Numbered from the stretch's first letter, positions 1 through 59,994 are shown. The stretch is 59,994 nucleotides of DNA from Candidatus Woesearchaeota archaeon (GCA_016180195.1 JACPBS010000006.1:68681-128674); one strand, 5' to 3'. Notes: a model not told the origin generated them from the letters alone. A program made the numbers and translations.

Positions 1-1050
1 GAAGATGCAGGAATCGGAAGGAAGCAAATTCAGGCACTATATTGCGGGAATATGTCATCAGGCATGTTCACGAAGCAGGAACATGTATCAAGCCTGATTG
101 CAGGCGCATCAGGACTGTCCCCCATACCCAGCACAAGGATAGAGGCCGCATGCGCTTCCGGCTCAGCAGCGATCCGCGAAGGATTTCTGGCAATAAAAAG
201 CGGACTTTATGATTCAGTCATGGTTGTGGGAGCTGAAAAGATGACTGATGTGTCGTCAACAGCATCAACCAGGATTTTGTCAGCAGCATCGAGCCAGGAG
301 TTCGAGGCAAGCATAGGCGCAACATTCCCCGGCCTCTACGCTCTCCTGGCAAGGCTTCACATGCACAGGTTCGGTACAACAGAAGAACAACTTGCCGGCG
401 TTGCGGTGAAGAACCACATGAACGCGCTCAACAACCCATATGCCCACCTGAGAAAGAAGATCAGCGTTGAAGATGTGCTGAGATCACAAAAAATAGCCGA
501 TCCAATAAAGCTCCTTGACTGTGCGCCAGTATCAGATGGAGCTGCAACAGTCATTCTTGCGTCCGAGAAAACCGCAAAAAGCCTGACAGACACCCCTGTC
601 TGGATAGAGGCAAGCGCCCAGGCCTCGGACACCATTTCGCTGCATGACCGCGATGACCTCACTTCGCTCAATGCATCTGCAGTCGCATCAAGAGAAGCGC
701 TTAGGCAGGCAAGGCTTGAAAACCAGGATATTGACTGCCTTGAATTACACGACTGCTTTACAATAGCCGAAATCCTGGCGATAGAAGACCTGGGATTTGT
801 CGGGAAGGGAAAAGGCGGAAAATTTGTCGAAGACGGGCAGACTGAAATAGGCGGAAAAATACCTGTCAACCCATCAGGAGGGCTCAAAGCGAAAGGCCAC
901 CCGATAGGTGCATCAGGAGTTGCACAGGCAGTCGAGTCATTCTGGCAGCTTCGAGGCGAGGCAGCCAACAACACAAACCCCGCAAGAATCATGACGCACA
1001 ATGTCGGGGGCAGCGGAGCAACCGCAGTAGTCCACATATTTGGAAGATGA
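1..1050 (+). CDS. Thiolase / acetyl-CoA C-acetyltransferase, 5' end outside window
   Basis: The reading frame is open from base 1, so the start lies upstream; the ATG at 52 is internal. The protein is an archaeal thiolase, which condenses two acetyl-CoA to acetoacetyl-CoA in the first mevalonate step. The nucleophilic cysteine lies in EAACASGSAA (codon about 151). The catalytic histidine lies in KAKGHPIGASG, and the C-terminal GGSGATAVVH is the archaeal form. The DUF35 gene follows with overlap or a few bases. In archaea thiolase, DUF35 protein and HMG-CoA synthase form a complex that channels acetoacetyl-CoA, so HMG-CoA synthase is expected just upstream (inference). The identification is firm; the missing N-terminus is probably about 50 residues. 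Confidence 0.93.
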   Translation, partial: EDAGIGRKQIQALYCGNMSSGMFTKQEHVSSLIAGASGLSPIPSTRIEAACASGSAAIREGFLAIKSGLYDSVMVVGAEKMTDVSSTASTRILSAASSQEFEASIGATFPGLYALLARLHMHRFGTTEEQLAGVAVKNHMNALNNPYAHLRKKISVEDVLRSQKIADPIKLLDCAPVSDGAATVILASEKTAKSLTDTPVWIEASAQASDTISLHDRDDLTSLNASAVASREALRQARLENQDIDCLELHDCFTIAEILAIEDLGFVGKGKGGKFVEDGQTEIGGKIPVNPSGGLKAKGHPIGASGVAQAVESFWQLRGEAANNTNPARIMTHNVGGSGATAVVHIFGR

Positions 1051-1054
1051 GAAA

Positions 1055-1456
1055 ATGACAGCAAGCATATGGAGAAACCTGAACTCGTTTTACAATCTAA
1101 TAGGCAGCAAATGCAGGTGCTCAGAGCTACATTTCCCTGAAGCACATGTATGCAGGAAATGCGGGTCAACAGCCCTTACGGAGCATGAATTCAGCGGAAA
1201 AGGAAAAATAGTAACGTATACAATAATAAGGCAGCAGTACAATGACGAAACAGAATCTGAAAAGCTGATGATAGGAAACCCATACATAATAGCGATAGTT
1301 CAGCTGGAAGAAGGGCCCATGATAACAGCCCAGATATCCGATGCGAATCCCGAGGAAGTAACCATGGGTGCTGCAGTCACATCTGTATTCAGGAAGATAT
1401 CGCAGGATGGAGAGGACGGAGTGATAAAATATGGCTACAAGTTCATACTCGCTTAA
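1055..1456 (+). CDS. DUF35 OB-fold/zinc-ribbon protein (thiolase partner)
   Basis: This 133-residue protein has the DUF35 layout: an N-terminal zinc ribbon (Cys20, Cys22, Cys33, Cys36) followed by an OB-fold that binds acyl-CoA. In archaea it bridges thiolase and HMG-CoA synthase so that acetoacetyl-CoA is passed on directly. The first cysteine pair is CxC rather than the usual CxxC. I chose ATG 1055; an in-frame TTG at 1040 would overlap the thiolase gene but is a weaker start. The 3' end overlaps the HMG-CoA reductase start by 26 bases, so translation of the two is probably coupled. Confidence 0.88.
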   Translation: MTASIWRNLNSFYNLIGSKCRCSELHFPEAHVCRKCGSTALTEHEFSGKGKIVTYTIIRQQYNDETESEKLMIGNPYIIAIVQLEEGPMITAQISDANPEEVTMGAAVTSVFRKISQDGEDGVIKYGYKFILA

Positions 1457-2654
1457 GGACATCCTGAAACAGCTCGCAAAAGGAAAGATCAGGCTTCATG
1501 AGCTGGAGCAACACATGACTAGAAAAGAGGCTGCCCTGTCAAGAGCCAAATCAATCCAAAAGAAAACGTCCATCAGCCTAAGCAACATATCTTCATTCAC
1601 CATTGACGCCGAATCTACTTTTGGGAACATAGAAAACATGATAGGAACAGTCCAGGTCCCCGTTGGAATTGCAGGTCCTGTAAAGATAAATGGCGGAACC
1701 TTCAAAGGCAAAGCCTACATACCCCTGGCAACAACCGAAGGAGCGTTGGTTGCCTCTGTAAACAGGGGCTGCAAGGCGATAAACCTCAGCGGGAGCGCGA
1801 CAGTCAGGATCATCAGGAAAGGGCAAACAAGAGCCCCGCTAATGGAGGCAGCCAATAACTCTTCCAGGGAAAGGCTGCTTGAATACGTCACGAAAAGCCA
1901 ATCAGAACTGAAGAAGATCGGCGAATCAGAAAGCAGATTCCTCAAAATCAAGGGAATAACGCCCCATACCCACAGAAACCTTGTCTGGCTCAGGATATCC
2001 GCAGACACCGGCGACGCAATGGGAATGAACATGATAAGCATAGCTGCCCAAAACATATGCAGGCACATAGAAAAAAAAATAAGAGGGTCAAAATACATAT
2101 CCGTATCGGGAAACCTCTGCATAGACAAGAAGCCCTCCGAGTTGACGCTCAGGCATGGAAGGGGAAGGTATGTTGTTGCAGAGGCAACACTGAAAAAGAA
2201 TGCTATAATGAACGTGCTGAAGACAACAGCAGCAGAAATGGAAAAGATCAACCTGTACAAGAACATCATAGGCTCTACAATAGCGGGAAGCTACGGAATG
2301 AACGCCCAGTTTGCAAATGTCATATCCGCATTTTACCTTGCCACAGGACAGGATATCGCACACACAGTTGAAGGCTCACACGGCATAACCCAGATGCAGG
2401 CAAAAGGGGAAAACCTTCTTGTTACAGTCACAATACCTGCCATACAGGTAGGCACAGTAGGAGGAGGTACAAAGCTGCCATGCCAAAAGGAATGCATAAG
2501 CCTCACACGCATAAAAGACTCGAAAGTGCCTGGGAACAGCGCAGACCAGCTCGCAGAGGTAACCGCAACAGCAGTTCTTGCAGGCGAAATCTCACTCATG
2601 GCAGCCCTCCAATCCCACCAGCTTGTAGACGCACACAAAAGGCTTAACAGGTGA
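1431..2654 (+). CDS. hmgA: Class I hydroxymethylglutaryl-CoA reductase
   Basis: The 407-residue enzyme reduces HMG-CoA to mevalonate with NADPH, the committed step to archaeal isoprenoid lipids. It has the class I layout: a helical N-terminal part, the ENMIGTVQVPVGIAGP region, the catalytic Glu103 in TTEGALVAS, the NADPH-binding GDAMGMNM, the lysine of SGNLCIDKKPSE, the aspartate in GQDIAHTVEGS, and the C-terminal catalytic His402 in AHKRLNR. There is no membrane anchor, as usual in archaea. The gene starts inside the DUF35 gene, and mevalonate kinase follows 12 bases after its stop, so the four genes form one operon. Confidence 0.97.
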   Translation: MATSSYSLKDILKQLAKGKIRLHELEQHMTRKEAALSRAKSIQKKTSISLSNISSFTIDAESTFGNIENMIGTVQVPVGIAGPVKINGGTFKGKAYIPLATTEGALVASVNRGCKAINLSGSATVRIIRKGQTRAPLMEAANNSSRERLLEYVTKSQSELKKIGESESRFLKIKGITPHTHRNLVWLRISADTGDAMGMNMISIAAQNICRHIEKKIRGSKYISVSGNLCIDKKPSELTLRHGRGRYVVAEATLKKNAIMNVLKTTAAEMEKINLYKNIIGSTIAGSYGMNAQFANVISAFYLATGQDIAHTVEGSHGITQMQAKGENLLVTVTIPAIQVGTVGGGTKLPCQKECISLTRIKDSKVPGNSADQLAEVTATAVLAGEISLMAALQSHQLVDAHKRLNR

Positions 2655-2666
2655 GGATTCTAAAAA

Positions 2667-3554
2667 ATGAAGACCTGCCAGGCAGATGCGTGTGGAAAAG
2701 TAATACTGTTCGGAGAGCATTCTGTTGTATACGGATATCCGGCAATCGCCATGCCCCTCATGAACATAAGACTAAAAGCAACCGTAGCCAAAACTGATTC
2801 TGACAAAATCGAGGAACCTGACCTGGAAATCAGGGAAAAACTGGTCCAGACAATAGAAACCGCCAGACAGCTCCTCGGAATCAATTGCAGAATCAGCCTA
2901 AAGATAACATCACAAATACCAATAGGAGCAGGCCTTGGAAGCTCTGCTGCACTGAACGTGGCCGTGACAAGGGCGCTGGCTAAATTAGAGGGAATGAAGA
3001 GGACAGCAGCCCAAACCGCGGCAACAGCATTTGAAATGGAAAAAATTTACCATGGAACACCAAGCGGCATAGACACAACTGTTTCCTCAAATGAAAAGCC
3101 GATATATTTCATAAAAGGCCAGAATCCTGATTTCATAGCAGCGAAGCAGATAAGCCTAGTCATTGCAAACACCGGCACAAGGGCGCCTACAAAACAGGTC
3201 GTTGCAGAAGTCCGGGAAAAAAGGGAAAAGGACACTGGGAAATATGATCAGATAATGGCTGAGATAGGAGAAATATCCGGGAACGCAAGGCAATGCCTTC
3301 AGGAAGGGAATGTAAAAATGATCGGCACGCTGATGAACCGGAACCAGAAGCTGCTTGAACAGCTTGGCGTATCCTCGCCTGAACTAAACAGGCTGATAGC
3401 AACAGCAACAGATAACGGAGCGCTAGGTGCAAAGCTCAGCGGCGCAGGAAAAGGAGGATGCATTGTTGCTGTGGCTGAAAGCAAAAAAAAGGCAGAAGGA
3501 ATAGCAGATGCCCTAAGGGTTGTATCAAAAAATGCTTTTCATGTAACTGTATGA
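2667..3554 (+). CDS. mvk: Mevalonate kinase (GHMP family)
   Basis: The 295-residue kinase phosphorylates mevalonate. GHMP motifs are clear: N-terminal CGKVILFGEHSVVYG, the ATP-binding PIGAGLGSSAAL at residues 85-96, the GTPSGIDTTVSS segment carrying the catalytic aspartate, and C-terminal KLSGAGKGGCIVAV. Length and order fit archaeal mevalonate kinases. It is the last gene of the operon. Later steps (phosphomevalonate decarboxylase or dehydratase, isopentenyl phosphate kinase) are not in the window, so the route beyond mevalonate phosphate cannot be told here. Confidence 0.96.
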   Translation: MKTCQADACGKVILFGEHSVVYGYPAIAMPLMNIRLKATVAKTDSDKIEEPDLEIREKLVQTIETARQLLGINCRISLKITSQIPIGAGLGSSAALNVAVTRALAKLEGMKRTAAQTAATAFEMEKIYHGTPSGIDTTVSSNEKPIYFIKGQNPDFIAAKQISLVIANTGTRAPTKQVVAEVREKREKDTGKYDQIMAEIGEISGNARQCLQEGNVKMIGTLMNRNQKLLEQLGVSSPELNRLIATATDNGALGAKLSGAGKGGCIVAVAESKKKAEGIADALRVVSKNAFHVTV

Positions 3555-3570
3555 ATAATCTGTATGACAA

Positions 3571-3579
3571 TATTTAAAA
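3571..3579 (+). promoter_or_regulatory. TATA box for the lipoprotein gene
   Basis: tatttaaaa centred 27 bases before the ATG at 3602, which implies a leaderless mRNA and supports that start over the upstream in-frame TTG at 3593. Confidence 0.65.
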
Positions 3580-3601
3580 GCGGAAAAATCAGTTGATTGG
3601 C

Positions 3602-5212
3602 ATGGAAAAGAGGCTGTTAATCATTCTTCTGTTGATAGTTGCAATCCTGCTTCATGGCTGTGAAGAAAAGCAGGCAGCATTGACTGAACAGGCAGCCACA
3701 TCGGAAAAAGAAAATCTTGGACAGGAACCGACGCAATTGCCTGAACAGAAAACAACCGGGCCAGAGGAGTCCATAATAGGCCCTGGCCAATGCAAGGGGG
3801 AGCAGGAATGCGCATCTTACTGCACGGAAAACATATTTGACTGCAAAGCCTGGTGCGAGGCAACCGATACAAACAGGGAAACGTGCAGCAAGCAGGGAAT
3901 ACAGATAGGGATGCCATCAGGAATACCTGGAAGCCCATGCGCAGCGGACAAAGACTGCTACCAGGGGCTTGTGTGCATCAGCTACAAATGCAGCCCACCA
4001 ACACCTGACAACATCATGAAGAAATCAGCGTTCAGCCTTCCGGGCGGATGCTCATCAATTTCAGGCTGCTCAGAATACTGCATGAATCCGGTTAACACGC
4101 AGCAATGCGCAGAATTCTGCGGCAACTTCCCGAGCTTATGCCAGAACCTGAATGAAATACGGGCTGAGTCAGCGCCTGACGAGTGCAAGTCATGCACAGC
4201 CTGCAATGCAAAAGAATGCATACTTGATTGCAACTATAGATGTTACAAGTACTTACCGATACCTTCTGAGGATGTTGCTGCTTTAAAAGAAGGGGCAACA
4301 TTCGAGAGAAAATACAGTCAACCAATCAAAGCAGTATGGGAACCCGGGCCCGCATATAACCGAATTGGTGTAACGTACTTCACAGAGGACTATAAGGAGA
4401 TGGGGGTAAATACATACTCAATAATCCCAAAATACACTCATAAAGAAGGAACACTCACACACACTGTGGACCATGCAACAGGAGAAGAAGCGGACAAAGA
4501 AAAAATCGCCAACATCATCAAAGCAAAAAAAGCAGGGCTTCAGGTGGTTTTAGTTGCCCATGACCTGTACGACATGTTTCCTGACGTGACAGGCAAAAAG
4601 GGAGGGATAAAATTTGAGGAATACTATGACGACGTCGAGGCAACCGCATTGAAATGGGCAAAAATAGCCGAACAATACCAGGTGGAATATTTTGCCCCTG
4701 TAAGCGAGTTCGAATACGTTCTTTATGAGAACGGATACCCTGCAGAAGAGGCCTGCACAATAACCAATAGCCTATACAAAAAAATAATCCCAAAAGTCAG
4801 GGAAACCTTCAAAGGCAAGGTTTACTGCAGAGTAGGGGGGATGGGCGGAAAGTTTGGCTGCATGGATTTCTCGCAATGCGATATTTTCGGCTTCACATAT
4901 GGGTTTGAAGGAGGAAATCCCAAGGCAAACTTTGAATCTTCGTTCAAAGAAGCAGAACTGCTTTACTCGAAATACAGAAAGCCATACATCATGGCAGAAG
5001 CATTCATGCTGGTCATTCAGGGAAATACCATGGAAGATTGCATAAGCCTGCATAAAGCAGGGATGCAAGCATACAAGGATGTTGCGACGAATGCAATAGG
5101 ATATACATTCATGGGCCTTATACAGAGGGACCCTGTCAGCAAGAATGATTGCCCAATCACAGGAACAGAGCTTGTTGGCAAGTACAGGGATTTTTTCAGC
5201 AGCATGAACTGA
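3602..5212 (+). CDS. Cys-rich lipoprotein with TIM-barrel-like C-terminal domain
   Basis: The 536-residue protein starts with a short positive stretch, a hydrophobic helix and a lipobox-like LLHGC, so it is probably lipid-anchored outside the cell. A low-complexity linker leads to a cysteine-rich part (about residues 55-215) with repeated CxxxC-type units. The last 300 residues alternate predicted strands and helices (RIGVTYFTEDYKEMGVNTYS, AGLQVVLVAHDLYDM, EYFAPVSEFEYVL, YIMAEAFMLV), like a glycoside-hydrolase TIM barrel; the glutamates in SEFEYV and AEAF are candidate acid/base residues. No named family was recognised. It has its own promoter and stands alone between the mevalonate operon and a hairpin repeat. 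Confidence 0.7.
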   Translation: MEKRLLIILLLIVAILLHGCEEKQAALTEQAATSEKENLGQEPTQLPEQKTTGPEESIIGPGQCKGEQECASYCTENIFDCKAWCEATDTNRETCSKQGIQIGMPSGIPGSPCAADKDCYQGLVCISYKCSPPTPDNIMKKSAFSLPGGCSSISGCSEYCMNPVNTQQCAEFCGNFPSLCQNLNEIRAESAPDECKSCTACNAKECILDCNYRCYKYLPIPSEDVAALKEGATFERKYSQPIKAVWEPGPAYNRIGVTYFTEDYKEMGVNTYSIIPKYTHKEGTLTHTVDHATGEEADKEKIANIIKAKKAGLQVVLVAHDLYDMFPDVTGKKGGIKFEEYYDDVEATALKWAKIAEQYQVEYFAPVSEFEYVLYENGYPAEEACTITNSLYKKIIPKVRETFKGKVYCRVGGMGGKFGCMDFSQCDIFGFTYGFEGGNPKANFESSFKEAELLYSKYRKPYIMAEAFMLVIQGNTMEDCISLHKAGMQAYKDVATNAIGYTFMGLIQRDPVSKNDCPITGTELVGKYRDFFSSMN

Positions 5213-5260
5213 AACTGAATCTAATTCTTTAGTATTCTGAAGCTCCTTTTTTTTTTAATG

Positions 5261-5376
5261 GTGCGACGCCTTTCCCCTTTTGGGAAAGGTGGGGGTTTCC
5301 GAAGCCCAATTCAGCTGCGGCTGAATGGGCCCATTTGAGCTTTGCTCAAATTGGGGAACAACCCTCCCCAGCGCAC
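5261..5376. repeat. Hairpin-array repeat, copy A
   Basis: A closing stem gtgcg (5261) / cgcac (5372) encloses three hairpins: cctttccc/gggaaagg (5269-5289), gcccaattcagc/gctgaatgggc (5304-5330) and cccatttgagc/gctcaaattggg (5330-5355). The last hairpin resembles the second hairpin of copies B (14.0 kb) and C (56.4 kb). It follows the lipoprotein stop and a T-rich run. It may act as a terminator or RNA stabiliser, or be a small mobile repeat. The rest of the 5213-5498 gap holds only the promoter of the next gene. Confidence 0.6.
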
Positions 5377-5465
5377 GACTAAAACGAACGACGCCCTGTC
5401 GCTCTCTTTTTTATCGCCCGCAATTCGTATTTCAAATACGCTAAATGCTTAACTGAATCAAAAAA

Positions 5466-5475
5466 TTTTTATATT
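5466..5475 (+). promoter_or_regulatory. TATA box for the 105-residue conserved protein
   Basis: tttttatatt lies 28 bases before ATG 5499; leaderless start predicted. Confidence 0.55.
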
Positions 5476-5498
5476 GCAAACCAGGAAAATATGCTGCA

Positions 5499-5816
5499 AT
5501 GACAGAAGATGTAGTGACCTTGGGAGGTAACATAGAGCTTTCCGGATTCAGGGATTTCGACGGAGGCTCGCAGATAATTCTGAAGAAGATAATAGGAAAC
5601 TACGCCAAAAGGTACTCCGAGCTCTGCAATAAGTTTGAGCTCCTGAAGATTCAGCTCAAGAAAATCCATGAGAGGGAGAAGTCTGAGAAATACGAGATAC
5701 ACGGAATGATACTGGATAATGGCAAGCATTTCAATGCTTCAACATCGGACTTGAATCTTTTCTTCGCCCTTGACAGGGTGCTCAAGAAGCTTGAAAACGA
5801 GATCGGCGGAAAATAA
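5499..5816 (+). CDS. Small conserved archaeal protein, function unknown
   Basis: The 105-residue soluble protein is well supported by its TATA box and codon use. It has an N-terminal strand-rich part (VVTLGGNIELSGF), a long helix (about residues 25-65) and a C-terminal helix LNLFFALDRVLKKLENEIGG. The strand-helix pattern and size recall small ribosome-associated or stress proteins, but I see no decisive motif and name no function. It ends 35 bases before gltX, which has its own promoter. Confidence 0.6.
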   Translation: MTEDVVTLGGNIELSGFRDFDGGSQIILKKIIGNYAKRYSELCNKFELLKIQLKKIHEREKSEKYEIHGMILDNGKHFNASTSDLNLFFALDRVLKKLENEIGGK

Positions 5817-5818
5817 AG

Positions 5819-5828
5819 ATTTAAATAA
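5819..5828 (+). promoter_or_regulatory. TATA box for gltX
   Basis: atttaaataa centred 28 bases before ATG 5852, overlapping the end of the intergenic gap; leaderless start predicted. Confidence 0.6.
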
Positions 5829-5851
5829 AAACCTCAACTTATTTTTCAATC

Positions 5852-7528
5852 ATGGACCTGGAGAAAAGCATTCTAAAATATGCACTGCAGAACGCGGTGC
5901 TTCACGGCGGGAAAGCAACAAGGGGGGCTGTTATCGGAAAGCTTCTCGGAGAAAACCCTGCGCTGAAGGAAAAAATTGGGGCACTGACAAAGGAAACCGA
6001 AAAGATAATCGCCAAGGTCAACAAGATGACTGTGGACGAGCAGAGAAGCATGCTCGAAGACACAGCACCTGAACTCTTGGAAAAGAAAAAAACCCAAAAA
6101 AGAGACCTGCCTGAAATTCCTGGCGCAGAGCATGGAAAAGTAGTTACCAGGCTTCCTCCAGAGCCGTCAAAATATAACCACATAGGCCACGCCTTAAGCT
6201 TCCTCATAAACTACCTTTACGCCAGGAAATATGGCGGAAAATGCCTTCTCAAATTCGAGGATACAAACCCTGAGAAATGCACGAAAGAGTTTTCCGATGC
6301 AATGGTTGAGGACATTACAGGCTACCTTGGCATAAAGCCTGACAAAATAATATTCATGAGCGATGACATGGAATACATGTACGAACTGGCAGAAAAGCTC
6401 ATAGAAACAAAAAAGGCTTACGTATGCGAGTGCGACAAGGAAAGGATAAGGGAGCTTAGGCATGAAGGCGAAAAGTGCGGGTGCAGGTCAAAAAGCATCG
6501 AAAAGAACATGCAGGAATGGAAGGGCATGCATACAGGGCAATACACAGAAGGTGAAAGGGTCCTGAGGCTTGTGGGCGATATGGAAAGCCAAAACCACGT
6601 GATGAGGGATCCGGTCCTTTTCCGTATCAGCCATGCAAAGCATTTCAGGCATGGAAACAAGTACAAAGTCTGGCCGCTATACGATTTTGAGAATGCAGTT
6701 GGCGACTCAAAGTACGGGGTCACGCACATTTTCCGAAGCATTGAGTTTGGAAGCATGAGGGCAGAGCTTCAGAATACAATCAAAGACATTCTCGGCATGA
6801 AAAAGCAGGCAATCAGGGAGTATGGGAGGTTCAACATAACAGGATCAACAACACACGGAAGGGAGATAAGGGAACTCATCAAGACAGGAAAGTACATAGG
6901 ATGGCATGATCCCCGGCTTGTCACATTAAGGGCGCTCAAGAAAAGGTGCATACAGAAGGAAACATATGAGCAGCTTGCGATCGAAGTTGGGCTTTCAACA
7001 ACGCCAACAAACATAGACTTCAGCGTTGTTACCGCGCTAAACAGGAAAATATTGGATCCTGAGGCAAAAAGGTATTTCCTCATAAGAGAGCCTCATACAA
7101 TAACAGTCAAGGGTGCCCCGAAACAGGCTGCTGAACTGAAATTCCACCCGGAAAAGGAAAAGGGGATAAGAAAATATGAAGTCTGCGAAAACTTCATAAT
7201 AGAGAAGAAAGACCATGACCAGATAAAAGAAGGCGAACTGATAAGGCTCATGGACTGCCTCAACCTTGAAAAGAAAAACGGCAGGCTGACATTCCATAGC
7301 AGGGAATACGAGCAGTTCAGGAACAAAGGGAAGAAAGTCATACACTGGCTGCCTGCAGACAGCGCTGTCAAGGTAAATGTCATGATGCCTGACGCGAAAA
7401 TGATAAGCGCGCTTGCAGAGCCTGAAACAGAGAAAATACCTGAAAAAGAGATAATACAATTCGTAAGGTTCGGGTTCTGCATGATGGAAAAAAGGGAAGA
7501 AAGCCTATTCTGGTATGGGCACGAATGA
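5852..7528 (+). CDS. gltX: Glutamyl-tRNA synthetase, archaeal type
   Basis: The 558-residue class I synthetase charges tRNA-Glu (possibly also tRNA-Gln, as in most archaea). It has the archaeal N-terminal extension of about 95 residues, the PPEPSKYNHIGHALS signature (HIGH), a metal-binding CECD...CGC region near residue 195, and the beta-barrel anticodon-binding C-terminal half. Length matches the archaeal family. The KMSKS loop, normally like MSTRK or LSKRK before IR, reads THGREIREL here, so the usual lysine is missing. The flanking GKYIGWHDPRL matches well, so a local change rather than a wrong frame is likely. The 3' end overlaps the convergent next gene by 24 bases. Confidence 0.93.
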   Translation: MDLEKSILKYALQNAVLHGGKATRGAVIGKLLGENPALKEKIGALTKETEKIIAKVNKMTVDEQRSMLEDTAPELLEKKKTQKRDLPEIPGAEHGKVVTRLPPEPSKYNHIGHALSFLINYLYARKYGGKCLLKFEDTNPEKCTKEFSDAMVEDITGYLGIKPDKIIFMSDDMEYMYELAEKLIETKKAYVCECDKERIRELRHEGEKCGCRSKSIEKNMQEWKGMHTGQYTEGERVLRLVGDMESQNHVMRDPVLFRISHAKHFRHGNKYKVWPLYDFENAVGDSKYGVTHIFRSIEFGSMRAELQNTIKDILGMKKQAIREYGRFNITGSTTHGREIRELIKTGKYIGWHDPRLVTLRALKKRCIQKETYEQLAIEVGLSTTPTNIDFSVVTALNRKILDPEAKRYFLIREPHTITVKGAPKQAAELKFHPEKEKGIRKYEVCENFIIEKKDHDQIKEGELIRLMDCLNLEKKNGRLTFHSREYEQFRNKGKKVIHWLPADSAVKVNVMMPDAKMISALAEPETEKIPEKEIIQFVRFGFCMMEKREESLFWYGHE

Positions 7529-7990
7529 ATTCCAATCGTACCTTATTGTGTTAAAAAAATGACCTTTTGCATTTAACAAATTTTGCACCGCAAACAAACC
7601 TGTATCAACCAAGAGGACATTCCCAGGGTATTCATCAATCACTTTCCCTACATCTCCCCTAACGCTCTTATACCTATCGCCTGAAATAACATAACCATCC
7701 ACATTTGCAACACACCCATTAAGGAATTTATCATGGGTTCTCATCGGGTATTTCGGGAGAAATAAAACAGAGGAACTCTCTGTGGGCAAATCAAACAGCT
7801 TAATTATTTCTTCCAAGCGGGGAATTGCACACGTCGAATTAGTTGCGAATGAATGGCCTTCACCATTCTCAGCCAATCCCCGGAAATACCCCTCTGAAAA
7901 GCAAAGGTGCCAATTCCGCTCCACGGTTGGGCATTTTGCAGCTCTTGACCTATAGTAAATAACTGGAATGGGTGAAAGGGAAAAAACCAT
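7505..7990 (-). CDS. Hypothetical protein
   Basis: The 161-residue soluble protein has no recognised family. It has mixed strands and helices, with a hydrophobic strand plus aspartate near the C-terminus (GNVLLVDTGLFAVQNLL) and a second one (VANVDGYVISGDRYKSVRGD). This alternation suggests an alpha/beta fold, perhaps a nucleotide- or nuclease-like core, but that is a guess. The start ATG at 7990 lies 27 bases after a TATA box on the same strand. It is convergent with gltX and overlaps its end. Confidence 0.6.
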   Translation of the reverse strand: MVFSLSPIPVIYYRSRAAKCPTVERNWHLCFSEGYFRGLAENGEGHSFATNSTCAIPRLEEIIKLFDLPTESSSVLFLPKYPMRTHDKFLNGCVANVDGYVISGDRYKSVRGDVGKVIDEYPGNVLLVDTGLFAVQNLLNAKGHFFNTIRYDWNSFVPIPE

Positions 7991-8012
7991 CTTGAATGTA
8001 GAAAATGCTTAT

Positions 8013-8020
8013 CTTATAAA
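8013..8020 (-). promoter_or_regulatory. TATA box for the 161-residue hypothetical gene
   Basis: On the minus strand tttataag is centred 27 bases upstream of ATG 7990. It sits at the 3' end of the upstream coiled-coil gene. Confidence 0.55.
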
Positions 8021-8280
8021 TAATGTCCTTTTGGGAGGAGCTTCTTCAGCCTAGCAAGCTTTTCCTCCATCACTAAGAGCCTGTCGTGGTCACCCATTGC
8101 TTTCCTCATACAGGCAATATTCTTTTCCAGTGAAAAAATCCGAGCAGCCACCTGCTCATGCTCTGACTCAATGCTGCTTGCGAGCCTAAAAAGCCTCCAT
8201 TCCCTGCTGCCTGAATGATGCTTTTTCGATGCAGCGCTCAGGTGCCTGAACAGGTGCCGTATCCGCGTCACAATACTCAA
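8014..8280 (-). CDS. Small helical protein of a two-gene operon
   Basis: The 88-residue basic protein is rich in Arg, His and Lys at its N-terminus, followed by predicted amphipathic helices (SIESEHEQVAARIFSLEKNI and LLVMEEKLARLKKLL) that look like a coiled coil. No family was recognised. Its start overlaps the stop of the upstream gene by four bases, so the two are translationally coupled and their products may interact. Confidence 0.5.
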   Translation of the reverse strand: MSIVTRIRHLFRHLSAASKKHHSGSREWRLFRLASSIESEHEQVAARIFSLEKNIACMRKAMGDHDRLLVMEEKLARLKKLLPKGHYL

Positions 8281-8657
8281 TCCTCCTCAAGCTCGCCGAA
8301 ACCAGGCATGCGCTTCCCCGGGATCTTTCCCCTGGGAGCAAGCGAGATTGATGGCTGGATCCTCTGCATTGGAGGGAAATGCAGTCGTGTTTTCCTTTCG
8401 GCCTGCTTCGAGATTTTCGGAAGATGCTCCCCCTCTATTTCAATAAGGATAAGCAGGGCGCGCGCAATCTCCTCATTCTGCTTGATCAGCGTATCGAGCT
8501 TTGCAGAAAGGCTATTATCCGCCTCTGCATGAATATCTGAGCTTGCAGTCTTGAAAATGGCGATAAGCTCCGCAACAACCTTTGTCAGGTCGTTTATGGC
8601 TTCCTTCAGTTCCTGCGGATCGCTGCCAGAATCAAGCGCCAACAAATCATCGGGCAT
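8277..8657 (-). CDS. Hypothetical helical protein, first gene of a two-gene operon
   Basis: The 126-residue protein has a helical N-terminal two-thirds (LKEAINDLTKVVAELIAIF; LSAKLDTLIKQNEEIARALL), probably forming a coiled coil, and a basic, proline-rich tail ending in an acidic GELEED. No known domain was recognised. An AGAGGT Shine-Dalgarno sits seven bases before ATG 8657, and a TATA-like tract at 8691-8702 is shared with the divergent DUF167 gene. The downstream 88-residue coiled-coil gene overlaps it by four bases. Confidence 0.55.
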   Translation of the reverse strand: MPDDLLALDSGSDPQELKEAINDLTKVVAELIAIFKTASSDIHAEADNSLSAKLDTLIKQNEEIARALLILIEIEGEHLPKISKQAERKTRLHFPPMQRIQPSISLAPRGKIPGKRMPGFGELEED

Positions 8658-8690
8658 TTTTCAAACCTCTTTAACCAAAAACAGGCGCCA

Positions 8691-8702
8691 TTAATATATA
8701 TA
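8691..8702. promoter_or_regulatory. Shared divergent TATA region
   Basis: ttaatatatata is nearly self-complementary. For the plus-strand DUF167 gene it is centred 27 bases before the ATG (leaderless). For the minus-strand operon it leaves a short leader carrying a Shine-Dalgarno. One tract may serve both directions. Confidence 0.55.
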
Positions 8703-8723
8703 GGTTTCTATTCATCACTGCAC

Positions 8724-8942
8724 ATGGAACGATTACGGGTGATCGTAAAGCCAAACTCGCTGAAAAACCAGATATTGGGGTTTGACAATGAAAAGAAAGC
8801 GCTCATTGTGAGGATAAGCGCAAGGCCTGAGGACAACAAGGCAAATGCCGAGCTTGTGAAGTTCCTTTCAAAAGAGATGAAACAGAAATTCAGGATAGTA
8901 AGCGGATTCAAGTCCAGGGAGAAGCTATTGGAAAAGTATTAG
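8724..8942 (+). CDS. DUF167 (YggU) family protein
   Basis: The 72-residue protein matches the DUF167/YggU family over its whole length. It contains VIVKPNSLKNQILG, the core LIVRISARPEDNKANAELVKFLS and a C-terminal FRIVSGFKSREKLL. The family is small, widespread and of unknown function. The start is fixed by the TATA spacing. It is a single-gene unit. Confidence 0.88.
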   Translation: MERLRVIVKPNSLKNQILGFDNEKKALIVRISARPEDNKANAELVKFLSKEMKQKFRIVSGFKSREKLLEKY

Positions 8943-8956
8943 TGCAAAAAGAAAAA

Positions 8957-8966
8957 AATTATATAT
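8957..8966 (+). promoter_or_regulatory. Promoter and strong Shine-Dalgarno of the 9002 gene
   Basis: The AT-rich box at 8957-8966 is followed by a short leader with a gggggtg Shine-Dalgarno at 8989-8995, seven bases before ATG 9002. This is unusual here, because most first genes in the window look leaderless. Confidence 0.5.
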
Positions 8967-9001
8967 GTATCCGCATAAATTTTAATCAGGGGGTGTCATA
9001 A

Positions 9002-9319
9002 ATGGATTTTGTTCAAGTTGCTATTGTCTATGCAGGAGTTAACAATTATCCCGTTGTACCTATTGAGGACGCTTCTACGGGAATCTTCTCGAAAAGACCT
9101 TATGAGGTAATAAGCAGTCAAGGCACAGAAAGAGAAGTTATTGAAAGCTTAACCGCGATAATAAATGGCACATTAGAACAACTGGGCATCTTTAATTCAA
9201 AATTTCCAGGAAGAAAGCCTGAACACTTGAGCATGGCTGTCATAAACTCGGCAATCGCACATTCAAATATGCAATATAAAGTTGAATTTCCACTAGAAGG
9301 CTATACGGCTTGGTCCTAA
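9002..9319 (+). CDS. Hypothetical protein with strong ribosome binding site
   Basis: The 105-residue protein begins with a strand-like hydrophobic stretch (VQVAIVYAGVNNYPVVPIED) and contains a helix around EREVIESLTAIINGTLEQL. The second half is polar with a hydrophobic end. No motif or family was recognised. The Shine-Dalgarno and promoter make it a credible gene. It ends just before an inverted repeat. Confidence 0.5.
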   Translation: MDFVQVAIVYAGVNNYPVVPIEDASTGIFSKRPYEVISSQGTEREVIESLTAIINGTLEQLGIFNSKFPGRKPEHLSMAVINSAIAHSNMQYKVEFPLEGYTAWS

Positions 9320-9323
9320 GCCG

Positions 9324-9359
9324 GCATGGGGGAAAAAGAGGTGTCCAAAACCCCCATGC
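9324..9359. terminator. Inverted repeat after the 9002 gene
   Basis: A perfect nine-base stem gcatggggg / cccccatgc with an 18-base loop lies five bases after the stop codon. There is no T-run directly after it, so its role (terminator, 3' processing or a duplicated motif) is uncertain. The rest of the gap to 9473 shows nothing clear. Confidence 0.45.
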
Positions 9360-9472
9360 AGAGGCTAGGATCGTGCGATATCAAGCCATAGATTATATGG
9401 TAATTCTATTTTTTAATAAGTTTGCTATATAAAATATAAAGACGTATTAACAATAAAAAAGAAAGAGATGAA

Positions 9473-11116
9473 TCACATTTCTCCGCCGTAGCCCCCACCT
9501 GGGCCTCCTGGAGGCATCTCAGGCCCCTTTGACTTGCCGGCGCTTGCGATCACATCGTCAATTCTAAGGATCATTATTGCAACCTCGCTGGCAGAGCTCA
9601 CCGCCTGCGTCTTAATCTTCAGCGGCTCGACAATACCCTCTTTCCATGAGTCAATAACCTTTCCTGTGAACACATTTATACCGATCCACTTCTTGGCATT
9701 GTCATGCGCAGCCTTAAGCTCAGTCATCACGTCAATCGGGTCAAGGCCTGCATTCTCGGCGAGGGTCCTGGGTATGATCTCAACAGCCTCGGCAAATGCA
9801 TTCACCGCAAGCTGCTCCCTGCCGCTGAGGGATTCGGCGAACTTTCTCAATCCGCGTGCAAGCTCTATCTCAGAAGCGCCAGCGCCTGCAACAACCTTGC
9901 CGGTCTTCAATGATGCGGAAACATCCCCAAGCGCATCCTCCATTGCACGCTTCACCTCATCCACAACGTGCTCGGTGCCCCCACGTATGAGGAGCGTGAC
10001 TGATTTCGGATTCTTGCATTCCCTGACATAAGTCATGTTTTCAGATCCGACCTTAATTTCCTCCACGATTCCTGCGAATCCAAGGTCTTCCTTTGAAAGA
10101 TCATTAAGATTTGTCACTATCTTGGCTCCTGTAGCCCTTGACAGCTTTTCCATGTCGCTCTTGCTAACCCTTCTTGCAGCATAAATCCCTTTCTTCGACA
10201 TGAAATGCTGGGCCATGTCATCTATTCCCTTCTGGCAGAACACAACATTTGCCCCTGCAGCGACAACCTTCTCAACCTTGCCCTTGAGCATCTTTTCTTC
10301 CATGTCAATGAAAGCCTGCATCTGGGCTGGGTCGCTAACCTGGATCTTTGTCTCAATCTCAGTGTTCTTCACCTCTATGGCAGCATCCAAAAGAGCAACC
10401 CTGGCGCTGCTCACGATCCTAGGCATACCCGGATGGACCTTTTCCTTGTCGAGCACGACTCCCTGTATGAGCTCGGACTCCTCAACTCTGCCCCCAACCT
10501 TCTTCTCGATCTTGACATTTTCTATGTCAATCATCAGCTTGCCGTCTTCCTTATCTGCAACTGACTTTATGGACCTGACAGCAATCTTTGAAAGGATATC
10601 CTTAGCATGCTCGGCACCCTTGCCAGTCATCGCCGTGACTGCGATCTTTCTTAGGAGCTCATCATCAGCCTCGTTAACGGGCTCTGCAATGCTATTGAGT
10701 ATCTCTAGCGATTTTTCAGCAGCAAGCCTATACCCCCTTGCCACTACAGTCGGATGGATTTCCTTGTCGATGAGATTCTCAGCCTGCTTAAGAAGCTCGC
10801 CTGCCAAGACAACCGCGGTTGTCGTGCCATCCCCAACCTCATCTTCCTGGGTCTTTGCAACTTCAACTATCATCTTAGCAGCCGGATGCTCGATGCTCAT
10901 CTCCTCAAGGATCGTGACCCCGTCATTAGTGATGACTACATCACCAAGCGAGTCAACAAGCATCTTATCCATCCCTTTCGGTCCAAGCGTGGTCCTGACT
11001 GTCTCCGCCACTGCCTTGGCTGCCATGATATTGGTCCTCTGGGCATTCCTTCCAGTAGTCCTCTGGCTACCCTCGGATAAAATAAAGATTGGTTGCATCT
11101 GCTGTTGCGCGTTCAT
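9473..11116 (-). CDS. Thermosome subunit (group II chaperonin)
   Basis: The 547-residue subunit belongs to the double-ring, lid-bearing archaeal chaperonin that folds cytosolic proteins with ATP. Clear motifs include [12 protein letters not shown] near the N-terminus, the ATPase loop [15 protein letters not shown], the apical domain in the middle, and the intermediate-domain aspartate region near [11 protein letters not shown]. The C-terminus is the typical flexible Gly/Met-rich tail ending GGYGGEM. A GGAGGG Shine-Dalgarno precedes ATG 11116. It is the second gene after a DUF3467 gene with a 15-base gap, so both share the promoter near 11518. No second chaperonin subunit is present in the window. 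Confidence 0.97.
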
Positions 11117-11131
11117 ATCAACATCCCTCCA

Positions 11132-11470
11132 TTAGCCAAAATAATCCTGTTTTGCTGCCTTAGACTTCTTTCCAGCACTTACCTCATGCTTTGCCAGATT
11201 TTCAGGCATCTTAATCTCTCCAAACTTTTTCTCGTATTTTGAAATGTTGTCCTTCAATACATTAAGGACGTCCTTTGCAAAATAAGGATCAAGAAGAATG
11301 ACATTATGCTTGACAACCATCCTGGGCGGGTTCCCCGGGAGGTCCATCCTGGGAGTCATAGACTTGAAGTCTATCACGAATCTCATGGGGCTGTGTGACA
11401 CGCTAACCTCGTCAGCGAAAAAATCGTTCCCATTAACAACATCAACCCGAACATTTTGGTCATCAGCCAT
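11132..11470 (-). CDS. DUF3467 family protein
   Basis: The 112-residue protein matches DUF3467: an N-terminal strand, the characteristic [13 protein letters not shown] segment, then [35 protein letters not shown] and a polar tail. The family is small and widely distributed in bacteria and archaea, with no assigned function. I place the start at ATG 11470; an in-frame GTG at 11479 would add three residues. It is the promoter-proximal gene of a two-gene operon with the thermosome, which hints at a link to protein quality control (inference). Confidence 0.8.
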
Positions 11471-11511
11471 AGCAATCACTCATCCAAAAACAAAAAAGGG
11501 GCAGGGCTAGT

Positions 11512-11524
11512 CATATATATATTT
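11512..11524 (-). promoter_or_regulatory. TATA tract of the DUF3467-thermosome operon
   Basis: On the minus strand an aaaatatatatatga tract lies about 45 bases before the DUF3467 start, leaving a leader of roughly 20 bases. Confidence 0.5.
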
Positions 11525-11666
11525 TATGCAGTTAAAAAAAAGGATACCGAACGGGGAGGTTGTCTCATAATCAGGGATCCTTGCCAGACAAATTGCACTG
11601 GACACTGGACTCCTGCGAGTGGAATGTTATTAAAGGAGGAATAGGAGCAGCTCAGGGGTGATAAAA

Positions 11667-11756
11667 ATGCCAAGTTCAAGAAACACCAGGCTGCTGAAGG
11701 AGATTTTGGATTACATAAGGGAGGAAAGTGTCAACGATTACGTATTAAATAAATAG
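11667..11756 (+). CDS. Possible 29-residue small protein
   Basis: A short frame (MPSSRNTRLLKEILDYIREE and nine more residues) is preceded at good spacing by a ggggtgat Shine-Dalgarno. It predicts an amphipathic helix. Its last codons overlap the TATA box of the CheR-like gene. No family was recognised; reality rests on the ribosome binding site alone. The rest of the 11480-11778 gap contains the promoter of the minus-strand operon and otherwise nothing I can name. Confidence 0.35.
   Translation: MPSSRNTRLLKEILDYIREESVNDYVLNK
11743..11754 (+). promoter_or_regulatory. TATA box for the CheR-like gene
   Basis: tattaaataaat centred about 29 bases before ATG 11779; it overlaps the end of the candidate small gene. 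Confidence 0.5.
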
Positions 11757-11778
11757 AGGAACAGAATTCTTTTTAATA

Positions 11779-12609
11779 ATGGCATTGGACAGGCTATTGA
11801 AAACAGCAGGGGAAAAAGCACGAGCGGGAATAATCCTGGCTGATGATGCTGTCAGTGCTTTTTTGCCCAAAAACTTGCTTTATCAACTCTGCACAACATT
11901 GCTTGAACGGGATTACTTATGCCACATCCCCGGGAATACCGTTGCATTCAACTGCCCGGAAATGTTCGATTACCTGCTGAATGCGGCACTGCCAGCAGTA
12001 TATGATTCGAATGGGCCAGAAATCGGCATTTGGAGCGCAGGTTGCTCTACTGGTGAAGAGGCCTTTTCATTGGCCATGGTTGCGCTTGAGTACATGGAGC
12101 GCACACCCGATGCACATATAAGAATTACTGCAACTGATTTAAATGAGAACAGAATAATTATGGCGCGCACAGGCTTATTCTCTTCGGTGCGAAACTTACA
12201 ATGCATAAATAAAGGCACCGAAACCGTGATCAGAGAAGACCCGAAATGGAATATCCTGAAGAAATACAGTTCCGAACGTGCTCGAATAAGATATCCTGAG
12301 GGAAATCTGTACCGCATGGAAGCTAACCCCGAAGTCGTTGGGTTATGCACATTTGAAGTCGGAGATCTGATTACGTCCCCAAAAGAGGCGGACATTGTGG
12401 TTGTGTCAAATGTAATTAAGCACATGAACCTTGCGGACAGGAGGGCGGCAAGAAGAAGCCTGGAAAGCGCTGTAAAGCCCGACGGGTATCTCCTTGTTCA
12501 TGACCGCACCCATCCGAAATTCAACTTGCACCTTGAGTCTGATACTACTTTTCTCGCTTATAGAAAACTTCAGGGCTCAAAAGATATCGATGCAGTGCAA
12601 GCAAAATAA
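11779..12609 (+). CDS. CheR-like SAM-dependent methyltransferase
   Basis: The 276-residue protein carries the CheR methyltransferase signature IWSAGCSTGEEAFSLAM (SAM-binding loop), then RITATDLNENRIIMAR and a motif IV-like ADIVVVSNVIKHM, where CheR has CRNVLIYF. The C-terminal YLLVHDRTHPKF fits the family end. An N-terminal helical region of about 75 residues replaces the usual CheR alpha domain. CheR methylates glutamates of chemoreceptors, but no receptor, CheA, CheB or archaellum gene is in the window, so the substrate is unknown. It has its own TATA box and stands alone. Confidence 0.75.
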   Translation: MALDRLLKTAGEKARAGIILADDAVSAFLPKNLLYQLCTTLLERDYLCHIPGNTVAFNCPEMFDYLLNAALPAVYDSNGPEIGIWSAGCSTGEEAFSLAMVALEYMERTPDAHIRITATDLNENRIIMARTGLFSSVRNLQCINKGTETVIREDPKWNILKKYSSERARIRYPEGNLYRMEANPEVVGLCTFEVGDLITSPKEADIVVVSNVIKHMNLADRRAARRSLESAVKPDGYLLVHDRTHPKFNLHLESDTTFLAYRKLQGSKDIDAVQAK

Positions 12610-12617
12610 TCTGGCTT

Positions 12618-13007
12618 TCAGAAACTTTTCTTCAAATCCTCCCAAACAGCCATAACATTGCCCTCAGGATCCCTGAACCTGGCGTAAAGCCCCATGTCCC
12701 CAACCTTTACCTTTTCTGACAGCACGATTCCACCAGCCTTCTTTACCAGGTCAAGGCTTTTGTCAATAGAATCAACATTCACAACGATGATTGGCCCTTT
12801 CTCATCAGTGCGCTTCATGAAACCACCATTAATTGCTCCCGGATGCATAGGCATACCCTTATCATCTGTTTCAACAGTGTGAATCATGAAATATTCCATT
12901 CCGGGAGCAGAAACATCAGTGATCTTCCAACCGAAGCATTCCTTATAGAACTTCTGCACCCTCTCCAAGTTATCTGCAGGAACCTCAAAGTGCACAACCT
13001 TATCCAT
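12618..13007 (-). CDS. VOC superfamily (glyoxalase/bleomycin-resistance fold) protein
   Basis: The 129-residue protein has the paired beta-alpha-beta-beta-beta layout: DKVVHFEVPADNLERVQKFY with FGWKI, then IIVVNVDSIDKSL, and the closing YARFRDPEGNVMAVWE typical of VOC proteins. Histidine and glutamate residues at the start and end could bind a metal. The substrate is unknown. The in-frame ATG at 13028 lies inside the TATA region, while ATG 13007 is 27 bases downstream of tttatata, so I use 13007. It converges on the CheR-like gene with an eight-base gap. Confidence 0.85.
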   Translation of the reverse strand: MDKVVHFEVPADNLERVQKFYKECFGWKITDVSAPGMEYFMIHTVETDDKGMPMHPGAINGGFMKRTDEKGPIIVVNVDSIDKSLDLVKKAGGIVLSEKVKVGDMGLYARFRDPEGNVMAVWEDLKKSF

Positions 13008-13029
13008 GCAACCCAAATATGCATGCAAA

Positions 13030-13037
13030 TATATAAA
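13030..13037 (-). promoter_or_regulatory. TATA box for the VOC gene
   Basis: tttatata on the minus strand, centred 27 bases upstream of ATG 13007; it decides the start. Confidence 0.6.
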
Positions 13038-13060
13038 CCTGCCTGCATAATTTATAATGT

Positions 13061-13249
13061 TTATTTCCTTTTCCTAAGAAGATCCCTTACCTCTTTAGTC
13101 ACTGAAATCAGCTCGCTCATCTGGTCCTTCACCTTTGACTGCTTCCAGTTAAGATAAATCACATAAAGCTGGATTATCATGGCTATAACCATCGCTATCC
13201 ATGAAGCAATCAGTGATGTGGATAGTGTTTGCTGCGTCAACTCAACCAT
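13061..13249 (-). CDS. Small single-span membrane protein
   Basis: The 62-residue protein has a short polar N-terminus, one hydrophobic helix (about residues 11-33) and a basic amphipathic C-terminal part, VKDQMSELISVTKEVRDLLR, likely a cytoplasmic helix. It starts four bases after the HAD hydrolase stop, so both are in one transcript. No family was recognised. Confidence 0.6.
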   Translation of the reverse strand: MVELTQQTLSTSLIASWIAMVIAMIIQLYVIYLNWKQSKVKDQMSELISVTKEVRDLLRKRK

Positions 13250-13253
13250 TTCT

Positions 13254-13925
13254 TCACCTCTTTACTATGGCAAGAAGCTCATCTATGCTGTCTATCTCAA
13301 AGTCAGCCCCGCTGCTTTTAATATCTTTCGTGTCCCCATACCTAGCGAAAACCGTTCTCATCCCCACATTCTTCGCCCCTTTGATGTCCCTGCTTGGATT
13401 GTCACCCACCATGAGGGCCTCTTCAGGGGAAACATCAAGTTCCTTCAATACCCGCTTGAAAGGAACGCTGCTGGGCTTCAGCTCGCCAGTGTCGTCAAAA
13501 GTTATGACTACATCAAAGAAGTCAGCAAGGCCCATCTCCGTAAGCCTGATCCAGGCCTTAAGCCGGGGAGCGTCGGAAAGAATCGCCAGCTTGAAACCCC
13601 TTTCTTTCAGCCTGATAAGGGTAGGCACAACGCTGGGGTAAGGGCCCAAAAGCCCGAGCTGAAGCTTCCTATAGGCAACAATGCCTGCAGCAAGGATCCT
13701 GTAGTCAACCTTCTTGTGGACTTTCTCCAGGAATTTCTGGAAGATCTGCTGGTACTCGATACCGTATTCATCATAAAGCTCAAACAACGCTTTAGTAGCA
13801 TCATCCTTGCCCATCCTCAGCCCTGCTGAGATCATTGATGAAACAGCAGCCTCAACAGAAGCCCTCTTTATCTTCATGAAATCAATCAGGGTATTGTCAA
13901 GGTCGAAGATAACAGATTTTATCAT
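13254..13925 (-). CDS. HAD superfamily hydrolase
   Basis: The 223-residue protein has all four HAD motifs: nucleophile DLDNTL at residues 8-13, motif II serine in LAILSDA, a lysine near GELKPSSVPF, and motif IV GDNPSRDIKGAKN. The helical cap between motifs I and II is of the C1 type. Likely a small-molecule phosphatase of the phosphoglycolate phosphatase or haloacid dehalogenase type; the substrate is unknown. It starts 27 bases after a minus-strand tttatta box and leads a two-gene operon with the small membrane protein. Confidence 0.9.
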   Translation of the reverse strand: MIKSVIFDLDNTLIDFMKIKRASVEAAVSSMISAGLRMGKDDATKALFELYDEYGIEYQQIFQKFLEKVHKKVDYRILAAGIVAYRKLQLGLLGPYPSVVPTLIRLKERGFKLAILSDAPRLKAWIRLTEMGLADFFDVVITFDDTGELKPSSVPFKRVLKELDVSPEEALMVGDNPSRDIKGAKNVGMRTVFARYGDTKDIKSSGADFEIDSIDELLAIVKR

Positions 13926-13948
13926 CGCAACAATGAAAAATGCATTGT

Positions 13949-13955
13949 TAATAAA
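13949..13955 (-). promoter_or_regulatory. TATA box for the HAD hydrolase operon
   Basis: tttatta on the minus strand, 27 bases upstream of ATG 13925. Confidence 0.5.
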
Positions 13956-13961
13956 GGTTGC

Positions 13962-14065
13962 TGAAAAGTAACAAAAATCCGCCGTTGGGAGCTATCCTCT
14001 TCATTTCAATGGTGAATCCCGATTTGAACTGAGTTCGAATGGGCCTGATTGCAAAACGATTTGGG
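13962..14065 (-). repeat. Hairpin-array repeat, copy B
   Basis: Read on the minus strand it has hairpin 1 around cccaaatcgttttgcaatc, hairpin 2 cattcgaac/gttcaaatcggg, and a tail ending cggcggatttttgttac. Copy C at 56420-56518 has the same order, with cccaaatcgttttgcgatt, catttgaac/gttcaaattggg and cggcggatttttattac. The match over about 100 bases, with changes in the spacer, shows a dispersed repeat. Here it lies between two divergent promoters. Confidence 0.65.
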
Positions 14066-14083
14066 ATTTTCGCCACCGAAAAC

Positions 14084-14091
14084 TATAAATA
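14084..14091 (+). promoter_or_regulatory. TATA box for the nucleotidyltransferase/HEPN operon
   Basis: tataaata centred 28 bases before ATG 14116; leaderless start predicted. Confidence 0.6.
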
Positions 14092-14115
14092 ATCCTTAGC
14101 TTTAAACTAAGTAAA

Positions 14116-14679
14116 ATGTTTATTCGATCTAAGGAAGAGAGTGTTATGGAGCTTTTCTTTAATGAGCCTTCAAAGCATTGGCATTTTTCCTCGATAGTTA
14201 GCACTGCAAAAATTAGCGAGCCAAGCGCAAACAAATGGCTACAAAAAATGCTGAAAGAAAAGATTGCCCTAAAAATCAAGCCGAAAGGAAAAATGCCTTT
14301 TTTTATCGCTAACTTTAGGCATGACAATTACAGAAACAAGAAAAAAATATACGCAATTGAAAAGATGTACCAAACAGGGTTACTTTCCAAGCTTCAAGGC
14401 CTCAAAGCGAGGACAGTCATTGTTTTCGGTAGCTTTGCACGGTCAGACTGGAATACCCAAAGCGATATAGATGTATTCGTTCTTGGAGATCCAGAAGACC
14501 TTAAATATGGCATCGCATGGAGCGGATTAGGCATGGACGGGAAAGCAAGGGAGGTTGAGGTTCACTGTTTCAGTTCAGAAGAAGATATGAGGAGCATCCA
14601 AACCGGACTGATGAACAATGTAGTTAAAGGTTACTTCGTGAAAGGGAACATTCATGATGTTGCGAAGGTTTTGATATGA
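14116..14679 (+). CDS. wHTH-nucleotidyltransferase fusion (MNT-type)
   Basis: The 187-residue protein joins an N-terminal winged helix (about residues 1-65; SSIVSTAKISEPSANKWLQK as helix-turn-helix) to a minimal nucleotidyltransferase domain. The catalytic signature VIVFGSFARSDWNTQSDIDV has the GS pair and the DxD. Such MNT domains pair with HEPN proteins in type VII toxin-antitoxin modules, where the MNT enzyme AMPylates the HEPN toxin. The downstream HEPN gene overlaps by four bases. The fused DNA-binding domain suggests autoregulation (inference). Confidence 0.82.
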   Translation: MFIRSKEESVMELFFNEPSKHWHFSSIVSTAKISEPSANKWLQKMLKEKIALKIKPKGKMPFFIANFRHDNYRNKKKIYAIEKMYQTGLLSKLQGLKARTVIVFGSFARSDWNTQSDIDVFVLGDPEDLKYGIAWSGLGMDGKAREVEVHCFSSEEDMRSIQTGLMNNVVKGYFVKGNIHDVAKVLI

Positions 14680-15161
14680 AACAAGTTAAAGAGCTTGAGA
14701 AAGTCTACAATCAATGCATCTCAGAAGGCTATCTGCAAGAGCCTGAAGAAATTGACTTCGAGAAAGTTAAATCTTTGCTGGCACTTGCAATTCAGGACTT
14801 AAACACTTTGAAACAAACTATACCTATAATGGAAAAAATGGAGAATTATAGCCTGATATGGAGTGGCAAGTATGAAATCATCCGGCAACTGGTGCAGGGC
14901 ATCCTTTTTCTTGAAAAAATAAGTTCAAACAACCACCAATGCCTCTATGCATATATCTGTGTAAAACATGATGATTGGGATATTGACTGGGAAACCATTG
15001 AAACAATGCGACTCTTAAGAAACAAAATTCATTATGAAGGCAGACCTGTATCTAAAGATGTATGGGACAGGTATAAGCTCAAATTCGATATTTATGAGGA
15101 TATATTCATAAAACTGCTGAAAGAGAAGCTAATCGAACAGGAGAATAAAAATAATAACTGA
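14676..15161 (+). CDS. HEPN-domain protein, partner of the nucleotidyltransferase
   Basis: The 161-residue all-helical protein has a HEPN-like core: a helix KVKSLLALAIQDLNTLKQ, a second YEIIRQLVQGILFLEK, and a C-terminal ETMRLLRNKIHYEG. The last holds an Arg-x3-His-Tyr pattern, close to but shorter than the classic Rx4-6H RNase motif. It overlaps the nucleotidyltransferase gene by four bases (coupled translation). The pair fits a toxin-antitoxin or nucleotide-transfer module; whether the protein has RNase activity is unknown because of the short motif. Confidence 0.75.
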   Translation: MKQVKELEKVYNQCISEGYLQEPEEIDFEKVKSLLALAIQDLNTLKQTIPIMEKMENYSLIWSGKYEIIRQLVQGILFLEKISSNNHQCLYAYICVKHDDWDIDWETIETMRLLRNKIHYEGRPVSKDVWDRYKLKFDIYEDIFIKLLKEKLIEQENKNNN

Positions 15162-15168
15162 AAAAAAT

Positions 15169-15177
15169 TTATATAAG
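15169..15177 (+). promoter_or_regulatory. TATA box for the 15199 gene
   Basis: tttatataa centred 26 bases before ATG 15199. Confidence 0.6.
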
Positions 15178-15198
15178 AATTCGGATTTATTTCAAAAA

Positions 15199-15720
15199 AT
15201 GATAATCCCTATTGAACAAGTCCAAACAATCGATGGAATTGTTGAAGCATGCCGTCCGGATGGGTTTTTGAAATACCTGGCTGGAAGAATTGGATCTGTT
15301 GATTACAGGATGCCTCCCCGAGTGTATATGACTTATTCTCCTATACGAGGGCAGTCACCAGAAGTGGAGGGAGCGGGAGGGTTAACAAGTACCGTGCCCA
15401 CAAGTTTATGGAGTACCCCTGTTACAATAGTGCAGTTTTCGATGTTCCAAGGTCATGTAAGTAAAGTTGATTTTGGGGAGTACTTCGTTGAAATAGACGA
15501 AAAAGGTGTAAGAAATATTTATTATCAGGGTGAAAATCCAAAATCTGTTGATGAAATCCACAAAAAGGGTGTAGAATGGATTACTCTTATGTTTTGCAGG
15601 CCTGAATATGAAAAACCCACTTTAGTTGGGAAGAATTATCTAGCATTTCCCAGTGATCATCTCCGGCGAAAGGATGGATACCGAGATATTCCATTCCCAG
15701 GCCTTAAAGGGCAAAAATAA
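15199..15720 (+). CDS. Hypothetical protein
   Basis: The 173-residue protein is rich in aromatic residues and prolines, with alternating strands in the middle (TPVTIVQFSMFQGHVSKVDFG, EYFVEIDEKGVRNIYY). It looks like a mostly beta soluble protein. No signal peptide, membrane span or known motif was found. It has its own TATA box and converges on the zincin-like gene with a nine-base gap. Confidence 0.55.
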   Translation: MIIPIEQVQTIDGIVEACRPDGFLKYLAGRIGSVDYRMPPRVYMTYSPIRGQSPEVEGAGGLTSTVPTSLWSTPVTIVQFSMFQGHVSKVDFGEYFVEIDEKGVRNIYYQGENPKSVDEIHKKGVEWITLMFCRPEYEKPTLVGKNYLAFPSDHLRRKDGYRDIPFPGLKGQK

Positions 15721-15729
15721 GTTACAAGG

Positions 15730-16200
15730 TTATCTTTTCTGGTGATACCTTTGAACCCTGTCATAAATGCCAGAAGCTTTTCTTGCAGTTGAATCTAGGG
15801 CTCGCATGATGTAATGGCCAACCGGATTGCTGTCGCTAATGCCATGAATCCTATGCCTGATCTCATGCCTGATTGTCATGTGGTATTGGTCAAGGTTCCC
15901 TGTCAGCTCGCCAATGTTCATAACAATCCTTTTTGAAAGGTTATAACACATCCCGAGTATTCCGCACATCCCCAGGTTCTCGTCGCTCTTGTCCTCTGTT
16001 GTAACGAGATCATTAACCTTGCTGACATTAGGATAGCCCCAGTAATGCTCCTTAGGGATAACCTTGCCGTAAAACAAGCTGTCCAAATAGCTCCCAGTAA
16101 GGTAATTCATGGGCACGTATCCAGGAATATCATCCCGCCCAGCAGTAATACCCTTAACAATCGCTTCCAGATTTTTTTCATTTATAGGGCTAGTCGCCAT
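15730..16200 (-). CDS. Putative zinc metalloprotease (HExxH)
   Basis: The 156-residue protein has a zincin-like HEIRH motif at residues 112-116 (preceded by YHMTI), with a further histidine at 119 and glutamates and aspartates upstream. There is a CxxxxxC pair in GMCGILGMC. No secretion signal was seen, so it would be cytosolic. It may be a minimal metallopeptidase, but no family was identified and the third metal ligand is not certain. Its start overlaps the stop of the upstream zinc-ribbon microgene by 11 bases, so the two are co-translated. Confidence 0.55.
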   Translation of the reverse strand: MATSPINEKNLEAIVKGITAGRDDIPGYVPMNYLTGSYLDSLFYGKVIPKEHYWGYPNVSKVNDLVTTEDKSDENLGMCGILGMCYNLSKRIVMNIGELTGNLDQYHMTIRHEIRHRIHGISDSNPVGHYIMRALDSTARKASGIYDRVQRYHQKR

Positions 16201-16303
16201 TTTCCATGCTCCTCGTATCTATACTCTGGCAGTAAGGGCAGTTATAAAATGTCAGTATGTTGTACCCATAAAATTTCCTCTGGCAATCATTGCATTTCCA
16301 CAT
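16190..16303 (-). CDS. 37-residue zinc-ribbon microprotein
   Basis: The short frame starts MWKCNDCQRKFYGYN and contains a second pair, NCPYCQS, giving two CxxC knuckles 16 residues apart, a classic zinc ribbon. A TATA box 27 bases before ATG 16303 supports a leaderless start. The last codons overlap the start of the HExxH gene in another frame. It is probably a real small protein, binding nucleic acid or the neighbouring protein (inference). Confidence 0.65.
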   Translation of the reverse strand: MWKCNDCQRKFYGYNILTFYNCPYCQSIDTRSMENGD

Positions 16304-16325
16304 GCAGCATGGATGTCATATCGGG

Positions 16326-16333
16326 ATATAAAT
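16326..16333 (-). promoter_or_regulatory. TATA box for the zinc-ribbon/zincin operon
   Basis: The AT-rich tract atataaat, read on the minus strand, is about 27 bases before ATG 16303. Confidence 0.5.
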
Positions 16334-16358
16334 TTTTATATTATTTTACCACAATAAG

Positions 16359-16368
16359 ATTATTAAAC
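16359..16368 (+). promoter_or_regulatory. TATA box for rli1
   Basis: attattaaac centred 28 bases before ATG 16391. Confidence 0.5.
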
Positions 16369-16390
16369 AACCATTCCCAACTTCTGATTC

Positions 16391-18145
16391 ATGCCGAGAA
16401 TAGCAGTTATAGAAAAGGACAAGTGCAACCCTGTTGGCTGCGGCGGGTACCTATGCATAAGGATGTGCCCGGTCAACCGGATGGGCAAGGAATGCAAGGT
16501 AATAGGCCCTGATGGCAAGGCAGAGGTACATGAGGAGGTAAGCACGGACGCGTGCAGCGTATGTGTGAAGATATGCCCGTTCGGCGCCATACACATGGTC
16601 AACCTTCCTGCTGAGCTTGAGTTTCCCCTCCATAAATATGGAAGGGACGGGTTCAGGCTCTACAGCCTCCCATTCCCTGTATTCGGCAAGGTAATAGGGC
16701 TTCTTGGAATAAACGGAATAGGAAAAAGCACAGCAATCAAGATACTGGCACAGATCGTAAGGCCCAACTTCGGCAAGCAGGAAGAAGCGTCAATACAAGA
16801 AGTCATAGAGTACTTCAAGGGGACTGAGGCCCATCTTTTCTTTGAGAAAGTGAAAGCAGCCCAGATAAGGATTGCTTACAAGCCACAGGCAGTTGATCTG
16901 CTGCCGAAAACAGCGTCAGGAAAAGTCGGCGACCTTTTGAGGAAAATAGACTCTGCAGGAAAATTCGAAAAAGTGATCAATGAGCTGCAAATCGGCGCAA
17001 TACTTGATAATGACATAAAGACCATATCCGGAGGGGAGCTTCAAAGGGTGGCGCTGGCTGCGACAGCCCTGAAAAACGCAAATCTCCACATCCTTGACGA
17101 GCCTTCAACCTACCTTGATATCAAGCAGAGGATAAGGATGAGCCAGTTTGTGAAGTCCCTCTCAGTATCTGAATCATCAGTTGTTGTTGTGGAGCATGAC
17201 CTGATAATAATGGATTACATGACAGACATCATACATGTCATGTACGGGGAAGCGGGCGCATATGGAATAGTAAGCCTGCCAAAGGCAACAAGGAACGCAG
17301 TAAACGCATACCTTTCAGGAATGCTCCGGGAGGAAAATGTCAGGTTCAGGGATCATGAAATCAAGTTCAAGCCACGATTGCCTTCGGGAATGGGAAGAAA
17401 AGAGGAGCTTGCAGGCTGGAGTGAAATAACAAAACGCCTTGACAATTTTATTCTAAGCGCAGAAAAGGGAAGCATCGCAAGGAAGGAGGTAGTTGGGGTT
17501 CTTGGCGAGAATGGCACAGGAAAAACCACTTTTGTAAAGATACTTGCGGGAGTAATTCCTCCAGACACAGGAGAGATTGGCAAGGGAATAAAGATAAGCT
17601 ACAAGCCGCAATATCTGAGCACAGAATCAACAGATTCAGTTGCATCAGTGCTTCAAAAGGCTGTTGAAAAATATGAAATACAGCTAATAAGGCCATTGGG
17701 CCTGAAAACGCTGCTTCTAAAATCACTCGGTGAGCTATCCGGAGGGGAGCTTCAAAGGGTGGCGCTGGCAGAGTGCCTTTCAAAGGATGCTGACATATTC
17801 CTGATAGACGAGCCTTCTGCATTTCTCGACGCAGAACAGAGAATCATTACAGCAAAGATAATAAGGGATTTCATGGAGACATTCGGGAAGACAGCGGTAG
17901 TGGTAGATCATGACCTGCTTTTGATTGACCAGGTTTCAGACAGGCTCATGATCTTTACAGGAGAGCCCGCCAGGAAAGGCGTAGTCAGCGGCCCGTACAG
18001 CATGGAAGAGGGCATGAACAAGTTCCTGAAGGAGCTTAACATAACATTAAGACGCGACCCTGAAAGCAACAGGCCGAGGATCAACAAGCCTGACTCCCAG
18101 ATGGACAGGAAGCAGAAATCCGAGGGAAAGCTTTTCTATGGGTAA
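16391..18145 (+). CDS. rli1: ABCE1/Rli1 ribosome-recycling ATPase
   Basis: The 584-residue protein splits post-termination ribosomes and is essential in archaea. It has an N-terminal ferredoxin-like domain with two 4Fe-4S sets (Cys12, 17, 22, 26 and ACSVCVKICP), then two ABC domains. The first has Walker A GINGIGKST and signature SGGELQRVALAA; the second has GENGTGKTTF and LSGGELQRVALAE. Linker and hinge follow the family. The DNA for both signature motifs contains an identical 34-base stretch (17025-17058 and 17736-17769). An inverted repeat follows the stop. Confidence 0.97.
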   Translation: MPRIAVIEKDKCNPVGCGGYLCIRMCPVNRMGKECKVIGPDGKAEVHEEVSTDACSVCVKICPFGAIHMVNLPAELEFPLHKYGRDGFRLYSLPFPVFGKVIGLLGINGIGKSTAIKILAQIVRPNFGKQEEASIQEVIEYFKGTEAHLFFEKVKAAQIRIAYKPQAVDLLPKTASGKVGDLLRKIDSAGKFEKVINELQIGAILDNDIKTISGGELQRVALAATALKNANLHILDEPSTYLDIKQRIRMSQFVKSLSVSESSVVVVEHDLIIMDYMTDIIHVMYGEAGAYGIVSLPKATRNAVNAYLSGMLREENVRFRDHEIKFKPRLPSGMGRKEELAGWSEITKRLDNFILSAEKGSIARKEVVGVLGENGTGKTTFVKILAGVIPPDTGEIGKGIKISYKPQYLSTESTDSVASVLQKAVEKYEIQLIRPLGLKTLLLKSLGELSGGELQRVALAECLSKDADIFLIDEPSAFLDAEQRIITAKIIRDFMETFGKTAVVVDHDLLLIDQVSDRLMIFTGEPARKGVVSGPYSMEEGMNKFLKELNITLRRDPESNRPRINKPDSQMDRKQKSEGKLFYG

Positions 18146-18155
18146 AAAAATCAAG

Positions 18156-18192
18156 CCGGAATCCTAATTTGAATTCTGTCAATGGATTCCGG
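18156..18192. terminator. Inverted repeat between convergent genes
   Basis: A perfect stem ccggaatcc / ggattccgg with a 19-base loop lies between the rli1 stop and the end of the convergent gene, so it could end or stabilise both transcripts. Confidence 0.5.
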
Positions 18193-18204
18193 AAAAAATC
18201 CGGA

Positions 18205-18636
18205 TTATCCTGCCTTATTACCAAGTCTCTCCAAAGCTGGGCCCGCTAATCTGCTCAAGACGTATCCTACAAAAGTTGCCCCAACTGGTGCAGAAGCAAT
18301 CATCCCTGACGAAACCGTTGAAGGGTCCCTTCCGAGAACTGTAGCAACGGAATCCACAAGACCATATCCCCTAGGTATAGCGATTGAAGCGTTACCGAGC
18401 TGTGCTATGACGTTGTTTTCAAAAACCCTTGCTGTAGCATAATTGATCAAAGCAGGCACGCTATCCCCTATTATGCTGCCCGCAACATAAGTGACTAAGG
18501 CAGCCCCTCCAAGATATGCGATGGGCCCCAATATCTGCTGGATGCCCTCTCCCATGCCTTCACTTATGTTCTCACCAATATCCTCCTTTGTTTCCGCTTC
18601 GTACAGCTTATGCTCCAAAGTACTTACCATTGCCAT
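18205..18636 (-). CDS. Hypothetical membrane-associated protein
   Basis: The 143-residue protein has a polar N-terminal helix (LEHKLYEAETKEDIGENI) and three Gly/Ala-rich hydrophobic segments (AYLGGAALVTYVAGSIIG; FENNVIAQLGNASIAIP; GMIASAPVGATFVGYVLS), which could be membrane helices or a pore-like oligomer. No family was recognised. A GAGGTGG Shine-Dalgarno six bases before ATG 18636 decides that start over the in-frame GTG at 18645. Confidence 0.55.
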   Translation of the reverse strand: MAMVSTLEHKLYEAETKEDIGENISEGMGEGIQQILGPIAYLGGAALVTYVAGSIIGDSVPALINYATARVFENNVIAQLGNASIAIPRGYGLVDSVATVLGRDPSTVSSGMIASAPVGATFVGYVLSRLAGPALERLGNKAG

Positions 18637-18759
18637 AACAACCACCTCATCAAGTTTTTATTCGGAGGCAAAAAATTGCCTTATGTTATGGTTTAAAAAT
18701 AAAGATATAGTTTTATTGCTTAGGTTAATTAATCTGCATAATGTGCTTAAACAAATACT

Positions 18760-18768
18760 TTTAAATAT
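18760..18768 (+). promoter_or_regulatory. TATA box for AbrB-PhoU gene 1
   Basis: tttaaatat centred 26 bases before ATG 18790. Confidence 0.6.
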
Positions 18769-18789
18769 AAGCTTTGTTTTTAAGTATCT

Positions 18790-19707
18790 ATGAGACGAAA
18801 GCTGGTGCAGCTCGGAAACTCAACGCTTTTCCTGTCCATGCCAAGGGATTGGGTCCAGGAGAACGGGCTTTCCAAGGGGGACGAAGTCGAGGTTAGCCAG
18901 GACCAGGACAAGGTGCTTGTCTGGCCGGACTGCAAATTAAAGAAAGACACACTCATGGTTGACGTTACCCGGTTCAAGGACATGCTCCCGAGATTGCTTT
19001 ATTCCATTTACAGAAGCGGCTATGATGAAGTTGAATTAAGATCAGAGGACCAACAGCTGATAGGGAAAATCAAGACTGTTATGTGGAAAGAGACAGTAGG
19101 ATATGAGCTGATGGAACAGACTGGAACGATGTGCAGGATAGTCAATGTTTCAGGAAAGGTGGATGACTTTAACAACCTGCTCCGAAGGCTTTTCCTCATT
19201 ACCCTTACAATCTCAGAGGAAGCCCTAAACGCCATTAAAAAAGGCCTTGACATGGAAAACGTGATTTATCTTGAAAAGGAAAGCAACAGGCTTAACTCAA
19301 TGCTTGTAAGGTCGATAAACAAGTACGGGTCAAATGGATTCAGGAAAATAGGGCCATTATATTACATAATCCAGGAGCTGGAAAGGATAGCTGACCAGTA
19401 CAAGTACATGGCTCAGTACATGGCCGGGAAAAATTTGCAGGACAAGCAATCAATGGTCCGTATTTTCGATAAGACAAACCTGTTTTTCAGGAGCATTTAT
19501 GAGCTCTTCTATACATTCAACCCGTCCAAGATCGAAGAGATCAAGAAAAGGAAGAATGAGATTGTGAATTCAATTCTTAACGAGATGAACAGGCCACAGC
19601 AACATCCAGTTATCCTGAGTTCCCTTCTATCAGTTACAACCAGGTCTTATGACATGGTGTCTTCAATAATTATCCTCAGAATGGACCCTGACAGTACCTT
19701 ACAATAA
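18790..19707 (+). CDS. SpoVT-AbrB/PhoU-domain regulator 1
   Basis: The 305-residue protein opens with a SpoVT-AbrB swapped-hairpin DNA-binding domain (RRKLVQLGNSTLFLSMPRDW, then NGLSKGDEVEV). The rest is a helical PhoU-like domain with two three-helix units, including EALNAIKKGLDMENVIYLEKE and YYIIQELERIADQYKYMAQY. In archaea such proteins are annotated as phosphate uptake regulators, but no pst transporter is nearby. The C-terminus overlaps by 32 bases the end of the convergent ~660-residue protein. A close paralogue lies at 21748. Confidence 0.88.
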   Translation: MRRKLVQLGNSTLFLSMPRDWVQENGLSKGDEVEVSQDQDKVLVWPDCKLKKDTLMVDVTRFKDMLPRLLYSIYRSGYDEVELRSEDQQLIGKIKTVMWKETVGYELMEQTGTMCRIVNVSGKVDDFNNLLRRLFLITLTISEEALNAIKKGLDMENVIYLEKESNRLNSMLVRSINKYGSNGFRKIGPLYYIIQELERIADQYKYMAQYMAGKNLQDKQSMVRIFDKTNLFFRSIYELFYTFNPSKIEEIKKRKNEIVNSILNEMNRPQQHPVILSSLLSVTTRSYDMVSSIIILRMDPDSTLQ

Positions 19708-21655
19708 AAGGCGACATTCTTTCCCTAGTATTTTTCAGCATCTCAAAAACAGGTCCTTCTTCTGCATGGGCATCATGGGCTTCCACAATCCTGCGGCCAA
19801 TTAAAGAATAAGTTGAGAGAACCCGGGACAAATCAGCATGAACACACGTTGAATCACCATGTGAACTCTTGGCCCTCCCATAACAGTCTTCTGTCCTCTC
19901 CCACATTTCCTTGTATCCTCTGGGCATTTTGCCCTCGAAATAGTAAGAGGCTGTCAAGGTGAAGAGCCAAAGGCTCCTTGAATATGAAAGCGCATTCTCA
20001 ACATAGTTTCTCCTGTTACGAATGTAATCTGGGGGCTGCACCATGCCTGAAGCATAACCTGTCTCGTTGTGTTCTGCAGCAATGACTGAGTAGCAAATAA
20101 GGCGGAAAAGCTTCTGGGCTGTGGCCAATGAAAAGTTTTTCATGAAAGCTTCAGTTGGTGTCCCCCTGATACCATTTATCATTCCAAACAATCCATTATT
20201 TCCGACTGAAAGCCTTGCATAGTCCATCGCAAGCCTTATCCAGTCATTGTCAATCCCCCCGAAATGGTGTGAGAATGCAGCCCTTGAAAAGTTGTCCGCA
20301 ATATGGCTGTCCTTGTAGCCCTGGTCATATATCTGGAGCCTTTCCATTATCTGTTGGGCGCTCAAGGCTTTTTCGCCAGGCATGATTGAAGCACGCAGTT
20401 CTTCATTCGACGGGTTCTGTATGTTGAATCCGGCGAGCTTGAAGTTTGAAACTAGCAAATCCATTACCCTTGAATAAAATTCGCCTCTTTTCAGGTCAGG
20501 GTCGTCGAATGCACGGATCAGCGGGACAAAATCCTGCCAGGCGATCCCGAGCTCGCCCATTATTGGCAAAAGCTTCGAATATGCACTTTCAAGGGAGTTC
20601 TTGTAATATCCCACAACCGAGGCAACCCTTTGCGGTGTCATGGGGTTCCTTTTTTGCTGCCGCATTCCATACGCGACTGCTACCTCAAAAATCGCGTGCA
20701 TCAGGTTTTCCCTGATCTCCCTTCCTTGCTTAACTCCGGATTCCTTGACAAAATTCCCGATGTACGCGAAGGTCGGATTTATAAAATAGGAAATCACGTC
20801 TATAAGCAGCTTGCCGTCTTCTGAAACCGCATAGAAATGGTGCCTGGCGAAGCTTGACCTCGCGACAGAAATGCCTGAATCATCCTTTATGTCTTCCACA
20901 AGGCGCTCAAGCATTCCATGGTCGCTTACCCTGAACAGCTTGATGCACATGCCCTCACCGGCGTCGTAATGGACACCAAGCCTCACAGGGTTGCCGTTAA
21001 AATTCGGCACAACACCTCCTTGATGGGCATCATACATGTCATATGGCGCAACAAAGCAAACGCTGGATACAAAATCCCTCAATGCGGCAGAAACATTTTC
21101 AGGCGCATGATGGAAATCCCTGTCTCTCGCAGCTCCCGCATATTCAAGCACTTTCATCAGGAGCCTGTAAATCCGGTCATTGCGCCTTTCTATCCTTTCA
21201 TCCATTTCAGCGAGAAAGCGCCTTATACCCGACCTTTTCAAAGTGTCTGGAATTACAGCCCTAACAGCATAAGCAGTTCTATTTAGGCTGACTTCATCGC
21301 CCCTTAATCCGGGAATGGTTCTTGGATCAGTCAAAATCAGGTCTGGACGCACTGTTTCTACAGCCAAAATCGCATTCTCATTACTTGCGTTCAATACACC
21401 ATACCCATTCCCTTGGAGAATCCTTTCAAGGTCTGATGTTTCCCTACTTGAAACTACCAGCGCAACCCTTCTCCTATAATAATCCGGATCAGCAGAATTC
21501 CACTCATCAACAAAACTCTCAAGTTTTCTTGAATCGTCAATCCTGCTTTTTACCTTTTTAGCGCCAAAATAAGCAAGAACAGAGGTCAGTATAGCCGAAG
21601 CCCCAAAAATTGCGAGCCTGTACTTGCTAAGAAATTCCCTCATAAAACCAGGCAT
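19676..21655 (-). CDS. Membrane-anchored protein with receiver-like domain, paralogue 1
   Basis: The 659-residue protein has one N-terminal membrane helix (residues 13-31) and a basic linker. A CheY-like region (about 62-160) contains RPDLILTDPRTIPGLRGDEV, the pattern around a phospho-acceptor Asp (Asp110). The N-terminal acidic pair of receivers is absent (VALVVSSRE). About 450 mostly helical residues of unknown fold follow; VRLGVHYDAGEGMCIKLFRV with LLIDVISYF might be a kinase-like core, unproven. I use ATG 21655, since the TTG at 21682 lies too near the promoter. The paralogue is at 22719; each adjoins an AbrB-PhoU gene. Confidence 0.65.
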   Translation of the reverse strand: MPGFMREFLSKYRLAIFGASAILTSVLAYFGAKKVKSRIDDSRKLESFVDEWNSADPDYYRRRVALVVSSRETSDLERILQGNGYGVLNASNENAILAVETVRPDLILTDPRTIPGLRGDEVSLNRTAYAVRAVIPDTLKRSGIRRFLAEMDERIERRNDRIYRLLMKVLEYAGAARDRDFHHAPENVSAALRDFVSSVCFVAPYDMYDAHQGGVVPNFNGNPVRLGVHYDAGEGMCIKLFRVSDHGMLERLVEDIKDDSGISVARSSFARHHFYAVSEDGKLLIDVISYFINPTFAYIGNFVKESGVKQGREIRENLMHAIFEVAVAYGMRQQKRNPMTPQRVASVVGYYKNSLESAYSKLLPIMGELGIAWQDFVPLIRAFDDPDLKRGEFYSRVMDLLVSNFKLAGFNIQNPSNEELRASIMPGEKALSAQQIMERLQIYDQGYKDSHIADNFSRAAFSHHFGGIDNDWIRLAMDYARLSVGNNGLFGMINGIRGTPTEAFMKNFSLATAQKLFRLICYSVIAAEHNETGYASGMVQPPDYIRNRRNYVENALSYSRSLWLFTLTASYYFEGKMPRGYKEMWERTEDCYGRAKSSHGDSTCVHADLSRVLSTYSLIGRRIVEAHDAHAEEGPVFEMLKNTRERMSPFIVRYCQGPF

Positions 21656-21693
21656 TGTTTTTCCAATAAAAAAGTTCTGCAACCAGTTTAACT

Positions 21694-21702
21694 GGTATAT
21701 AC
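21694..21702 (-). promoter_or_regulatory. Likely TATA box for the receiver-like gene 1
   Basis: gtatatacc on the minus strand about 43 bases before ATG 21655, leaving a short leader. It lies next to the divergent TATA box of AbrB-PhoU gene 2. Confidence 0.4.
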
Positions 21703-21714
21703 ATGAATCAGTAA

Positions 21715-21724
21715 ATATTTAAAC
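21715..21724 (+). promoter_or_regulatory. TATA box for AbrB-PhoU gene 2
   Basis: atatttaaac centred about 29 bases before ATG 21748. Confidence 0.6.
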
Positions 21725-21747
21725 CTGCTCGAATTCCCTCTTATGCT

Positions 21748-22656
21748 ATGAAAAGGAAGCTCATAAAGATAGGCAACTCGACACTGCTGCTTTCGGTGCC
21801 AAGGGAATGGGCGATTTCAAATAACCTGTCAAAGGGGGACGAGGTTGAGATCGTAATGGACCAGGACAAGCTGACAGTCTGGTGCGACTCCAGGCTGCAG
21901 AAGGAAAAGCTAGTGCTGGATGTTACTGAGTTCAGGGAGATGCTTGCCAGGCTTCTATATGCAGTCTACAAGAGCGGGATTGACGAGGTTGAAATAAGGT
22001 CCAAGGACCCTGCGCTGATAGACAAGATAAAATCAGTGATATACAAGGAGGCTGCCGGGTTTGAGATATTAAATGAAGGAAAAGATTTCTGTACAATAGT
22101 TAATGTTTCCGGAAAAATAGAGGATTTCCATAACATGGTCAGGCGCCTGTTTTTGGTAACGCTGACAATGGGGCAGGAAAGCGTCACTGCGCTGAGGAAA
22201 AACAAGGCCCTGGAAAACATACTTTACCTGGAACAGGAAAACAACAGGCTGACAACGATACTCACCCGTGCGATAAACAAGTATGGGTCATACGGCTTCA
22301 AGAAGATAGGCCCAATTTACTTCATTATCCAGGAGCTTGAAAAGGTAGGGGACCAATACAAGTACCTTGCACAGCATTTTCACAGCAAGGGAAAAAAGCT
22401 TGCATTAAAGCCTAATACCATTAAGCTTCTTGAGGACGCATCACAGCTCCTAAGGACAGTCTATGAATTCTTTTACACATTCAATCCAAAAAAAGTAGAC
22501 GAGATAAGGGAGCAAAGGAATGGCATTATTTCAAGGGCGTCAGAGCTTTACGCACAGAAACTTAATGAGGACGAGTTTGTCATGTTGCACCACTCGCTAA
22601 ACATATGCACGCTCGCATTTGACCTGAGCACCTCTATTTTTATACTGAAAGTATAA
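21748..22656 (+). CDS. SpoVT-AbrB/PhoU-domain regulator 2
   Basis: The 302-residue paralogue of the 18790 product is collinear with it: AbrB domain RKLIKIGNSTLLLSVPREWA and NNLSKGDEVEIV, then the PhoU-like helices (NILYLEQENNRLTTILTRAI; IYFIIQELEKVGDQYKYLAQ). The strongest conservation is in the DNA-binding part and the second helical unit. The paralogues may recognise related sites and sense different partners (inference). The promoter is divergent from that of receiver-like gene 1, and receiver-like gene 2 follows 62 bases downstream on the same strand. Confidence 0.88.
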   Translation: MKRKLIKIGNSTLLLSVPREWAISNNLSKGDEVEIVMDQDKLTVWCDSRLQKEKLVLDVTEFREMLARLLYAVYKSGIDEVEIRSKDPALIDKIKSVIYKEAAGFEILNEGKDFCTIVNVSGKIEDFHNMVRRLFLVTLTMGQESVTALRKNKALENILYLEQENNRLTTILTRAINKYGSYGFKKIGPIYFIIQELEKVGDQYKYLAQHFHSKGKKLALKPNTIKLLEDASQLLRTVYEFFYTFNPKKVDEIREQRNGIISRASELYAQKLNEDEFVMLHHSLNICTLAFDLSTSIFILKV

Positions 22657-22718
22657 ACATTTATAAACCCGAAAGGATTACTTATTTTAGCTTCATCGTC
22701 TTAAATTCTAGGACAAAA

Positions 22719-24731
22719 ATGAGAACAGACTATCTTCGAGGGAAGGACTCTCACAGCTTGGAAAGCCTGCTTACTGTGCTTACTTCTGTTGCTGCTGGCT
22801 GGTTTGCATTAAGTTTTGGAAGATCCCCACAAGCTTCGACATCAGTGGTTCATCGCGCACCAGAAAAAAAAGAGGAAAAAACCGGAGGCATTAATATTCT
22901 TTTACTCCATCCCCAAAGCGCTTTCATGGACTTCCTTGTTCCAAGGCTAACCGAAAGAGGTTATAATGTTGCATGCGCAAGTACGCCTGAGGCAGCTGCT
23001 CGTGTTTTCAAGGGCCATTCAATCGATACAACTGTGGCCATGTTGACCGGAACCGGCGAAACTGATGTATTTTTAAAGGTACTGGCGGAATCTTCAAAGC
23101 TAAATCCGGTAATTTTGATTACTGGCCAGGAAGGCCAAGCGCTTCACCGATTTGCAGTGGTCAGGCAAGGTGTGAACGTAGTTGACGCTTACACTCAGAA
23201 GGAGATCATGTCCACTAATTTATTTCGAAAGGGGGTGGATAAACTGGCCGCATCAATAAATAAGGCGGTCACATCCAGGTATGATGACCACTGGAACACG
23301 GTTGCAGGATTTCTCAGGACACTGGAACAGTGGCATTCACAACAGGATGATTCAAACAACGCTTTCTTGATCAGGGAACCGGGTATTATTTCAAGGGCAG
23401 AGCAATTCAGGAACTTCAGGACTTCGGGACCATTCCGCAACCTTACACTCCTTATAGAAGGAGCCACGAGAGGGGTTTCGAGCACTGCAGCTCCCAGAGG
23501 AGTTTCAAACGCAGCACTGGAAAAATTTTACAGGGGCGCTAACCTTTACCCTCATGGGGAATTTCGTGCATACCACATTAAAACAATAACCCCTGGAGAG
23601 CATTCGATGCTCTTGCAATATGCTGAAGAAAATCTCAGAGAGAGAGGAATTGTTGTACCTGTACCTTATGCTCATTATATCCCAAGAAGGCCGCAAGAAA
23701 TTGTTACCATCTTTAAGACAATAATCGCGGCAAACCAGGCTCATGTATTGAGGGAATTATCAGGCAAGCCGGAGTATGTTCCTGTCGCAGAGTTCTTTTT
23801 GGAAAGAGATCTTGAAGTCTTCAGACAATGGCATGGGCTGGAAATTAACAAAGTCCACGATCAAATAGTTCAAGGCGGATTACCTGTTTACAGGAGAAGA
23901 GCTCAAGAAACACTTGAGATCCTGGCATCATTGGCCCCTAAGGAAATTCAATCAGCGCTTACAGGCCCTGCCAAATTCGCATATGTGGATTTAATCGATG
24001 AAATGACAGCAACACGCCATCCCTGGAGGTCAATGGCTGAAACTAGGTTCTGGAGGCTTATGATGGATTCAACACTTCAGAATCTTGGAGGACTGTGGGG
24101 TATTTTTCTTCCTACTTACCAGCAAATCAGGGAACATATGTTTTCGGATGGAAAATTAAATCCAAACCTTCTTGAAGTAGTTCCTGTCTTCGATCCGCAG
24201 CTCGATAGACCTGGACTGATGATAGAGGACCTTGTCCATTTCTTAAATTCTTATGAATGGACAAATATGCCTGAAGGCGCAATGGTTCATCGGACCGAAA
24301 AATACCTTACAGGCCTTTATGAAGAAAGGGATATTTCTTCATCAGTTGTTCATCTTGCATTGATGAACGCATACAAGGCTCCGAGAAAAATGGCAATTAT
24401 TGATCGCTTTGTTGGTAATGCTCGTGATCGTTACAATCAAGGAACGCTGAAAACATCCTATTACAGGTCCTTGCTCCATGGCTATGAATCCGCTTTTGAG
24501 CACTGGCGAAAACTTGCGGTTGCCGCTCCTACAATAGCGTATTATGTGATGAGCGAATTCAGGGATGATTTCAGCCACAATTTTAAAATTTTTAAAGGGG
24601 CAATGCATGAGCCCGCTCCGACAACATACTCTGGTTCAACAGTTTCCAAGTTGATAAAATATTCAGTTCTCTTTGACAGGGTAAATAATCCCGCAACATC
24701 AGAGCTTGACAGGCTGCCCAAGCCTCAATAG
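22719..24731 (+). CDS. Membrane-anchored protein with pseudo-receiver domain, paralogue 2
   Basis: The 670-residue protein has the plan of the 19676 product: an N-terminal hydrophobic helix (about 17-34), a charged linker, a receiver-like region (57-180; INILLLHPQSAF, NPVILITGQEG) and a long helical C-terminal part. The aspartate matching Asp110 is replaced (DTTVAMLTG), so this would be a pseudo-receiver. Shared C-terminal landmarks include a QQIREHMFSDG region, a long ALSY/YRSLLHGYESAFEHWRKL-like helix and nearly equal length. The 3' end overlaps the convergent secreted-protein gene by 33 bases. Function unknown. Confidence 0.65.
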   Translation: MRTDYLRGKDSHSLESLLTVLTSVAAGWFALSFGRSPQASTSVVHRAPEKKEEKTGGINILLLHPQSAFMDFLVPRLTERGYNVACASTPEAAARVFKGHSIDTTVAMLTGTGETDVFLKVLAESSKLNPVILITGQEGQALHRFAVVRQGVNVVDAYTQKEIMSTNLFRKGVDKLAASINKAVTSRYDDHWNTVAGFLRTLEQWHSQQDDSNNAFLIREPGIISRAEQFRNFRTSGPFRNLTLLIEGATRGVSSTAAPRGVSNAALEKFYRGANLYPHGEFRAYHIKTITPGEHSMLLQYAEENLRERGIVVPVPYAHYIPRRPQEIVTIFKTIIAANQAHVLRELSGKPEYVPVAEFFLERDLEVFRQWHGLEINKVHDQIVQGGLPVYRRRAQETLEILASLAPKEIQSALTGPAKFAYVDLIDEMTATRHPWRSMAETRFWRLMMDSTLQNLGGLWGIFLPTYQQIREHMFSDGKLNPNLLEVVPVFDPQLDRPGLMIEDLVHFLNSYEWTNMPEGAMVHRTEKYLTGLYEERDISSSVVHLALMNAYKAPRKMAIIDRFVGNARDRYNQGTLKTSYYRSLLHGYESAFEHWRKLAVAAPTIAYYVMSEFRDDFSHNFKIFKGAMHEPAPTTYSGSTVSKLIKYSVLFDRVNNPATSELDRLPKPQ

Positions 24732-25184
24732 GTTATACATCAGGAGCCCTGCAGCGACAATTGAGCTACTGACAATAAAACCTGTCCTGGCATCAGGTTT
24801 CCTGTCAACAACCACTTTTGCCTTGACCACTGCATGAAGGGAAATTGAAAGCTCGTCTTTTCCTTTTCCTTCCGGATAAACCCGGATGTCTGAATAATAA
24901 ACACCGCTTTCAACATCCGGAGAAACGGTTATTATCACCTTCTCAAAACTGCCAGGCATGACTGAAAATTCGTTCTTGTCAAAATGGAACCATTCGTTTA
25001 ACTCATCTGCGTCCATCCTGAAAACCCTGCTTTCGCTGTTGCCATTGTACACTATCAGCTGCTTTGAGTCTGACTTGCCGCTGACATAAAAAAACAAATT
25101 GTCAGGAGAGACTGAAATGCTCTCTGCAAAAGAACCGGGGAAAGCTAAGGCAAGGAGCATCAGGTAAGGAAGAGCTTTTTTCAT
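24699..25184 (-). CDS. Secreted, C-terminally anchored Ig-like protein
   Basis: The 161-residue protein has a signal peptide (KKALPYLMLLALAFPGSFAE), an immunoglobulin/MSP-like beta domain (SVSPDNLFFYVSGKSDSKQL through VYYSDIRVYPEGKG) and a C-terminal membrane helix (TGFIVSSSIVAAGLLMYNLL). It resembles the NEW/CARDB-like domains of archaeal cell-surface proteins. Its start overlaps the stop of the lamin-tail protein gene by four bases, so the two are coupled and may form one surface complex (inference). Confidence 0.65.
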   Translation of the reverse strand: MKKALPYLMLLALAFPGSFAESISVSPDNLFFYVSGKSDSKQLIVYNGNSESRVFRMDADELNEWFHFDKNEFSVMPGSFEKVIITVSPDVESGVYYSDIRVYPEGKGKDELSISLHAVVKAKVVVDRKPDARTGFIVSSSIVAAGLLMYNLLRLGQPVKL

Positions 25185-26476
25185 CCTGACGCCGAAACAA
25201 AAATGCTGCCAGTGTAATTTCCCGGCAGGCTTGTTCCCGGCAGGTCAAGCCTGAACGAAAGGTGCTGGAGAGAATCCTGGCCAGGGGTGAGGTTTACATT
25301 AACCCGGTGCTTCACCAAGCTAAGCTTGCCTGAAAGAGGGCCTGAATATTCATCACCGAACGTGAAGCTTATATTCCCTGAACCAATATAGCTGCCCCCA
25401 TAAGCCAAATCAGTGCCTGAAATCTCAAAATTGGCATGCTTGTTGCCAGTGTTCCTTATCGTAACCCTGCCAGTGCTTCCCAAATTGTAATCCCCTTTAA
25501 TCTCAGCAGACGTGCCCGGAGCAGAAGAAAAATACAGCTTATCAGTATCCAGCTCAACCGAAAGCAGCCCAAGTATCTCTATATCTTGGGATCTTGATTC
25601 GCGGTTGCCATAGAGGTCATATGCATAAAAGCCGATGGTGTGGTTTCCGGAAGGGAAATAAAAAGGCATGCTTATGTTAGCCTCATAGATTGAGGTTGTA
25701 GAGTTTAAGTCGCCAGTTTTATTCATTACGAAAGATTTCGAATCGAAATTAACTGAAACATTTAGTGCACTATTCCTTATAGCGGCCTTTATCCCGATCA
25801 GCCTATCCTTCCCGGGCATCGGCAACACCTGTATTCCCGGTGAAAGAGGATCCTCATCTGAAACATTGACCCATTCGAATGCGGGTGCTGATGATAGCAC
25901 CTCTGCAAAAACAAGTATCTCGCTGCCAGATGATCTTTTGAAGTTGGGCCGCGATGGGTAAAAATCCGCCGAGTTATTCTGCGTGTCAATGTAAAGCCCG
26001 GAAGCCTTTTTCCGTCTAAGGCTAAAGCCTTCTTCAGTTAGTGCTGACGGGGATCCCTCGTACAGCCCGTTATCTATGCCTGACGGATCACCCCAGCCTA
26101 AAGCATCAAGAACCATGCCGTTTGAAACCAAGGCGACACCCCCATCTGAATTTACCAATGTCATAGACTCCTCATAGCTTGCAATCACTCCCTGATTTAG
26201 GGAATTCCATCCTGAATCTGCAATAAGGTAATGCTCCCCCGGAGCAAGAAACGTGCCTGCCGGGATTGTGGCATCACCTTGTGATGACTCGGTTTTAATT
26301 GCCATGCCGCCCAAATCTATCCTATTTTCTGTCGGGTTATAGATCTCAACAGCTTCCCCGCCTGACTCATTAAACGGGTTGTAAAGGACTTCTGTTATGA
26401 TTATGTTGTCGAGTGCGGTTACAGAGGCAAAAGAAAAAAGGGCCATAAAAATCGGCAATATCAGCTTTGATTTCAT
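25181..26476 (-). CDS. Secreted protein with lamin-tail domain
   Basis: The 431-residue protein has a signal peptide (MKSKLILPIFMALFSFASVT), then a lamin-tail domain: DNIIITEVLYNPFNESGGEA, VEIYNPTENRIDLGGMAIK, PAGTFLAPGEHYLIAD and VALVSNGMVLDALGWGD. The rest is beta-rich Ig-like repeats, with a CARDB/NEW-type domain near the end (GSTGRVTIRNTGNKHANFEI). Prokaryotic lamin-tail domains occur in secreted nucleases and surface proteins; here no nuclease domain is seen. A ttttaaatc TATA-like box lies at about 26496-26504. Confidence 0.8.
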   Translation of the reverse strand: MKSKLILPIFMALFSFASVTALDNIIITEVLYNPFNESGGEAVEIYNPTENRIDLGGMAIKTESSQGDATIPAGTFLAPGEHYLIADSGWNSLNQGVIASYEESMTLVNSDGGVALVSNGMVLDALGWGDPSGIDNGLYEGSPSALTEEGFSLRRKKASGLYIDTQNNSADFYPSRPNFKRSSGSEILVFAEVLSSAPAFEWVNVSDEDPLSPGIQVLPMPGKDRLIGIKAAIRNSALNVSVNFDSKSFVMNKTGDLNSTTSIYEANISMPFYFPSGNHTIGFYAYDLYGNRESRSQDIEILGLLSVELDTDKLYFSSAPGTSAEIKGDYNLGSTGRVTIRNTGNKHANFEISGTDLAYGGSYIGSGNISFTFGDEYSGPLSGKLSLVKHRVNVNLTPGQDSLQHLSFRLDLPGTSLPGNYTGSIFVSASG

Positions 26477-26764
26477 CCCGAAAGCTAAATCGGAAGATTT
26501 AAAATGCGTTTCTGTGAAAAAACCGGAAACGCTTCAAAATAAGTGTAAGCTTTTCTGATTTAAACCAGAGCCTTTTAACAATGAATTTTTTCCTCGGAAA
26601 TTTCCCGAAAAAACCGGAGAACGTGTCAAATATAAGTTATACTGTATATCTTTTTATGCTAGAATGCGACGCAAAAATAAGGAAATGGGAAATTCATTAG
26701 GTATTGTTTTGCTTAGGAGACAAGGCATTTCAGGGAATGCAAAATGTCAAGTTCGTTAAATAAT
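26477..26764. other. Intergenic gap with no clear gene
   Basis: This AT-rich gap contains the minus-strand promoter of the lamin-tail gene near 26500. A 31-codon plus-strand frame at 26664-26759 follows a TATA-like tract at 26631-26641 but has no ribosome binding site or recognisable sequence; I do not call it a gene. Confidence 0.4.
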
Positions 26765-27331
26765 TTAAACTTTCCCCCTGCTTTCCCCGAATACCAATCC
26801 TGAGGCAATAATATGGGCAGCCCTTATTGGCTCAGGGATGAAGCTGTGGGTTGCGGTTACCCTTATGATCTCAGCAGCCTTCTCAGATGTGATATTTATC
26901 AATTGGCAGTAGACATTCCCTATTTTTTCAACCTTCCCTGCCTTTTCGATCAGCCTTATCTTTTCCTCCATCTTCAGATTTTTAAGCACGGTAATTATCC
27001 TTTCAAAATCCGGATAATCCCTTACAACGACTATTACAGGAAGCCCTGTCCTGCTGCTTAATTCGGTCACGTCAACAATGTTGAATCCGCCAACAGCAAT
27101 CCCATCCAACATCAGGCATTGAAGCTGTGGACGAAACTTGCAGCCATTCACCATCTCAATAAGCTTCCAGGTGGAATCAGATCCATCAACCTCGATCCTG
27201 GTTGAGAGAACGCCGTCAATAAAACTGCCACCGCGGAAAAAAGTTGCGATCACAAGGGTTTCCCTATCCCCCTTGAACTTGTCAAAAGGAGCATCGTCAA
27301 TGCCCAGAACCCTGATCTCTTCCTTGACCAT
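26765..27331 (-). CDS. DUF99 family protein (endonuclease V-like, UPF0215)
   Basis: The 188-residue archaeal protein matches DUF99: N-terminal RVLGIDDAPF, VIATFFRGGSFIDGVLST, LQCLMLDGIAVGGFNIVD and LPVIVVVRDYPDFERI. DUF99 has an RNase H-like fold related to endonuclease V, and the aspartates of GIDDA and MLDG could bind metal. Its cellular role is unknown. It starts directly after the FtsX-type permease stop (TGA then ATG), so it is the last gene of the ABC transporter transcript. Confidence 0.88.
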   Translation of the reverse strand: MVKEEIRVLGIDDAPFDKFKGDRETLVIATFFRGGSFIDGVLSTRIEVDGSDSTWKLIEMVNGCKFRPQLQCLMLDGIAVGGFNIVDVTELSSRTGLPVIVVVRDYPDFERIITVLKNLKMEEKIRLIEKAGKVEKIGNVYCQLINITSEKAAEIIRVTATHSFIPEPIRAAHIIASGLVFGESRGKV

Positions 27332-28552
27332 TCACTCATACCTCAATGCGTCCACCGGCTTCAGCCTTGATGCCTGCAAAGCAGGAAAAATCCCGGATGC
27401 TGCCCCAAGGGTGAATGAAAAGGCAAGTGCGCCAACAATAAGATACCAGGGAAAATAAGCCTTGAGAAGCTCGGATCCAAGCGCCTGCATTGCAATGCGT
27501 TCAACACTTTTGCCTATAAGTATCCCAAGGATAACGCCGATTGTTCCCCCGGCAAGGCCGAGCAGGCCTGATTCTGAGAGGAAAAGCAGCAGAACCTGGC
27601 TATTCCTTGCCCCTGTTGCCTTCATGATTCCAATCTCCTTGGTTCTTTCTCTTACCGAAGTGTACATGGTATTCATTATCCCGATACCGCCCACAAGTAT
27701 GCTAATTGCGGCAATCCCTATCACTACGGCCTGAACTACGTTGATTATTGTTGTAAAGCTTTCCAGATACTGCTGGGGAGTCTGTATCTCAAAATCCTCC
27801 CTCCCTTCCTTCTGCCCACGATCCTTTCTCATTGCCCTTCTTATATCTTCAGCGACCAGTGTCAGGTCTTCCCCCTCCTTGACCTGCGCGACGATAACCG
27901 AGATGTCATTATCTGCATCAAACAGTTCCTTCAGCACATCCTGGTTCATCAGAACAGCCTTGTCACTAAACGGATCCCCGATCCTGCTCATAATGCCTAC
28001 AACCTCGAATTTTTTTTGATTGATCTCAAGCTTCGAACCAACGGACACAGGCTTCCCAAAAAGCTTGGAATATGCATAATCGTACCCCACAACAACCTTG
28101 TCCTTATCAGAAGGCTTTAGCATCCTGCCCTGAAGGATCTCATAAGTCCTTGAAGAAAGAATAAGCTCTGCCTCATCCGGCTTGCTTGGTATGCTTACTA
28201 TGCTTCTTGCCTGCTGTTCGTCCCTGAAAATAATAGTGGCTGGCTTAATGACGCGTCCAGCAACCCTTTCAACTCCGCTGACTTTTTTTATCAGCTCAAT
28301 ATCATCCTCGGTAACCTTCCCCGCGGACAAGGTGCCTGGAGGACCAAAGCCTGACGCCTTCGCCTGAATAAGCACCTTGTCAATGCCAAAGGTCGTAAAC
28401 TCCTCATTAATTGCAGCCTGCAGGCCCTGCCCAAGGCTTATCAGGGAAACAACTGCGGCAACTCCTATGAAGATGCCAACCATCGTAAGCCAGCTTCTAA
28501 GCCTTCTATTCCGGATACTTTTTACAGCCAGCGAGAGATAATCGCTAATCAT
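27332..28552 (-). CDS. MacB/FtsX-type ABC transporter permease
   Basis: The 406-residue permease has one N-terminal membrane helix (LTMVGIFIGVAAVVSLISLG), a large extracytoplasmic MacB-PCD domain, and three C-terminal helices with the FtsX signature (RERTKEIGIMKATGARNSQV). MacB-type systems use ATP to drive work outside the membrane: lipoprotein release, peptide export or cell-wall enzyme control. Its partner ATPase is two genes upstream. The start overlaps by eight bases the stop of the secreted COG1361-like gene, so the three genes form one unit. Confidence 0.92.
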   Translation of the reverse strand: MISDYLSLAVKSIRNRRLRSWLTMVGIFIGVAAVVSLISLGQGLQAAINEEFTTFGIDKVLIQAKASGFGPPGTLSAGKVTEDDIELIKKVSGVERVAGRVIKPATIIFRDEQQARSIVSIPSKPDEAELILSSRTYEILQGRMLKPSDKDKVVVGYDYAYSKLFGKPVSVGSKLEINQKKFEVVGIMSRIGDPFSDKAVLMNQDVLKELFDADNDISVIVAQVKEGEDLTLVAEDIRRAMRKDRGQKEGREDFEIQTPQQYLESFTTIINVVQAVVIGIAAISILVGGIGIMNTMYTSVRERTKEIGIMKATGARNSQVLLLFLSESGLLGLAGGTIGVILGILIGKSVERIAMQALGSELLKAYFPWYLIVGALAFSFTLGAASGIFPALQASRLKPVDALRYE

Positions 28553-29768
28553 TCTGTTCCTTTCTAAAAAACTTCCGATAAATCAGAAAGCCCGCAACAA
28601 CCACCGATGCAGCTATGACTATGCCTACAACTGAAGTGCTTCCCATCCCATAAGAATTAATCTGGTCGGAACTGTATATCTTGGGCTCAAGGCTGAATTC
28701 CTGTGAATATTCATTGTTGTTTGAATCCCTGTAAGTCAGAACAGCAGGAATCTTTACCTGATCTGAATCAACATAAATCCTGATCGATGCAGTGTCAAAA
28801 TCATCTGAATCAATGGTTCCCATATAAATCTTTGAAGGTGAAAGAATGTCAGAATCACCTGATTCATGAAGCTCAAGTGTTGCGAGCTTCGCGCCTATCA
28901 GGCCGCTGTTAACAACCTGGATAGTAAACTTCCCCGTTCCCCCTTTCCTCAGCACATCCTGGTCACTGATGATTGCACTCAGAATAGGCTTCCCTCCGAC
29001 AGTAAGCGATATGAGGTCATCCCGTGAAAAGTTCTTTCCAAGCTGGTTGGAGTATGATATCTTTACAGGGATCTTGAAAACTCCAGCAGACGAATCGGGC
29101 AGAGCAACCAGCATGAATTTCAAAGGAACCGATTGCCCGGAAGGGATATCGCTCACCGATTTCTCCTGGGCATCATGAAAAGGTGCAAACGGGACTGAAG
29201 AAGCGGAAAGATCAAGCTTGAGCTGGACATTCTTTATCAGGCTCCGGGCATTGTTCACCAAACGAAGCGTCACATTCACCTTCTCGCCAGGCAGAACCTG
29301 ATCAGGGGAAGACGTTACTGAGCTTATTGTGACAACAGACTGCCTTGCCAGGATGCTTATGTTGAAAGGTCCTGACTTTGAAGAAACCCCATCGCCAAAA
29401 CTATACCTGAGAAATATTTCCCCAGTTCCTTCGCTCGCAACAGGATCCACCAAAAGATCATAACTCACAACAGCTCCAAGCTTGTCCCTCTGCGTTCCAG
29501 CAAGCGTTCCCAGGGTCCTAACCCCTGTTTCCGAGCCCGGGCGCGAAAACGGGTACCCATCAATAAATTCCAGTTTCATGTTCTCTGCAGCCCTGCCCCC
29601 CAGATTATCAACCCTGAACCTCGCAATAAGATGCTCGCCAGGCTCAACAGGGTTTGGTTCCTGATTGATCAGGGTAATCCTTATATTGGGAACGTTTGGA
29701 ATTTCCTGCGCATAAACACCAGCAACTGCAATTGCCAGAATAGCAAATAGTACAAATGCAAACCTCAC
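28545..29768 (-). CDS. Secreted COG1361-like surface protein with C-terminal anchor
   Basis: The 407-residue protein has a signal peptide (RFAFVLFAILAIAVAGVYAQ), three to four CARDB/NEW-type Ig-like domains (PNPVEPGEHLIARFRVDNLG; LPGEKVNVTLRLVNNARS; GTGKFTIQVVNSGLIGAK) and a C-terminal membrane helix followed by a basic tail. Archaeal COG1361 proteins are often encoded between the ATPase and permease of MacB-like transporters, as here, and are thought to be an accessory extracytoplasmic subunit. Overlaps of four and eight bases join it to both neighbours. Confidence 0.85.
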   Translation of the reverse strand: MRFAFVLFAILAIAVAGVYAQEIPNVPNIRITLINQEPNPVEPGEHLIARFRVDNLGGRAAENMKLEFIDGYPFSRPGSETGVRTLGTLAGTQRDKLGAVVSYDLLVDPVASEGTGEIFLRYSFGDGVSSKSGPFNISILARQSVVTISSVTSSPDQVLPGEKVNVTLRLVNNARSLIKNVQLKLDLSASSVPFAPFHDAQEKSVSDIPSGQSVPLKFMLVALPDSSAGVFKIPVKISYSNQLGKNFSRDDLISLTVGGKPILSAIISDQDVLRKGGTGKFTIQVVNSGLIGAKLATLELHESGDSDILSPSKIYMGTIDSDDFDTASIRIYVDSDQVKIPAVLTYRDSNNNEYSQEFSLEPKIYSSDQINSYGMGSTSVVGIVIAASVVVAGFLIYRKFFRKEQND

Positions 29769-30448
29769 TTTAGCCTCCTGTAGTTCTTTCCGTCCATAAT
29801 ATACTCAACCCTTCCTGCCATCCGCGCGAGGTTTTCGTCATGGGTAACCAGTATTATTGTTTTCCCTTCTTTGTTAAGTGAGATAAGCATCTCCATAATG
29901 GACTTTCCAGTTGCCGAATCAAGATTCCCAGTGGGCTCGTCTGCAAGGATAACTTCAGGGTCGTTAGCCAAAGCCCTTGCGATAGACACCCTCTGCTGCT
30001 GGCCTCCTGAAAGCTCCCTGGGCCTGTGGTTCAAGCGCTCACCCAAGCCTACTGAGGACAGCAAATCCATTGCCCTTTTAATCCTTTTCTTTTTCGGAAC
30101 ATTCTGGAATACCATGGGGAGTTCAACATTCTCAACAGCTGAAAGGCTCGGGATAAGGTTGAACTGCTGGAATACGAACCCTATTTTCCTGCCCCTGACC
30201 TGAGCAAGCTCGCTTTCCCTAAGCCGCGAAATGTCATTTCCGTCAAGTAAAACAGTACCTGAAGTAGGGTAATCAAGGCACCCGATCAGGTTCATTGCGG
30301 TCGATTTCCCGCTACCGCTTGGCCCCCTGATGGCTATAAACTCGCCCAAAGAAACATCCAGGTTAATCCCCCTCAGCGCATCCACCCTCACCTTCCCCAT
30401 CACGTATGATTTCCACACGTTCTCCAGGCGGATTATCGAGCGCTTCAT
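29765..30448 (-). CDS. MacB/LolD-type ABC transporter ATPase
   Basis: The 227-residue ATPase has Walker A GPSGSGKST, the Q-loop with FVFQQFNLIPSLSAVENVEL, signature LSGGQQQRVSIARAL, Walker B VILADEPTGNLDS and switch histidine LVTHDE: the LolD/MacB class. The frame extends 28 codons upstream to 30532 through the divergent promoter, but a TATA box 27 bases before ATG 30448 (MKRSIIRLENVWKSY) sets the start there. It leads the ATPase, COG1361, permease, DUF99 operon. Confidence 0.94.
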   Translation of the reverse strand: MKRSIIRLENVWKSYVMGKVRVDALRGINLDVSLGEFIAIRGPSGSGKSTAMNLIGCLDYPTSGTVLLDGNDISRLRESELAQVRGRKIGFVFQQFNLIPSLSAVENVELPMVFQNVPKKKRIKRAMDLLSSVGLGERLNHRPRELSGGQQQRVSIARALANDPEVILADEPTGNLDSATGKSIMEMLISLNKEGKTIILVTHDENLARMAGRVEYIMDGKNYRRLK

Positions 30449-30470
30449 CTGAATTCGCAATATTAAGGCA

Positions 30471-30480
30471 GATATAAATC
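30471..30480 (-). promoter_or_regulatory. TATA box of the ABC transporter operon
   Basis: gatttatatc on the minus strand, 27 bases before ATG 30448; it decides the start. Confidence 0.6.
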
Positions 30481-30512
30481 TTTGCGATGTATTGAGGCGT
30501 TTCCGGGCAAAA

Positions 30513-30522
30513 CTTAAATATA
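30513..30522 (+). promoter_or_regulatory. TATA box for glmS
   Basis: cttaaatata centred 26 bases before ATG 30544; it confirms the start that puts the catalytic Cys next to Met. Confidence 0.65.
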
Positions 30523-30543
30523 TGCTTGCCATCGGCTTCTAAA

Positions 30544-32304
30544 ATGTGTGGAATAATAGCTTACAAAGGACCGCGGGAGGCAGTTCCCATCGTTATCGAG
30601 GGATTGAAAAAGCTTGAATACAGGGGATATGACTCGTGGGGTGTTGCCTCAGTCTCAGGCAAAAGAATAGCCGTGCACAAGAAAGTCGGAAAAGTTGGCA
30701 AAGCTGTTTCATCAGAAATAAGGTTAAAGGGAAATACAGCCATTGCACACACAAGATGGGGCACCCATGGCGGAATAACGGAAAAAAATGCCCATCCCCA
30801 TCTGAGCTGCGATGGCAAATACGCGGTTGTACACAATGGAATCGTTGAGAACTACCAGGAACTCAAGAAGAAGCTCATTGGAGAAGGACATAAGTTTGTT
30901 TCCGAAAGCGACACGGAAGTGATAGTACACCTGATTGAGAAGGAAGCAGGCAAAGGGCTAAAAAACGCGGTGCAGAAAGTCGCAGGCGAGCTAAAAGGAA
31001 GGTCAGCGTTCGTAGTGATGACCGCCGAAGGGGAAATTGCAGCATCAAGAAAGGGCTCGCCTCTGATAGCCGGAAAAGGAAATGGCGAATATTATATAGC
31101 TTCAGACATACCCGCATTTCTTGAGCACACAAACAAAGTAATGTACGTTGACGACAACGAGATGCTTGTTATTGAAGATTCAGAGATAAAATTCTATAGC
31201 ATCGCGACTGGAAAAGAGATACAGAAAAGAACAGTGGAGATTGACTGGAAATCAGAATCAGCCGAGAAGGGGGACTACAAGCATTTCCTGATAAAGGAGA
31301 TAATGGAGCAGAAAGACACCTTATGGAGGGCAATCAACCAGGATGAGTCAAAGATAATCAATGTTGCGAACGAGATAAAAAACGCATACGGGACATTCCT
31401 TGTAGGGTGTGGAACCGCGGGGAAAGTATGCATGACAGGCGAATACCTCTTCGCAAAAATCGCGGCAAAACACCTAAACCATGCAATTGCATCAGAATTC
31501 CCGAGCTACGAGCCATTCCTCACATCAAAGACCCTGATGATAGCAGTTTCGCAAAGCGGCGAGACAGCAGACGTGCTTGAAGCAATCGAATCAGCGAAAT
31601 CAAAGAAAGCAAAGGTAATATCCCTTCTAAACGTGTTCGGAAGCACGATGATGAGGGTATCTGACGAATTCTTCATAGTCAATGCCGGAACAGAAAAGGC
31701 TGTTGTGAGCACAAAAGCAACCACTGCACAGCTTGCAGTCCTGACACTCCTGGCATACGCAGCAGCAGGAAAACTGGGCGAAGGCAAAAGGCTGCTCCTT
31801 GACACAGCCTCGGCAGTAAATGACATGCTAAACCCCCGATATGAGGAGCACATAAGGAAACTGGCTGAAAGACTGCGCAGCAATGAGAATATCTACATAA
31901 TAGGAAGATCATTGAATTATCCAATGGCATTAGAGGCAGCCATAAAGATACAGGAGACAAGCTATATACATGCCGAAGGTTTTGCCGGCGGAGAGCTTAA
32001 GCACGGCCCGATAGCTCTCATAAGCAAGGGAACCCCTTGCATAGCCCTGGTTGCAAATGACCACGTCAAGGATGAGACCATAAGCAACGCAATGGAGATA
32101 AAATCAAGGGGAGGATACATAATAGGCATATCTCCCGAGAACAATGATGTATTCGACTACTGGATCAAGGTTCCTGATGCAGGAAATGCGAGCCCAATAG
32201 TAAACATCATACCAATACAGATACTTGCATACCAGCTTGCAGTGCTTAAGGGCCTGGACCCTGATATGCCCAGGAACCTCGCCAAGTCTGTCACTGTGAA
32301 ATAA
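30544..32304 (+). CDS. glmS: Glutamine-fructose-6-phosphate aminotransferase
   Basis: The 586-residue enzyme makes glucosamine-6-phosphate, the entry step to UDP-GlcNAc. Cys2, exposed after Met removal (MCGIIAYKG), is the glutaminase nucleophile. HTRWGTHG and the VHNGIVENY region follow. Two SIS domains bind the sugar phosphate (VGCGTAGKVCMTGEY, SQSGETADVLEAIE; GRSLNYPMALEAAIK), and the C-terminus ends ARNLAKSVTVK-like, as usual. The glmM and glmU-like genes lie 1.4-5.7 kb downstream, so the pathway is clustered, though not in one operon. Confidence 0.96.
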   Translation: MCGIIAYKGPREAVPIVIEGLKKLEYRGYDSWGVASVSGKRIAVHKKVGKVGKAVSSEIRLKGNTAIAHTRWGTHGGITEKNAHPHLSCDGKYAVVHNGIVENYQELKKKLIGEGHKFVSESDTEVIVHLIEKEAGKGLKNAVQKVAGELKGRSAFVVMTAEGEIAASRKGSPLIAGKGNGEYYIASDIPAFLEHTNKVMYVDDNEMLVIEDSEIKFYSIATGKEIQKRTVEIDWKSESAEKGDYKHFLIKEIMEQKDTLWRAINQDESKIINVANEIKNAYGTFLVGCGTAGKVCMTGEYLFAKIAAKHLNHAIASEFPSYEPFLTSKTLMIAVSQSGETADVLEAIESAKSKKAKVISLLNVFGSTMMRVSDEFFIVNAGTEKAVVSTKATTAQLAVLTLLAYAAAGKLGEGKRLLLDTASAVNDMLNPRYEEHIRKLAERLRSNENIYIIGRSLNYPMALEAAIKIQETSYIHAEGFAGGELKHGPIALISKGTPCIALVANDHVKDETISNAMEIKSRGGYIIGISPENNDVFDYWIKVPDAGNASPIVNIIPIQILAYQLAVLKGLDPDMPRNLAKSVTVK

Positions 32305-32305
32305 A

Positions 32306-32314
32306 TTTATATAG
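32306..32314 (+). promoter_or_regulatory. TATA box for the 32347 gene
   Basis: tttatatag just after the glmS stop; a leader of about ten bases would precede ATG 32347. Confidence 0.45.
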
Positions 32315-32346
32315 TTCAAATTTCATTATTCCAAGAGTGCTCGCAC

Positions 32347-32742
32347 ATGACCATTGATACAGTGCTTGAAAATGTTATTGCAGATGCAAAAACAGCTATA
32401 AGAACGCAAGATCATACAAGTGCGCTGGGTCTTCTAAGGCAGGCATGTCTTGAAATTATAGACGATGAAAAGCAATCTAGAGAACTTGATGAAATCTATG
32501 GCATGATGCAAGAGGCAGCTGGAATAGGATATTTAAGAGTGGCAATCGTTAACCTGCAAGGTCAAGAGTATCAGGTCATTAATCAGGCAAACGCGCTTTC
32601 ACATGGTTATCTCGCACTCCAGGCTGAAATAGGGATTGCAAGGAATATGATGCCTAATCCAAAAATGCGCGCCGCGATAATGGAAGATGCAAAGCGTCTT
32701 AATGACAGCTATCAAGAATTCCTGCTGCTTCTGCTGAAATGA
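32347..32742 (+). CDS. Small helical-repeat protein
   Basis: The 131-residue all-helical protein has TPR-like helices (TVLENVIADAKTAIRTQDHT, SALGLLRQACLEIID, YLALQAEIGIARNM). It shares character with the larger helical proteins at 36361 and 37299, which begin similarly (short start, helix, TDAVTHLRLAIKQG-like units). It may be a scaffolding or adaptor protein; no name can be given. It lies between glmS and the transaldolase with its own promoter. Confidence 0.5.
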   Translation: MTIDTVLENVIADAKTAIRTQDHTSALGLLRQACLEIIDDEKQSRELDEIYGMMQEAAGIGYLRVAIVNLQGQEYQVINQANALSHGYLALQAEIGIARNMMPNPKMRAAIMEDAKRLNDSYQEFLLLLLK

Positions 32743-32811
32743 AATAAAATTTTTCCAAACAAATAAAAATATAAAATCAGGCTTCAATACCTGAACTGGA
32801 GAGTGATTTTT

Positions 32812-33465
32812 ATGAAGCTATTCCTTGACACGGCAAACATATCAGATATAAAAAGACTTAATGGTTTGGGCATCGTTGACGGAGTAACAACAAACCCCTC
32901 ATGGGTGAGCAGGGACAGCAAGGGAAGATCATTCAAGGCAATCGTACAGGAGATCTGTGAAGAAGTAAAAGGGCACGTCAGCGCAGAAGCCACAGCAATC
33001 GACACCGAAGGAATGGTGAAGGAGGCAAGGGAAATAAGCTCCTGGGCTCAGAATGTGGTTGTGAAGCTGCCAACAACCGAGGCAGGCATAAGGGCTTTAA
33101 AGCTGCTTTCTCATGAAGGAATCAAGACAAACATGACCCTTGTCTTCTCCGCAAACCAGGCATTGCTGGCAGGAAAGCTTGGAGCAACCTACGTAAGCCC
33201 GTTCATAGGCAGGCTGTATGATGCGGGATACGATGGAATGCAGCTTGTAAGGGATACTGTCAGGATTTTTAGGAACTACGGGTTTGAGACAAAGGTGCTT
33301 GCAGCAAGCTTCCGAGAGCCCCGCGAGATAACAGCAGCAGCGATAGCCGGAGCTGATGTTGCAACGATCAGGCCAGAGCAGATGGACCAGATGATTCGAA
33401 ACCCGTTCACTGATGCAGGCCTTAAATCCTTCCTTGAGAGCTGGGAGAAGATGGGCAACAAGTAA
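32812..33465 (+). CDS. Transaldolase / fructose-6-phosphate aldolase family (TalC type)
   Basis: The 217-residue protein is a short transaldolase: N-terminal KLFLDTANISDIKRL, GVTTNPS, the Schiff-base lysine in VVVKLPTTEAGIRA, TNMTLVFSANQALLAGKLGA and YVSPFIGRLYD. Archaeal proteins of this group act in sugar-phosphate exchange (fructose-6-P, glyceraldehyde-3-P, erythrose-4-P). An in-frame GTG at 32803 is part of the ggagagtgatt Shine-Dalgarno, so ATG 32812 is the start. It sits between glmS and glmM, both of which use or derive from fructose-6-phosphate. Confidence 0.92.
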   Translation: MKLFLDTANISDIKRLNGLGIVDGVTTNPSWVSRDSKGRSFKAIVQEICEEVKGHVSAEATAIDTEGMVKEAREISSWAQNVVVKLPTTEAGIRALKLLSHEGIKTNMTLVFSANQALLAGKLGATYVSPFIGRLYDAGYDGMQLVRDTVRIFRNYGFETKVLAASFREPREITAAAIAGADVATIRPEQMDQMIRNPFTDAGLKSFLESWEKMGNK

Positions 33466-33523
33466 CCTGTTTGCGCCAGTATCTCCGCATTGTGAGTGAA
33501 ATTTCTGCTTGTTTTCTTTGATT

Positions 33524-33625
33524 GTGCCAACAATAACAATGGTTGGACGCTTTTTTGCTTCAGGCAAAAAAAGCTCTCGCCACCCCGGATGGGGCATCCC
33601 CCGGATCGCCAACCGTTGTTGGCAC
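33524..33625. repeat. Large foldback (nested inverted repeat)
   Basis: The outer arms gtgccaacaa (33524) and ttgttggcac (33616-33625) pair perfectly for ten bases and, after a small bulge, continue tggttgg / ccaacc. The loop contains a strong hairpin of gcttttttgc and its complement (33549-33574) and a second GC-rich one (ccccggat/ggggcatccccc). The folded unit of about 100 bases looks like a structured RNA or a small mobile repeat. It lies between the transaldolase gene and the glmM promoter, so it would be in the transaldolase 3' region if transcribed. Confidence 0.6.
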
Positions 33626-33695
33626 TAAGAGAAAAACGCCGCTTCAAACTCAAGCAGTCAAAACCTATTCGGAGATACTGTTGCGCACCGTTACA

Positions 33696-33704
33696 CTTAA
33701 ATAT
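33696..33704 (+). promoter_or_regulatory. TATA box for glmM
   Basis: cttaaatat centred 27 bases before ATG 33727; it excludes the long upstream extension of the frame. Confidence 0.65.
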
Positions 33705-33726
33705 GCCTCTGTCCAATCGAAAAAAA

Positions 33727-35025
33727 ATGAGGCTGTTCGGAACAGACGGGATCAGGGGAATTCCTGGGAAAAGCCCGCTGACGGAAAAAGAGGTTTGCAG
33801 GATAGCGCAGGCTTTCATAAGCCATATCGGCAAAGAGAAAACCATACTATGCACTGACACGAGGTCATCCGGGAAGGCAATAAGCGAGGCTGTTCAGGAA
33901 GGCCTGGTCTCTTCAGGGATAGAGGTTTATAACATGGGAATCTTGAGCACCCCTGCCGCATCGTACCTGTCAAAAAAGCTGGATTCTGCAGCGATAGTCG
34001 TATCTGCGTCCCATAACCCTGCACAAGAAAACGGCCTCAAGTTTTTTGCACCCGACGGGAAGAAACTTTCGGAGCATGACGAGGAAATGATAGAGGAAAT
34101 TTTCCACTCGAAAAAGGAACTCGGATCAAAAATCAGGGGAAAGGTGAGGTACTTGAAGTCCGCGGTCTCGCATTACCTTGAATTTACAAGATGCGATCTC
34201 AAGGGGCTGAAAATCGCACTGGACTGCGCAAATGGAGCTGCTTATGATATAGGTCCCGAAATATTCCTTATGTCGGGAGCTGAAACAATAGTGACCAACA
34301 ACAAGCCTGATGGCAAAAACATCAACATGAAATGCGGATCAGAGCATTCAGAGGGGCTTAGAGAGATTGTTCTAAAACAAAAAGCAGACATAGGCATCGC
34401 TCTGGACGGTGACGGCGACAGGGTAGTCCTCATTGATGAAACTGGAGGAACCCTTGATGGAGACAAGATAATAGGAATTGCTGCAATAAGCCTGGCCAGG
34501 AAGGGATTGCTAAAAAAGAACAAGATCGTAGTTACACATTACAGCAATTATGGGCTTGACAAATCACTTGCAAAATATGGAATAGGTGTTGTCAGGACAG
34601 ATGTGGGTGACAGGACTGTTGCCCATGAAATGGACCTGCTGGGCGTTAACCTCGGCGGGGAAATGTCAGGGCATGTAATCCTTAATGAAATCCTGCCTAC
34701 AGGCGATGGGATAATAACAGCCATACAAATCATGCAAATAATGCTGGAGGATGGAAAGAAGCTTTCAGATTTGGCCTGTCAAATCGAGAAACTGCCGCAA
34801 AAAACAATTAACGTCCCTGTAAGGGAGAAAAGGCCCATAGACAAACTCGGCATCGCAAAATCCATAGAGGTTGCGGCAAAGCTGCTGGAGGGGAAAGGGA
34901 GGGTTTATGTACGGTACTCAGGAACACAAAATGTCCTGAGAATAATGGTTGAGGGGGAAAGCGAAAAGCAGATAAACAGGATAGCCCTTGAAATCGCTAA
35001 AGAGGCTGAAAAGGAACTAAAATGA
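33727..35025 (+). CDS. glmM: Phosphoglucosamine mutase / phosphohexomutase
   Basis: The 432-residue enzyme interconverts glucosamine-6-phosphate and glucosamine-1-phosphate. It starts MRLFGTDGIRG and has the active serine in VSASHNPAQENGLKFF, the metal loop ALDGDGDRV, the sugar-binding GGEMSGHV, and the phosphate-binding RYSGTQNVLRIMVEG. The frame is open 77 codons upstream through the foldback, but the TATA box and family alignment fix the start at 33727. It overlaps the next gene by four bases, so mutase and uridylyltransferase are coupled. Confidence 0.93.
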   Translation: MRLFGTDGIRGIPGKSPLTEKEVCRIAQAFISHIGKEKTILCTDTRSSGKAISEAVQEGLVSSGIEVYNMGILSTPAASYLSKKLDSAAIVVSASHNPAQENGLKFFAPDGKKLSEHDEEMIEEIFHSKKELGSKIRGKVRYLKSAVSHYLEFTRCDLKGLKIALDCANGAAYDIGPEIFLMSGAETIVTNNKPDGKNINMKCGSEHSEGLREIVLKQKADIGIALDGDGDRVVLIDETGGTLDGDKIIGIAAISLARKGLLKKNKIVVTHYSNYGLDKSLAKYGIGVVRTDVGDRTVAHEMDLLGVNLGGEMSGHVILNEILPTGDGIITAIQIMQIMLEDGKKLSDLACQIEKLPQKTINVPVREKRPIDKLGIAKSIEVAAKLLEGKGRVYVRYSGTQNVLRIMVEGESEKQINRIALEIAKEAEKELK

Positions 35026-36215
35026 TCACTCAGGCAATAATCCTCGCTGCAGGAAAATCCACCAGAACACACCCCTTAACGGTAAACAAGCCAAAATGCC
35101 TTCTTCAGGTATGCAACAAAACTATTCTAGAGCATAACCTTGACACGCTCCAGAAACTGGTAAAGGAAGCGCTGATAGTAACAGGATTCGAAGGGCATCA
35201 GGTAACACAGAGGATAGGGCGGAAATACGGGGGTTTGAGAATATCTTATCTGGAACAACGGCAGCAGCTCGGAACAGCGCATGCACTAATGGCGGCTGAA
35301 TCAAAGGCGGATAAACGATTCCTGGTTCTCATGGGGGATGACCTTTACAGCAGGAATGATATTTTAAAGTGCGCAAGAAACCAGAACAGCGTGCTTGCCC
35401 AGAAAGTAAGCGACGTCAGCCAGTTCGGATCAGTTACTCATCGAAAAGGCATTCTTGAAAGGATTGCTGAGAAAACAGCCATCCCTTCCGAAGGGCTTGC
35501 CAACACTGGCTGTTATGCGCTGGGAAAAGAGGTTTTCAGGGCAATATCCCATGTCAAAAAATCACAGCGGGATGAATATGAGCTTGTTGACGCAATAAAT
35601 CATTTAGCGTCCAAATCCAATATAAAGGTGGAAATATCAGAAGGCTGGAAACCAGTGACGTACCCGTGGTCCGTGCTCGAGGCCAATGAGAAGATGCTTG
35701 CGAAGCTAAGACCCTTGAAAAAAGGAAATGTGGAAAAGGGAGCCACGTTGAAAGGAAAGATATCAATAGGGAAGGGGACTGTTATCAGGGCAGGCTCATA
35801 CATAGAGGGTCCTGTAGCCATAGGCGAACACTGCACCATCGGACCTAACTGCTACATCAGGGGGAGCACTGCAATTGGAAACCACTGCCTTGTTGGCAAT
35901 GCCACTGAGATAAAGAATTCAATCCTGATGAACGGGACTCATGTCGGCCATCTAAGCTATGTAGGTGACTCGATACTTGGGGAAAACGTAAACCTTGGAG
36001 CCGGAACCATAACAGCGAACTTAAGGCACGACAATGGCAGTGTTAAATCATCAATCAAGGGCATACTCGTGGATACAAAGAGAAGAAAGCTGGGCGCAAT
36101 AATTGGCGACAATGTTCATACAGGGATACATACGACAATTTACCCGGGAAGAAAGCTATGGCCGAACCTTTCCACCATCCCAGGAGAAACTGTAAAAAAG
36201 GATATTGAGCAATAA
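35022..36215 (+). CDS. glmU: GlmU-like sugar-1-phosphate nucleotidylyltransferase/acetyltransferase
   Basis: The 397-residue bifunctional protein has an N-terminal Rossmann-like nucleotidylyltransferase (IILAAGKSTRTHPLTVNKPK; Ser replaces Gly in the usual GxGTR; metal aspartates in LVLMGDDLYS). The C-terminal left-handed beta helix of hexapeptide repeats (about 235-390; GSYIEGPVAIGEHCTIG, LGAGTITANLRHDNG) would carry the acetyl-CoA site. Archaeal Sulfolobus-type enzymes acetylate glucosamine-1-P and then transfer UMP, giving UDP-GlcNAc. Together with glmS and glmM this completes the pathway. Confidence 0.9.
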   Translation: MITQAIILAAGKSTRTHPLTVNKPKCLLQVCNKTILEHNLDTLQKLVKEALIVTGFEGHQVTQRIGRKYGGLRISYLEQRQQLGTAHALMAAESKADKRFLVLMGDDLYSRNDILKCARNQNSVLAQKVSDVSQFGSVTHRKGILERIAEKTAIPSEGLANTGCYALGKEVFRAISHVKKSQRDEYELVDAINHLASKSNIKVEISEGWKPVTYPWSVLEANEKMLAKLRPLKKGNVEKGATLKGKISIGKGTVIRAGSYIEGPVAIGEHCTIGPNCYIRGSTAIGNHCLVGNATEIKNSILMNGTHVGHLSYVGDSILGENVNLGAGTITANLRHDNGSVKSSIKGILVDTKRRKLGAIIGDNVHTGIHTTIYPGRKLWPNLSTIPGETVKKDIEQ

Positions 36216-36249
36216 CTGGGCATTTGAAAACCTGGTTGTTGTGCTGTAA

Positions 36250-36274
36250 CCGATTCGGTTCATTGACGAATCGG
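36250..36274. terminator. Inverted repeat after glmU
   Basis: A perfect stem ccgattcg / cgaatcgg with a nine-base loop lies 34 bases after the glmU stop. Likely terminator or 3' stabiliser; there is no strong T-run. Confidence 0.4.
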
Positions 36275-36330
36275 ATCATTTACAAACAGGATATGCAATA
36301 GGTTTTCAATGCCGCCAATAACTGGCAAGA

Positions 36331-36339
36331 ATTAAATAA
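36331..36339 (+). promoter_or_regulatory. TATA box for the 36361 gene
   Basis: attaaataa centred about 26 bases before ATG 36361. Confidence 0.55.
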
Positions 36340-36360
36340 ACCTTCTTTTTTCTGCCATGA

Positions 36361-37251
36361 ATGAGTGCCACTTATACTGGATCCATTGTACAATCAGACC
36401 AAAGGCTGAAAAGTGCTTATGGCTCGCTAATTGAAAGCTTAATGGCACCCAACTTCAGGAGCTCAATGGCAGGGGCTTATCGTGATATTGTTAAAGCCCA
36501 CCTTTGTATTGCTGCTGAAGCTGCCAAACAAGGATGTTATCTTGATGCAGTAACCCACTTAAGGCTGGCAATTAAGCAGGGATCAAATCTAGGCATCATA
36601 ATCCCCCTAGCATTTTCAGACCAGGTGCTCTTCCAGGCTGCTCAAAACAAAAAAGTATGCGAAAAGGTTCCGGAATCTAAGATTGAGGGAATAATAAGGG
36701 ATGCGCTTTCCGCCAGATCACGATACTTCATGGAAAAGGCTGAAGAAGCCGGACAAAGCTGTTCATCCTCTGCCCATGTTAGACAAAACCAGGAGTATCT
36801 CGAAGAGGTTGCGGAAAATCTTGGGCAGGCTGCAATTTACTCCAGGTTGGCTGGCGATCCGCTTAAAGAGGAACAAACAAAGGTCTTCTATAAGGCCCTC
36901 GAAAGTTATTTCCAATCCATCAGGAACAGGTTACAGTCGCAAGTTTTAGGTGCAGAAACAAATCCCTCGAGCATTATAAGTCTAACAAAAAGACTTTCTG
37001 CGGAAATAAGGGATGAAACCCGGATTGGGGACAGGGAAGGGCTTGACATTTCGGGAAAAATGCTTGCGGTCGTGTATTTGGGATTCTCACTGGTAATCAG
37101 CGATGCCATCGCATTCGCCCGCCACCATGCAAAGGAACACAGGGAAGGCCATGCAGCGCACAAAGAGCCTGTTGCAGGGCTCACACCATATGCAGCGTAC
37201 CTTGCGTCTTACTTTGATGTCCGGATACCTCGAAGCCTATATAAGAAATAA
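36361..37251 (+). CDS. Helical-repeat protein, function unknown
   Basis: The 296-residue protein is predicted all-helical, with TPR-like units (AHLCIAAEAAKQGCYLDAVT; HLRLAIKQGSNLGI; NLGQAAIYSRLAGD). No signal peptide or clear membrane span was found; one hydrophobic helix (LAVVYLGFSLVISDAIAFA) lies near the end. It resembles its neighbour at 37299, and both may be paralogues of the short 32347 protein, suggesting a locally expanded family. The function is unknown; protein-protein interaction is the only inference I can support. Confidence 0.55.
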   Translation: MSATYTGSIVQSDQRLKSAYGSLIESLMAPNFRSSMAGAYRDIVKAHLCIAAEAAKQGCYLDAVTHLRLAIKQGSNLGIIIPLAFSDQVLFQAAQNKKVCEKVPESKIEGIIRDALSARSRYFMEKAEEAGQSCSSSAHVRQNQEYLEEVAENLGQAAIYSRLAGDPLKEEQTKVFYKALESYFQSIRNRLQSQVLGAETNPSSIISLTKRLSAEIRDETRIGDREGLDISGKMLAVVYLGFSLVISDAIAFARHHAKEHREGHAAHKEPVAGLTPYAAYLASYFDVRIPRSLYKK

Positions 37252-37264
37252 TGTATATAGGTCG

Positions 37265-37275
37265 AAAATATAATA
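37265..37275 (+). promoter_or_regulatory. TATA box for the 37299 gene
   Basis: aaaatataata centred 29 bases before ATG 37299; it favours this start over the in-frame ATG at 37251. Confidence 0.5.
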
Positions 37276-37298
37276 TTTCAAAGTCTTTTGGCCCTCCC

Positions 37299-38045
37299 AT
37301 GAGATACTCTTTAAGTCAAATAAGCAGGGCAATAGAAAGCTATTTCGTACCGGGCCATGCATGCAAATCAGTCCCCCCTGATTTAGGGCGATGCGATCTT
37401 TACCTGGACAGATTGGCTGAAACAGGCAATACTGCAGAATTATACAAGAATGCAATTGCAGCGGCCAATGCGCTTTACATAAGCGCAACTGGAGAAAACA
37501 GGTCACGCCTAAGGGTCCAAGCTGAAAGGATGCTGCAAGAACGGCTTGGCATGGAGCCACCACATGGCGTTTCAATGACCGGGGGAAGGGAATCAGTTGA
37601 AAAAGCGCTCAATGAATATTATTACGTTGTTTTCGCAAGTGAGCTTGAGAACGCAACAGGAAGAAGCGGGATAAAGAACGCCATTCCTTATTTCAAAAGG
37701 GCGATGGCGATAGCAATAGGAGCAGGAATTCTTCAGCCTGAATTGGTGAAGGAAAAATTATATGGGGTTCTGGACGAATTCTTTGATGCATCAGGACAAT
37801 GTCCAACAGGGGATGAAAACGCTCTCAGGGAAGCTCTCAACCCAACCTATGCGCTTAACAACATAAAGGAGCTTGCTGATGCAGTCAACGCATACAGCGA
37901 AATAGTGCCGATGGATGAACTGCATCAGAAGGTATTCATAGGGTATTTCAGGCTAATGCAGAGGATAAACAGATGTGCAGAATCCACAATGCGCATGCTC
38001 TTGGAAAATTCAGCAGATCTTCCTGGCAAAGCTAAGGAATCCTGA
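37299..38045 (+). CDS. Helical-repeat protein, likely paralogue of the 36361 product
   Basis: The 248-residue helical protein has units such as AELYKNAIAAANALYISAT, KNAIPYFKRAMAIAIGAGIL and NNIKELADAVNAYSEIV. The latter units resemble the 36361 protein (DAVTHLRLAIKQGSNLGI). No catalytic motif or membrane segment was seen. The in-frame start at 37251 would sit inside the promoter, so ATG 37299 was chosen. The 3' end overlaps the convergent trmI gene by 36 bases. Confidence 0.5.
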   Translation: MRYSLSQISRAIESYFVPGHACKSVPPDLGRCDLYLDRLAETGNTAELYKNAIAAANALYISATGENRSRLRVQAERMLQERLGMEPPHGVSMTGGRESVEKALNEYYYVVFASELENATGRSGIKNAIPYFKRAMAIAIGAGILQPELVKEKLYGVLDEFFDASGQCPTGDENALREALNPTYALNNIKELADAVNAYSEIVPMDELHQKVFIGYFRLMQRINRCAESTMRMLLENSADLPGKAKES

Positions 38046-38735
38046 ATGGCCAATAGACACTGATCTTGGCCTGACCTTCCGTTCCGAAATCTCCCAATCC
38101 CGCTCTATGACCTCAATAGTTCTGAGATGCATGTACTTAGATCCGAGAGCAGACACAAAATCAGCAACCTGCGGAATAGTGGGTGAATAGGACACCAAAA
38201 AGCCGCCAACCTTGAGCGATGAATGCGCTGCCGGAACAGCTTTCCATGGTTCGGGCAAGTCCAGGAAAACAAGATCCACCCCGGTCTCTTCCATACCTTC
38301 ATAAACATCCCTGTTTTTAAGGAATACATTGGCAAGCCCAAGCCTCTTAACATTTTCTTCCGCGATCTTGAAGAAGTCAGGCCTTATTTCATATGAATGA
38401 ACCTCCTTGACCAGATTAGCGAGAAAGCATGCCACCGCCCCGCTACCTGATCCGGCATCCACCACAACGCTATCCTTGCCAATCCCAGTCAACGAAACCA
38501 CTGCCCCAAGGTCCTTTAGAGGAACAATCTGCGGTCCCCGCTTGATCCTGCGATAAAGATCAACGAAGCCCGGCGAAAAAACATAGAATTCCTTGCCAGT
38601 ATTCGTTTTGACAACGCTTCCATCCCCGGCATTTTTCAGGTCATGCCTTGAAATGAATCCGAATTGCGTATGGAAATCCGAATCCGGGTTGCTGACATAA
38701 AAAAGCCTTCCAGCCCCTGAAGCAAGAATCCTCAT
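38010..38735 (-). CDS. trmI: tRNA (adenine-N1)-methyltransferase, TrmI/Trm61 family
   Basis: The 241-residue enzyme methylates A57/A58 in the tRNA T-loop. It has the small N-terminal beta domain, then GPQIVPLKDLGAVVSLTGIG, the SAM motif VVDAGSGSGAVACFLA, the acidic loop end VHSYEIRPDFF, and motif IV with LVFLDLPEPWKAVP. In archaea this modification stabilises tRNA. A TATA-like box (38758-38771 on the opposite strand) is 28 bases before ATG 38735. Confidence 0.9.
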   Translation of the reverse strand: MRILASGAGRLFYVSNPDSDFHTQFGFISRHDLKNAGDGSVVKTNTGKEFYVFSPGFVDLYRRIKRGPQIVPLKDLGAVVSLTGIGKDSVVVDAGSGSGAVACFLANLVKEVHSYEIRPDFFKIAEENVKRLGLANVFLKNRDVYEGMEETGVDLVFLDLPEPWKAVPAAHSSLKVGGFLVSYSPTIPQVADFVSALGSKYMHLRTIEVIERDWEISERKVRPRSVSIGHSGFLSFARKIC

Positions 38736-38771
38736 GAAGGAACAGGAAAAGAAAGAAGTATAAAAAATTAA

Positions 38772-38927
38772 TCAGGCCCACTCATCCTCATCGCCTTTAG
38801 CAGGCCCTTCATCCCCGAACTCATCTTCCCATTCGTCGGATTCCTCGTCGTCTTCCTCTTCTTCCTGCTCTTCCTCCTTCTCGTTGAACCAGTCCTCATC
38901 ATCCTTCTTCTTTTTCTTTTCAACCAT
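38772..38927 (-). CDS. Small acidic protein 1
   Basis: The 51-residue protein starts with a lysine block (MVEKKKKKDDEDWFNEKEEE) and continues almost entirely as Glu/Asp with scattered Trp and Phe (SDEWEDEFGDEG), ending EDEWA. A GGTGATT Shine-Dalgarno precedes ATG 38927. It is very likely disordered. It may bind basic partners such as ribosomal proteins or nucleic-acid-binding proteins; that is inference. The second acidic gene lies 27 bases upstream. Confidence 0.6.
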   Translation of the reverse strand: MVEKKKKKDDEDWFNEKEEEQEEEEDDEESDEWEDEFGDEGPAKGDEDEWA

Positions 38928-38954
38928 TTCAATCACCATGAAAACATGAATTCC

Positions 38955-39047
38955 TTACCAATCATCATCCGTCCCTTCGTCTTCGCCTTCGTCACTATTA
39001 TCGTCGTCCTCGTCATCATCATAACCTTCCCACTCATCCTTAGGCAT
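38955..39047 (-). CDS. Small acidic protein 2
   Basis: The 30-residue protein is even more acidic (MPKDEWEGYDDDEDDDNSDE, ending GTDDDW). A near-perfect GGAGGTGGAT Shine-Dalgarno precedes ATG 39047, so this is probably translated despite its size. Like its downstream neighbour it combines aspartate runs with Trp. The two are co-directional, with 27 bases between them. Confidence 0.6.
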   Translation of the reverse strand: MPKDEWEGYDDDEDDDNSDEGEDEGTDDDW

Positions 39048-39105
39048 AACATCCACCTCCTGGTTTTGTCCGGTTGTAAGGGAGTGATATAAAAAGTTTT
39101 TGGTC

Positions 39106-39901
39106 CTAAAAATCGGACGTTTTCATAAGATGAATGGATCTTTCAGTTAAGCACTTTTTTATTGAATCCTTATACGGCCCAAGGCCTTTCCAGTCAAGGA
39201 TTACAGTTTCGGCCTTTGGAACACTCCTTTCCAAAGCCTGAAAAAGCATGCCTTCATCAAGGCAATGCAGCATGTGCTTTGGGCAAACATGACCTACGCA
39301 GATATCATCCCTTTTCAGGATCTTCATGAAGTTAGGGCAATAATGCGGCCCACCTATTCCAACTGCCGACCTTACGGGGTCTGACGCGTGTTCAGTTGCC
39401 TTAATTATCGCGTCTGCAACCACCCTTCCAGCCACTGCATTTTGATATGTCAGAAATTGCTCTCGACGCAATCTGTGGCACTTTAGTGCGCAGTAAGGAC
39501 GAGCAATTTCTGAGCATGCTCAAGAACACGCCCTGGGCTTTAGCCAAAACCTCGAAGCCATCAAGCGCCAGGCGGATGATTGAACCCTTCAGGACGGCTG
39601 ATGGGACTGGGCAGAGCTGCCTCTCCACGCCTCCATGCTCGGCAGCACCCCAGTTTCCGGGGGCGTGCACGGAAAAGGAAGGTATCTCTCTTTTGCCAGA
39701 ATGCTTGCTTGCAAAAATGAAAAGATCTGCACATATCCTCCTGTCCAGCCAGTCAAGGTGAATCAGCTCCTCATCGAATTCATAAACGGAAATCCTGTTT
39801 CCTGAATGAGAAAAAGCGCGGGAACCTGTGCGCTCAAAAAGCATATCACGGATATTAACGCTGGCAGGGTCACTGTTTGAGGTTATTACCGCGATATCCA
39901 T
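39106..39901 (-). pseudogene. dtdA: D-aminoacyl-tRNA deacylase (DtdA/GEK1 type), broken
   Basis: The 5' part from ATG 39901 encodes MDIAVITSNSDPASVNIRDM, EELIHLDWLD, ADLFIFASKHSGKREIPSFS and VHAPGNWGAAEHGG, all DtdA hallmarks. The frame then loses the family pattern near 39530. The 3' part resumes in another frame with EQFLTYQNAVAGRVVADAII and AVGIGGPHYCPNFMKI. Between them the conserved THHGP...FVEIGS segment is absent; a third frame shows only a stop-interrupted remnant (LTAH, stop, SATDCVES). So at least two frame changes and a loss of roughly six codons removed the active site. A sequencing error alone would not explain the missing codons. Confidence 0.7.
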
Positions 39902-39949
39902 TTTCAGGGAGTCCTGCATCGAAGGCTTATTTAAATTCTTCTCCAGAAC

Positions 39950-39958
39950 ATTTAAAAA
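39950..39958 (+). promoter_or_regulatory. TATA box for the KH-domain gene
   Basis: atttaaaaa centred about 26 bases before ATG 39980; it is next to the divergent dtdA promoter (tttaaataa tract at 39928-39936). Confidence 0.55.
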
Positions 39959-39979
39959 CAAACAGGGATTAGTAAAATA

Positions 39980-40522
39980 ATGGCAGAATTTTTTTACCAG
40001 CTAAAAATCCCCAAGTCGAGGATTGCTGTCCTTATAGGAAAAGAAGGCGATGTAAAAAAACAGATCGAGGCTGAAACAAAGACAAAGATCACCGTAGACT
40101 CGAATGAAGGGGATGTGTCATTAACCGGCGAAGATGGCCTGAGCCTTTTCTCAACAAGGGAAGTCATAAGCGCCATAGGAAGGGGATTCAACCCTAACAT
40201 AGCAATGCTGCTCCTTAAGAGCGATTATTCATTTGAGCAGATTGACCTGTCAGATCACATCACATCGAAAAACAGCCTTATCAGGATGAAAGGAAGGATA
40301 ATAGGCAAGGCGGGAAAAAGCAGGAAGCTGATACAGGAGCTTTCAGGAAGCTACATTTCGATATACGGCAAGACAATAGGCATCATAGGTGAGCCTGAAA
40401 ACACCATGATGGCCAGAAAAGCAATCGAGCTTCTCCTCAAAGGCAGCATGCACAGCACTGTCTACAGGTGGCTTGAGAAGAAAAGGAAAGAAATAAAAGA
40501 AAGCTGGCTAGTGCAACAATAG
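39980..40522 (+). CDS. Dim2/Pno1-like KH-domain protein
   Basis: The 180-residue protein has two KH domains. KH1 is at residues 1-75 with IGKEGDVKKQIE, and KH2 at about 95-160 with GRIIGKAGKSRKLIQE, the functional GxxG loop. It ends with STVYRWLEKKRKEIKE. This is the archaeal Dim2/Pno1 orthologue, which binds the 3' end of pre-16S rRNA during small-subunit assembly. It immediately precedes top6B (one base between), so the genes share a transcript. Confidence 0.9.
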   Translation: MAEFFYQLKIPKSRIAVLIGKEGDVKKQIEAETKTKITVDSNEGDVSLTGEDGLSLFSTREVISAIGRGFNPNIAMLLLKSDYSFEQIDLSDHITSKNSLIRMKGRIIGKAGKSRKLIQELSGSYISIYGKTIGIIGEPENTMMARKAIELLLKGSMHSTVYRWLEKKRKEIKESWLVQQ

Positions 40523-40523
40523 C

Positions 40524-42146
40524 ATGGGAGAGGAAAAAGCATACGAGCTTGCGAAAAAACAGCGCGAGATATCCATAGCAGAATTCTTTGAAAAAAACAG
40601 GCACCTTCTCGGGTTCGACAACAAAAGGAAGGCTCTGCTTACTGCCGTAAAAGAAGCTTGTGACAATTCCCTTGACGCATGCGAAGAAGCAAAAATACTT
40701 CCAGAAGTGAATGTTGAACTTATTGAAATGGCAGAAGAGCGGTTCCGGGTAATTGTCGAGGACAACGGGCCTGGAATAGTCAAGGAGCAGATACCAAAGG
40801 TGTTTGCAAAGCTCCTGTATGGAAGCAAATTCCACCATCTCCAGCAGAAAAGAGGGCAGCAGGGCATAGGAATAAGCGCGGCAGTGCTTTACTCCCAGTT
40901 GACAACAGGAAAACCTGCGAGGATAACATCGAGGATAGGGAAAAACCATCCTGCATACTATTATGAGCTTAATATAGATATACAGTCCAACAAGCCTGAA
41001 ATAGTCAAACAGGAAACATCTGATTGGGAAAGTGAACGTGGAACAAAAATCGAAGTCGAGCTCGAAGCTGCATACATCAAGGGCTTGCAATCAGTTGACG
41101 AATACCTGAAGCAGACAGCAATAGTAAACCCGCACGTGACAATCATATACACGAGCCCCAAGGCAGAGCATATCATTTACTCAAGGTCAACAGAACAGCT
41201 CCCGACAGAGCCAAAGGAAATCAAGCCTCACCCATACGGTGTTGAGCTCGGTCTCCTCATGAGGATGCTGGACAACACTGAGACCAGGACCCTGCAGTCA
41301 TTCCTTACCACGGAATTCTCAAGGGTGGGGCCAGAGACAGCCAAGGAAATATGCCAAAACGCAGCCCTGCTTCCCAGCATGAAGCCCTCCGAAGTTTCCA
41401 GGCAGCAGGCAGAAAAGCTAATGGAAGGCATAGAAAAGACAAAGATCATCTCGCCCCCAACTGACTGCCTGTCTCCGATAACAGAGCAGCTCCTGGAGAA
41501 AGGCCTGAAAAGGGTAATAAACGCGGAATTCTACTGCTCGACAACAAGGCCGCCTGCAGTATACAGAGGCAACCCATTCGTAATCGAGGCGGCCATAGCT
41601 TATGGCGGGGAAATACCTGCAGACGGGCCAGTCACAATACTCAGGTTTGCAAACAGGGTTCCCCTGCTTTACCAGCAGGGTGCATGCTCAATGACTGAAT
41701 CAATTGCAAAGACATCCTGGAAACCCTACGGGCTGAGCCAAAGCCAAAATTCCGTGCCTGTGGGGCCTGCTGTAATAATGGTACACATGGCATCCGTATG
41801 GGTTCCGTTCACATCAGAGGCAAAAGAAGCGCTTGCCCACTATCCTGAGATAATAAAGGAAATAAAGCTGGCCCTACAGGAGTGCGGAAGAAAAATCGGG
41901 CTTTACATAAACAAGAAGACGAAGGCAACAAGGCAGCTCGAGCGAGCGAACCTGTTTGAAACATATATGCCTGAAATCGCGGACTCACTCTCACAATTAT
42001 CAGGAAAGAAAAAGGAAACGATACTGGAGCAGCTCACCAGGATGATAAACAAGCCGGAGATAAAGAAGCAGCTCGAGCAGGGCGAGAACGTGGAATTCGA
42101 CGAGAAAATGAAGCTGCAAGTGGAGAAGGAAGAAAATGAAGAATGA
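40524..42146 (+). CDS. top6B: DNA topoisomerase VI subunit B
   Basis: The 540-residue ATPase subunit of the type IIB topoisomerase relaxes and decatenates DNA with ATP. The Bergerat fold is clear: EACDNSLDACEEA (N box), VEDNGPGI (G1), GQQGIGISAAV (G2) and RGTKIEVEL. The helix-two-turns-helix and transducer domain follow, and the C-terminal region is Lys/Glu-rich. Its stop lies 10 bases inside the top6A gene, as is typical of coupled subunits. Confidence 0.97.
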   Translation: MGEEKAYELAKKQREISIAEFFEKNRHLLGFDNKRKALLTAVKEACDNSLDACEEAKILPEVNVELIEMAEERFRVIVEDNGPGIVKEQIPKVFAKLLYGSKFHHLQQKRGQQGIGISAAVLYSQLTTGKPARITSRIGKNHPAYYYELNIDIQSNKPEIVKQETSDWESERGTKIEVELEAAYIKGLQSVDEYLKQTAIVNPHVTIIYTSPKAEHIIYSRSTEQLPTEPKEIKPHPYGVELGLLMRMLDNTETRTLQSFLTTEFSRVGPETAKEICQNAALLPSMKPSEVSRQQAEKLMEGIEKTKIISPPTDCLSPITEQLLEKGLKRVINAEFYCSTTRPPAVYRGNPFVIEAAIAYGGEIPADGPVTILRFANRVPLLYQQGACSMTESIAKTSWKPYGLSQSQNSVPVGPAVIMVHMASVWVPFTSEAKEALAHYPEIIKEIKLALQECGRKIGLYINKKTKATRQLERANLFETYMPEIADSLSQLSGKKKETILEQLTRMINKPEIKKQLEQGENVEFDEKMKLQVEKEENEE

Positions 42147-43215
42147 CCCGAAAAATTCGCTGATTGAACTGGGCGACAAACTGGTTAATGACATAGAAAA
42201 GGGGAAAAACCCTAATATAGAAGTCGCTGTAAGGGCGCTCTCAAACGTATCATTTGACAAGAAAACAAAGATGCTGTCACTCGGCGAGAAAAAGGCAACA
42301 AGGGAATTCTTCAACGTGGGCCACATCAAGAAATTCGTGCAGACCCTTGAGGCAGCCAAGATATCAAAAAACCTGATAGAAAGCGCCAAGCACGCCAGCC
42401 TAAGGGATGTATTCTACATGGCAAAGCGCTCCATACCCGGAACAAGAATAAACATCGTTGACGACCAGGCAGAGACCGACAACGCGATAGAGGACCTTGA
42501 GCTGATAACAGGGCATTCAAGGGAACAGCTTGGCATGAACGCAAACAAGATGGGCTCTGTTGCGGGAAAAGTGATAATAGAAGACAAAGGAGACACCATA
42601 GACTGGGGCAGGCTTGGATCAGGAGGATGGAGCATCCCGTCAAATGTCGAGGAGATAGAGTTCAAGAAGGTAACCGCAAAATTCGTGATATACATGGAAA
42701 AGGCCGCAGTATGGGAGAGGCTGCACGAGGACAAGTTCTGGGACAAGGAAAACTGCATAATAATAAGCTCACAGGGACAGACAACAAGGGGCATAAGAAG
42801 GCTGCTCCAAAGGCTGCACTCAGAGAACAACCTCCCAGTATACATACTTACCGACTTCGACCCGTATGGTATTTACATATACAGCGTAATAAAGTTCGGA
42901 AGCATAAGCCTTGCACACATGACTGAGTCAATGGCCATCCCCGATGTAAAGTTCCTCGGTATAAGCGCAGATGATGTAGTGAACTACGACCTGAAAAAGC
43001 ACTTCATCAACCTAAAGGAAGTTGACATATCACGGCTGAAACAGATGTCAGAATACGACTGGTTCAAGAACTCAAAGGCATGGCAGAGGCAGTTCAAGAT
43101 GATGAAGGAATTCAAGGCCAAGCTCGAAATCCAGGCATTGTCGTCAAGGGGAATATCCTTCATATCTGAAAAGTACCTGCCTGAGAAGATCAGGAAATCT
43201 GAATTTATCGATTGA
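42136..43215 (+). CDS. top6A: DNA topoisomerase VI subunit A (Spo11-like)
   Basis: The 359-residue DNA-cleaving subunit has the winged-helix part with the catalytic tyrosine in SLRDVFYMAKRS and the toprim domain: VIYMEKAAVWERL (metal-binding Glu) and YILTDFDPYGIYIYS (DxD). Together with Top6B it forms an A2B2 enzyme. It starts 10 bases before the top6B stop, after a ggagaaggaag-like ribosome site. It ends just before a membrane-protein gene with its own promoter. Confidence 0.97.
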   Translation: MKNDPKNSLIELGDKLVNDIEKGKNPNIEVAVRALSNVSFDKKTKMLSLGEKKATREFFNVGHIKKFVQTLEAAKISKNLIESAKHASLRDVFYMAKRSIPGTRINIVDDQAETDNAIEDLELITGHSREQLGMNANKMGSVAGKVIIEDKGDTIDWGRLGSGGWSIPSNVEEIEFKKVTAKFVIYMEKAAVWERLHEDKFWDKENCIIISSQGQTTRGIRRLLQRLHSENNLPVYILTDFDPYGIYIYSVIKFGSISLAHMTESMAIPDVKFLGISADDVVNYDLKKHFINLKEVDISRLKQMSEYDWFKNSKAWQRQFKMMKEFKAKLEIQALSSRGISFISEKYLPEKIRKSEFID

Positions 43216-43285
43216 TTTCTCGCCAGCGGAATAGAAACCGAACAATCCCCGGATTCATCCTGCAACATGTTATCCGCCCAAAAAC

Positions 43286-43294
43286 TTTTTATAC
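43286..43294 (+). promoter_or_regulatory. TATA box for the voltage-sensor-like gene
   Basis: tttttatac about 41 bases before ATG 43332, giving a leader of about 15 bases; it lies after the top6A stop and excludes the longer in-frame start at 43212. Confidence 0.5.
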
Positions 43295-43331
43295 ATTTAT
43301 CCGGAAATGCCTTATAACGAGATGGCTTGAA

Positions 43332-43844
43332 ATGAAGAGGTGGATGTACAAGGCAGAAAAGATTGTGGATGACGCATTGCCGTTGCTCCTTGTACTATTC
43401 ATTCTGGTAGTCGCCCTTGAAGTCTTATTTCCCGAGGAAACAAAGCCATTCCAGGACCACATTGACTTATTTGACACGATCCTGATACTCGTATTTGCCT
43501 CAGACCTGTTCTTCAAATATGAGAGGATGCACAACTTCAAGAAATTCCTAAGCAAATACTGGCTTCAGATCATAGCCATAATCCCGTTCTACGCAGTATT
43601 CAGGATGCTTGAATACCTTGAACTCGCGGACCTGGCTTCAAGGGGCGGGAAATTCGTGAACCAGACACAATTCATGCGGGGCCCGGCCCTCTTAATTCGG
43701 GAGGCGGAAAAGGTGGAAGGAATAAGCAGGACGGAAAAACTATTGAAATTCAAGCCCCTGTCAAGATTCCCGAAACTGATAGATGCAATCCCCTATTTCG
43801 AGAAGCCCACAGGAAAACACCATAATTCTAAAAAGAAGAAATAA
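43332..43844 (+). CDS. Voltage-sensor-like membrane protein without a pore
   Basis: The 170-residue protein has three or four membrane helices: LPLLLVLFILVVALEVLF, DTILILVFASDLFFKYE and WLQIIAIIPFYAVFRMLEY. The second resembles S2-S3 of voltage-gated channels (acidic-aromatic D/FxxDLFFK) and the third has the S3-S4 look. No pore loop or S5/S6 follows; the tail is basic and polar (HNSKKKK). It may be a stand-alone voltage-sensor-like protein; this is an inference from pattern. Confidence 0.55.
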   Translation: MKRWMYKAEKIVDDALPLLLVLFILVVALEVLFPEETKPFQDHIDLFDTILILVFASDLFFKYERMHNFKKFLSKYWLQIIAIIPFYAVFRMLEYLELADLASRGGKFVNQTQFMRGPALLIREAEKVEGISRTEKLLKFKPLSRFPKLIDAIPYFEKPTGKHHNSKKKK

Positions 43845-43850
43845 TTTATT
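43842..43850 (+). promoter_or_regulatory. TATA box for the 43872 gene
   Basis: taatttatt centred 26 bases before ATG 43872. Confidence 0.5.
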
Positions 43851-43871
43851 TCTGGAAAGGTTTCTTTAGCC

Positions 43872-44387
43872 ATGGCTTATAGTGAAATAATCGAGGATCT
43901 TAAGCAAATGGCCGCGGATCGAAAATATAAGGTCCGGCTGGTTTACGTAACACCCTTCTCTGCGAAAGCCAACCCGGAAAGAGAATCCGATGCGGTGATT
44001 TCACTCGAATACCTCGTCACGGGAAGAAATCCTGATACCCTGCTGAGAATACGGCAAAGCATTGTTGTAATGTCGAAAAAGAATGATTCGGATCTAATGA
44101 GTCTTTTTCAGCCAAAAACGATCCAGGATATCGGAAAAATAATGGGTGAATTTTATTTTGGACAGCAGCTTGAGTTGATCATCGAGCACGACCTTTTTGA
44201 ATACAGCCTGACCGTCAGCATTAATCCAGAAGGCATGGTCGACAATGTTGAATACACCTCAGAGACTCCAGTTCCCGTTATCAAATTTCCCGGCAGATCT
44301 TCACGCATTCCAGTCGCGAAAATCCATGGCGGGCAGGACTACAAGTCCGCGTTTGAAACCCTATTGGACGTGCTGAAAACCAGATAG
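43872..44387 (+). CDS. Hypothetical protein
   Basis: The 171-residue soluble protein mixes helices (SEIIEDLKQMAADRKYKV; TIQDIGKIMGEFYFGQQLEL) and strands (AVISLEYLVTG; SLTVSINPEGMVDNVEYTSE), consistent with an alpha/beta or chaperone-like fold. It shows no metal, nucleotide or membrane motif. It has its own TATA box and ends before the tRNA-Arg promoter. Function unknown. Confidence 0.55.
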   Translation: MAYSEIIEDLKQMAADRKYKVRLVYVTPFSAKANPERESDAVISLEYLVTGRNPDTLLRIRQSIVVMSKKNDSDLMSLFQPKTIQDIGKIMGEFYFGQQLELIIEHDLFEYSLTVSINPEGMVDNVEYTSETPVPVIKFPGRSSRIPVAKIHGGQDYKSAFETLLDVLKTR

Positions 44388-44395
44388 CCGATAAG

Positions 44396-44405
44396 CTTTA
44401 TAAAT
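44396..44405 (+). promoter_or_regulatory. TATA box upstream of the tRNA-Arg locus
   Basis: ctttataaat centred 32 bases before the partial tRNA copy, not before the full tRNA. Transcription therefore likely starts at the fragment. Confidence 0.5.
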
Positions 44406-44431
44406 GAAGCGATGAAATCCGTTCCATCAAC

Positions 44432-44445
44432 GGGCCTGTAGCCTG
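44432..44445 (+). pseudogene. 5' fragment of tRNA-Arg
   Basis: gggcctgtagcctg repeats the first 14 bases of the tRNA-Arg gene at 44525 with one change (G for A at position 3), then stops. The fragment could still pair with the tRNA acceptor 3' strand through a G-U. Confidence 0.6.
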
Positions 44446-44519
44446 GGCAACCTTTAATAAGGTTGCATCGAAATTGTTTAAGTTTGGGCGTAAAATCTTG
44501 GTGATTTTAGCCCAACGAA
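44446..44519 (+). repeat. tRNA-associated two-hairpin element, copy 1
   Basis: The 74-base element has hairpin 1 gcaacctt/aaggttgc, an AT-rich linker with a TATA-like ttgtttaag, and hairpin 2 ttgggc-g-taaaatc / gattttagcccaa with one conserved bulged G. Copy 2 (47159-47231) matches it except for five changes, two of which are compensatory in hairpin 2 (GGGC/GCCC versus GGAC/GTCC). The full tRNA-Arg follows five bases later. Confidence 0.75.
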
Positions 44520-44524
44520 GGTAT

Positions 44525-44599
44525 GGACCTGTAGCCTAGCCTGGATAAGGCGACAGCCTTCTAAGCTGTAAATCCGGGGTTCGAATCCCCGCAGGTCCA
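44525..44599 (+). tRNA. tRNA-Arg (anticodon TCT)
   Basis: Full cloverleaf: acceptor ggacctg/caggtcc, anticodon stem acagc/gctgt with loop cttctaa (anticodon TCT), T-arm cggggttcgaatccccg, discriminator A. CCA is not encoded. No intron. The locus is preceded by a copy of its 5' end and the hairpin element. Confidence 0.95.
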
Positions 44600-44603
44600 T
44601 AAA

Positions 44604-44613
44604 AATTATAAAA
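44604..44613 (+). promoter_or_regulatory. TATA box of the methyltransferase/HD operon
   Basis: aattataaaa starts five bases after the tRNA-Arg 3' end and is centred 26 bases before ATG 44634. Confidence 0.5.
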
Positions 44614-44633
44614 CAACAATAAATCCAAGGTGA

Positions 44634-45692
44634 ATGCACTCGCTGGAATTTCTAATCAGTGCTCCGAACGTGCCCCGTCTTGGGGATCCAAGAAGAGCCC
44701 CAGCATATTGCTACGGGGAATGGGGAGTTAAAAAAGGAATCTATAGGAGAAAAAGCGATGCGTTGTACCGCGCAGAATGGGAAGGCGGGTCACAAAGGCA
44801 AATGGATATGGTGGTTGAAGCATCAAAGTTAGCAGGGCTTGGAGATTATCCGCAAATGCTTCGTGATTATTTCGCCCAGGCAGTCTCCACGATTGAAAGG
44901 CAGCGGAAGACAAGAAGTAACCTGCTAGAGATCGGCGCAGGGATATCGACCGTAAATGCCTATGAGCAGCTTATCAGGGACGGGGTTGATTTGGAAAAGG
45001 TATTTGGAGTCTACATAGAGCCTTCAAAAAAGCGCCTTGACAACTTGGTAGCGAAATTGAGCCTTATGGGCCTAAAAAGGGGGAAAAACTACATTGCAAG
45101 GAAGGATGTTGATGTGAATCTTCTAAGATACGTTGAAGAAAACTCGATTGATATCGCAGGAGCGGTAGCAACCCTGCATCACCATTCATACATTGACACG
45201 CCGCTTAAATCGCTTTATCGGGCACTTGCACCGGGAGGGCTGCTGATAATTGCTGACTGGCATAACCACGCCTGGACACATCCCTCGTATATTTATAATG
45301 CGCTGCTCAAAAATTACCAGTGGGAAACAAAGGAAGCTGACATGAATCGGTTTGTGCATGTGTATCCGAGTGCATTGGAAAAGCCGCCTTTGGTTACAAA
45401 CCCCTTTGAGCAGGAAGCCAACAGAATTATCCTTGATGTGTTCTGGCCCCAGTTCGGAAAGCTAAGGGCCGGGCTGATTGAATCAGGAGAATTCAATGCG
45501 TGGGATGATTTGCTGCAGATCGAAGGGCCTAGGCCTGTTGAAATGCAAAACATGGAACTAAAAAGGACAGGATACGTTTTGGAATCGGATGAAATAGCTA
45601 TGATAAAGGAAGCCCTGGGGGTAAGAAACCCGCATCAACTAAACAATCAAAACACGCTGCTGATGGGAACATTGGCGCAGAGGTATGAATGA
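44634..45692 (+). CDS. SAM-dependent methyltransferase-like protein
   Basis: The 352-residue protein has a class I methyltransferase core: LLEIGAGISTVNAYEQLI (motif I), VFGVYIEPSKKRLDNLVAKL (motif II), DIAGAVATLHHHSYIDTPL (motif IV position) and LAPGGLLIIADWHNHAW (motif V). An N-terminal helical part of about 90 residues and a C-terminal helical part surround it. Substrate unknown. It overlaps the HD-domain gene by four bases in a three-gene operon located between two tRNA loci, each with the hairpin element. Confidence 0.72.
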   Translation: MHSLEFLISAPNVPRLGDPRRAPAYCYGEWGVKKGIYRRKSDALYRAEWEGGSQRQMDMVVEASKLAGLGDYPQMLRDYFAQAVSTIERQRKTRSNLLEIGAGISTVNAYEQLIRDGVDLEKVFGVYIEPSKKRLDNLVAKLSLMGLKRGKNYIARKDVDVNLLRYVEENSIDIAGAVATLHHHSYIDTPLKSLYRALAPGGLLIIADWHNHAWTHPSYIYNALLKNYQWETKEADMNRFVHVYPSALEKPPLVTNPFEQEANRIILDVFWPQFGKLRAGLIESGEFNAWDDLLQIEGPRPVEMQNMELKRTGYVLESDEIAMIKEALGVRNPHQLNNQNTLLMGTLAQRYE

Positions 45693-46804
45693 GAAACCAC
45701 CCCTTGTATAGAGATGCTTTAGCGAGAATGGAATCTGTATTCGCACAGAAACGCAAGGAAGGCACCCTGAGCCTAGCACATGCGGAACTGCATGCAACCG
45801 CTGTCTCAAATTTTGGAGCGGCAACAGCCAGAGCCCTGGCAAATGCTCAAGGGCTAAACGATGTTGCAGAAAGATGGGCCATCCTGGCAGGGGCAGCATT
45901 CCTTCTTCATGACATAGAGAGATTTCCCAACGAAATCGTTCCTCACGGCCCCGCGAGCGCCAAATACCTTCATGATATATCGACAGAATGCCCTTGGACA
46001 GAACTTTCGCCTCATGAACTCTCATCACTTGAAGGAGCAATAAGGGAACATGAAAGCAATTTCGCGAGAATATGGGGGTTCTTTGGGGAACCTTTCGGAC
46101 TAAAGGGAAAAATATTGTCCTCTGTAATGGCACACGCATTACTCATAGGGGATAAGGTAATGGAGCAGTCAGGATACGGAGTCCTTCCGAGAAGATGCGT
46201 GTTTGTCGGCAAGGAAAGGATGCTTAACGACATCACGATGCTCCAATACCCAAGAGACTCCCATCTTGCGGTCCTTGCAGAGACGATGATAAGGCTATAT
46301 GAAAGGAACCCTATTGACTCCTATCCTGGTTGGATAAAAGGATTTGCAGAGGAATGGCACGGGATCCAATACATGTTTTACAAGGGGCTCCTTGAATATT
46401 GTGGCACAAGCGAGGAAACCTTTGCAAGGCTAATGCATGATGTCGGTTTCCCAAAATTTAATGAAACGGTAGTGGAAAAGGTAAGTGCACAGCAGCATCT
46501 TTCAGGAAAGTATTTCAGGAGAGAAGAATACCCTGTACTCTCAAAAACCGTGGCCGACATATCAGATCTTTCTAGAATAAGGCTTTCAGACCTCGCAGAA
46601 TCATCATATCAACTCGTACATGCCCTTGCAACGGCAGAAGACCCTGACGGCTTAATTTCCGCATTTAAACCACAGGAAACAAGCCTTGCATATCAAGCTG
46701 AATTCATGACAGGCATACAGGCATACAGGTCAGGATCGGGACAGCTCATAAGAAAGCTTGAGGAGGGAATTCATGCATACCATATTCAGCCTGCAAAAAA
46801 TTAA
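45689..46804 (+). CDS. HD-domain-like phosphohydrolase
   Basis: The 371-residue protein has an HD-type metal site: HAELHATAVSNFGAATARAL, then AGAAFLLHDIERFP (HD dipeptide) and further helices with REHESNFARIWGFFG and VMAHALLIGDKVME, which could supply the remaining ligands. HD proteins cleave phosphate esters of nucleotides or signalling molecules; the substrate is unknown. ATG 45689 overlaps the upstream stop (ATGA) and follows a GAGGT ribosome site. Confidence 0.65.
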   Translation: MRNHPLYRDALARMESVFAQKRKEGTLSLAHAELHATAVSNFGAATARALANAQGLNDVAERWAILAGAAFLLHDIERFPNEIVPHGPASAKYLHDISTECPWTELSPHELSSLEGAIREHESNFARIWGFFGEPFGLKGKILSSVMAHALLIGDKVMEQSGYGVLPRRCVFVGKERMLNDITMLQYPRDSHLAVLAETMIRLYERNPIDSYPGWIKGFAEEWHGIQYMFYKGLLEYCGTSEETFARLMHDVGFPKFNETVVEKVSAQQHLSGKYFRREEYPVLSKTVADISDLSRIRLSDLAESSYQLVHALATAEDPDGLISAFKPQETSLAYQAEFMTGIQAYRSGSGQLIRKLEEGIHAYHIQPAKN

Positions 46805-47084
46805 TGACAGATACCTGGTTATTGCTGCAAGAAATGCAGAAATGATTACCGTGGCAAGTGACACCTCGATTGTTGGGGTCGCCCAACAGTACTCAGCGAT
46901 AATACAAGGTGACATCAGCCGAGCCACAATGGGTTTATTCCCCCTCTACAACGCACAAGAATGGCCAACACGCAGTTTTGAGTCAGGTTATGATGTGGCA
47001 GACGAAGAAGCGACAGCCTTTGAAGAACTTGTTCAGAAATACGTGGGCCGTTTCCTAAAACCTGATTATATTATTCTGGAATAA
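46773..47084 (+). CDS. Small protein of the methyltransferase/HD operon
   Basis: The 103-residue protein begins MHTIFSLQKINDRYLVIAAR; a GAGGAGGG Shine-Dalgarno precedes ATG 46773, so I prefer it to the in-frame TTG at 46758. It overlaps the HD gene by 32 bases. It is mixed strand and helix, with a C-terminal helix EATAFEELVQKYVGRFL. No family was recognised; the overlap suggests a function shared with its two upstream neighbours. Confidence 0.55.
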   Translation: MHTIFSLQKINDRYLVIAARNAEMITVASDTSIVGVAQQYSAIIQGDISRATMGLFPLYNAQEWPTRSFESGYDVADEEATAFEELVQKYVGRFLKPDYIILE

Positions 47085-47093
47085 ATTTAAAAA
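47083..47093 (+). promoter_or_regulatory. TATA box upstream of the tRNA-Cys locus
   Basis: aaatttaaaaa centred about 31 bases before the tRNA-Cys 5' fragment. As at tRNA-Arg, the promoter sits before the fragment and not before the complete tRNA. Confidence 0.5.
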
Positions 47094-47118
47094 GATCGAT
47101 TTAATTTTGATTAAAAGT

Positions 47119-47142
47119 GCGCGGGTACCCAAGTGGCTAAGG
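47119..47142 (+). pseudogene. 5' fragment of tRNA-Cys
   Basis: The first 24 bases of tRNA-Cys (gcgcgggtacccaagtggct and four more) are repeated exactly here, followed by an unrelated 16-base stretch and then the hairpin element. Confidence 0.65.
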
Positions 47143-47158
47143 TGGGGGTGTTCGCCGT

Positions 47159-47231
47159 GGCAACCTTTAATAAGGTTGCATCGAAATTATTTAAGGTTGG
47201 ACGTAAAATCTGGTGATTTTAGTCCAACGAA
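47159..47231 (+). repeat. tRNA-associated two-hairpin element, copy 2
   Basis: Same element as at 44446: hairpin 1 is identical, the linker has ttatttaag (TATA-like), and hairpin 2 ttggac-g-taaaatc / gattttagtccaa differs by a base-pair swap that keeps the stem. The complete tRNA-Cys begins 25 bases downstream. Confidence 0.75.
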
Positions 47232-47255
47232 CTGCTGTTGTGTTTGAATGTGTGT

Positions 47256-47328
47256 GCGCGGGTACCCAAGTGGCTAAGGGGATCGCCTGCAGAGCGATTA
47301 TTCGGGGGTTCGAATCCCTCTCCGCGCT
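47256..47328 (+). tRNA. tRNA-Cys (anticodon GCA)
   Basis: Acceptor gcgcggg/tccgcgc, D-stem ccc/ggg, anticodon stem atcgc/gcgat with loop ctgcaga (anticodon GCA), T-arm gggggttcgaatccctc. The discriminator is T (U73), the tRNA-Cys identity base. No intron; CCA not encoded. Confidence 0.95.
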
Positions 47329-47400
47329 TCAAACTTCGGTAGCTAAGAACCATCGAGAAATAATTATCGGCGCTATTAAACTCTAAAGCCCTTCCGAGCT

Positions 47401-47838
47401 TCATTCCATTCCTTCCGGAGGCACGAAATCATCCAACTTCAGCGCACAATAAACCGCTGCAAGGGCCATTCCATAGCGGATTCCCATTTGCGAAATTAAG
47501 CTTAAAGACGCCGGACCTTTTTGGAAAGTGGACACAATAGAGTGTCCCCCAACAGGTCCAATTGACATGTACTGCCCATCAAAAACAAAAGGTCCGCCGT
47601 CTATTACGTTATCACCTACACGCAATTTATAGCCATTTTCCCCATCGACCCTGAATGTCAAGTGAGAGACGCCTTTTCCCTCCGGAATAAAAAGACTTAC
47701 CAAGCAAGATAACTCGTCAATCGGAAGATCGGAAACGTCGCCTGGGACGCTGTTAACTTCTCTTTTTTCATGCTTACCATTCACGTAAACATATTGGGCG
47801 ATTGCTAAAGCAATCTTTGATGGATCCTTCGCCAGCAT
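47401..47838 (-). CDS. Hypothetical protein
   Basis: The 145-residue protein starts with a helix (SKIALAIAQYVYVNGK) and is then mostly beta (LTFRVDGENGYKLRVGDNVI; GGPFVFDGQYMSIGPVGGHS), ending with a hydrophobic helix. No domain was recognised. The start is supported by a TATA box 28 bases upstream (47861-47870). It lies just after tRNA-Cys in what looks like an accessory region. Confidence 0.5.
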   Translation of the reverse strand: MLAKDPSKIALAIAQYVYVNGKHEKREVNSVPGDVSDLPIDELSCLVSLFIPEGKGVSHLTFRVDGENGYKLRVGDNVIDGGPFVFDGQYMSIGPVGGHSIVSTFQKGPASLSLISQMGIRYGMALAAVYCALKLDDFVPPEGME

Positions 47839-47860
47839 TTTTAATGAGATTTCAAGACAA

Positions 47861-47870
47861 TTTATATATT
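47861..47870 (-). promoter_or_regulatory. TATA box for the 47401-47838 gene
   Basis: aatatataaa on the minus strand, 28 bases before ATG 47838. Confidence 0.5.
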
Positions 47871-47904
47871 TTGTGTTACTTTTTAGTGATTATTTCGGGG
47901 TTGT

Positions 47905-48432
47905 TTATCTAAGCTGCTTGGGCTCCTCAAACTGATATGAATGATCCCTATGATACTCATCCAATGGCTTTATCAGGGTATTCCCGCCGATCCTGTCAAA
48001 GTCTACTAAATAATATACTAAGAGCGCGACAATGTTGTCCATATTAATTCGGTCATTGTAGTCTTTCGGCGTTGTATCTTCTATGAACTGGTGTGAAAAA
48101 ATAAGTGTCAATCCCCAATTTGAACGCCGAGCCCGTTTCAATAGCTTGGATGCCCTGTCATAAGCATTCCTATAACGCATATGTTTTGAGGGTTAAGCCA
48201 GCTGCTTCTCTCCCTCAATAAGGGGTCATTAAGCACTGAAACAATTGCTTCATAACCTTCTTTCAGATAAGGAAACTTGCATCTGGAACGCTTTGAAATG
48301 TATCCTTTCTAGAAGAATAGATTCCAGTTTCCTAAGGTTATTGGCTGCAGACTGCACAGGGTATGCTATTTCAACCGTGCTCAGTTTTGAATTAATCGCT
48401 GCGTGAAACCTTTCTACCAATCCATGAAACAT
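47905..48432 (-). pseudogene. Degraded gene split over three frames
   Basis: Reading from ATG 48432, frame one gives MFHGLVERFHAAINSKLSTV through LLERIHFKAFQ. A second frame continues KFPYLKEGYEAIVSVLNDPL and RERSSWLNPQN (to about 48185). A third frame resumes MRYRNAYDRASKLLKRARRS to the end at 47905. The pieces join at frame changes near 48285 and 48182 and read as one helical protein of about 175 residues. No family was recognised. Either a decayed accessory gene or two indel errors in the sequence. Confidence 0.5.
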
Positions 48433-48463
48433 TAGTCTGGAAATATGGTTGGAAATAAAAAAG

Positions 48464-48895
48464 TTAAGGGCAGAAAAAACCTAGCGTGTACTGACAATAC
48501 CCGCCTCTGGGGCGGCCGCCAAACTCGGTTACTATTATGCCGTATGTGTCTTGGATACTGGTTGAAACTGCATCATATTTGCCAAACTCGGCTACTATCA
48601 TGCCGTTGGTGCCTTCGATCCGTACCGAAACCGGCTCCTCTTTGCCAACCACGTAAACATCCCCGCGTTTTTTGCTTCTCTGCTCAAGAGATCGGATTGC
48701 TTTCTGGTATATGTCCAAATCCATAACAGAAACGCGGTGATCCAAGGTTCCGTCAGTAAATTTGCTGGCTACACTAACATACCCGGGCTTTTTTTCCTCA
48801 ATCACGATTTGTCTTAGAGGCCTGTATAAATGCCCATCATGAGTACCCAGATGAGCCTCCAAAAAATCAGTTGCACAATGAGTTAAATAGGTCAC
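48464..48895 (-). CDS. Hypothetical protein with internal 21-residue repeat
   Basis: The 143-residue protein has a helical first half (KFTDGTLDHRVSVMDLDIYQ, KAIRSLEQRSKKRGDVYVVG) and a C-terminal part with a repeated unit: VSVRIEGTNGMIVAEFG and VSTSIQDTYGIIVTEFG, 21 residues apart. At the DNA level two 63-base units begin gccaaactcgg at 48518 and 48581. The repeat suggests beta-hairpin or solenoid turns. No family was recognised. A TATA-like gataaataa lies just upstream. Confidence 0.45.
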   Translation of the reverse strand: MTYLTHCATDFLEAHLGTHDGHLYRPLRQIVIEEKKPGYVSVASKFTDGTLDHRVSVMDLDIYQKAIRSLEQRSKKRGDVYVVGKEEPVSVRIEGTNGMIVAEFGKYDAVSTSIQDTYGIIVTEFGGRPRGGYCQYTLGFFCP

Positions 48896-48959
48896 AAAAT
48901 TAAAAAACCGAGCTTATTTATCATTTTTATCCCTGATTTATTGTAAAAAATACCGAAAA

Positions 48960-48971
48960 ATATAAAAATAA
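48960..48971 (+). promoter_or_regulatory. TATA box for the Lrp-family gene
   Basis: atataaaaataa about 33 bases before ATG 48999. Confidence 0.5.
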
Positions 48972-48998
48972 ACCATAACTTGGAACAAGTGTTTTGAA

Positions 48999-49442
48999 AT
49001 GAATACAGAAACTGATCTTAGGCTGATAGAAGCCCTTAAAGAGGACGGCAGGGCAACAGTGAGGGAATTGGCAAAAAAGCTGAACCTGCCAGTTACGACA
49101 GTTCATAACCGGCTTAACAACCTGAAAAAGAACAAAGTAATCAAGAAATTCACTGTTATCCCGGATTTTGAGAAGCTTGGCAAGGGGGTGCTAGCTTTTG
49201 TGATGACATCTGTAAACTATGACAAGCTTGAAAACAAGGAAGGCCTTCAGGGGCTTAAAAGGCAGCTGAAACGGTTCCCTGAGATAGAAAAGGTGTATGT
49301 GGTTACAGGAGAGATAGACCTGATGCTTCTTGTCAGGGTAAACACGATCAAGGACCTTGATGAGCTTCTCATCGAAAAGCTTAGAAACATCAAGGGAATC
49401 CAAAGGACAGTAACCCAAATAGTGCTGGAAGAGGCAGAATAA
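48999..49442 (+). CDS. Lrp/AsnC family transcriptional regulator
   Basis: The 147-residue protein has an N-terminal helix-turn-helix (ATVRELAKKLNLPVTTVHNR) and a C-terminal RAM effector domain (VYVVTGEIDLMLLVRVNTIK, then LLIEKLRNIKGIQRTVTQIV). Lrp proteins sense amino acids or other small metabolites and act as dimers or octamers. It lies 39 bases before the membrane-protein gene that opens the KaiC/FIST region, so it may regulate that region; this is inference. Confidence 0.92.
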   Translation: MNTETDLRLIEALKEDGRATVRELAKKLNLPVTTVHNRLNNLKKNKVIKKFTVIPDFEKLGKGVLAFVMTSVNYDKLENKEGLQGLKRQLKRFPEIEKVYVVTGEIDLMLLVRVNTIKDLDELLIEKLRNIKGIQRTVTQIVLEEAE

Positions 49443-49450
49443 AACAAAAA

Positions 49451-49459
49451 AATTTATAA
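49451..49459 (+). promoter_or_regulatory. TATA box for the two-span membrane protein
   Basis: aatttataa centred 27 bases before ATG 49482. Confidence 0.6.
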
Positions 49460-49481
49460 GGAGAACCTGCCAAATTCAGGC

Positions 49482-49817
49482 ATGCTTACAAAAGAGGACA
49501 TTACCCGCACTTTTAAGTCCATCCCAAAAAGGAAGCTAACAGATGTCGAAAAGGAGGTCATCTATATTCTGGTTGAAAAGTCCAAGCTCGAGATAAACAA
49601 CTCAGTGCAGATACTTAACAAGGGATTTCTCATGTTTGTAGGCGTATTTATTGTTGCGATGCTTATGAAGCTGTATGACGTCGTGCCACCAATAATGATA
49701 AACATGCTCTACCTGGTAGGCATATTAGTTCTTGTGGTGATAATCTACCTTTATAACAGGGAAATTGAGAACGAGAAAAGAACACTGGATAACCTGCTTG
49801 ACAATTTCCTGAGGTAA
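49482..49817 (+). CDS. Two-helix membrane protein upstream of the KaiC-like gene
   Basis: The 111-residue protein has a helical cytosolic N-terminus (SIPKRKLTDVEKEVIYILVE), two membrane helices (FLMFVGVFIVAMLMKLY; NMLYLVGILVLVVIIYLY) joined by a short loop, and a charged C-terminal helix (EIENEKRTLDNLLDNFLR). No family was recognised. It ends one base before the KaiC-like start, so the two share a transcript and the protein may anchor the ATPase to the membrane (inference). Confidence 0.6.
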   Translation: MLTKEDITRTFKSIPKRKLTDVEKEVIYILVEKSKLEINNSVQILNKGFLMFVGVFIVAMLMKLYDVVPPIMINMLYLVGILVLVVIIYLYNREIENEKRTLDNLLDNFLR

Positions 49818-49818
49818 A

Positions 49819-50538
49819 ATGCCGAAAAAAAATGATGATAAAAAGGGTTCGATCGGTGACAGGGTGCCAACCGGGATACAGGGGTTTGATAGCGTAATAT
49901 CAGGCGGGCTTGTTCGTAATTCTGTAAACCTTCTTTCCGGCGGTCCAGGCACAGGGAAAACCATTTTTGCGCTTCAATACCTTATAAACGGGTCCAGGAT
50001 TTATGGGCAGAAAGGGCTCTACATATCAATTGAGGAAAGCGAATCTGAGCTGAAATCAGACCTTGAATCCCTAGGTATTGACTTAAAAGGTTTGGAGAAC
50101 AAGTTAAAGATAGCGTACCTGCCGATATACGAAGTAGCTGACTTTATTAAATTTATAGCGGATCAAATATCAGGCTTCAAGCCCGAAAGGGTGGTTATAG
50201 ATCCTGTAACCGCGCTTTCAATGTCTATGGAGGACGACCTGGAAAAAAGGAAGGTGCTTTACGAGCTCAAGGAGCTGCTTAAAAAGTCCAACTGCACTTC
50301 ACTGTTAATTTGCGAGTCAGGCAGCTCATCTATCGATTCCGAAAGCCAGTCTACTTCACAGTCAGGTGTTGAGGAGTTTATCTGCGATGGAGTTATCATG
50401 CTTCATCATGCAGGAATAGGGGGAGATGCTGATAGGGCGATACGGGTGGTGAAAATGAGAAGGACCAAGCACGTAAGAGGGCCTATACAGATTGAGATTG
50501 AAAAGCTTGGGATAAAGGTATCTCGCCGAAGCATTTAA
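49819..50538 (+). CDS. KaiC/RadA-like ATPase, single domain
   Basis: The 239-residue protein is a stand-alone KaiC-like domain: TGIQGFDSVISGGLVRNSVN, Walker A GGPGTGKTIF, the catalytic glutamate pair in ISIEESESEL, Walker B RVVIDPVTAL and a C-terminal beta part (VVKMRRTKHVRGPIQIEIEK). Single-domain archaeal KaiC homologues are thought to act in signal transduction with diverse partner domains. It starts two bases after the membrane-protein stop. The V4R-like gene follows at 24 bases with its own TATA box. Confidence 0.9.
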   Translation: MPKKNDDKKGSIGDRVPTGIQGFDSVISGGLVRNSVNLLSGGPGTGKTIFALQYLINGSRIYGQKGLYISIEESESELKSDLESLGIDLKGLENKLKIAYLPIYEVADFIKFIADQISGFKPERVVIDPVTALSMSMEDDLEKRKVLYELKELLKKSNCTSLLICESGSSSIDSESQSTSQSGVEEFICDGVIMLHHAGIGGDADRAIRVVKMRRTKHVRGPIQIEIEKLGIKVSRRSI

Positions 50539-50541
50539 ATT
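50533..50541 (+). promoter_or_regulatory. TATA box for the V4R-like gene
   Basis: atttaaatt overlaps the KaiC-like stop codon and is centred 26 bases before ATG 50563. Confidence 0.5.
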
Positions 50542-50562
50542 CAACGGAAAATTTATTAAAGA

Positions 50563-51024
50563 ATGATATCCTCTTTTTTAAAAAAACTGCTTTTTGCAAG
50601 GCAATTTTACATCAATGAAGGCAAAATCGAGCTCTTGGGCAAAAAGCAGATAATGCTCCCGTGTGATGTAGTTGCCGAGCTTGAAAAAGGCAACCCGAAG
50701 CTTTACGATTCAGTCAAGAAGGCAGTTATTAACGATATGAAGAATTATGCGCAGAGGCTCGGAGGCAGCGAAGAGGGAATGATAAAGAATATTGACCACC
50801 TGTTCGAAACTTTCGGGCTCGGAACATTGCAGATAGTGAAGCTGGACTACAAGACAAAGAAGTGCACCGTGATAGTCAGGAATTCGCCCCTAACCGAGAC
50901 GAATGTGGGTATACCGCTAACATCTGCAGTTGTAGCAGGCATGTTCAGCTTTCTGCTGGAAAAGGATATGAATACCAAGCAATCAAAGAAGGTTTCAAAT
51001 AATTTCGAGTATGTTTTCGAATAA
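50563..51024 (+). CDS. V4R-like ligand-binding protein
   Basis: The 153-residue protein resembles the V4R/bacterial 4-vinyl reductase fold: an FARQFYINEGKIELLGKKQI strand region, PCDVVAELEKGNPKLYDSVK, an aligned helical middle, then LGTLQIVKLDYKTKKCTVIV and a C-terminal GMFSFLLEKDM. V4R domains bind small hydrophobic ligands and often accompany KaiC-like and other signalling modules. The metal-binding cysteines of some V4R members are not obvious. It is 21 bases upstream of the FIST gene. Confidence 0.55.
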   Translation: MISSFLKKLLFARQFYINEGKIELLGKKQIMLPCDVVAELEKGNPKLYDSVKKAVINDMKNYAQRLGGSEEGMIKNIDHLFETFGLGTLQIVKLDYKTKKCTVIVRNSPLTETNVGIPLTSAVVAGMFSFLLEKDMNTKQSKKVSNNFEYVFE

Positions 51025-51045
51025 ATCAAAACATGAGGTGGAAAA

Positions 51046-52347
51046 ATGGCTTCAGGACTGATTATCTCAGGGGTTGGCTTCTCCAAGGAAAAGGACTCAT
51101 ACAAGGCAGCAAAAAAGGCTGCAACAGAGGCTATTAAAGGGCTTGGCAAGAAAAAGCCGAAGATATCACTGGCATTTTACGCAGGCAACAGCTACAATCC
51201 TGTGGAAATTAACAGGGCCCTTTCCGAAGTATTCGATGGCACTGAATTCGTAGGCGGCTCAACTGACGCGGTCATTTATGGAAAAGATATCTATCCGGAT
51301 GGCATAGTGATTGCATCACTGTATTCAGACTACATCAGTTTTGGTGTTGCTTCAGTGGATAATATTTCGAAGGATCCGAAGAAGCTATCTAAGCAGGCAA
51401 TAGAGCAGGCAGTGCAGAGGATAAAGCTTGACAAATACACAGATTCGTACATGGCATTCACCAGGGTCAGCAAGGGAAACCTTACTGACATCATAAGGAT
51501 ACCTCAATTCTTTGTCTTTGCACTGACAAGGGGTTTTGAGCCCACAAAGATGGGCAACGAGGACCTGATCATCGACGGCATAGGGGAAAAGATAGGGAAA
51601 TATATCCCCCTATTCGGCGGAAGCCTTGGCTCGAACATGGATAACGTGTTCAGCAATACGCCTTATGAGATTGTTTCGCTTCATTCAGGAAAAATAATGA
51701 AGGACGGCCTAATCGTGATTTTCGCGTGCACAGACCTGCTTTATGCAAGTTCACTTGCTCACGGAGCGCAGCCTCACGGAGCAATGGGGTACATTTCTGA
51801 AGTGAAGGAAAAGGGATTTGTTGTAACCAAGATCAGCGGGCAGTCTATAATTGACTGGTATGCGAGCACTCTTGGGGTAGACAGAAAAGAATTTATGTCA
51901 AAGATCCTTTACTACACCCAGAAATACCCGCTGGGTTTCCCTGACGGCTATGGGAACATAGTGATGAGGGCTGGCGGGGTTCCTGCCAAGGAAGGCCTCT
52001 CTTACATAGCCCCTTTCAAGGAAAACACGCCAATCAACATAATGAACCTTGAGAACAACAAGCAGCTGCTTAAGGCGAATAATGAACTGCTCTCGGATCT
52101 TCAAAATCACCTTAACAAGAAGATGAATCCGCAAGTCAGCTTCCTCATCTCGTGCTCATCACGAAGAAGGGTGCTTGACAAGAAGCATTCGCTACAGGAA
52201 ATAAAAGAGCTAAACAAGCTTTCAAAAACCCCTCTGTTCGGGTTTTGCAGCTTTGGCGAGATAGGCTCAAAGCCTGCAGAGGCATGCCACTTCCACCACC
52301 TCTGCACTAATGTATTCAACATTTATGAGAAGCTTTTGTCAAAATGA
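51046..52347 (+). CDS. FIST-domain sensory protein
   Basis: The 433-residue protein has FIST_N (ASGLIISGVGFSKEKDSYKA; EVFDGTEFVGGSTDAVIYG; YSDYISFGVASV) and FIST_C (residues about 220-425, ending TPLFGFCSFGEIGSKPAEAC). FIST is a predicted sensory domain that binds small molecules, possibly amino acids or fatty-acid-like ligands. There is no membrane helix. A GAGGTGG Shine-Dalgarno precedes ATG 51046. The LuxE-like gene overlaps its 3' end by four bases, so they are co-translated. Confidence 0.87.
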   Translation: MASGLIISGVGFSKEKDSYKAAKKAATEAIKGLGKKKPKISLAFYAGNSYNPVEINRALSEVFDGTEFVGGSTDAVIYGKDIYPDGIVIASLYSDYISFGVASVDNISKDPKKLSKQAIEQAVQRIKLDKYTDSYMAFTRVSKGNLTDIIRIPQFFVFALTRGFEPTKMGNEDLIIDGIGEKIGKYIPLFGGSLGSNMDNVFSNTPYEIVSLHSGKIMKDGLIVIFACTDLLYASSLAHGAQPHGAMGYISEVKEKGFVVTKISGQSIIDWYASTLGVDRKEFMSKILYYTQKYPLGFPDGYGNIVMRAGGVPAKEGLSYIAPFKENTPINIMNLENNKQLLKANNELLSDLQNHLNKKMNPQVSFLISCSSRRRVLDKKHSLQEIKELNKLSKTPLFGFCSFGEIGSKPAEACHFHHLCTNVFNIYEKLLSK

Positions 52348-53708
52348 GCTTAACGGTAATTAGCAAATCAGAGCCTGAACTTGTACAATATCTAAAAACT
52401 ATTGATAAGTCCTACAGGATCGATCCCATAGACCTCCCGGTTTGGGTAGCTGGATCAGCTGATTGGGAAATAATGGAGCATGAAACAAGGAATCTGATCC
52501 TGGGGGGTATGTTAAGCAAAGTAGTGGCAAGGGCGAAGCACGTTCCCTACTTCAGAGATAATCCTGACTGGGAATACGTAAGGCCTGATGATATAGACCG
52601 GCTTTCAGACCTGCATTGGCTCCCGGTAATGGCAAAGGATGATATTCCAGGCACAGCAGTTACAGGATTCAGGGCTGTTGTCAATTCAAATCCCGGCATG
52701 CTTGTACATGAGAATCTGGATGAACTGATAAGAAGACAGGAAAAGGCTAATCCTGATTACGCTACAATACTCGTTCAACATGGCGGCCAAAAGATTTTTC
52801 GATATGGTTCAGGGGGCACGCAGGGACAATCCACCACAACAATTCTTACTTACATTGATATGCATGCAGAAGAACTGGCCCTTGCAAGGTGCCTGACTTC
52901 AAATGGGCTCAATAAGGGAAACAATGGAAGGATTCTCTGTCTTTATAATGACACGCACAAAGGAGGATTCCAGCTCAAACAGGCAGCCCAAATCATGGGA
53001 ATGGAATTCCACTCAAGGGCGGAACTGATGGACTGGCTGAAGCAAAAACCGAAATACAGCAATGCCGTGTCTAAACTGGAGGTAAATGAGCAATTAACCA
53101 GCCAGCAATTCGAGGACTATTCTGCTGTTGTCAGGGCTGGAATTAGGGATTTCATAACTGAATACGGAATCGAGGTTATTGAGTCAGTACAGCCGCCTCC
53201 AGAGTTCCTTTCAAGCAATGCAAAGGGCGGTAACCTGGCGTTCATGAAAATCTATGAAGAGGGGCCCTCTTCATTCAGAAACGTAAAAGAAATTTTTCTC
53301 ACAGGATTCCCTGTTGACAAAAAGACTTGCGAAACATTGATGACATATGACCCGACTTATGAAACATTAATGAGCCGCGTATCAACAACAGCAGGTTCCA
53401 CTGAAGCAATGGCGTGGGGAACTACAAAAAATATTCTGGGAGACGTTAACGACCTAAAATCAGCCCACTTTCCGACTGTTGCCTTAGTTGCAAGGTACAG
53501 CGGTTACTGCGTTCCAAATCTATCGACATTGTCTCCGGGAACAGAAGGACTGGTCTTTTTAACTGCACTCTCCAGGGCAGGTTCTGTTTACATAAACCTG
53601 TTCACAGGGGACTTTGCAACCAAAACACAAGCAGGGCTCAGCGGAGTCCACAGATACCAGACAACAAACATAGCGGGATCATGCGCACTTGATGCTCTTG
53701 CATTATGA
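52344..53708 (+). CDS. LuxE/PaaK-like acyl-activating enzyme
   Basis: The 454-residue protein resembles the acyl-protein synthetase (LuxE) and phenylacetate-CoA ligase class of the ANL superfamily: FRYGSGGTQGQSTTTILTY (nucleotide loop), a middle domain with RVSTTAGSTEAMAWGTTKN (A5-like STE), and SPGTEGLVFLTALSRAGSVY ending in LFTGDFATKTQAG (GD motif). It would activate a carboxylic acid as acyl-AMP and pass it to a thiol. Start overlaps the FIST stop, and its stop overlaps the LuxC-like start by four bases. Confidence 0.75.
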   Translation: MSLTVISKSEPELVQYLKTIDKSYRIDPIDLPVWVAGSADWEIMEHETRNLILGGMLSKVVARAKHVPYFRDNPDWEYVRPDDIDRLSDLHWLPVMAKDDIPGTAVTGFRAVVNSNPGMLVHENLDELIRRQEKANPDYATILVQHGGQKIFRYGSGGTQGQSTTTILTYIDMHAEELALARCLTSNGLNKGNNGRILCLYNDTHKGGFQLKQAAQIMGMEFHSRAELMDWLKQKPKYSNAVSKLEVNEQLTSQQFEDYSAVVRAGIRDFITEYGIEVIESVQPPPEFLSSNAKGGNLAFMKIYEEGPSSFRNVKEIFLTGFPVDKKTCETLMTYDPTYETLMSRVSTTAGSTEAMAWGTTKNILGDVNDLKSAHFPTVALVARYSGYCVPNLSTLSPGTEGLVFLTALSRAGSVYINLFTGDFATKTQAGLSGVHRYQTTNIAGSCALDALAL

Positions 53709-54994
53709 CATCATTAACCCATTTAATTGGATCTGAAATGTATGCACTAGAAACATTTACAGTTAGTGCCCCGTTTGCTGAAAATGGGCAGCCTATCGAA
53801 GTGCTGCTTCCCCGACTGAAAGAAGAAGACCGTGAGGGAGTCAAACGGGCAATTAGAAGGGTGGAACGTATTGATTATTCTGAAAGGGCGAGGGTAATTG
53901 GAAGCCTTGTTAATTATTCCCCTTCAAGGCAAACCCTGGAATCAATGTGCAGGTTCACAGGCATGCCTATTGCTTGGATTTCAGAAAAGATAAAGGAAGG
54001 CATACAGTTGGCAGTTGGATTAAGCAAAAGGGGGCTTGAAGAAAGCCCTTACAATAACCATGCTTTTGTGAATATAACCCCGAATGATCCGAGGGAATTC
54101 TTTTTCTTCGCAGCGCATACATTAATGGCAGATATTCCTGCTGTGATAAAGCTTAGCTCAAGGGAGCCATTCCTGGGTCATGAAGTAACAAGGCATCTCC
54201 TGGAAAGCGGAATGCCTCCGGGGTATGTTAACATCCTATATGCCGACTCCTCTAGTCGGGACGATTCAAAAATCGTAAAGGACATGCTTAATGACCCGGC
54301 TGCCATTCCTATAGTTATGGGAAGCGCACTTCTGTCACCAAGACAGATATCCTTCTATGCAGACCACTCCCGAGGACTAGTGCTTGATGCAGCCGCAGCG
54401 ATTCCCCACCTTGCCACATCAATCTTCTCACCGCTTTCATGCCTTTCCGAGCATAATCATATAGTGGTAGGAAGAGAGAATTATGAACGCATAAAGCATG
54501 AGGTAATGAGCTTATACAGTTCAGCTATAACTGGCAATCTGCTAGACGAAAAAACAACAATGGGAAAGATAGAAGAAACAGTGCTGTCGCAGCTCATCGG
54601 GCTGATTAAACTAGGTGTATATTCCGGGACAATGAACGTGATATATGCAAGATCAGAAATGCCTGGACATGGAGCACTTATAGAGCACTATTCTGAGCTT
54701 GGAACCACCCCTAACCTGCTCATGACACAATCTCTGCCTGCTTATGTAACAGGCCTTAGATACGTTCCTACAATCGAAGACGCACTCAGAGATATAGCCC
54801 GCGCAAGTGCGTGTCTTCCCAAGCTTAGAAAAAGCATGGCAATAGCAGTTTATGGAAATAATATACCTGGAGATCTGACCGAAAATCTGAAAAAGCATGC
54901 TTTTACAGTATCACCCAATAGGCCCTGCGATAAAGTAGATGGCATCGAGCACCAGGGAGTAAACATGAACCATGCCTTAACAAGATATAGGTAA
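53705..54994 (+). CDS. LuxC-like acyl-CoA/acyl-protein reductase
   Basis: The 429-residue protein resembles LuxC, the NADPH-dependent acyl reductase of the aldehyde-dehydrogenase superfamily. Its Rossmann-like coenzyme region includes IPAVIKLSSREPFLGHEVTR, and the catalytic cysteine is in FSPLSCLSEHNHIVVG (Cys of LSCLSEH). LuxC turns an acyl thioester or acyl-CoA into an aldehyde. LuxE- and LuxC-like partners next to each other imply a fatty-acid-type reductase pair. No luciferase genes are present. Confidence 0.72.
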   Translation: MTSLTHLIGSEMYALETFTVSAPFAENGQPIEVLLPRLKEEDREGVKRAIRRVERIDYSERARVIGSLVNYSPSRQTLESMCRFTGMPIAWISEKIKEGIQLAVGLSKRGLEESPYNNHAFVNITPNDPREFFFFAAHTLMADIPAVIKLSSREPFLGHEVTRHLLESGMPPGYVNILYADSSSRDDSKIVKDMLNDPAAIPIVMGSALLSPRQISFYADHSRGLVLDAAAAIPHLATSIFSPLSCLSEHNHIVVGRENYERIKHEVMSLYSSAITGNLLDEKTTMGKIEETVLSQLIGLIKLGVYSGTMNVIYARSEMPGHGALIEHYSELGTTPNLLMTQSLPAYVTGLRYVPTIEDALRDIARASACLPKLRKSMAIAVYGNNIPGDLTENLKKHAFTVSPNRPCDKVDGIEHQGVNMNHALTRYR

Positions 54995-54996
54995 AA

Positions 54997-55455
54997 ATGA
55001 AACTAACCCACTCATTCATATCGGCACTGGACATGAACGAGCAGCTGCCCTTTGCGCTCAAGAAGACGAAAACACTCCAGGAAAGCTTTGCAGAGCAGGA
55101 ACGGGCCAAAGAGGAGCTTCAGAAATTCATCAAAAAGCTGGAAAAAAACCTCAACGAGGATATGTGCTACATAGGAATGGATGTCATAGGGGAAAAGTCG
55201 TATGAGCGCTTCATGCTTAAAAACTCGGGCTTCTTTGAGCTCATAGTTGAAAATCCTGTTGCGATGACTGCACACTTCCCTGAAACGAAGAGGGCGGAAA
55301 ATTTCCTGAACGCCCTAAAGAAAACCCTGGACCAGACGCTTCCGAGAGGGCCTGCAAAGGATATATTCCTGAATTCCCTCGAGGTAAACCAGGACGAGGA
55401 TACCTCGCTGAAAGTCGAGGGCTGGCATAAAATTAAGGAGATAAGGGGAAAATAG
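54997..55455 (+). CDS. Small protein of the LuxE/LuxC operon
   Basis: The 152-residue protein has a helical N-terminal coiled-coil-like part (KKTKTLQESFAEQERAKEEL, QKFIKKLEKNLNED) and a more globular C-terminal part (FFELIVENPVAMTAHFPETK, RAENFLNALKKTLDQT). No family was recognised. It begins two bases after the LuxC-like stop, so it is the fourth gene of the FIST operon and a candidate acyl-carrier, regulator or scaffold (inference). Confidence 0.55.
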   Translation: MKLTHSFISALDMNEQLPFALKKTKTLQESFAEQERAKEELQKFIKKLEKNLNEDMCYIGMDVIGEKSYERFMLKNSGFFELIVENPVAMTAHFPETKRAENFLNALKKTLDQTLPRGPAKDIFLNSLEVNQDEDTSLKVEGWHKIKEIRGK

Positions 55456-55456
55456 T

Positions 55457-55630
55457 TTAACTCTTCATTCTTGGAATAACTATGTAAGCAATAAGTGCGA
55501 GCAATATGGTGACAAGCCAAAACACAAAAACATCGATTGCCCTTAAAGCGAGAAGTACAAAATTCGAAATTGCGACGATAGCTGCAAAAACCGCGACAAA
55601 CTGAATAGTATTCATGACAAATGGACTCAT
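55457..55630 (-). CDS. Small two-helix membrane protein
   Basis: The 57-residue protein has two membrane helices (TIQFVAVFAAIVAISNFVLL; DVFVFWLVTILLALIAYIVI) and a short basic end (PRMKS). The frame is open to a TTG at 55660 but ATG 55630 (MSPFVMNTIQF) is the better start. It converges with the FIST operon; its stop is one base after the operon's last stop on the opposite strand. Function unknown. Confidence 0.45.
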   Translation of the reverse strand: MSPFVMNTIQFVAVFAAIVAISNFVLLALRAIDVFVFWLVTILLALIAYIVIPRMKS

Positions 55631-55664
55631 TGGGATGCGCCTTTCATAAAGCTGCACCAAAAAA

Positions 55665-55700
55665 GTCGGGCGTAAAATCTTTTTGATTTTAGCCCAACGA
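55665..55700. repeat. Hairpin matching the tRNA-associated element, copy 3
   Basis: tcgggcgtaaaatc / gattttagcccaac with the conserved bulged G equals hairpin 2 of copies 1 and 2, again in plus orientation. It ends exactly at the 3' end of tRNA-Ala on the minus strand. On the minus strand it is followed by a run of six T, so it could be the tRNA-Ala terminator. Confidence 0.65.
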
Positions 55701-55842
55701 TGGACTCGTCGGGACTTTCAGTGGCTATTGGCTTTTGGTTTGCAGTTCGTTACTGATAACAACAAACTACCTGCCGATAACCATTTTGAACCCGAAGCCT
55801 CACCACAGCGAATGGTGCGCTCTACCATTGAGCTACGAGCCC
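55701..55842 (-). tRNA. tRNA-Ala (anticodon CGC) with a 70-base T-loop intron
   Basis: The minus strand reads acceptor gggctcg / cgagtcc with a G3-U70 pair (alanine identity), D-stem gctc/gagc, anticodon stem cacca/tggtg with loop ttcgctg (CGC), and T-stem tcggg/cccga. The T-loop ttcaaa is cut by about 70 bases (55715-55784) before t-cccga. Around both joints a bulge-helix-bulge fits: outer T-stem, central helix ttca/tgaa, bulges aaa and agt, inner stem tggttat/atagcca. Cutting after the second base of each bulge gives ttcaaat, a normal T-loop. Confidence 0.9.
55715..55784 (-). other. tRNA-Ala intron (position 59/60)
   Basis: Within the intron, tggttatcggc pairs with gccaatagcca (one mismatch), and an inner 11-pair stem gtagtttgttg / taacgaactgc has a seven-base loop. 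The fold brings the bulge-helix-bulge ends together for the tRNA splicing endonuclease. Confidence 0.8.
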
Positions 55843-55849
55843 GAAAAAA

Positions 55850-55975
55850 TCAGCTAGCAACATAAAGAGTCTTCTTTTTAGGAGATTCCTTTTCCCCCTC
55901 TTCCATGTAGAATTCCGGATCCTCCTCAATCGGCTCGTGATATTCTACAGGCAAAAAACGCTTTTCCTTAATCAT
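55850..55975 (-). CDS. 41-residue small protein upstream of tRNA-Ala
   Basis: The short protein (MIKEKRFLPVEYHEPIEEDP, ending KKKTLYVAS) is basic at both ends and acidic in the middle. A TATA box (55999-56006) lies 27 bases before ATG 55975, favouring it over the in-frame ATG at 55987. Its stop is seven bases from the 5' end of tRNA-Ala on the same strand, so one transcript could yield both an mRNA and the tRNA. No family was recognised. Confidence 0.5.
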   Translation of the reverse strand: MIKEKRFLPVEYHEPIEEDPEFYMEEGEKESPKKKTLYVAS

Positions 55976-55998
55976 TGATAAACGCATTGCAAATCACT

Positions 55999-56006
55999 TA
56001 TATAAA
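55999..56006 (-). promoter_or_regulatory. TATA box for the 41-residue gene/tRNA-Ala
   Basis: ttatataa on the minus strand 27 bases before ATG 55975. Confidence 0.55.
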
Positions 56007-56040
56007 GGTTATCATGTAGAAAAAAGAGACCACCACAATG

Positions 56041-56049
56041 TTTTTAAAT
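56041..56049 (+). promoter_or_regulatory. TATA box for rps17e
   Basis: tttttaaat centred 25 bases before ATG 56070. Confidence 0.6.
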
Positions 56050-56069
56050 GGCCCCGAATCTTTTCCTGA

Positions 56070-56264
56070 ATGGGAAGGATAAAGACACAGCTCATAAAAA
56101 AATCCGCTGAAAGCATTGTTAAGGCGTTTTCCCAGAAACTAACTCCTAATTTTGAACAGAACAAGTTATTTCTCGCCCAAAACCTGAAAGTTTCCTCAAA
56201 GAAGCTAAGGAATGCGATAATAGGGTATGCAACAAGGCTTGTCAAGCTTAACAAGATAGAATAA
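56070..56264 (+). CDS. rps17e: Ribosomal protein S17e
   Basis: The 64-residue protein matches the archaeal/eukaryotic S17e: MGRIKTQLIKKSAESIVKAF at the N-terminus and KKLRNAIIGYATRLVKLNKI at the C-terminus, the usual length for the family. It binds the 30S subunit. It is a single-gene unit with a leaderless-type promoter, separate from the L11 gene that converges on it. Confidence 0.95.
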   Translation: MGRIKTQLIKKSAESIVKAFSQKLTPNFEQNKLFLAQNLKVSSKKLRNAIIGYATRLVKLNKIE

Positions 56265-56372
56265 AAATCGGCTAATTGTTTGCCACGGAACCGACATAAA
56301 ATTTCTTTAACCAGACCAAGAATTACAAATAAATTTCGTTTTGGGTTCAAAGCCCCTCCCTTTATGGCGAAA

Positions 56373-56518
56373 CCCAAATTGTTTTAACAATTGGGCACAA
56401 GAATGCAATTCTTTGTGTTCCCAAATCGTTTTGCGATTGTGACATTTGAACTCTGTTCAAATTGGGATCCGCCATTGATGTGAGATGATTTCCGAGCGGC
56501 GGATTTTTATTACTTCTT
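56373..56518 (+). repeat. Hairpin-array repeat, copy C (four hairpins)
   Basis: In order: cccaaattgtt/aacaattggg (56373-56395), cacaagaat/attctttgtg (56396-56417), cccaaatcg/cgattg (from 56420) and catttgaac/gttcaaattggg, then a tail ggatccgcc...cggcggatttttattac that also forms an inverted pair (ggatccgcc/ggcggat). The last part matches copy B. It fills most of the gap between the convergent S17e and L11 genes and reaches the L11 stop codon. Confidence 0.65.
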
Positions 56519-57316
56519 CTCTGCCTTTTCAGTCTTGGCTCCTGCAGATGGCGAAGCCTTTCCTGGCGCCGCAGCTTTTGCACCGCCCGCAGATGGTGCA
56601 GCAGCTGCTCCTGCAGCAGCTCCTTCAGCAGGCAGAAGCTCATCAATAATGGTTGCCGGAATTCCGCTTGTTGCAAGCCTGCCCTTGATAAGACCCCTCT
56701 CCTTGCCTGCCATGCTTTCAATAATTGCCTTGGCCTTTGCAAGAAGCTCATCCCTTCTTTTTGCAGCGCTCTCAGCAAGCCTTTTCTTCTCCTCTTCCAA
56801 CTGCTCCAGCTCCTCTTTAGAAAGCTCGGTCTTCTCTTCCCTGATCTCCTGGTCGAAAATCCCTGAATTAATGTCCTTTATAGTTTCAGAAGCCTGCTTA
56901 CCCTCTACTAGTATGCCCATGGAATTGCATGTTCCAACTATCTGCTTTACCTTTTCCCTTAGGGAACTGCCAAGAAGAGAATCCTCCTTCATCTTGGCGA
57001 TCTTGATAATCTGCTCAATCTTGAGATCAGCGACCTTGTCAAGCAAAGGGTTACCTGACCCTTTTTCGATGTTTGCCTCCTTCACTATCAAGGCACTTGC
57101 AGGAGGCGTTCCAACAGTAACCTCAAATGACTTGTCTGAGGATTCAACGATGACCTTAATAGGCACCTGCATGCCTTTGAAAGAAGCTGTTTTCCTATTT
57201 ATCTCCGCAATAACCTGGCCGATGTTCACGCCAGCAGGGCCCAATGCAGGCCCCAGCGGAGGCCCGGCTGTTGCCTTTCCCCCTTCAACCAATGCTGCAA
57301 CTGTTTGCTTTGCCAT
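56510..57316 (-). CDS. rpl11: Ribosomal protein L11 with C-terminal extension
   Basis: The 268-residue protein is L11 in residues 1-165: GGKATAGPPLGPALGPAGVN at the N-terminus and the RNA-binding KGSGNPLLDKVADLKIEQII to VGTCNSMGILVEG. About 100 more residues form a charged helix (KTELSKEELEQLEEEKKRLA) and an Ala/Pro/Gly/Lys tail. L11 binds 23S rRNA at the GTPase centre. The frame is open 21 codons upstream; ATG 57316 matches the family start. It has its own promoter (57357-57365). Confidence 0.95.
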   Translation of the reverse strand: MAKQTVAALVEGGKATAGPPLGPALGPAGVNIGQVIAEINRKTASFKGMQVPIKVIVESSDKSFEVTVGTPPASALIVKEANIEKGSGNPLLDKVADLKIEQIIKIAKMKEDSLLGSSLREKVKQIVGTCNSMGILVEGKQASETIKDINSGIFDQEIREEKTELSKEELEQLEEEKKRLAESAAKRRDELLAKAKAIIESMAGKERGLIKGRLATSGIPATIIDELLPAEGAAAGAAAAPSAGGAKAAAPGKASPSAGAKTEKAEKK

Positions 57317-57356
57317 TTTATAATCCAAGAAACTTGAATTTGGAGTCTGCCTTGCA

Positions 57357-57365
57357 TTTATATAG
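57357..57365 (-). promoter_or_regulatory. TATA box for rpl11
   Basis: tatataaat on the minus strand, about 45 bases before ATG 57316, implying a leader of about 17 bases; it lies before the convergently placed nusG stop region. Confidence 0.5.
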
Positions 57366-57389
57366 CTTTTGGTGCTCAAAAAAAGCTAT

Positions 57390-57971
57390 TTACTCTTCCT
57401 GCTCCTCAGAGCCTTCCTCTGCTTCTCGCCTGATAACCTTGACAGCATCCATCTTCAAGGTGATCGGAATAGGCACCGCTGCCTCAAGCAGCTCAACAAC
57501 AACCTCTTCCTTCACCTTGTCTATCCTGGCAATCTTTGCCTGCTCCCTCTTGAAAGGCCCGGCAATGATTTCCACAATGTCACCCTTCTTTATGTTTACC
57601 TCAACCTTCTTTGCCGGCTCGAGCATGTGCTCGATCTCCGAATAGTTGATCTCCTTAGGAAGAACACCTCTGGCATAAGGTATCTTGAAAGCGCTTGCCT
57701 CAGCATCCTCCCTTGTTTTCGCCTCTATGAATATATAGCCCCTCATCCCATGAGGGCGGATTATTGAATAGACGCTGAGCTTTTTCTTCTTTGAGTTGGA
57801 TGTTATGAATTCCATCACCTGGTCTTCCCTATTGGCAGTTGTCCTCAGCGCGAATATCATTGACGAACCGGTGTTTACATTCGACAACTCAGGCTCTGCC
57901 TTCTGCTCAACCACATCGCTTTCACTGGTATTTGCGTTTTCAAATTCCTCTGCTAGCTTTTCCTTGTCCAT
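57390..57971 (-). CDS. nusG: Spt5-type NusG transcription elongation factor
   Basis: The 193-residue protein has an acidic N-terminal extension (about 35 residues), an NGN domain (SMIFALRTTANREDQVMEFI; KKLSVYSIIRPHGMRGYIFI) and one KOW domain (IKKGDIVEIIAGPFKREQAK), ending in an acidic tail. It binds RNA polymerase clamp and couples transcription with translation. It follows secE with no gap on the same strand, the conserved archaeal order. Confidence 0.94.
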   Translation of the reverse strand: MDKEKLAEEFENANTSESDVVEQKAEPELSNVNTGSSMIFALRTTANREDQVMEFITSNSKKKKLSVYSIIRPHGMRGYIFIEAKTREDAEASAFKIPYARGVLPKEINYSEIEHMLEPAKKVEVNIKKGDIVEIIAGPFKREQAKIARIDKVKEEVVVELLEAAVPIPITLKMDAVKVIRREAEEGSEEQEE

Positions 57972-58160
57972 TTACTTAACCCACGTAATTGATAACTGGA
58001 TTACCATCTGCATAAGGAAACCAACCAGGCCAATGATCAGTATCCCTATCCCTGATACCTTAACGATCGTGCGGAGCTCTTCATTATCAGGCTTCCTTGT
58101 TATCCTGAGAACTCTCCTGCTCTCAAGTATAAATTCCTTAATCCTTAAAAGAAACTCCAT
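57972..58160 (-). CDS. secE: SecE/Sec61-gamma translocon subunit
   Basis: The 62-residue protein has a cytosolic amphipathic helix (LLRIKEFILESRRVLRITRK) and one membrane helix (GILIIGLVGFLMQMVIQLSI), the typical archaeal SecE size. It is essential for the protein-conducting channel with SecY. Its stop abuts the nusG start. A TATA box at 58183-58191 is 27 bases before ATG 58160. Confidence 0.94.
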   Translation of the reverse strand: MEFLLRIKEFILESRRVLRITRKPDNEELRTIVKVSGIGILIIGLVGFLMQMVIQLSITWVK

Positions 58161-58182
58161 GAGCAGAGAGAAAATGGTGTTT

Positions 58183-58191
58183 TTTTAAATC
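58183..58191 (-). promoter_or_regulatory. TATA box of the secE-nusG operon
   Basis: atttaaaaa on the minus strand, 27 bases before ATG 58160; it separates secE-nusG from the upstream ftsZ transcript. Confidence 0.6.
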
Positions 58192-58205
58192 TTGCGGTTT
58201 GCAAC

Positions 58206-58730
58206 TTACACCCGGTCAACATAAGCGTTAATACCTGCTATTAATGCTTCTTCAAATAATAGGGGTGTTAAATCCCGGCAATAAAGCCTTTCATCTCCTT
58301 TAAGCTTCGGGTCAATTATGCCTCTTGGCGTAACAAGCCGTTCAAAAGCTGCGTTATACTCCCCGTTTTCTATCATTTGACCAGTGACAACTTTAACCCC
58401 TTTACCTGGTGTAGGGACCCCGACAAAAAATGCAAGCCTTTCCAGGGATTCTTCCCTAACGCCAAGCGTCAGATAAGCTAAACTCCCTTCTTCATCCCTG
58501 TATAACGGAACCAATTGAACATCGCCATACATGCAGCAAAAATTCCACAACGTAGTGTTTGTCAATACCTCCAGGAAGCTTTTTCTCAATTCCTCAGCAG
58601 GAAGGGATAGCTCTCTCGTTGGTGTCTCGACACGCGTAAAGGAATAATCTCCAGTGGCATAAGATCTTGTACTACTCTTTGCTTTTTCCACTGACATAAT
58701 CGCATCGTTTATCCTTGAGTTAAGACTCAT
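58206..58730 (-). CDS. Hypothetical protein of the ftsZ operon
   Basis: The 174-residue soluble protein has an N-terminal helix (SLNSRINDAIMSVEKAKSST) and then alternating strands and helices (LVPLYRDEEGSLAYLTLGVR; GVKVVTGQMIENGEYNAAFE). A GGAGGGG Shine-Dalgarno precedes ATG 58730, 12 bases after ftsZ, so the genes are co-transcribed. No family was recognised. A role near cell division is inference from position. Confidence 0.55.
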   Translation of the reverse strand: MSLNSRINDAIMSVEKAKSSTRSYATGDYSFTRVETPTRELSLPAEELRKSFLEVLTNTTLWNFCCMYGDVQLVPLYRDEEGSLAYLTLGVREESLERLAFFVGVPTPGKGVKVVTGQMIENGEYNAAFERLVTPRGIIDPKLKGDERLYCRDLTPLLFEEALIAGINAYVDRV

Positions 58731-58742
58731 TTTTTTCCCCTC

Positions 58743-59831
58743 CTAATTGATGAAATCAATGCCGAATTCATTTCTTGCGGAAGATTTCTTTTGAGCAACT
58801 TTCCCTGAAATCTGGGATGATTTGACTCCTGTTATGATGAGCAGGCACCTTATGGTTTTTGCCAGGTCATCAGAGATCTGTGCACCCCAGATTACCTTCG
58901 CATCCTCATCCAGCTTGTCAGAAACAACCTCAACAACCCTTCTTGCCTCCTCAAGGGTCATGTCAGGGCCTCCCGCAACATTGATCAGCGCACCGGTTGC
59001 CCCATTTACGTCAACGTCAAGAAGCGGATTGGACATTGCCTTCTCAACAGCCTCTGTTGCCCTGTTGTCAGTGTCACTCTCCCCAACCCCGATCAGCGCA
59101 ACACCCCCGCCGGTCATGACTGCCCTTATGTCCGCAAAATCAAGATTTATCAGCCCCGCTTTTGTAACCAGCTCGGTTATGCCCTTGACAGCATTTGTAA
59201 GGATCTCGTCAGCAACCTTGAAAGCTGTCTGGAGCGGAAGATCAGGAGCAAGCTCAAGCAGCTTGTCGTTTGGGATCACGATTAAGGTATCCACCAGGCT
59301 CTCAAGCTTTTCAAGGCCTATCATTGCATTTTCATATCTCCTGTTCCCTTCCATTGAAAAAGGAAGAGTTACTATTCCTACAACAAGGGCGCCTGTCTTT
59401 TTTGCCAGCTCAGCGACAACAGGAGCGCTCCCGGTTCCCGTGCCGCCGCCAAGCCCACAGGTCACGAACACCATATCTGCATTTCCCATGCATTGCTTAA
59501 TCTCGTTTTCCTCCTCACGGGCAGCTTCCTCGCCGAGCTTCGGATCAGCGCCCGCACCAAGCCCCTGAGTGGTATTCTTGCCTATGAGGATTTTCCTGTC
59601 AGATGTAGTATAAAGAAGATCCTGAGCGTCTGTATTGATCGCGATTGTTTCAGCACCTTCAACGCCAATCTCGCTTATCCTTGTGACTGTATTGTTGCCG
59701 CCGCCCCCGCACCCGAAAACCTTGATGCTTGCGTGATGCTCAGAAAGATATCTTGCAATTTCCTCATCTGCGGGATTGGAAGCTCTTTGCTCCTTCACCC
59801 CTGTGCCTATAAAATTCTTTTCCGCACTCAT
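58743..59831 (-). CDS. ftsZ: Cell division protein FtsZ
   Basis: The 362-residue tubulin homologue has the GTP-binding [13 protein letters not shown], the TDAQDLLY segment, signature [18 protein letters not shown], the T7-type [15 protein letters not shown], and a C-terminal tail with a divergent end (NEFGIDFIN). It polymerises into the division ring. A TATA-like tract near 59873-59881 lies about 46 bases upstream and a cgggggaaaa ribosome site before ATG 59831. Confidence 0.96.
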
Positions 59832-59904
59832 TTTTCCCCCGAAAAATAGAACTACTCAAAAATAGCAATGCTTCTTTATAATTTTTTTCTTTTTAGGGCA
59901 TTGT

Positions 59905-59994
59905 TCAAAGTTTCATTTTGAGCACCTCATTAACATATTGTGGGTGAAGCATTTGGCGTAGAAGTGTCTGGCTTGCTGCCAGACGGTGCGGCCA
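59905..59994 (-). CDS. 3' end of an unidentified gene entering the window
   Basis: A frame open from the window edge on the minus strand encodes WPHRLAASQTLLRQMLHPQY and nine more residues to a TGA at 59905. It is upstream of ftsZ on the same strand. The fragment is too short to name; it could also be chance. A small stem gtctggc/gccagac lies in it at 59967-59985. Confidence 0.35.
   Translation of the reverse strand, partial: WPHRLAASQTLLRQMLHPQYVNEVLKMKL

Follow-up and report, generated by a model that had tools for sequence, protein, structure and literature searches.

A two-hairpin DNA element, very probably mobile, at the ends and in the interiors of conserved genes of Woesearchaeales

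In uncultured archaea of the order Woesearchaeales (Candidatus Woesearchaeota), some conserved genes are accompanied, at their ends and in part also in their interiors, by a gene-less DNA element of about 66 nt that consists of two hairpins. The element is very probably mobile, and it is fairly probable that it enters gene ends as DNA and brings along a replacement for the end of the gene. The analysis started from a window of 59,994 nt, the whole stretch of DNA under study, which is part of contig C5 of a 1.23 Mb genome.

Three complete copies of the element are present in the window (Table 1), one before tRNA-Arg, one before tRNA-Cys and one antisense after tRNA-Ala, and on the far side of each lies a copy of the adjacent gene end. 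A sequence-only reading of the window had described two copies, each between a duplicated tRNA 5′ end and the complete tRNA, and direct reading of the sequence, ARAGORN and Rfam locate both where it had placed them; the compensated pair in hairpin 2 (GGGC/GCCC versus GGAC/GTCC), the bulged G of that hairpin and the TATA-like boxes preceding the tRNA fragments are likewise as it described. Near 55665 it had seen only a hairpin 2 at the end of tRNA-Ala, and while that hairpin is indeed present, the site holds a complete element including hairpin 1, together with a duplicated tRNA 3′ end that had been missed.

Table 1 Element copies and adjoining tRNA features in the window.
Feature	Position	Strand	Evidence
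Displaced copy of tRNA-Arg 5′ end	44432..44446	+	GGGCCTGTAGCC-TGG, sequence read directly
Element copy 1, 73 nt	44447..44519	+	R1 88.5 bits, R2 68 bits; BLAST to other copies
Complete tRNA-Arg (TCT)	44525..44599	+	ARAGORN; Rfam 70.5 bits
Displaced copy of tRNA-Cys 5′ end	47117..47142	+	26 identical bases; direct repeat GTGCGCGGGTACCCAAGTGGCTAAGG
Element copy 2, 72 nt, before tRNA-Cys	47160..47231	+	R1 94.4 bits, R2 71.5 bits
Complete tRNA-Cys (GCA)	47256..47328	+	ARAGORN; Rfam 58 bits
Displaced copy of tRNA-Ala 3′ end	55621..55635	.	ATGGACTCATTGGGA versus ATGGACTCGTCGGGA in the gene
Element copy 3, complete	55637..55700	+	R1 69.7 bits, R2 51.6 bits
tRNA-Ala (CGC), T-loop intron at about 55715-55784	55701..55842	-	Rfam 29 bits on 55787-55842

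Copy 1, which is oriented towards tRNA-Arg, is composed of hairpin 1 (44447-44466), a linker containing ATCGAAA and TTTAAG, the bulged-G hairpin 2 and a terminal CGAA. A search for direct repeats supports the displaced tRNA-Arg 5′ end with CCTGTAGCCT, and the complete gene has GGACCTGTAGCC in place of its GGGCCTGTAGCC-TGG. Folded as single-stranded DNA, copy 2 reaches -19.2 kcal/mol (z -7.8), and the optimal fold includes both hairpins. Copy 3 is antisense to tRNA-Ala and directed at its 3′ end, with which the displaced copy shares 13 of 15 bases (55621-55635 versus 55700-55714); taken alone, the best left/right repeat at this copy scores 17, under the shuffle maximum of 24. The tRNA-Ala gene is itself split into exon 1 (55785-55842) and exon 2 (55701-55714), with limits read by eye, and ARAGORN recovers tRNA-Ala CGC once the intron is joined out. 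Since an uninterrupted tRNA-Cys in the relative G007 has a TATA-like box directly upstream, the box before the tRNA-Cys fragment in the window is probably the native promoter left behind. A BLAST search of the element against its own genome found four places, each beside a tRNA gene, and in the fourth, at tRNA-Glu, a tandem of two diverged elements is followed by the complete gene, with the same 13 tRNA bases ahead of each of the two elements. Dinucleotide shuffles give 0-0.01 chance matches to either hairpin core in the window.

Covariance models yielded further copies in related genomes. With the first model (R1, built from 6 copies), relatives were recovered within the family and the order, and the second (R2, built from 20 copies and used at E <= 1e-3) had hits in 79 out of 353 genomes from the order, with 10 to 12 matches in the copy-richest genomes and lengths of 48-79 nt. 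Among the matches listed for 371 genomes drawn across the phylum, every positive belongs to this order; a pattern scan returned three carriers named Candidatus Woesearchaeota and a fourth match, a Eubacterium contig, that scored at chance. Contexts of about 120 matches were fetched and re-scored, giving 154 distinct copies. No Rfam covariance model matches either of the tRNA-flanking copies even at an E-value of 10, and a known RNA family is rejected on this ground; viral contigs gave no match in a scan with one exact pattern. Searches with a model of the short form alone, 64 positions long, showed no larger relative of the element, and text searches of open-licence papers found no description of such elements. 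Group I introns have been described in the LSU rRNA of Woesearchaeota, and these are much larger than the element (PMC6125680).

The two hairpins are maintained by paired changes. Among 89 aligned copies, changes on both sides of a pair amount to 374 cells against 91 in shuffles (0 of 500) and one-side-only changes to about 9 cells, and while the fitting of the alignment to the structure biases the paired percentage upward, slid controls remain far below. Chance palindromes are rejected by these double changes and by the dinucleotide shuffles; template-switching repair of palindromes could give the same pairing pattern. G.U pairs are nearly absent, with 19 among 2612 pairs of the element (0.7%) versus 33 among 494 (6.7%) in the acceptor and T-stems of the tRNAs at the same loci (p = 7e-15). 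This near absence, together with the opposite sense of the copies at the two gene ends described below, points to hairpins that matter in DNA, and hence to a DNA element and not a leader. Integron attC sites were considered on account of the bulged base and were rejected, as GTT/AAC lie on the wrong stem sides.

At genes, the copies fall into several arrangements (protein names were read from sequence ends). Sense copies are located at the 5′ ends of tRNA and protein genes and have a second copy of the gene start beyond them, as at tRNA-Thr (L085), a dnaK-like gene (L095), rpl37e-like genes (L084 and L106) and an AAA-ATPase-like start (L099). Antisense copies are located at 3′ ends with the gene end repeated, as at tRNA-Trp (L104), tRNA-Thr (L121), RNase P RNA (L105) and protein genes (L035, L087, L089, L107). 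Other sense copies directly follow tRNA 3′ ends (L075, L102, L109, L113), mostly without a visible repeat, or reside within tRNAs, in the T-loop (L083, L111, L122, L124), the T-stem (L032), the anticodon region (L092) or the D-loop (L096, L132). Copies L078, L128 and L134 are inside 16S rRNA genes, and the Rfam SSU matches run through them. An array whose outermost unit begins at the hairpin 2 loop is seen at tRNA-Glu in G000, at tRNA-Tyr in G007, and in G001 and G124.

An intact tRNA is found within 60 nt on the hairpin-2 side of 43 copies, 18 of them sense and 25 antisense, and on the hairpin-1 side of 15. As ARAGORN misses introns in the source genome, counts of tRNAs are lower limits. The orientation of the element follows the gene end, not the transcript, and no common transcript-level role fits, because the 25 antisense copies are downstream of the tRNA 3′ end. 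A structured leader or trailer that gives the tRNA a promoter, terminator or processing signal had been the second proposal of the sequence-only reading. The TTTAAG-like sequence of the linker, a T-run that follows hairpin 2 in a reading from the 3′ side and the closeness of tRNA genes would suit such a role; with the opposite sense at 5′ and 3′ ends, the copies at protein genes and within genes for 16S rRNA and tRNA, the scarcity of G.U pairs, and most tRNAs and most relatives lacking the element, it is scarcely credible.

Some of the interior copies have an intron-like fold. In L083, three-base bulges flank a four-pair helix, and the 5′ arm of hairpin 1 pairs with the 3′ end of the insert, which together constitute a bulge-helix-bulge; L092 is similar, and simple folding revealed no bulge-helix-bulge in the remaining intron-like copies, among them the three in 16S rRNA. 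From the predicted folds we infer that the intron-like copies would be spliced in the cell. This brings in mobility at the RNA level, whereby the spliced RNA would insert into RNA and a reverse transcriptase would turn the product into DNA, which would recombine into the genome. The sense orientation of the copies within tRNA and 16S genes and the one bulge-helix-bulge fold are in line with it, as are the several arrays with an outermost unit starting at the hairpin-2 loop like a stalled copy, but it is highly improbable in view of the 25 tRNA copies antisense to the gene, the near absence of G.U pairs, and the lack of RVT_1 in G000, G231, G060, G137 and other genomes.

Among 51 genomes tested, RVT_1 is present in 11 and missing from 40, Y1_Tnp is present in 15 and LAGLIDADG_3 in 43. 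The copy-rich genomes G231, G060 and G137 have none of the three, and neither RVT_1 nor Y1_Tnp was detected in G000. Occurrence of these families does not track copy number, and they were rejected as resident partners. The partner may come from another protein family or act from outside, and a Y1 transposase may also be supplied from another cell.

Evidence for insertion comes from the sequences that flank the element. A fixed left/right repeat test was positive for 63 of 148 copies versus 2 of 278 control positions taken 420 nt away, and in more than half of the copies this test detects no duplication. In 37 of 67 cases the left repeat stops precisely where hairpin 1 begins, so the hairpin-1 end of the element is fixed. 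Repeats with sharp limits measure 14-72 nt, and they vary in length instead of forming a short duplication of fixed size. At a further locus, L091, the complete tRNA-Ala gene has one acceptor stem and the displaced end fits another.

Empty sites, sought in relatives, were found at the lsm-rpl37e junction, which is filled in three genomes of one genus (G149, G165 and G151) and empty in 14 relatives. Compared with its nearest empty relative, G167, the upstream region and displaced gene start of G151 are identical at 255 of 266 positions. The first 24 nt of the complete gene differ at five positions, all of them third codon positions, and the next 70 nt do not differ at all (p = 8e-4). In G165, an identical 24-nt start and short tail precede a gene body that is its own. 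Since G151 and G165 share this start and the displaced copy matches the empty relative, the start beside the element arrived with the element, and the displaced copy is the native one. When the two copies are compared across the protein-gene cases, third codon positions account for about 22 of 26 differences, a count for which the reading frames of L084 and L106 were set by hand, and the excess is significant against one third (p = 1e-7) and against the share that free drift of the displaced copy would give (p = 6e-5). Import of a gene end is proved at rpl37e only and elsewhere rests on the third-position differences.

The duplications and the empty sites agree with the first proposal of the sequence-only reading, of a small element that enters tRNAs at their ends and rebuilds the gene. 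It was largely right but too narrow, as the element also occurs inside tRNA and 16S rRNA genes and at protein-gene ends.

The same observations could be explained by ordinary transposition of a miniature non-autonomous transposon (MITE), in which a staggered cut of 14-70 nt leads to a target duplication, selection keeps the insertions with a duplication that covers the gene end, and the two copies diverge later through allelic exchange. Many copies have clean repeats abutting both ends, such as L095, where 37 bases of the dnaK-like start are identical, and empty sites exist, as this explanation would predict. Against it, the duplications are highly variable in length, their outer limit coincides with the gene end, complete tRNAs prefer the hairpin-2 side by 43 to 15, and one foreign 24-nt gene start is shared by the two native backgrounds of G151 and G165. 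MITE transposition is thereby a serious alternative but an unlikely one.

Entry joined to a replacement gene end, the reading we favour, could proceed as follows. The two hairpins would act in DNA as ends or recognition structures. The element would enter conserved Woesearchaeales genes near their ends together with the replacement copy, displacing the native gene end to the hairpin-1 side and usually leaving the complete gene on the hairpin-2 side. The host would keep a working gene because the complete gene with the replacement end remains, and copies inside tRNA and 16S rRNA genes would be tolerated. In at least one tRNA, pairing between the 5′ arm of hairpin 1 and the 3′ end of the insert would provide a bulge-helix-bulge cleavable by the tRNA splicing endonuclease. 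Movement would likely take place through broken or single-stranded DNA, most simply by homing-like repair of a gene break or gap from a donor that consists of the element and the gene end. In such a repair the gene side would be joined by homology, as supported at one locus, and the hairpin-1 end by an element-specific step, with the enzyme acting in trans. The repeats would stop at the gene end because donor and recipient share no sequence beyond it.

The origin of archaeal tRNA introns in odd places and of shed tRNA fragments has long been debated with few intermediate states in hand, and the family supplies many of these in related genomes, including empty, filled, duplicated and intron-like ones. 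It shows one way for DNA to enter essential genes without killing the host, and it implies an unrecognised enzyme that handles DNA hairpins, either in Woesearchaeales or supplied to them. We tentatively propose that the element represents a new mobile class, made up of about 66 nt of gene-less DNA, which brings a synonymously different replacement end to the essential gene that it enters and doubles as a bulge-helix-bulge intron in RNA genes. If it is a distinct class, tRNA fragments and the non-canonical introns of archaeal tRNA and rRNA could arise by this route.

No known family fits the element. The REP and IS200/IS605-type hairpin ends are similar in being imperfect hairpins with a bulged base that are structure-conserved in DNA. 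REP and IS200/IS605-type elements are not known to duplicate their target on insertion, whereas repeats flank 63 of 148 copies here, and a Y1 transposase is missing from G000, G231, G060 and G137. A reverse transcriptase, as a retroelement would need, is likewise not available in the 40 of 51 genomes without RVT_1. Archaeal bulge-helix-bulge introns are matched by the sense copies in tRNA and 16S rRNA genes and by the one clear fold, but the element is also found outside genes, with duplications and in antisense, as in the 25 tRNA-adjacent copies, whereas such an intron would always follow the sense of the host gene; a conserved two-hairpin core is not known for bulge-helix-bulge introns in themselves.

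There is also a resemblance in outcome to integrative plasmids, viruses and islands of the SSV and pNOB8 types, which use tRNA 5′ or 3′ ends, restore the gene end and displace the native fragment to the far side, as observed in G151 and G165 relative to the empty genomes. In contrast to these, the element has no integrase or other genes, measures 66 nt and not kilobases, and is a single family present at many tRNAs as well as at rRNA, RNase P RNA and protein genes. A related arrangement was reported in 2012 for Caldiarchaeum, where a tRNA-Thr 5′ fragment lies upstream of an insertion coding for a putative recombinase, followed by the complete tRNA, and was interpreted as the trace of a mobile element; it differs in involving one locus, a 1.8 kb insert and no hairpin family (PMC3293823). 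The copies might be leftover attachment sites of larger plasmids or viruses that were integrated at gene ends by an integrase and then deleted, since integrase-driven elements restore gene ends and the Caldiarchaeum fragment adjoins a recombinase-coding insertion (PMC3293823). Such an origin is improbable, since nearly all copies are of the same small size (48-79 nt), have covarying hairpins and are spread over many different genes, the copies read include no larger version, and viral contigs did not match the one exact pattern.

Finally, MITEs share with the element the short, gene-less and multi-copy nature, direct-repeat flanks and, presumably, movement in trans, and the dispersal over 79 of 353 genomes with empty alleles at rpl37e is also as in MITEs. 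We know of no parent transposon for the element. Unlike MITEs, it has two separate hairpins in place of inverted terminal repeats joining its ends, its duplications are long and variable, its sites are gene ends and interiors, and at one locus it has brought in a foreign gene end.

In the genomes G231, G339, G080 and G217, as well as in others, numerous copies of the element are found no more than a few hundred bases from a contig end, and such clustering fits assemblies being broken by repeats, so the true copy numbers are probably higher than those counted here.

At four loci (L004, L030, L034 and L114) the outermost duplicate starts at the hairpin-2 loop, as if copying had halted within the hairpin. 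An extra purine is found in the D-loop of the displaced tRNA 5′ end (AG-A-TGG or AG-G-TGG) at L085, L088 and L115, where the insertions are independent. In the copy L197 of genome G151, the linker carries an additional insert with two more hairpins, perhaps a nested element. The identical 34-base direct repeats of the window bear no relation to the two-hairpin element.

Features of the window and its genome
Feature	Coordinates	Remark
34-base direct repeat, copy 1	window 17025-17058	711 bases from copy 2
34-base direct repeat, copy 2	window 17736-17769	identical to copy 1
tRNA-Ala with T-loop intron	window 55701-55842	
tRNA-Ser	C11:52058-52141	L014, contig C11 of the window's genome

Besides tRNA-Ala, several other tRNAs of the window's genome (L018, L020, L022) contain T-loop introns with TGAAAG at the end, which are overlooked by standard tRNA finders; the intron of L022 is predicted to adopt a bulge-helix-bulge fold. 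At the tRNA-Ser locus, the 5′ end of the gene occurs three times in tandem with a shorter one-hairpin unit (CAAATCACTAACGTGATTG followed by GTCGAA) between the copies, and 3′ ends are likewise repeated downstream. The unit is possibly a reduced element akin to the two-hairpin one.
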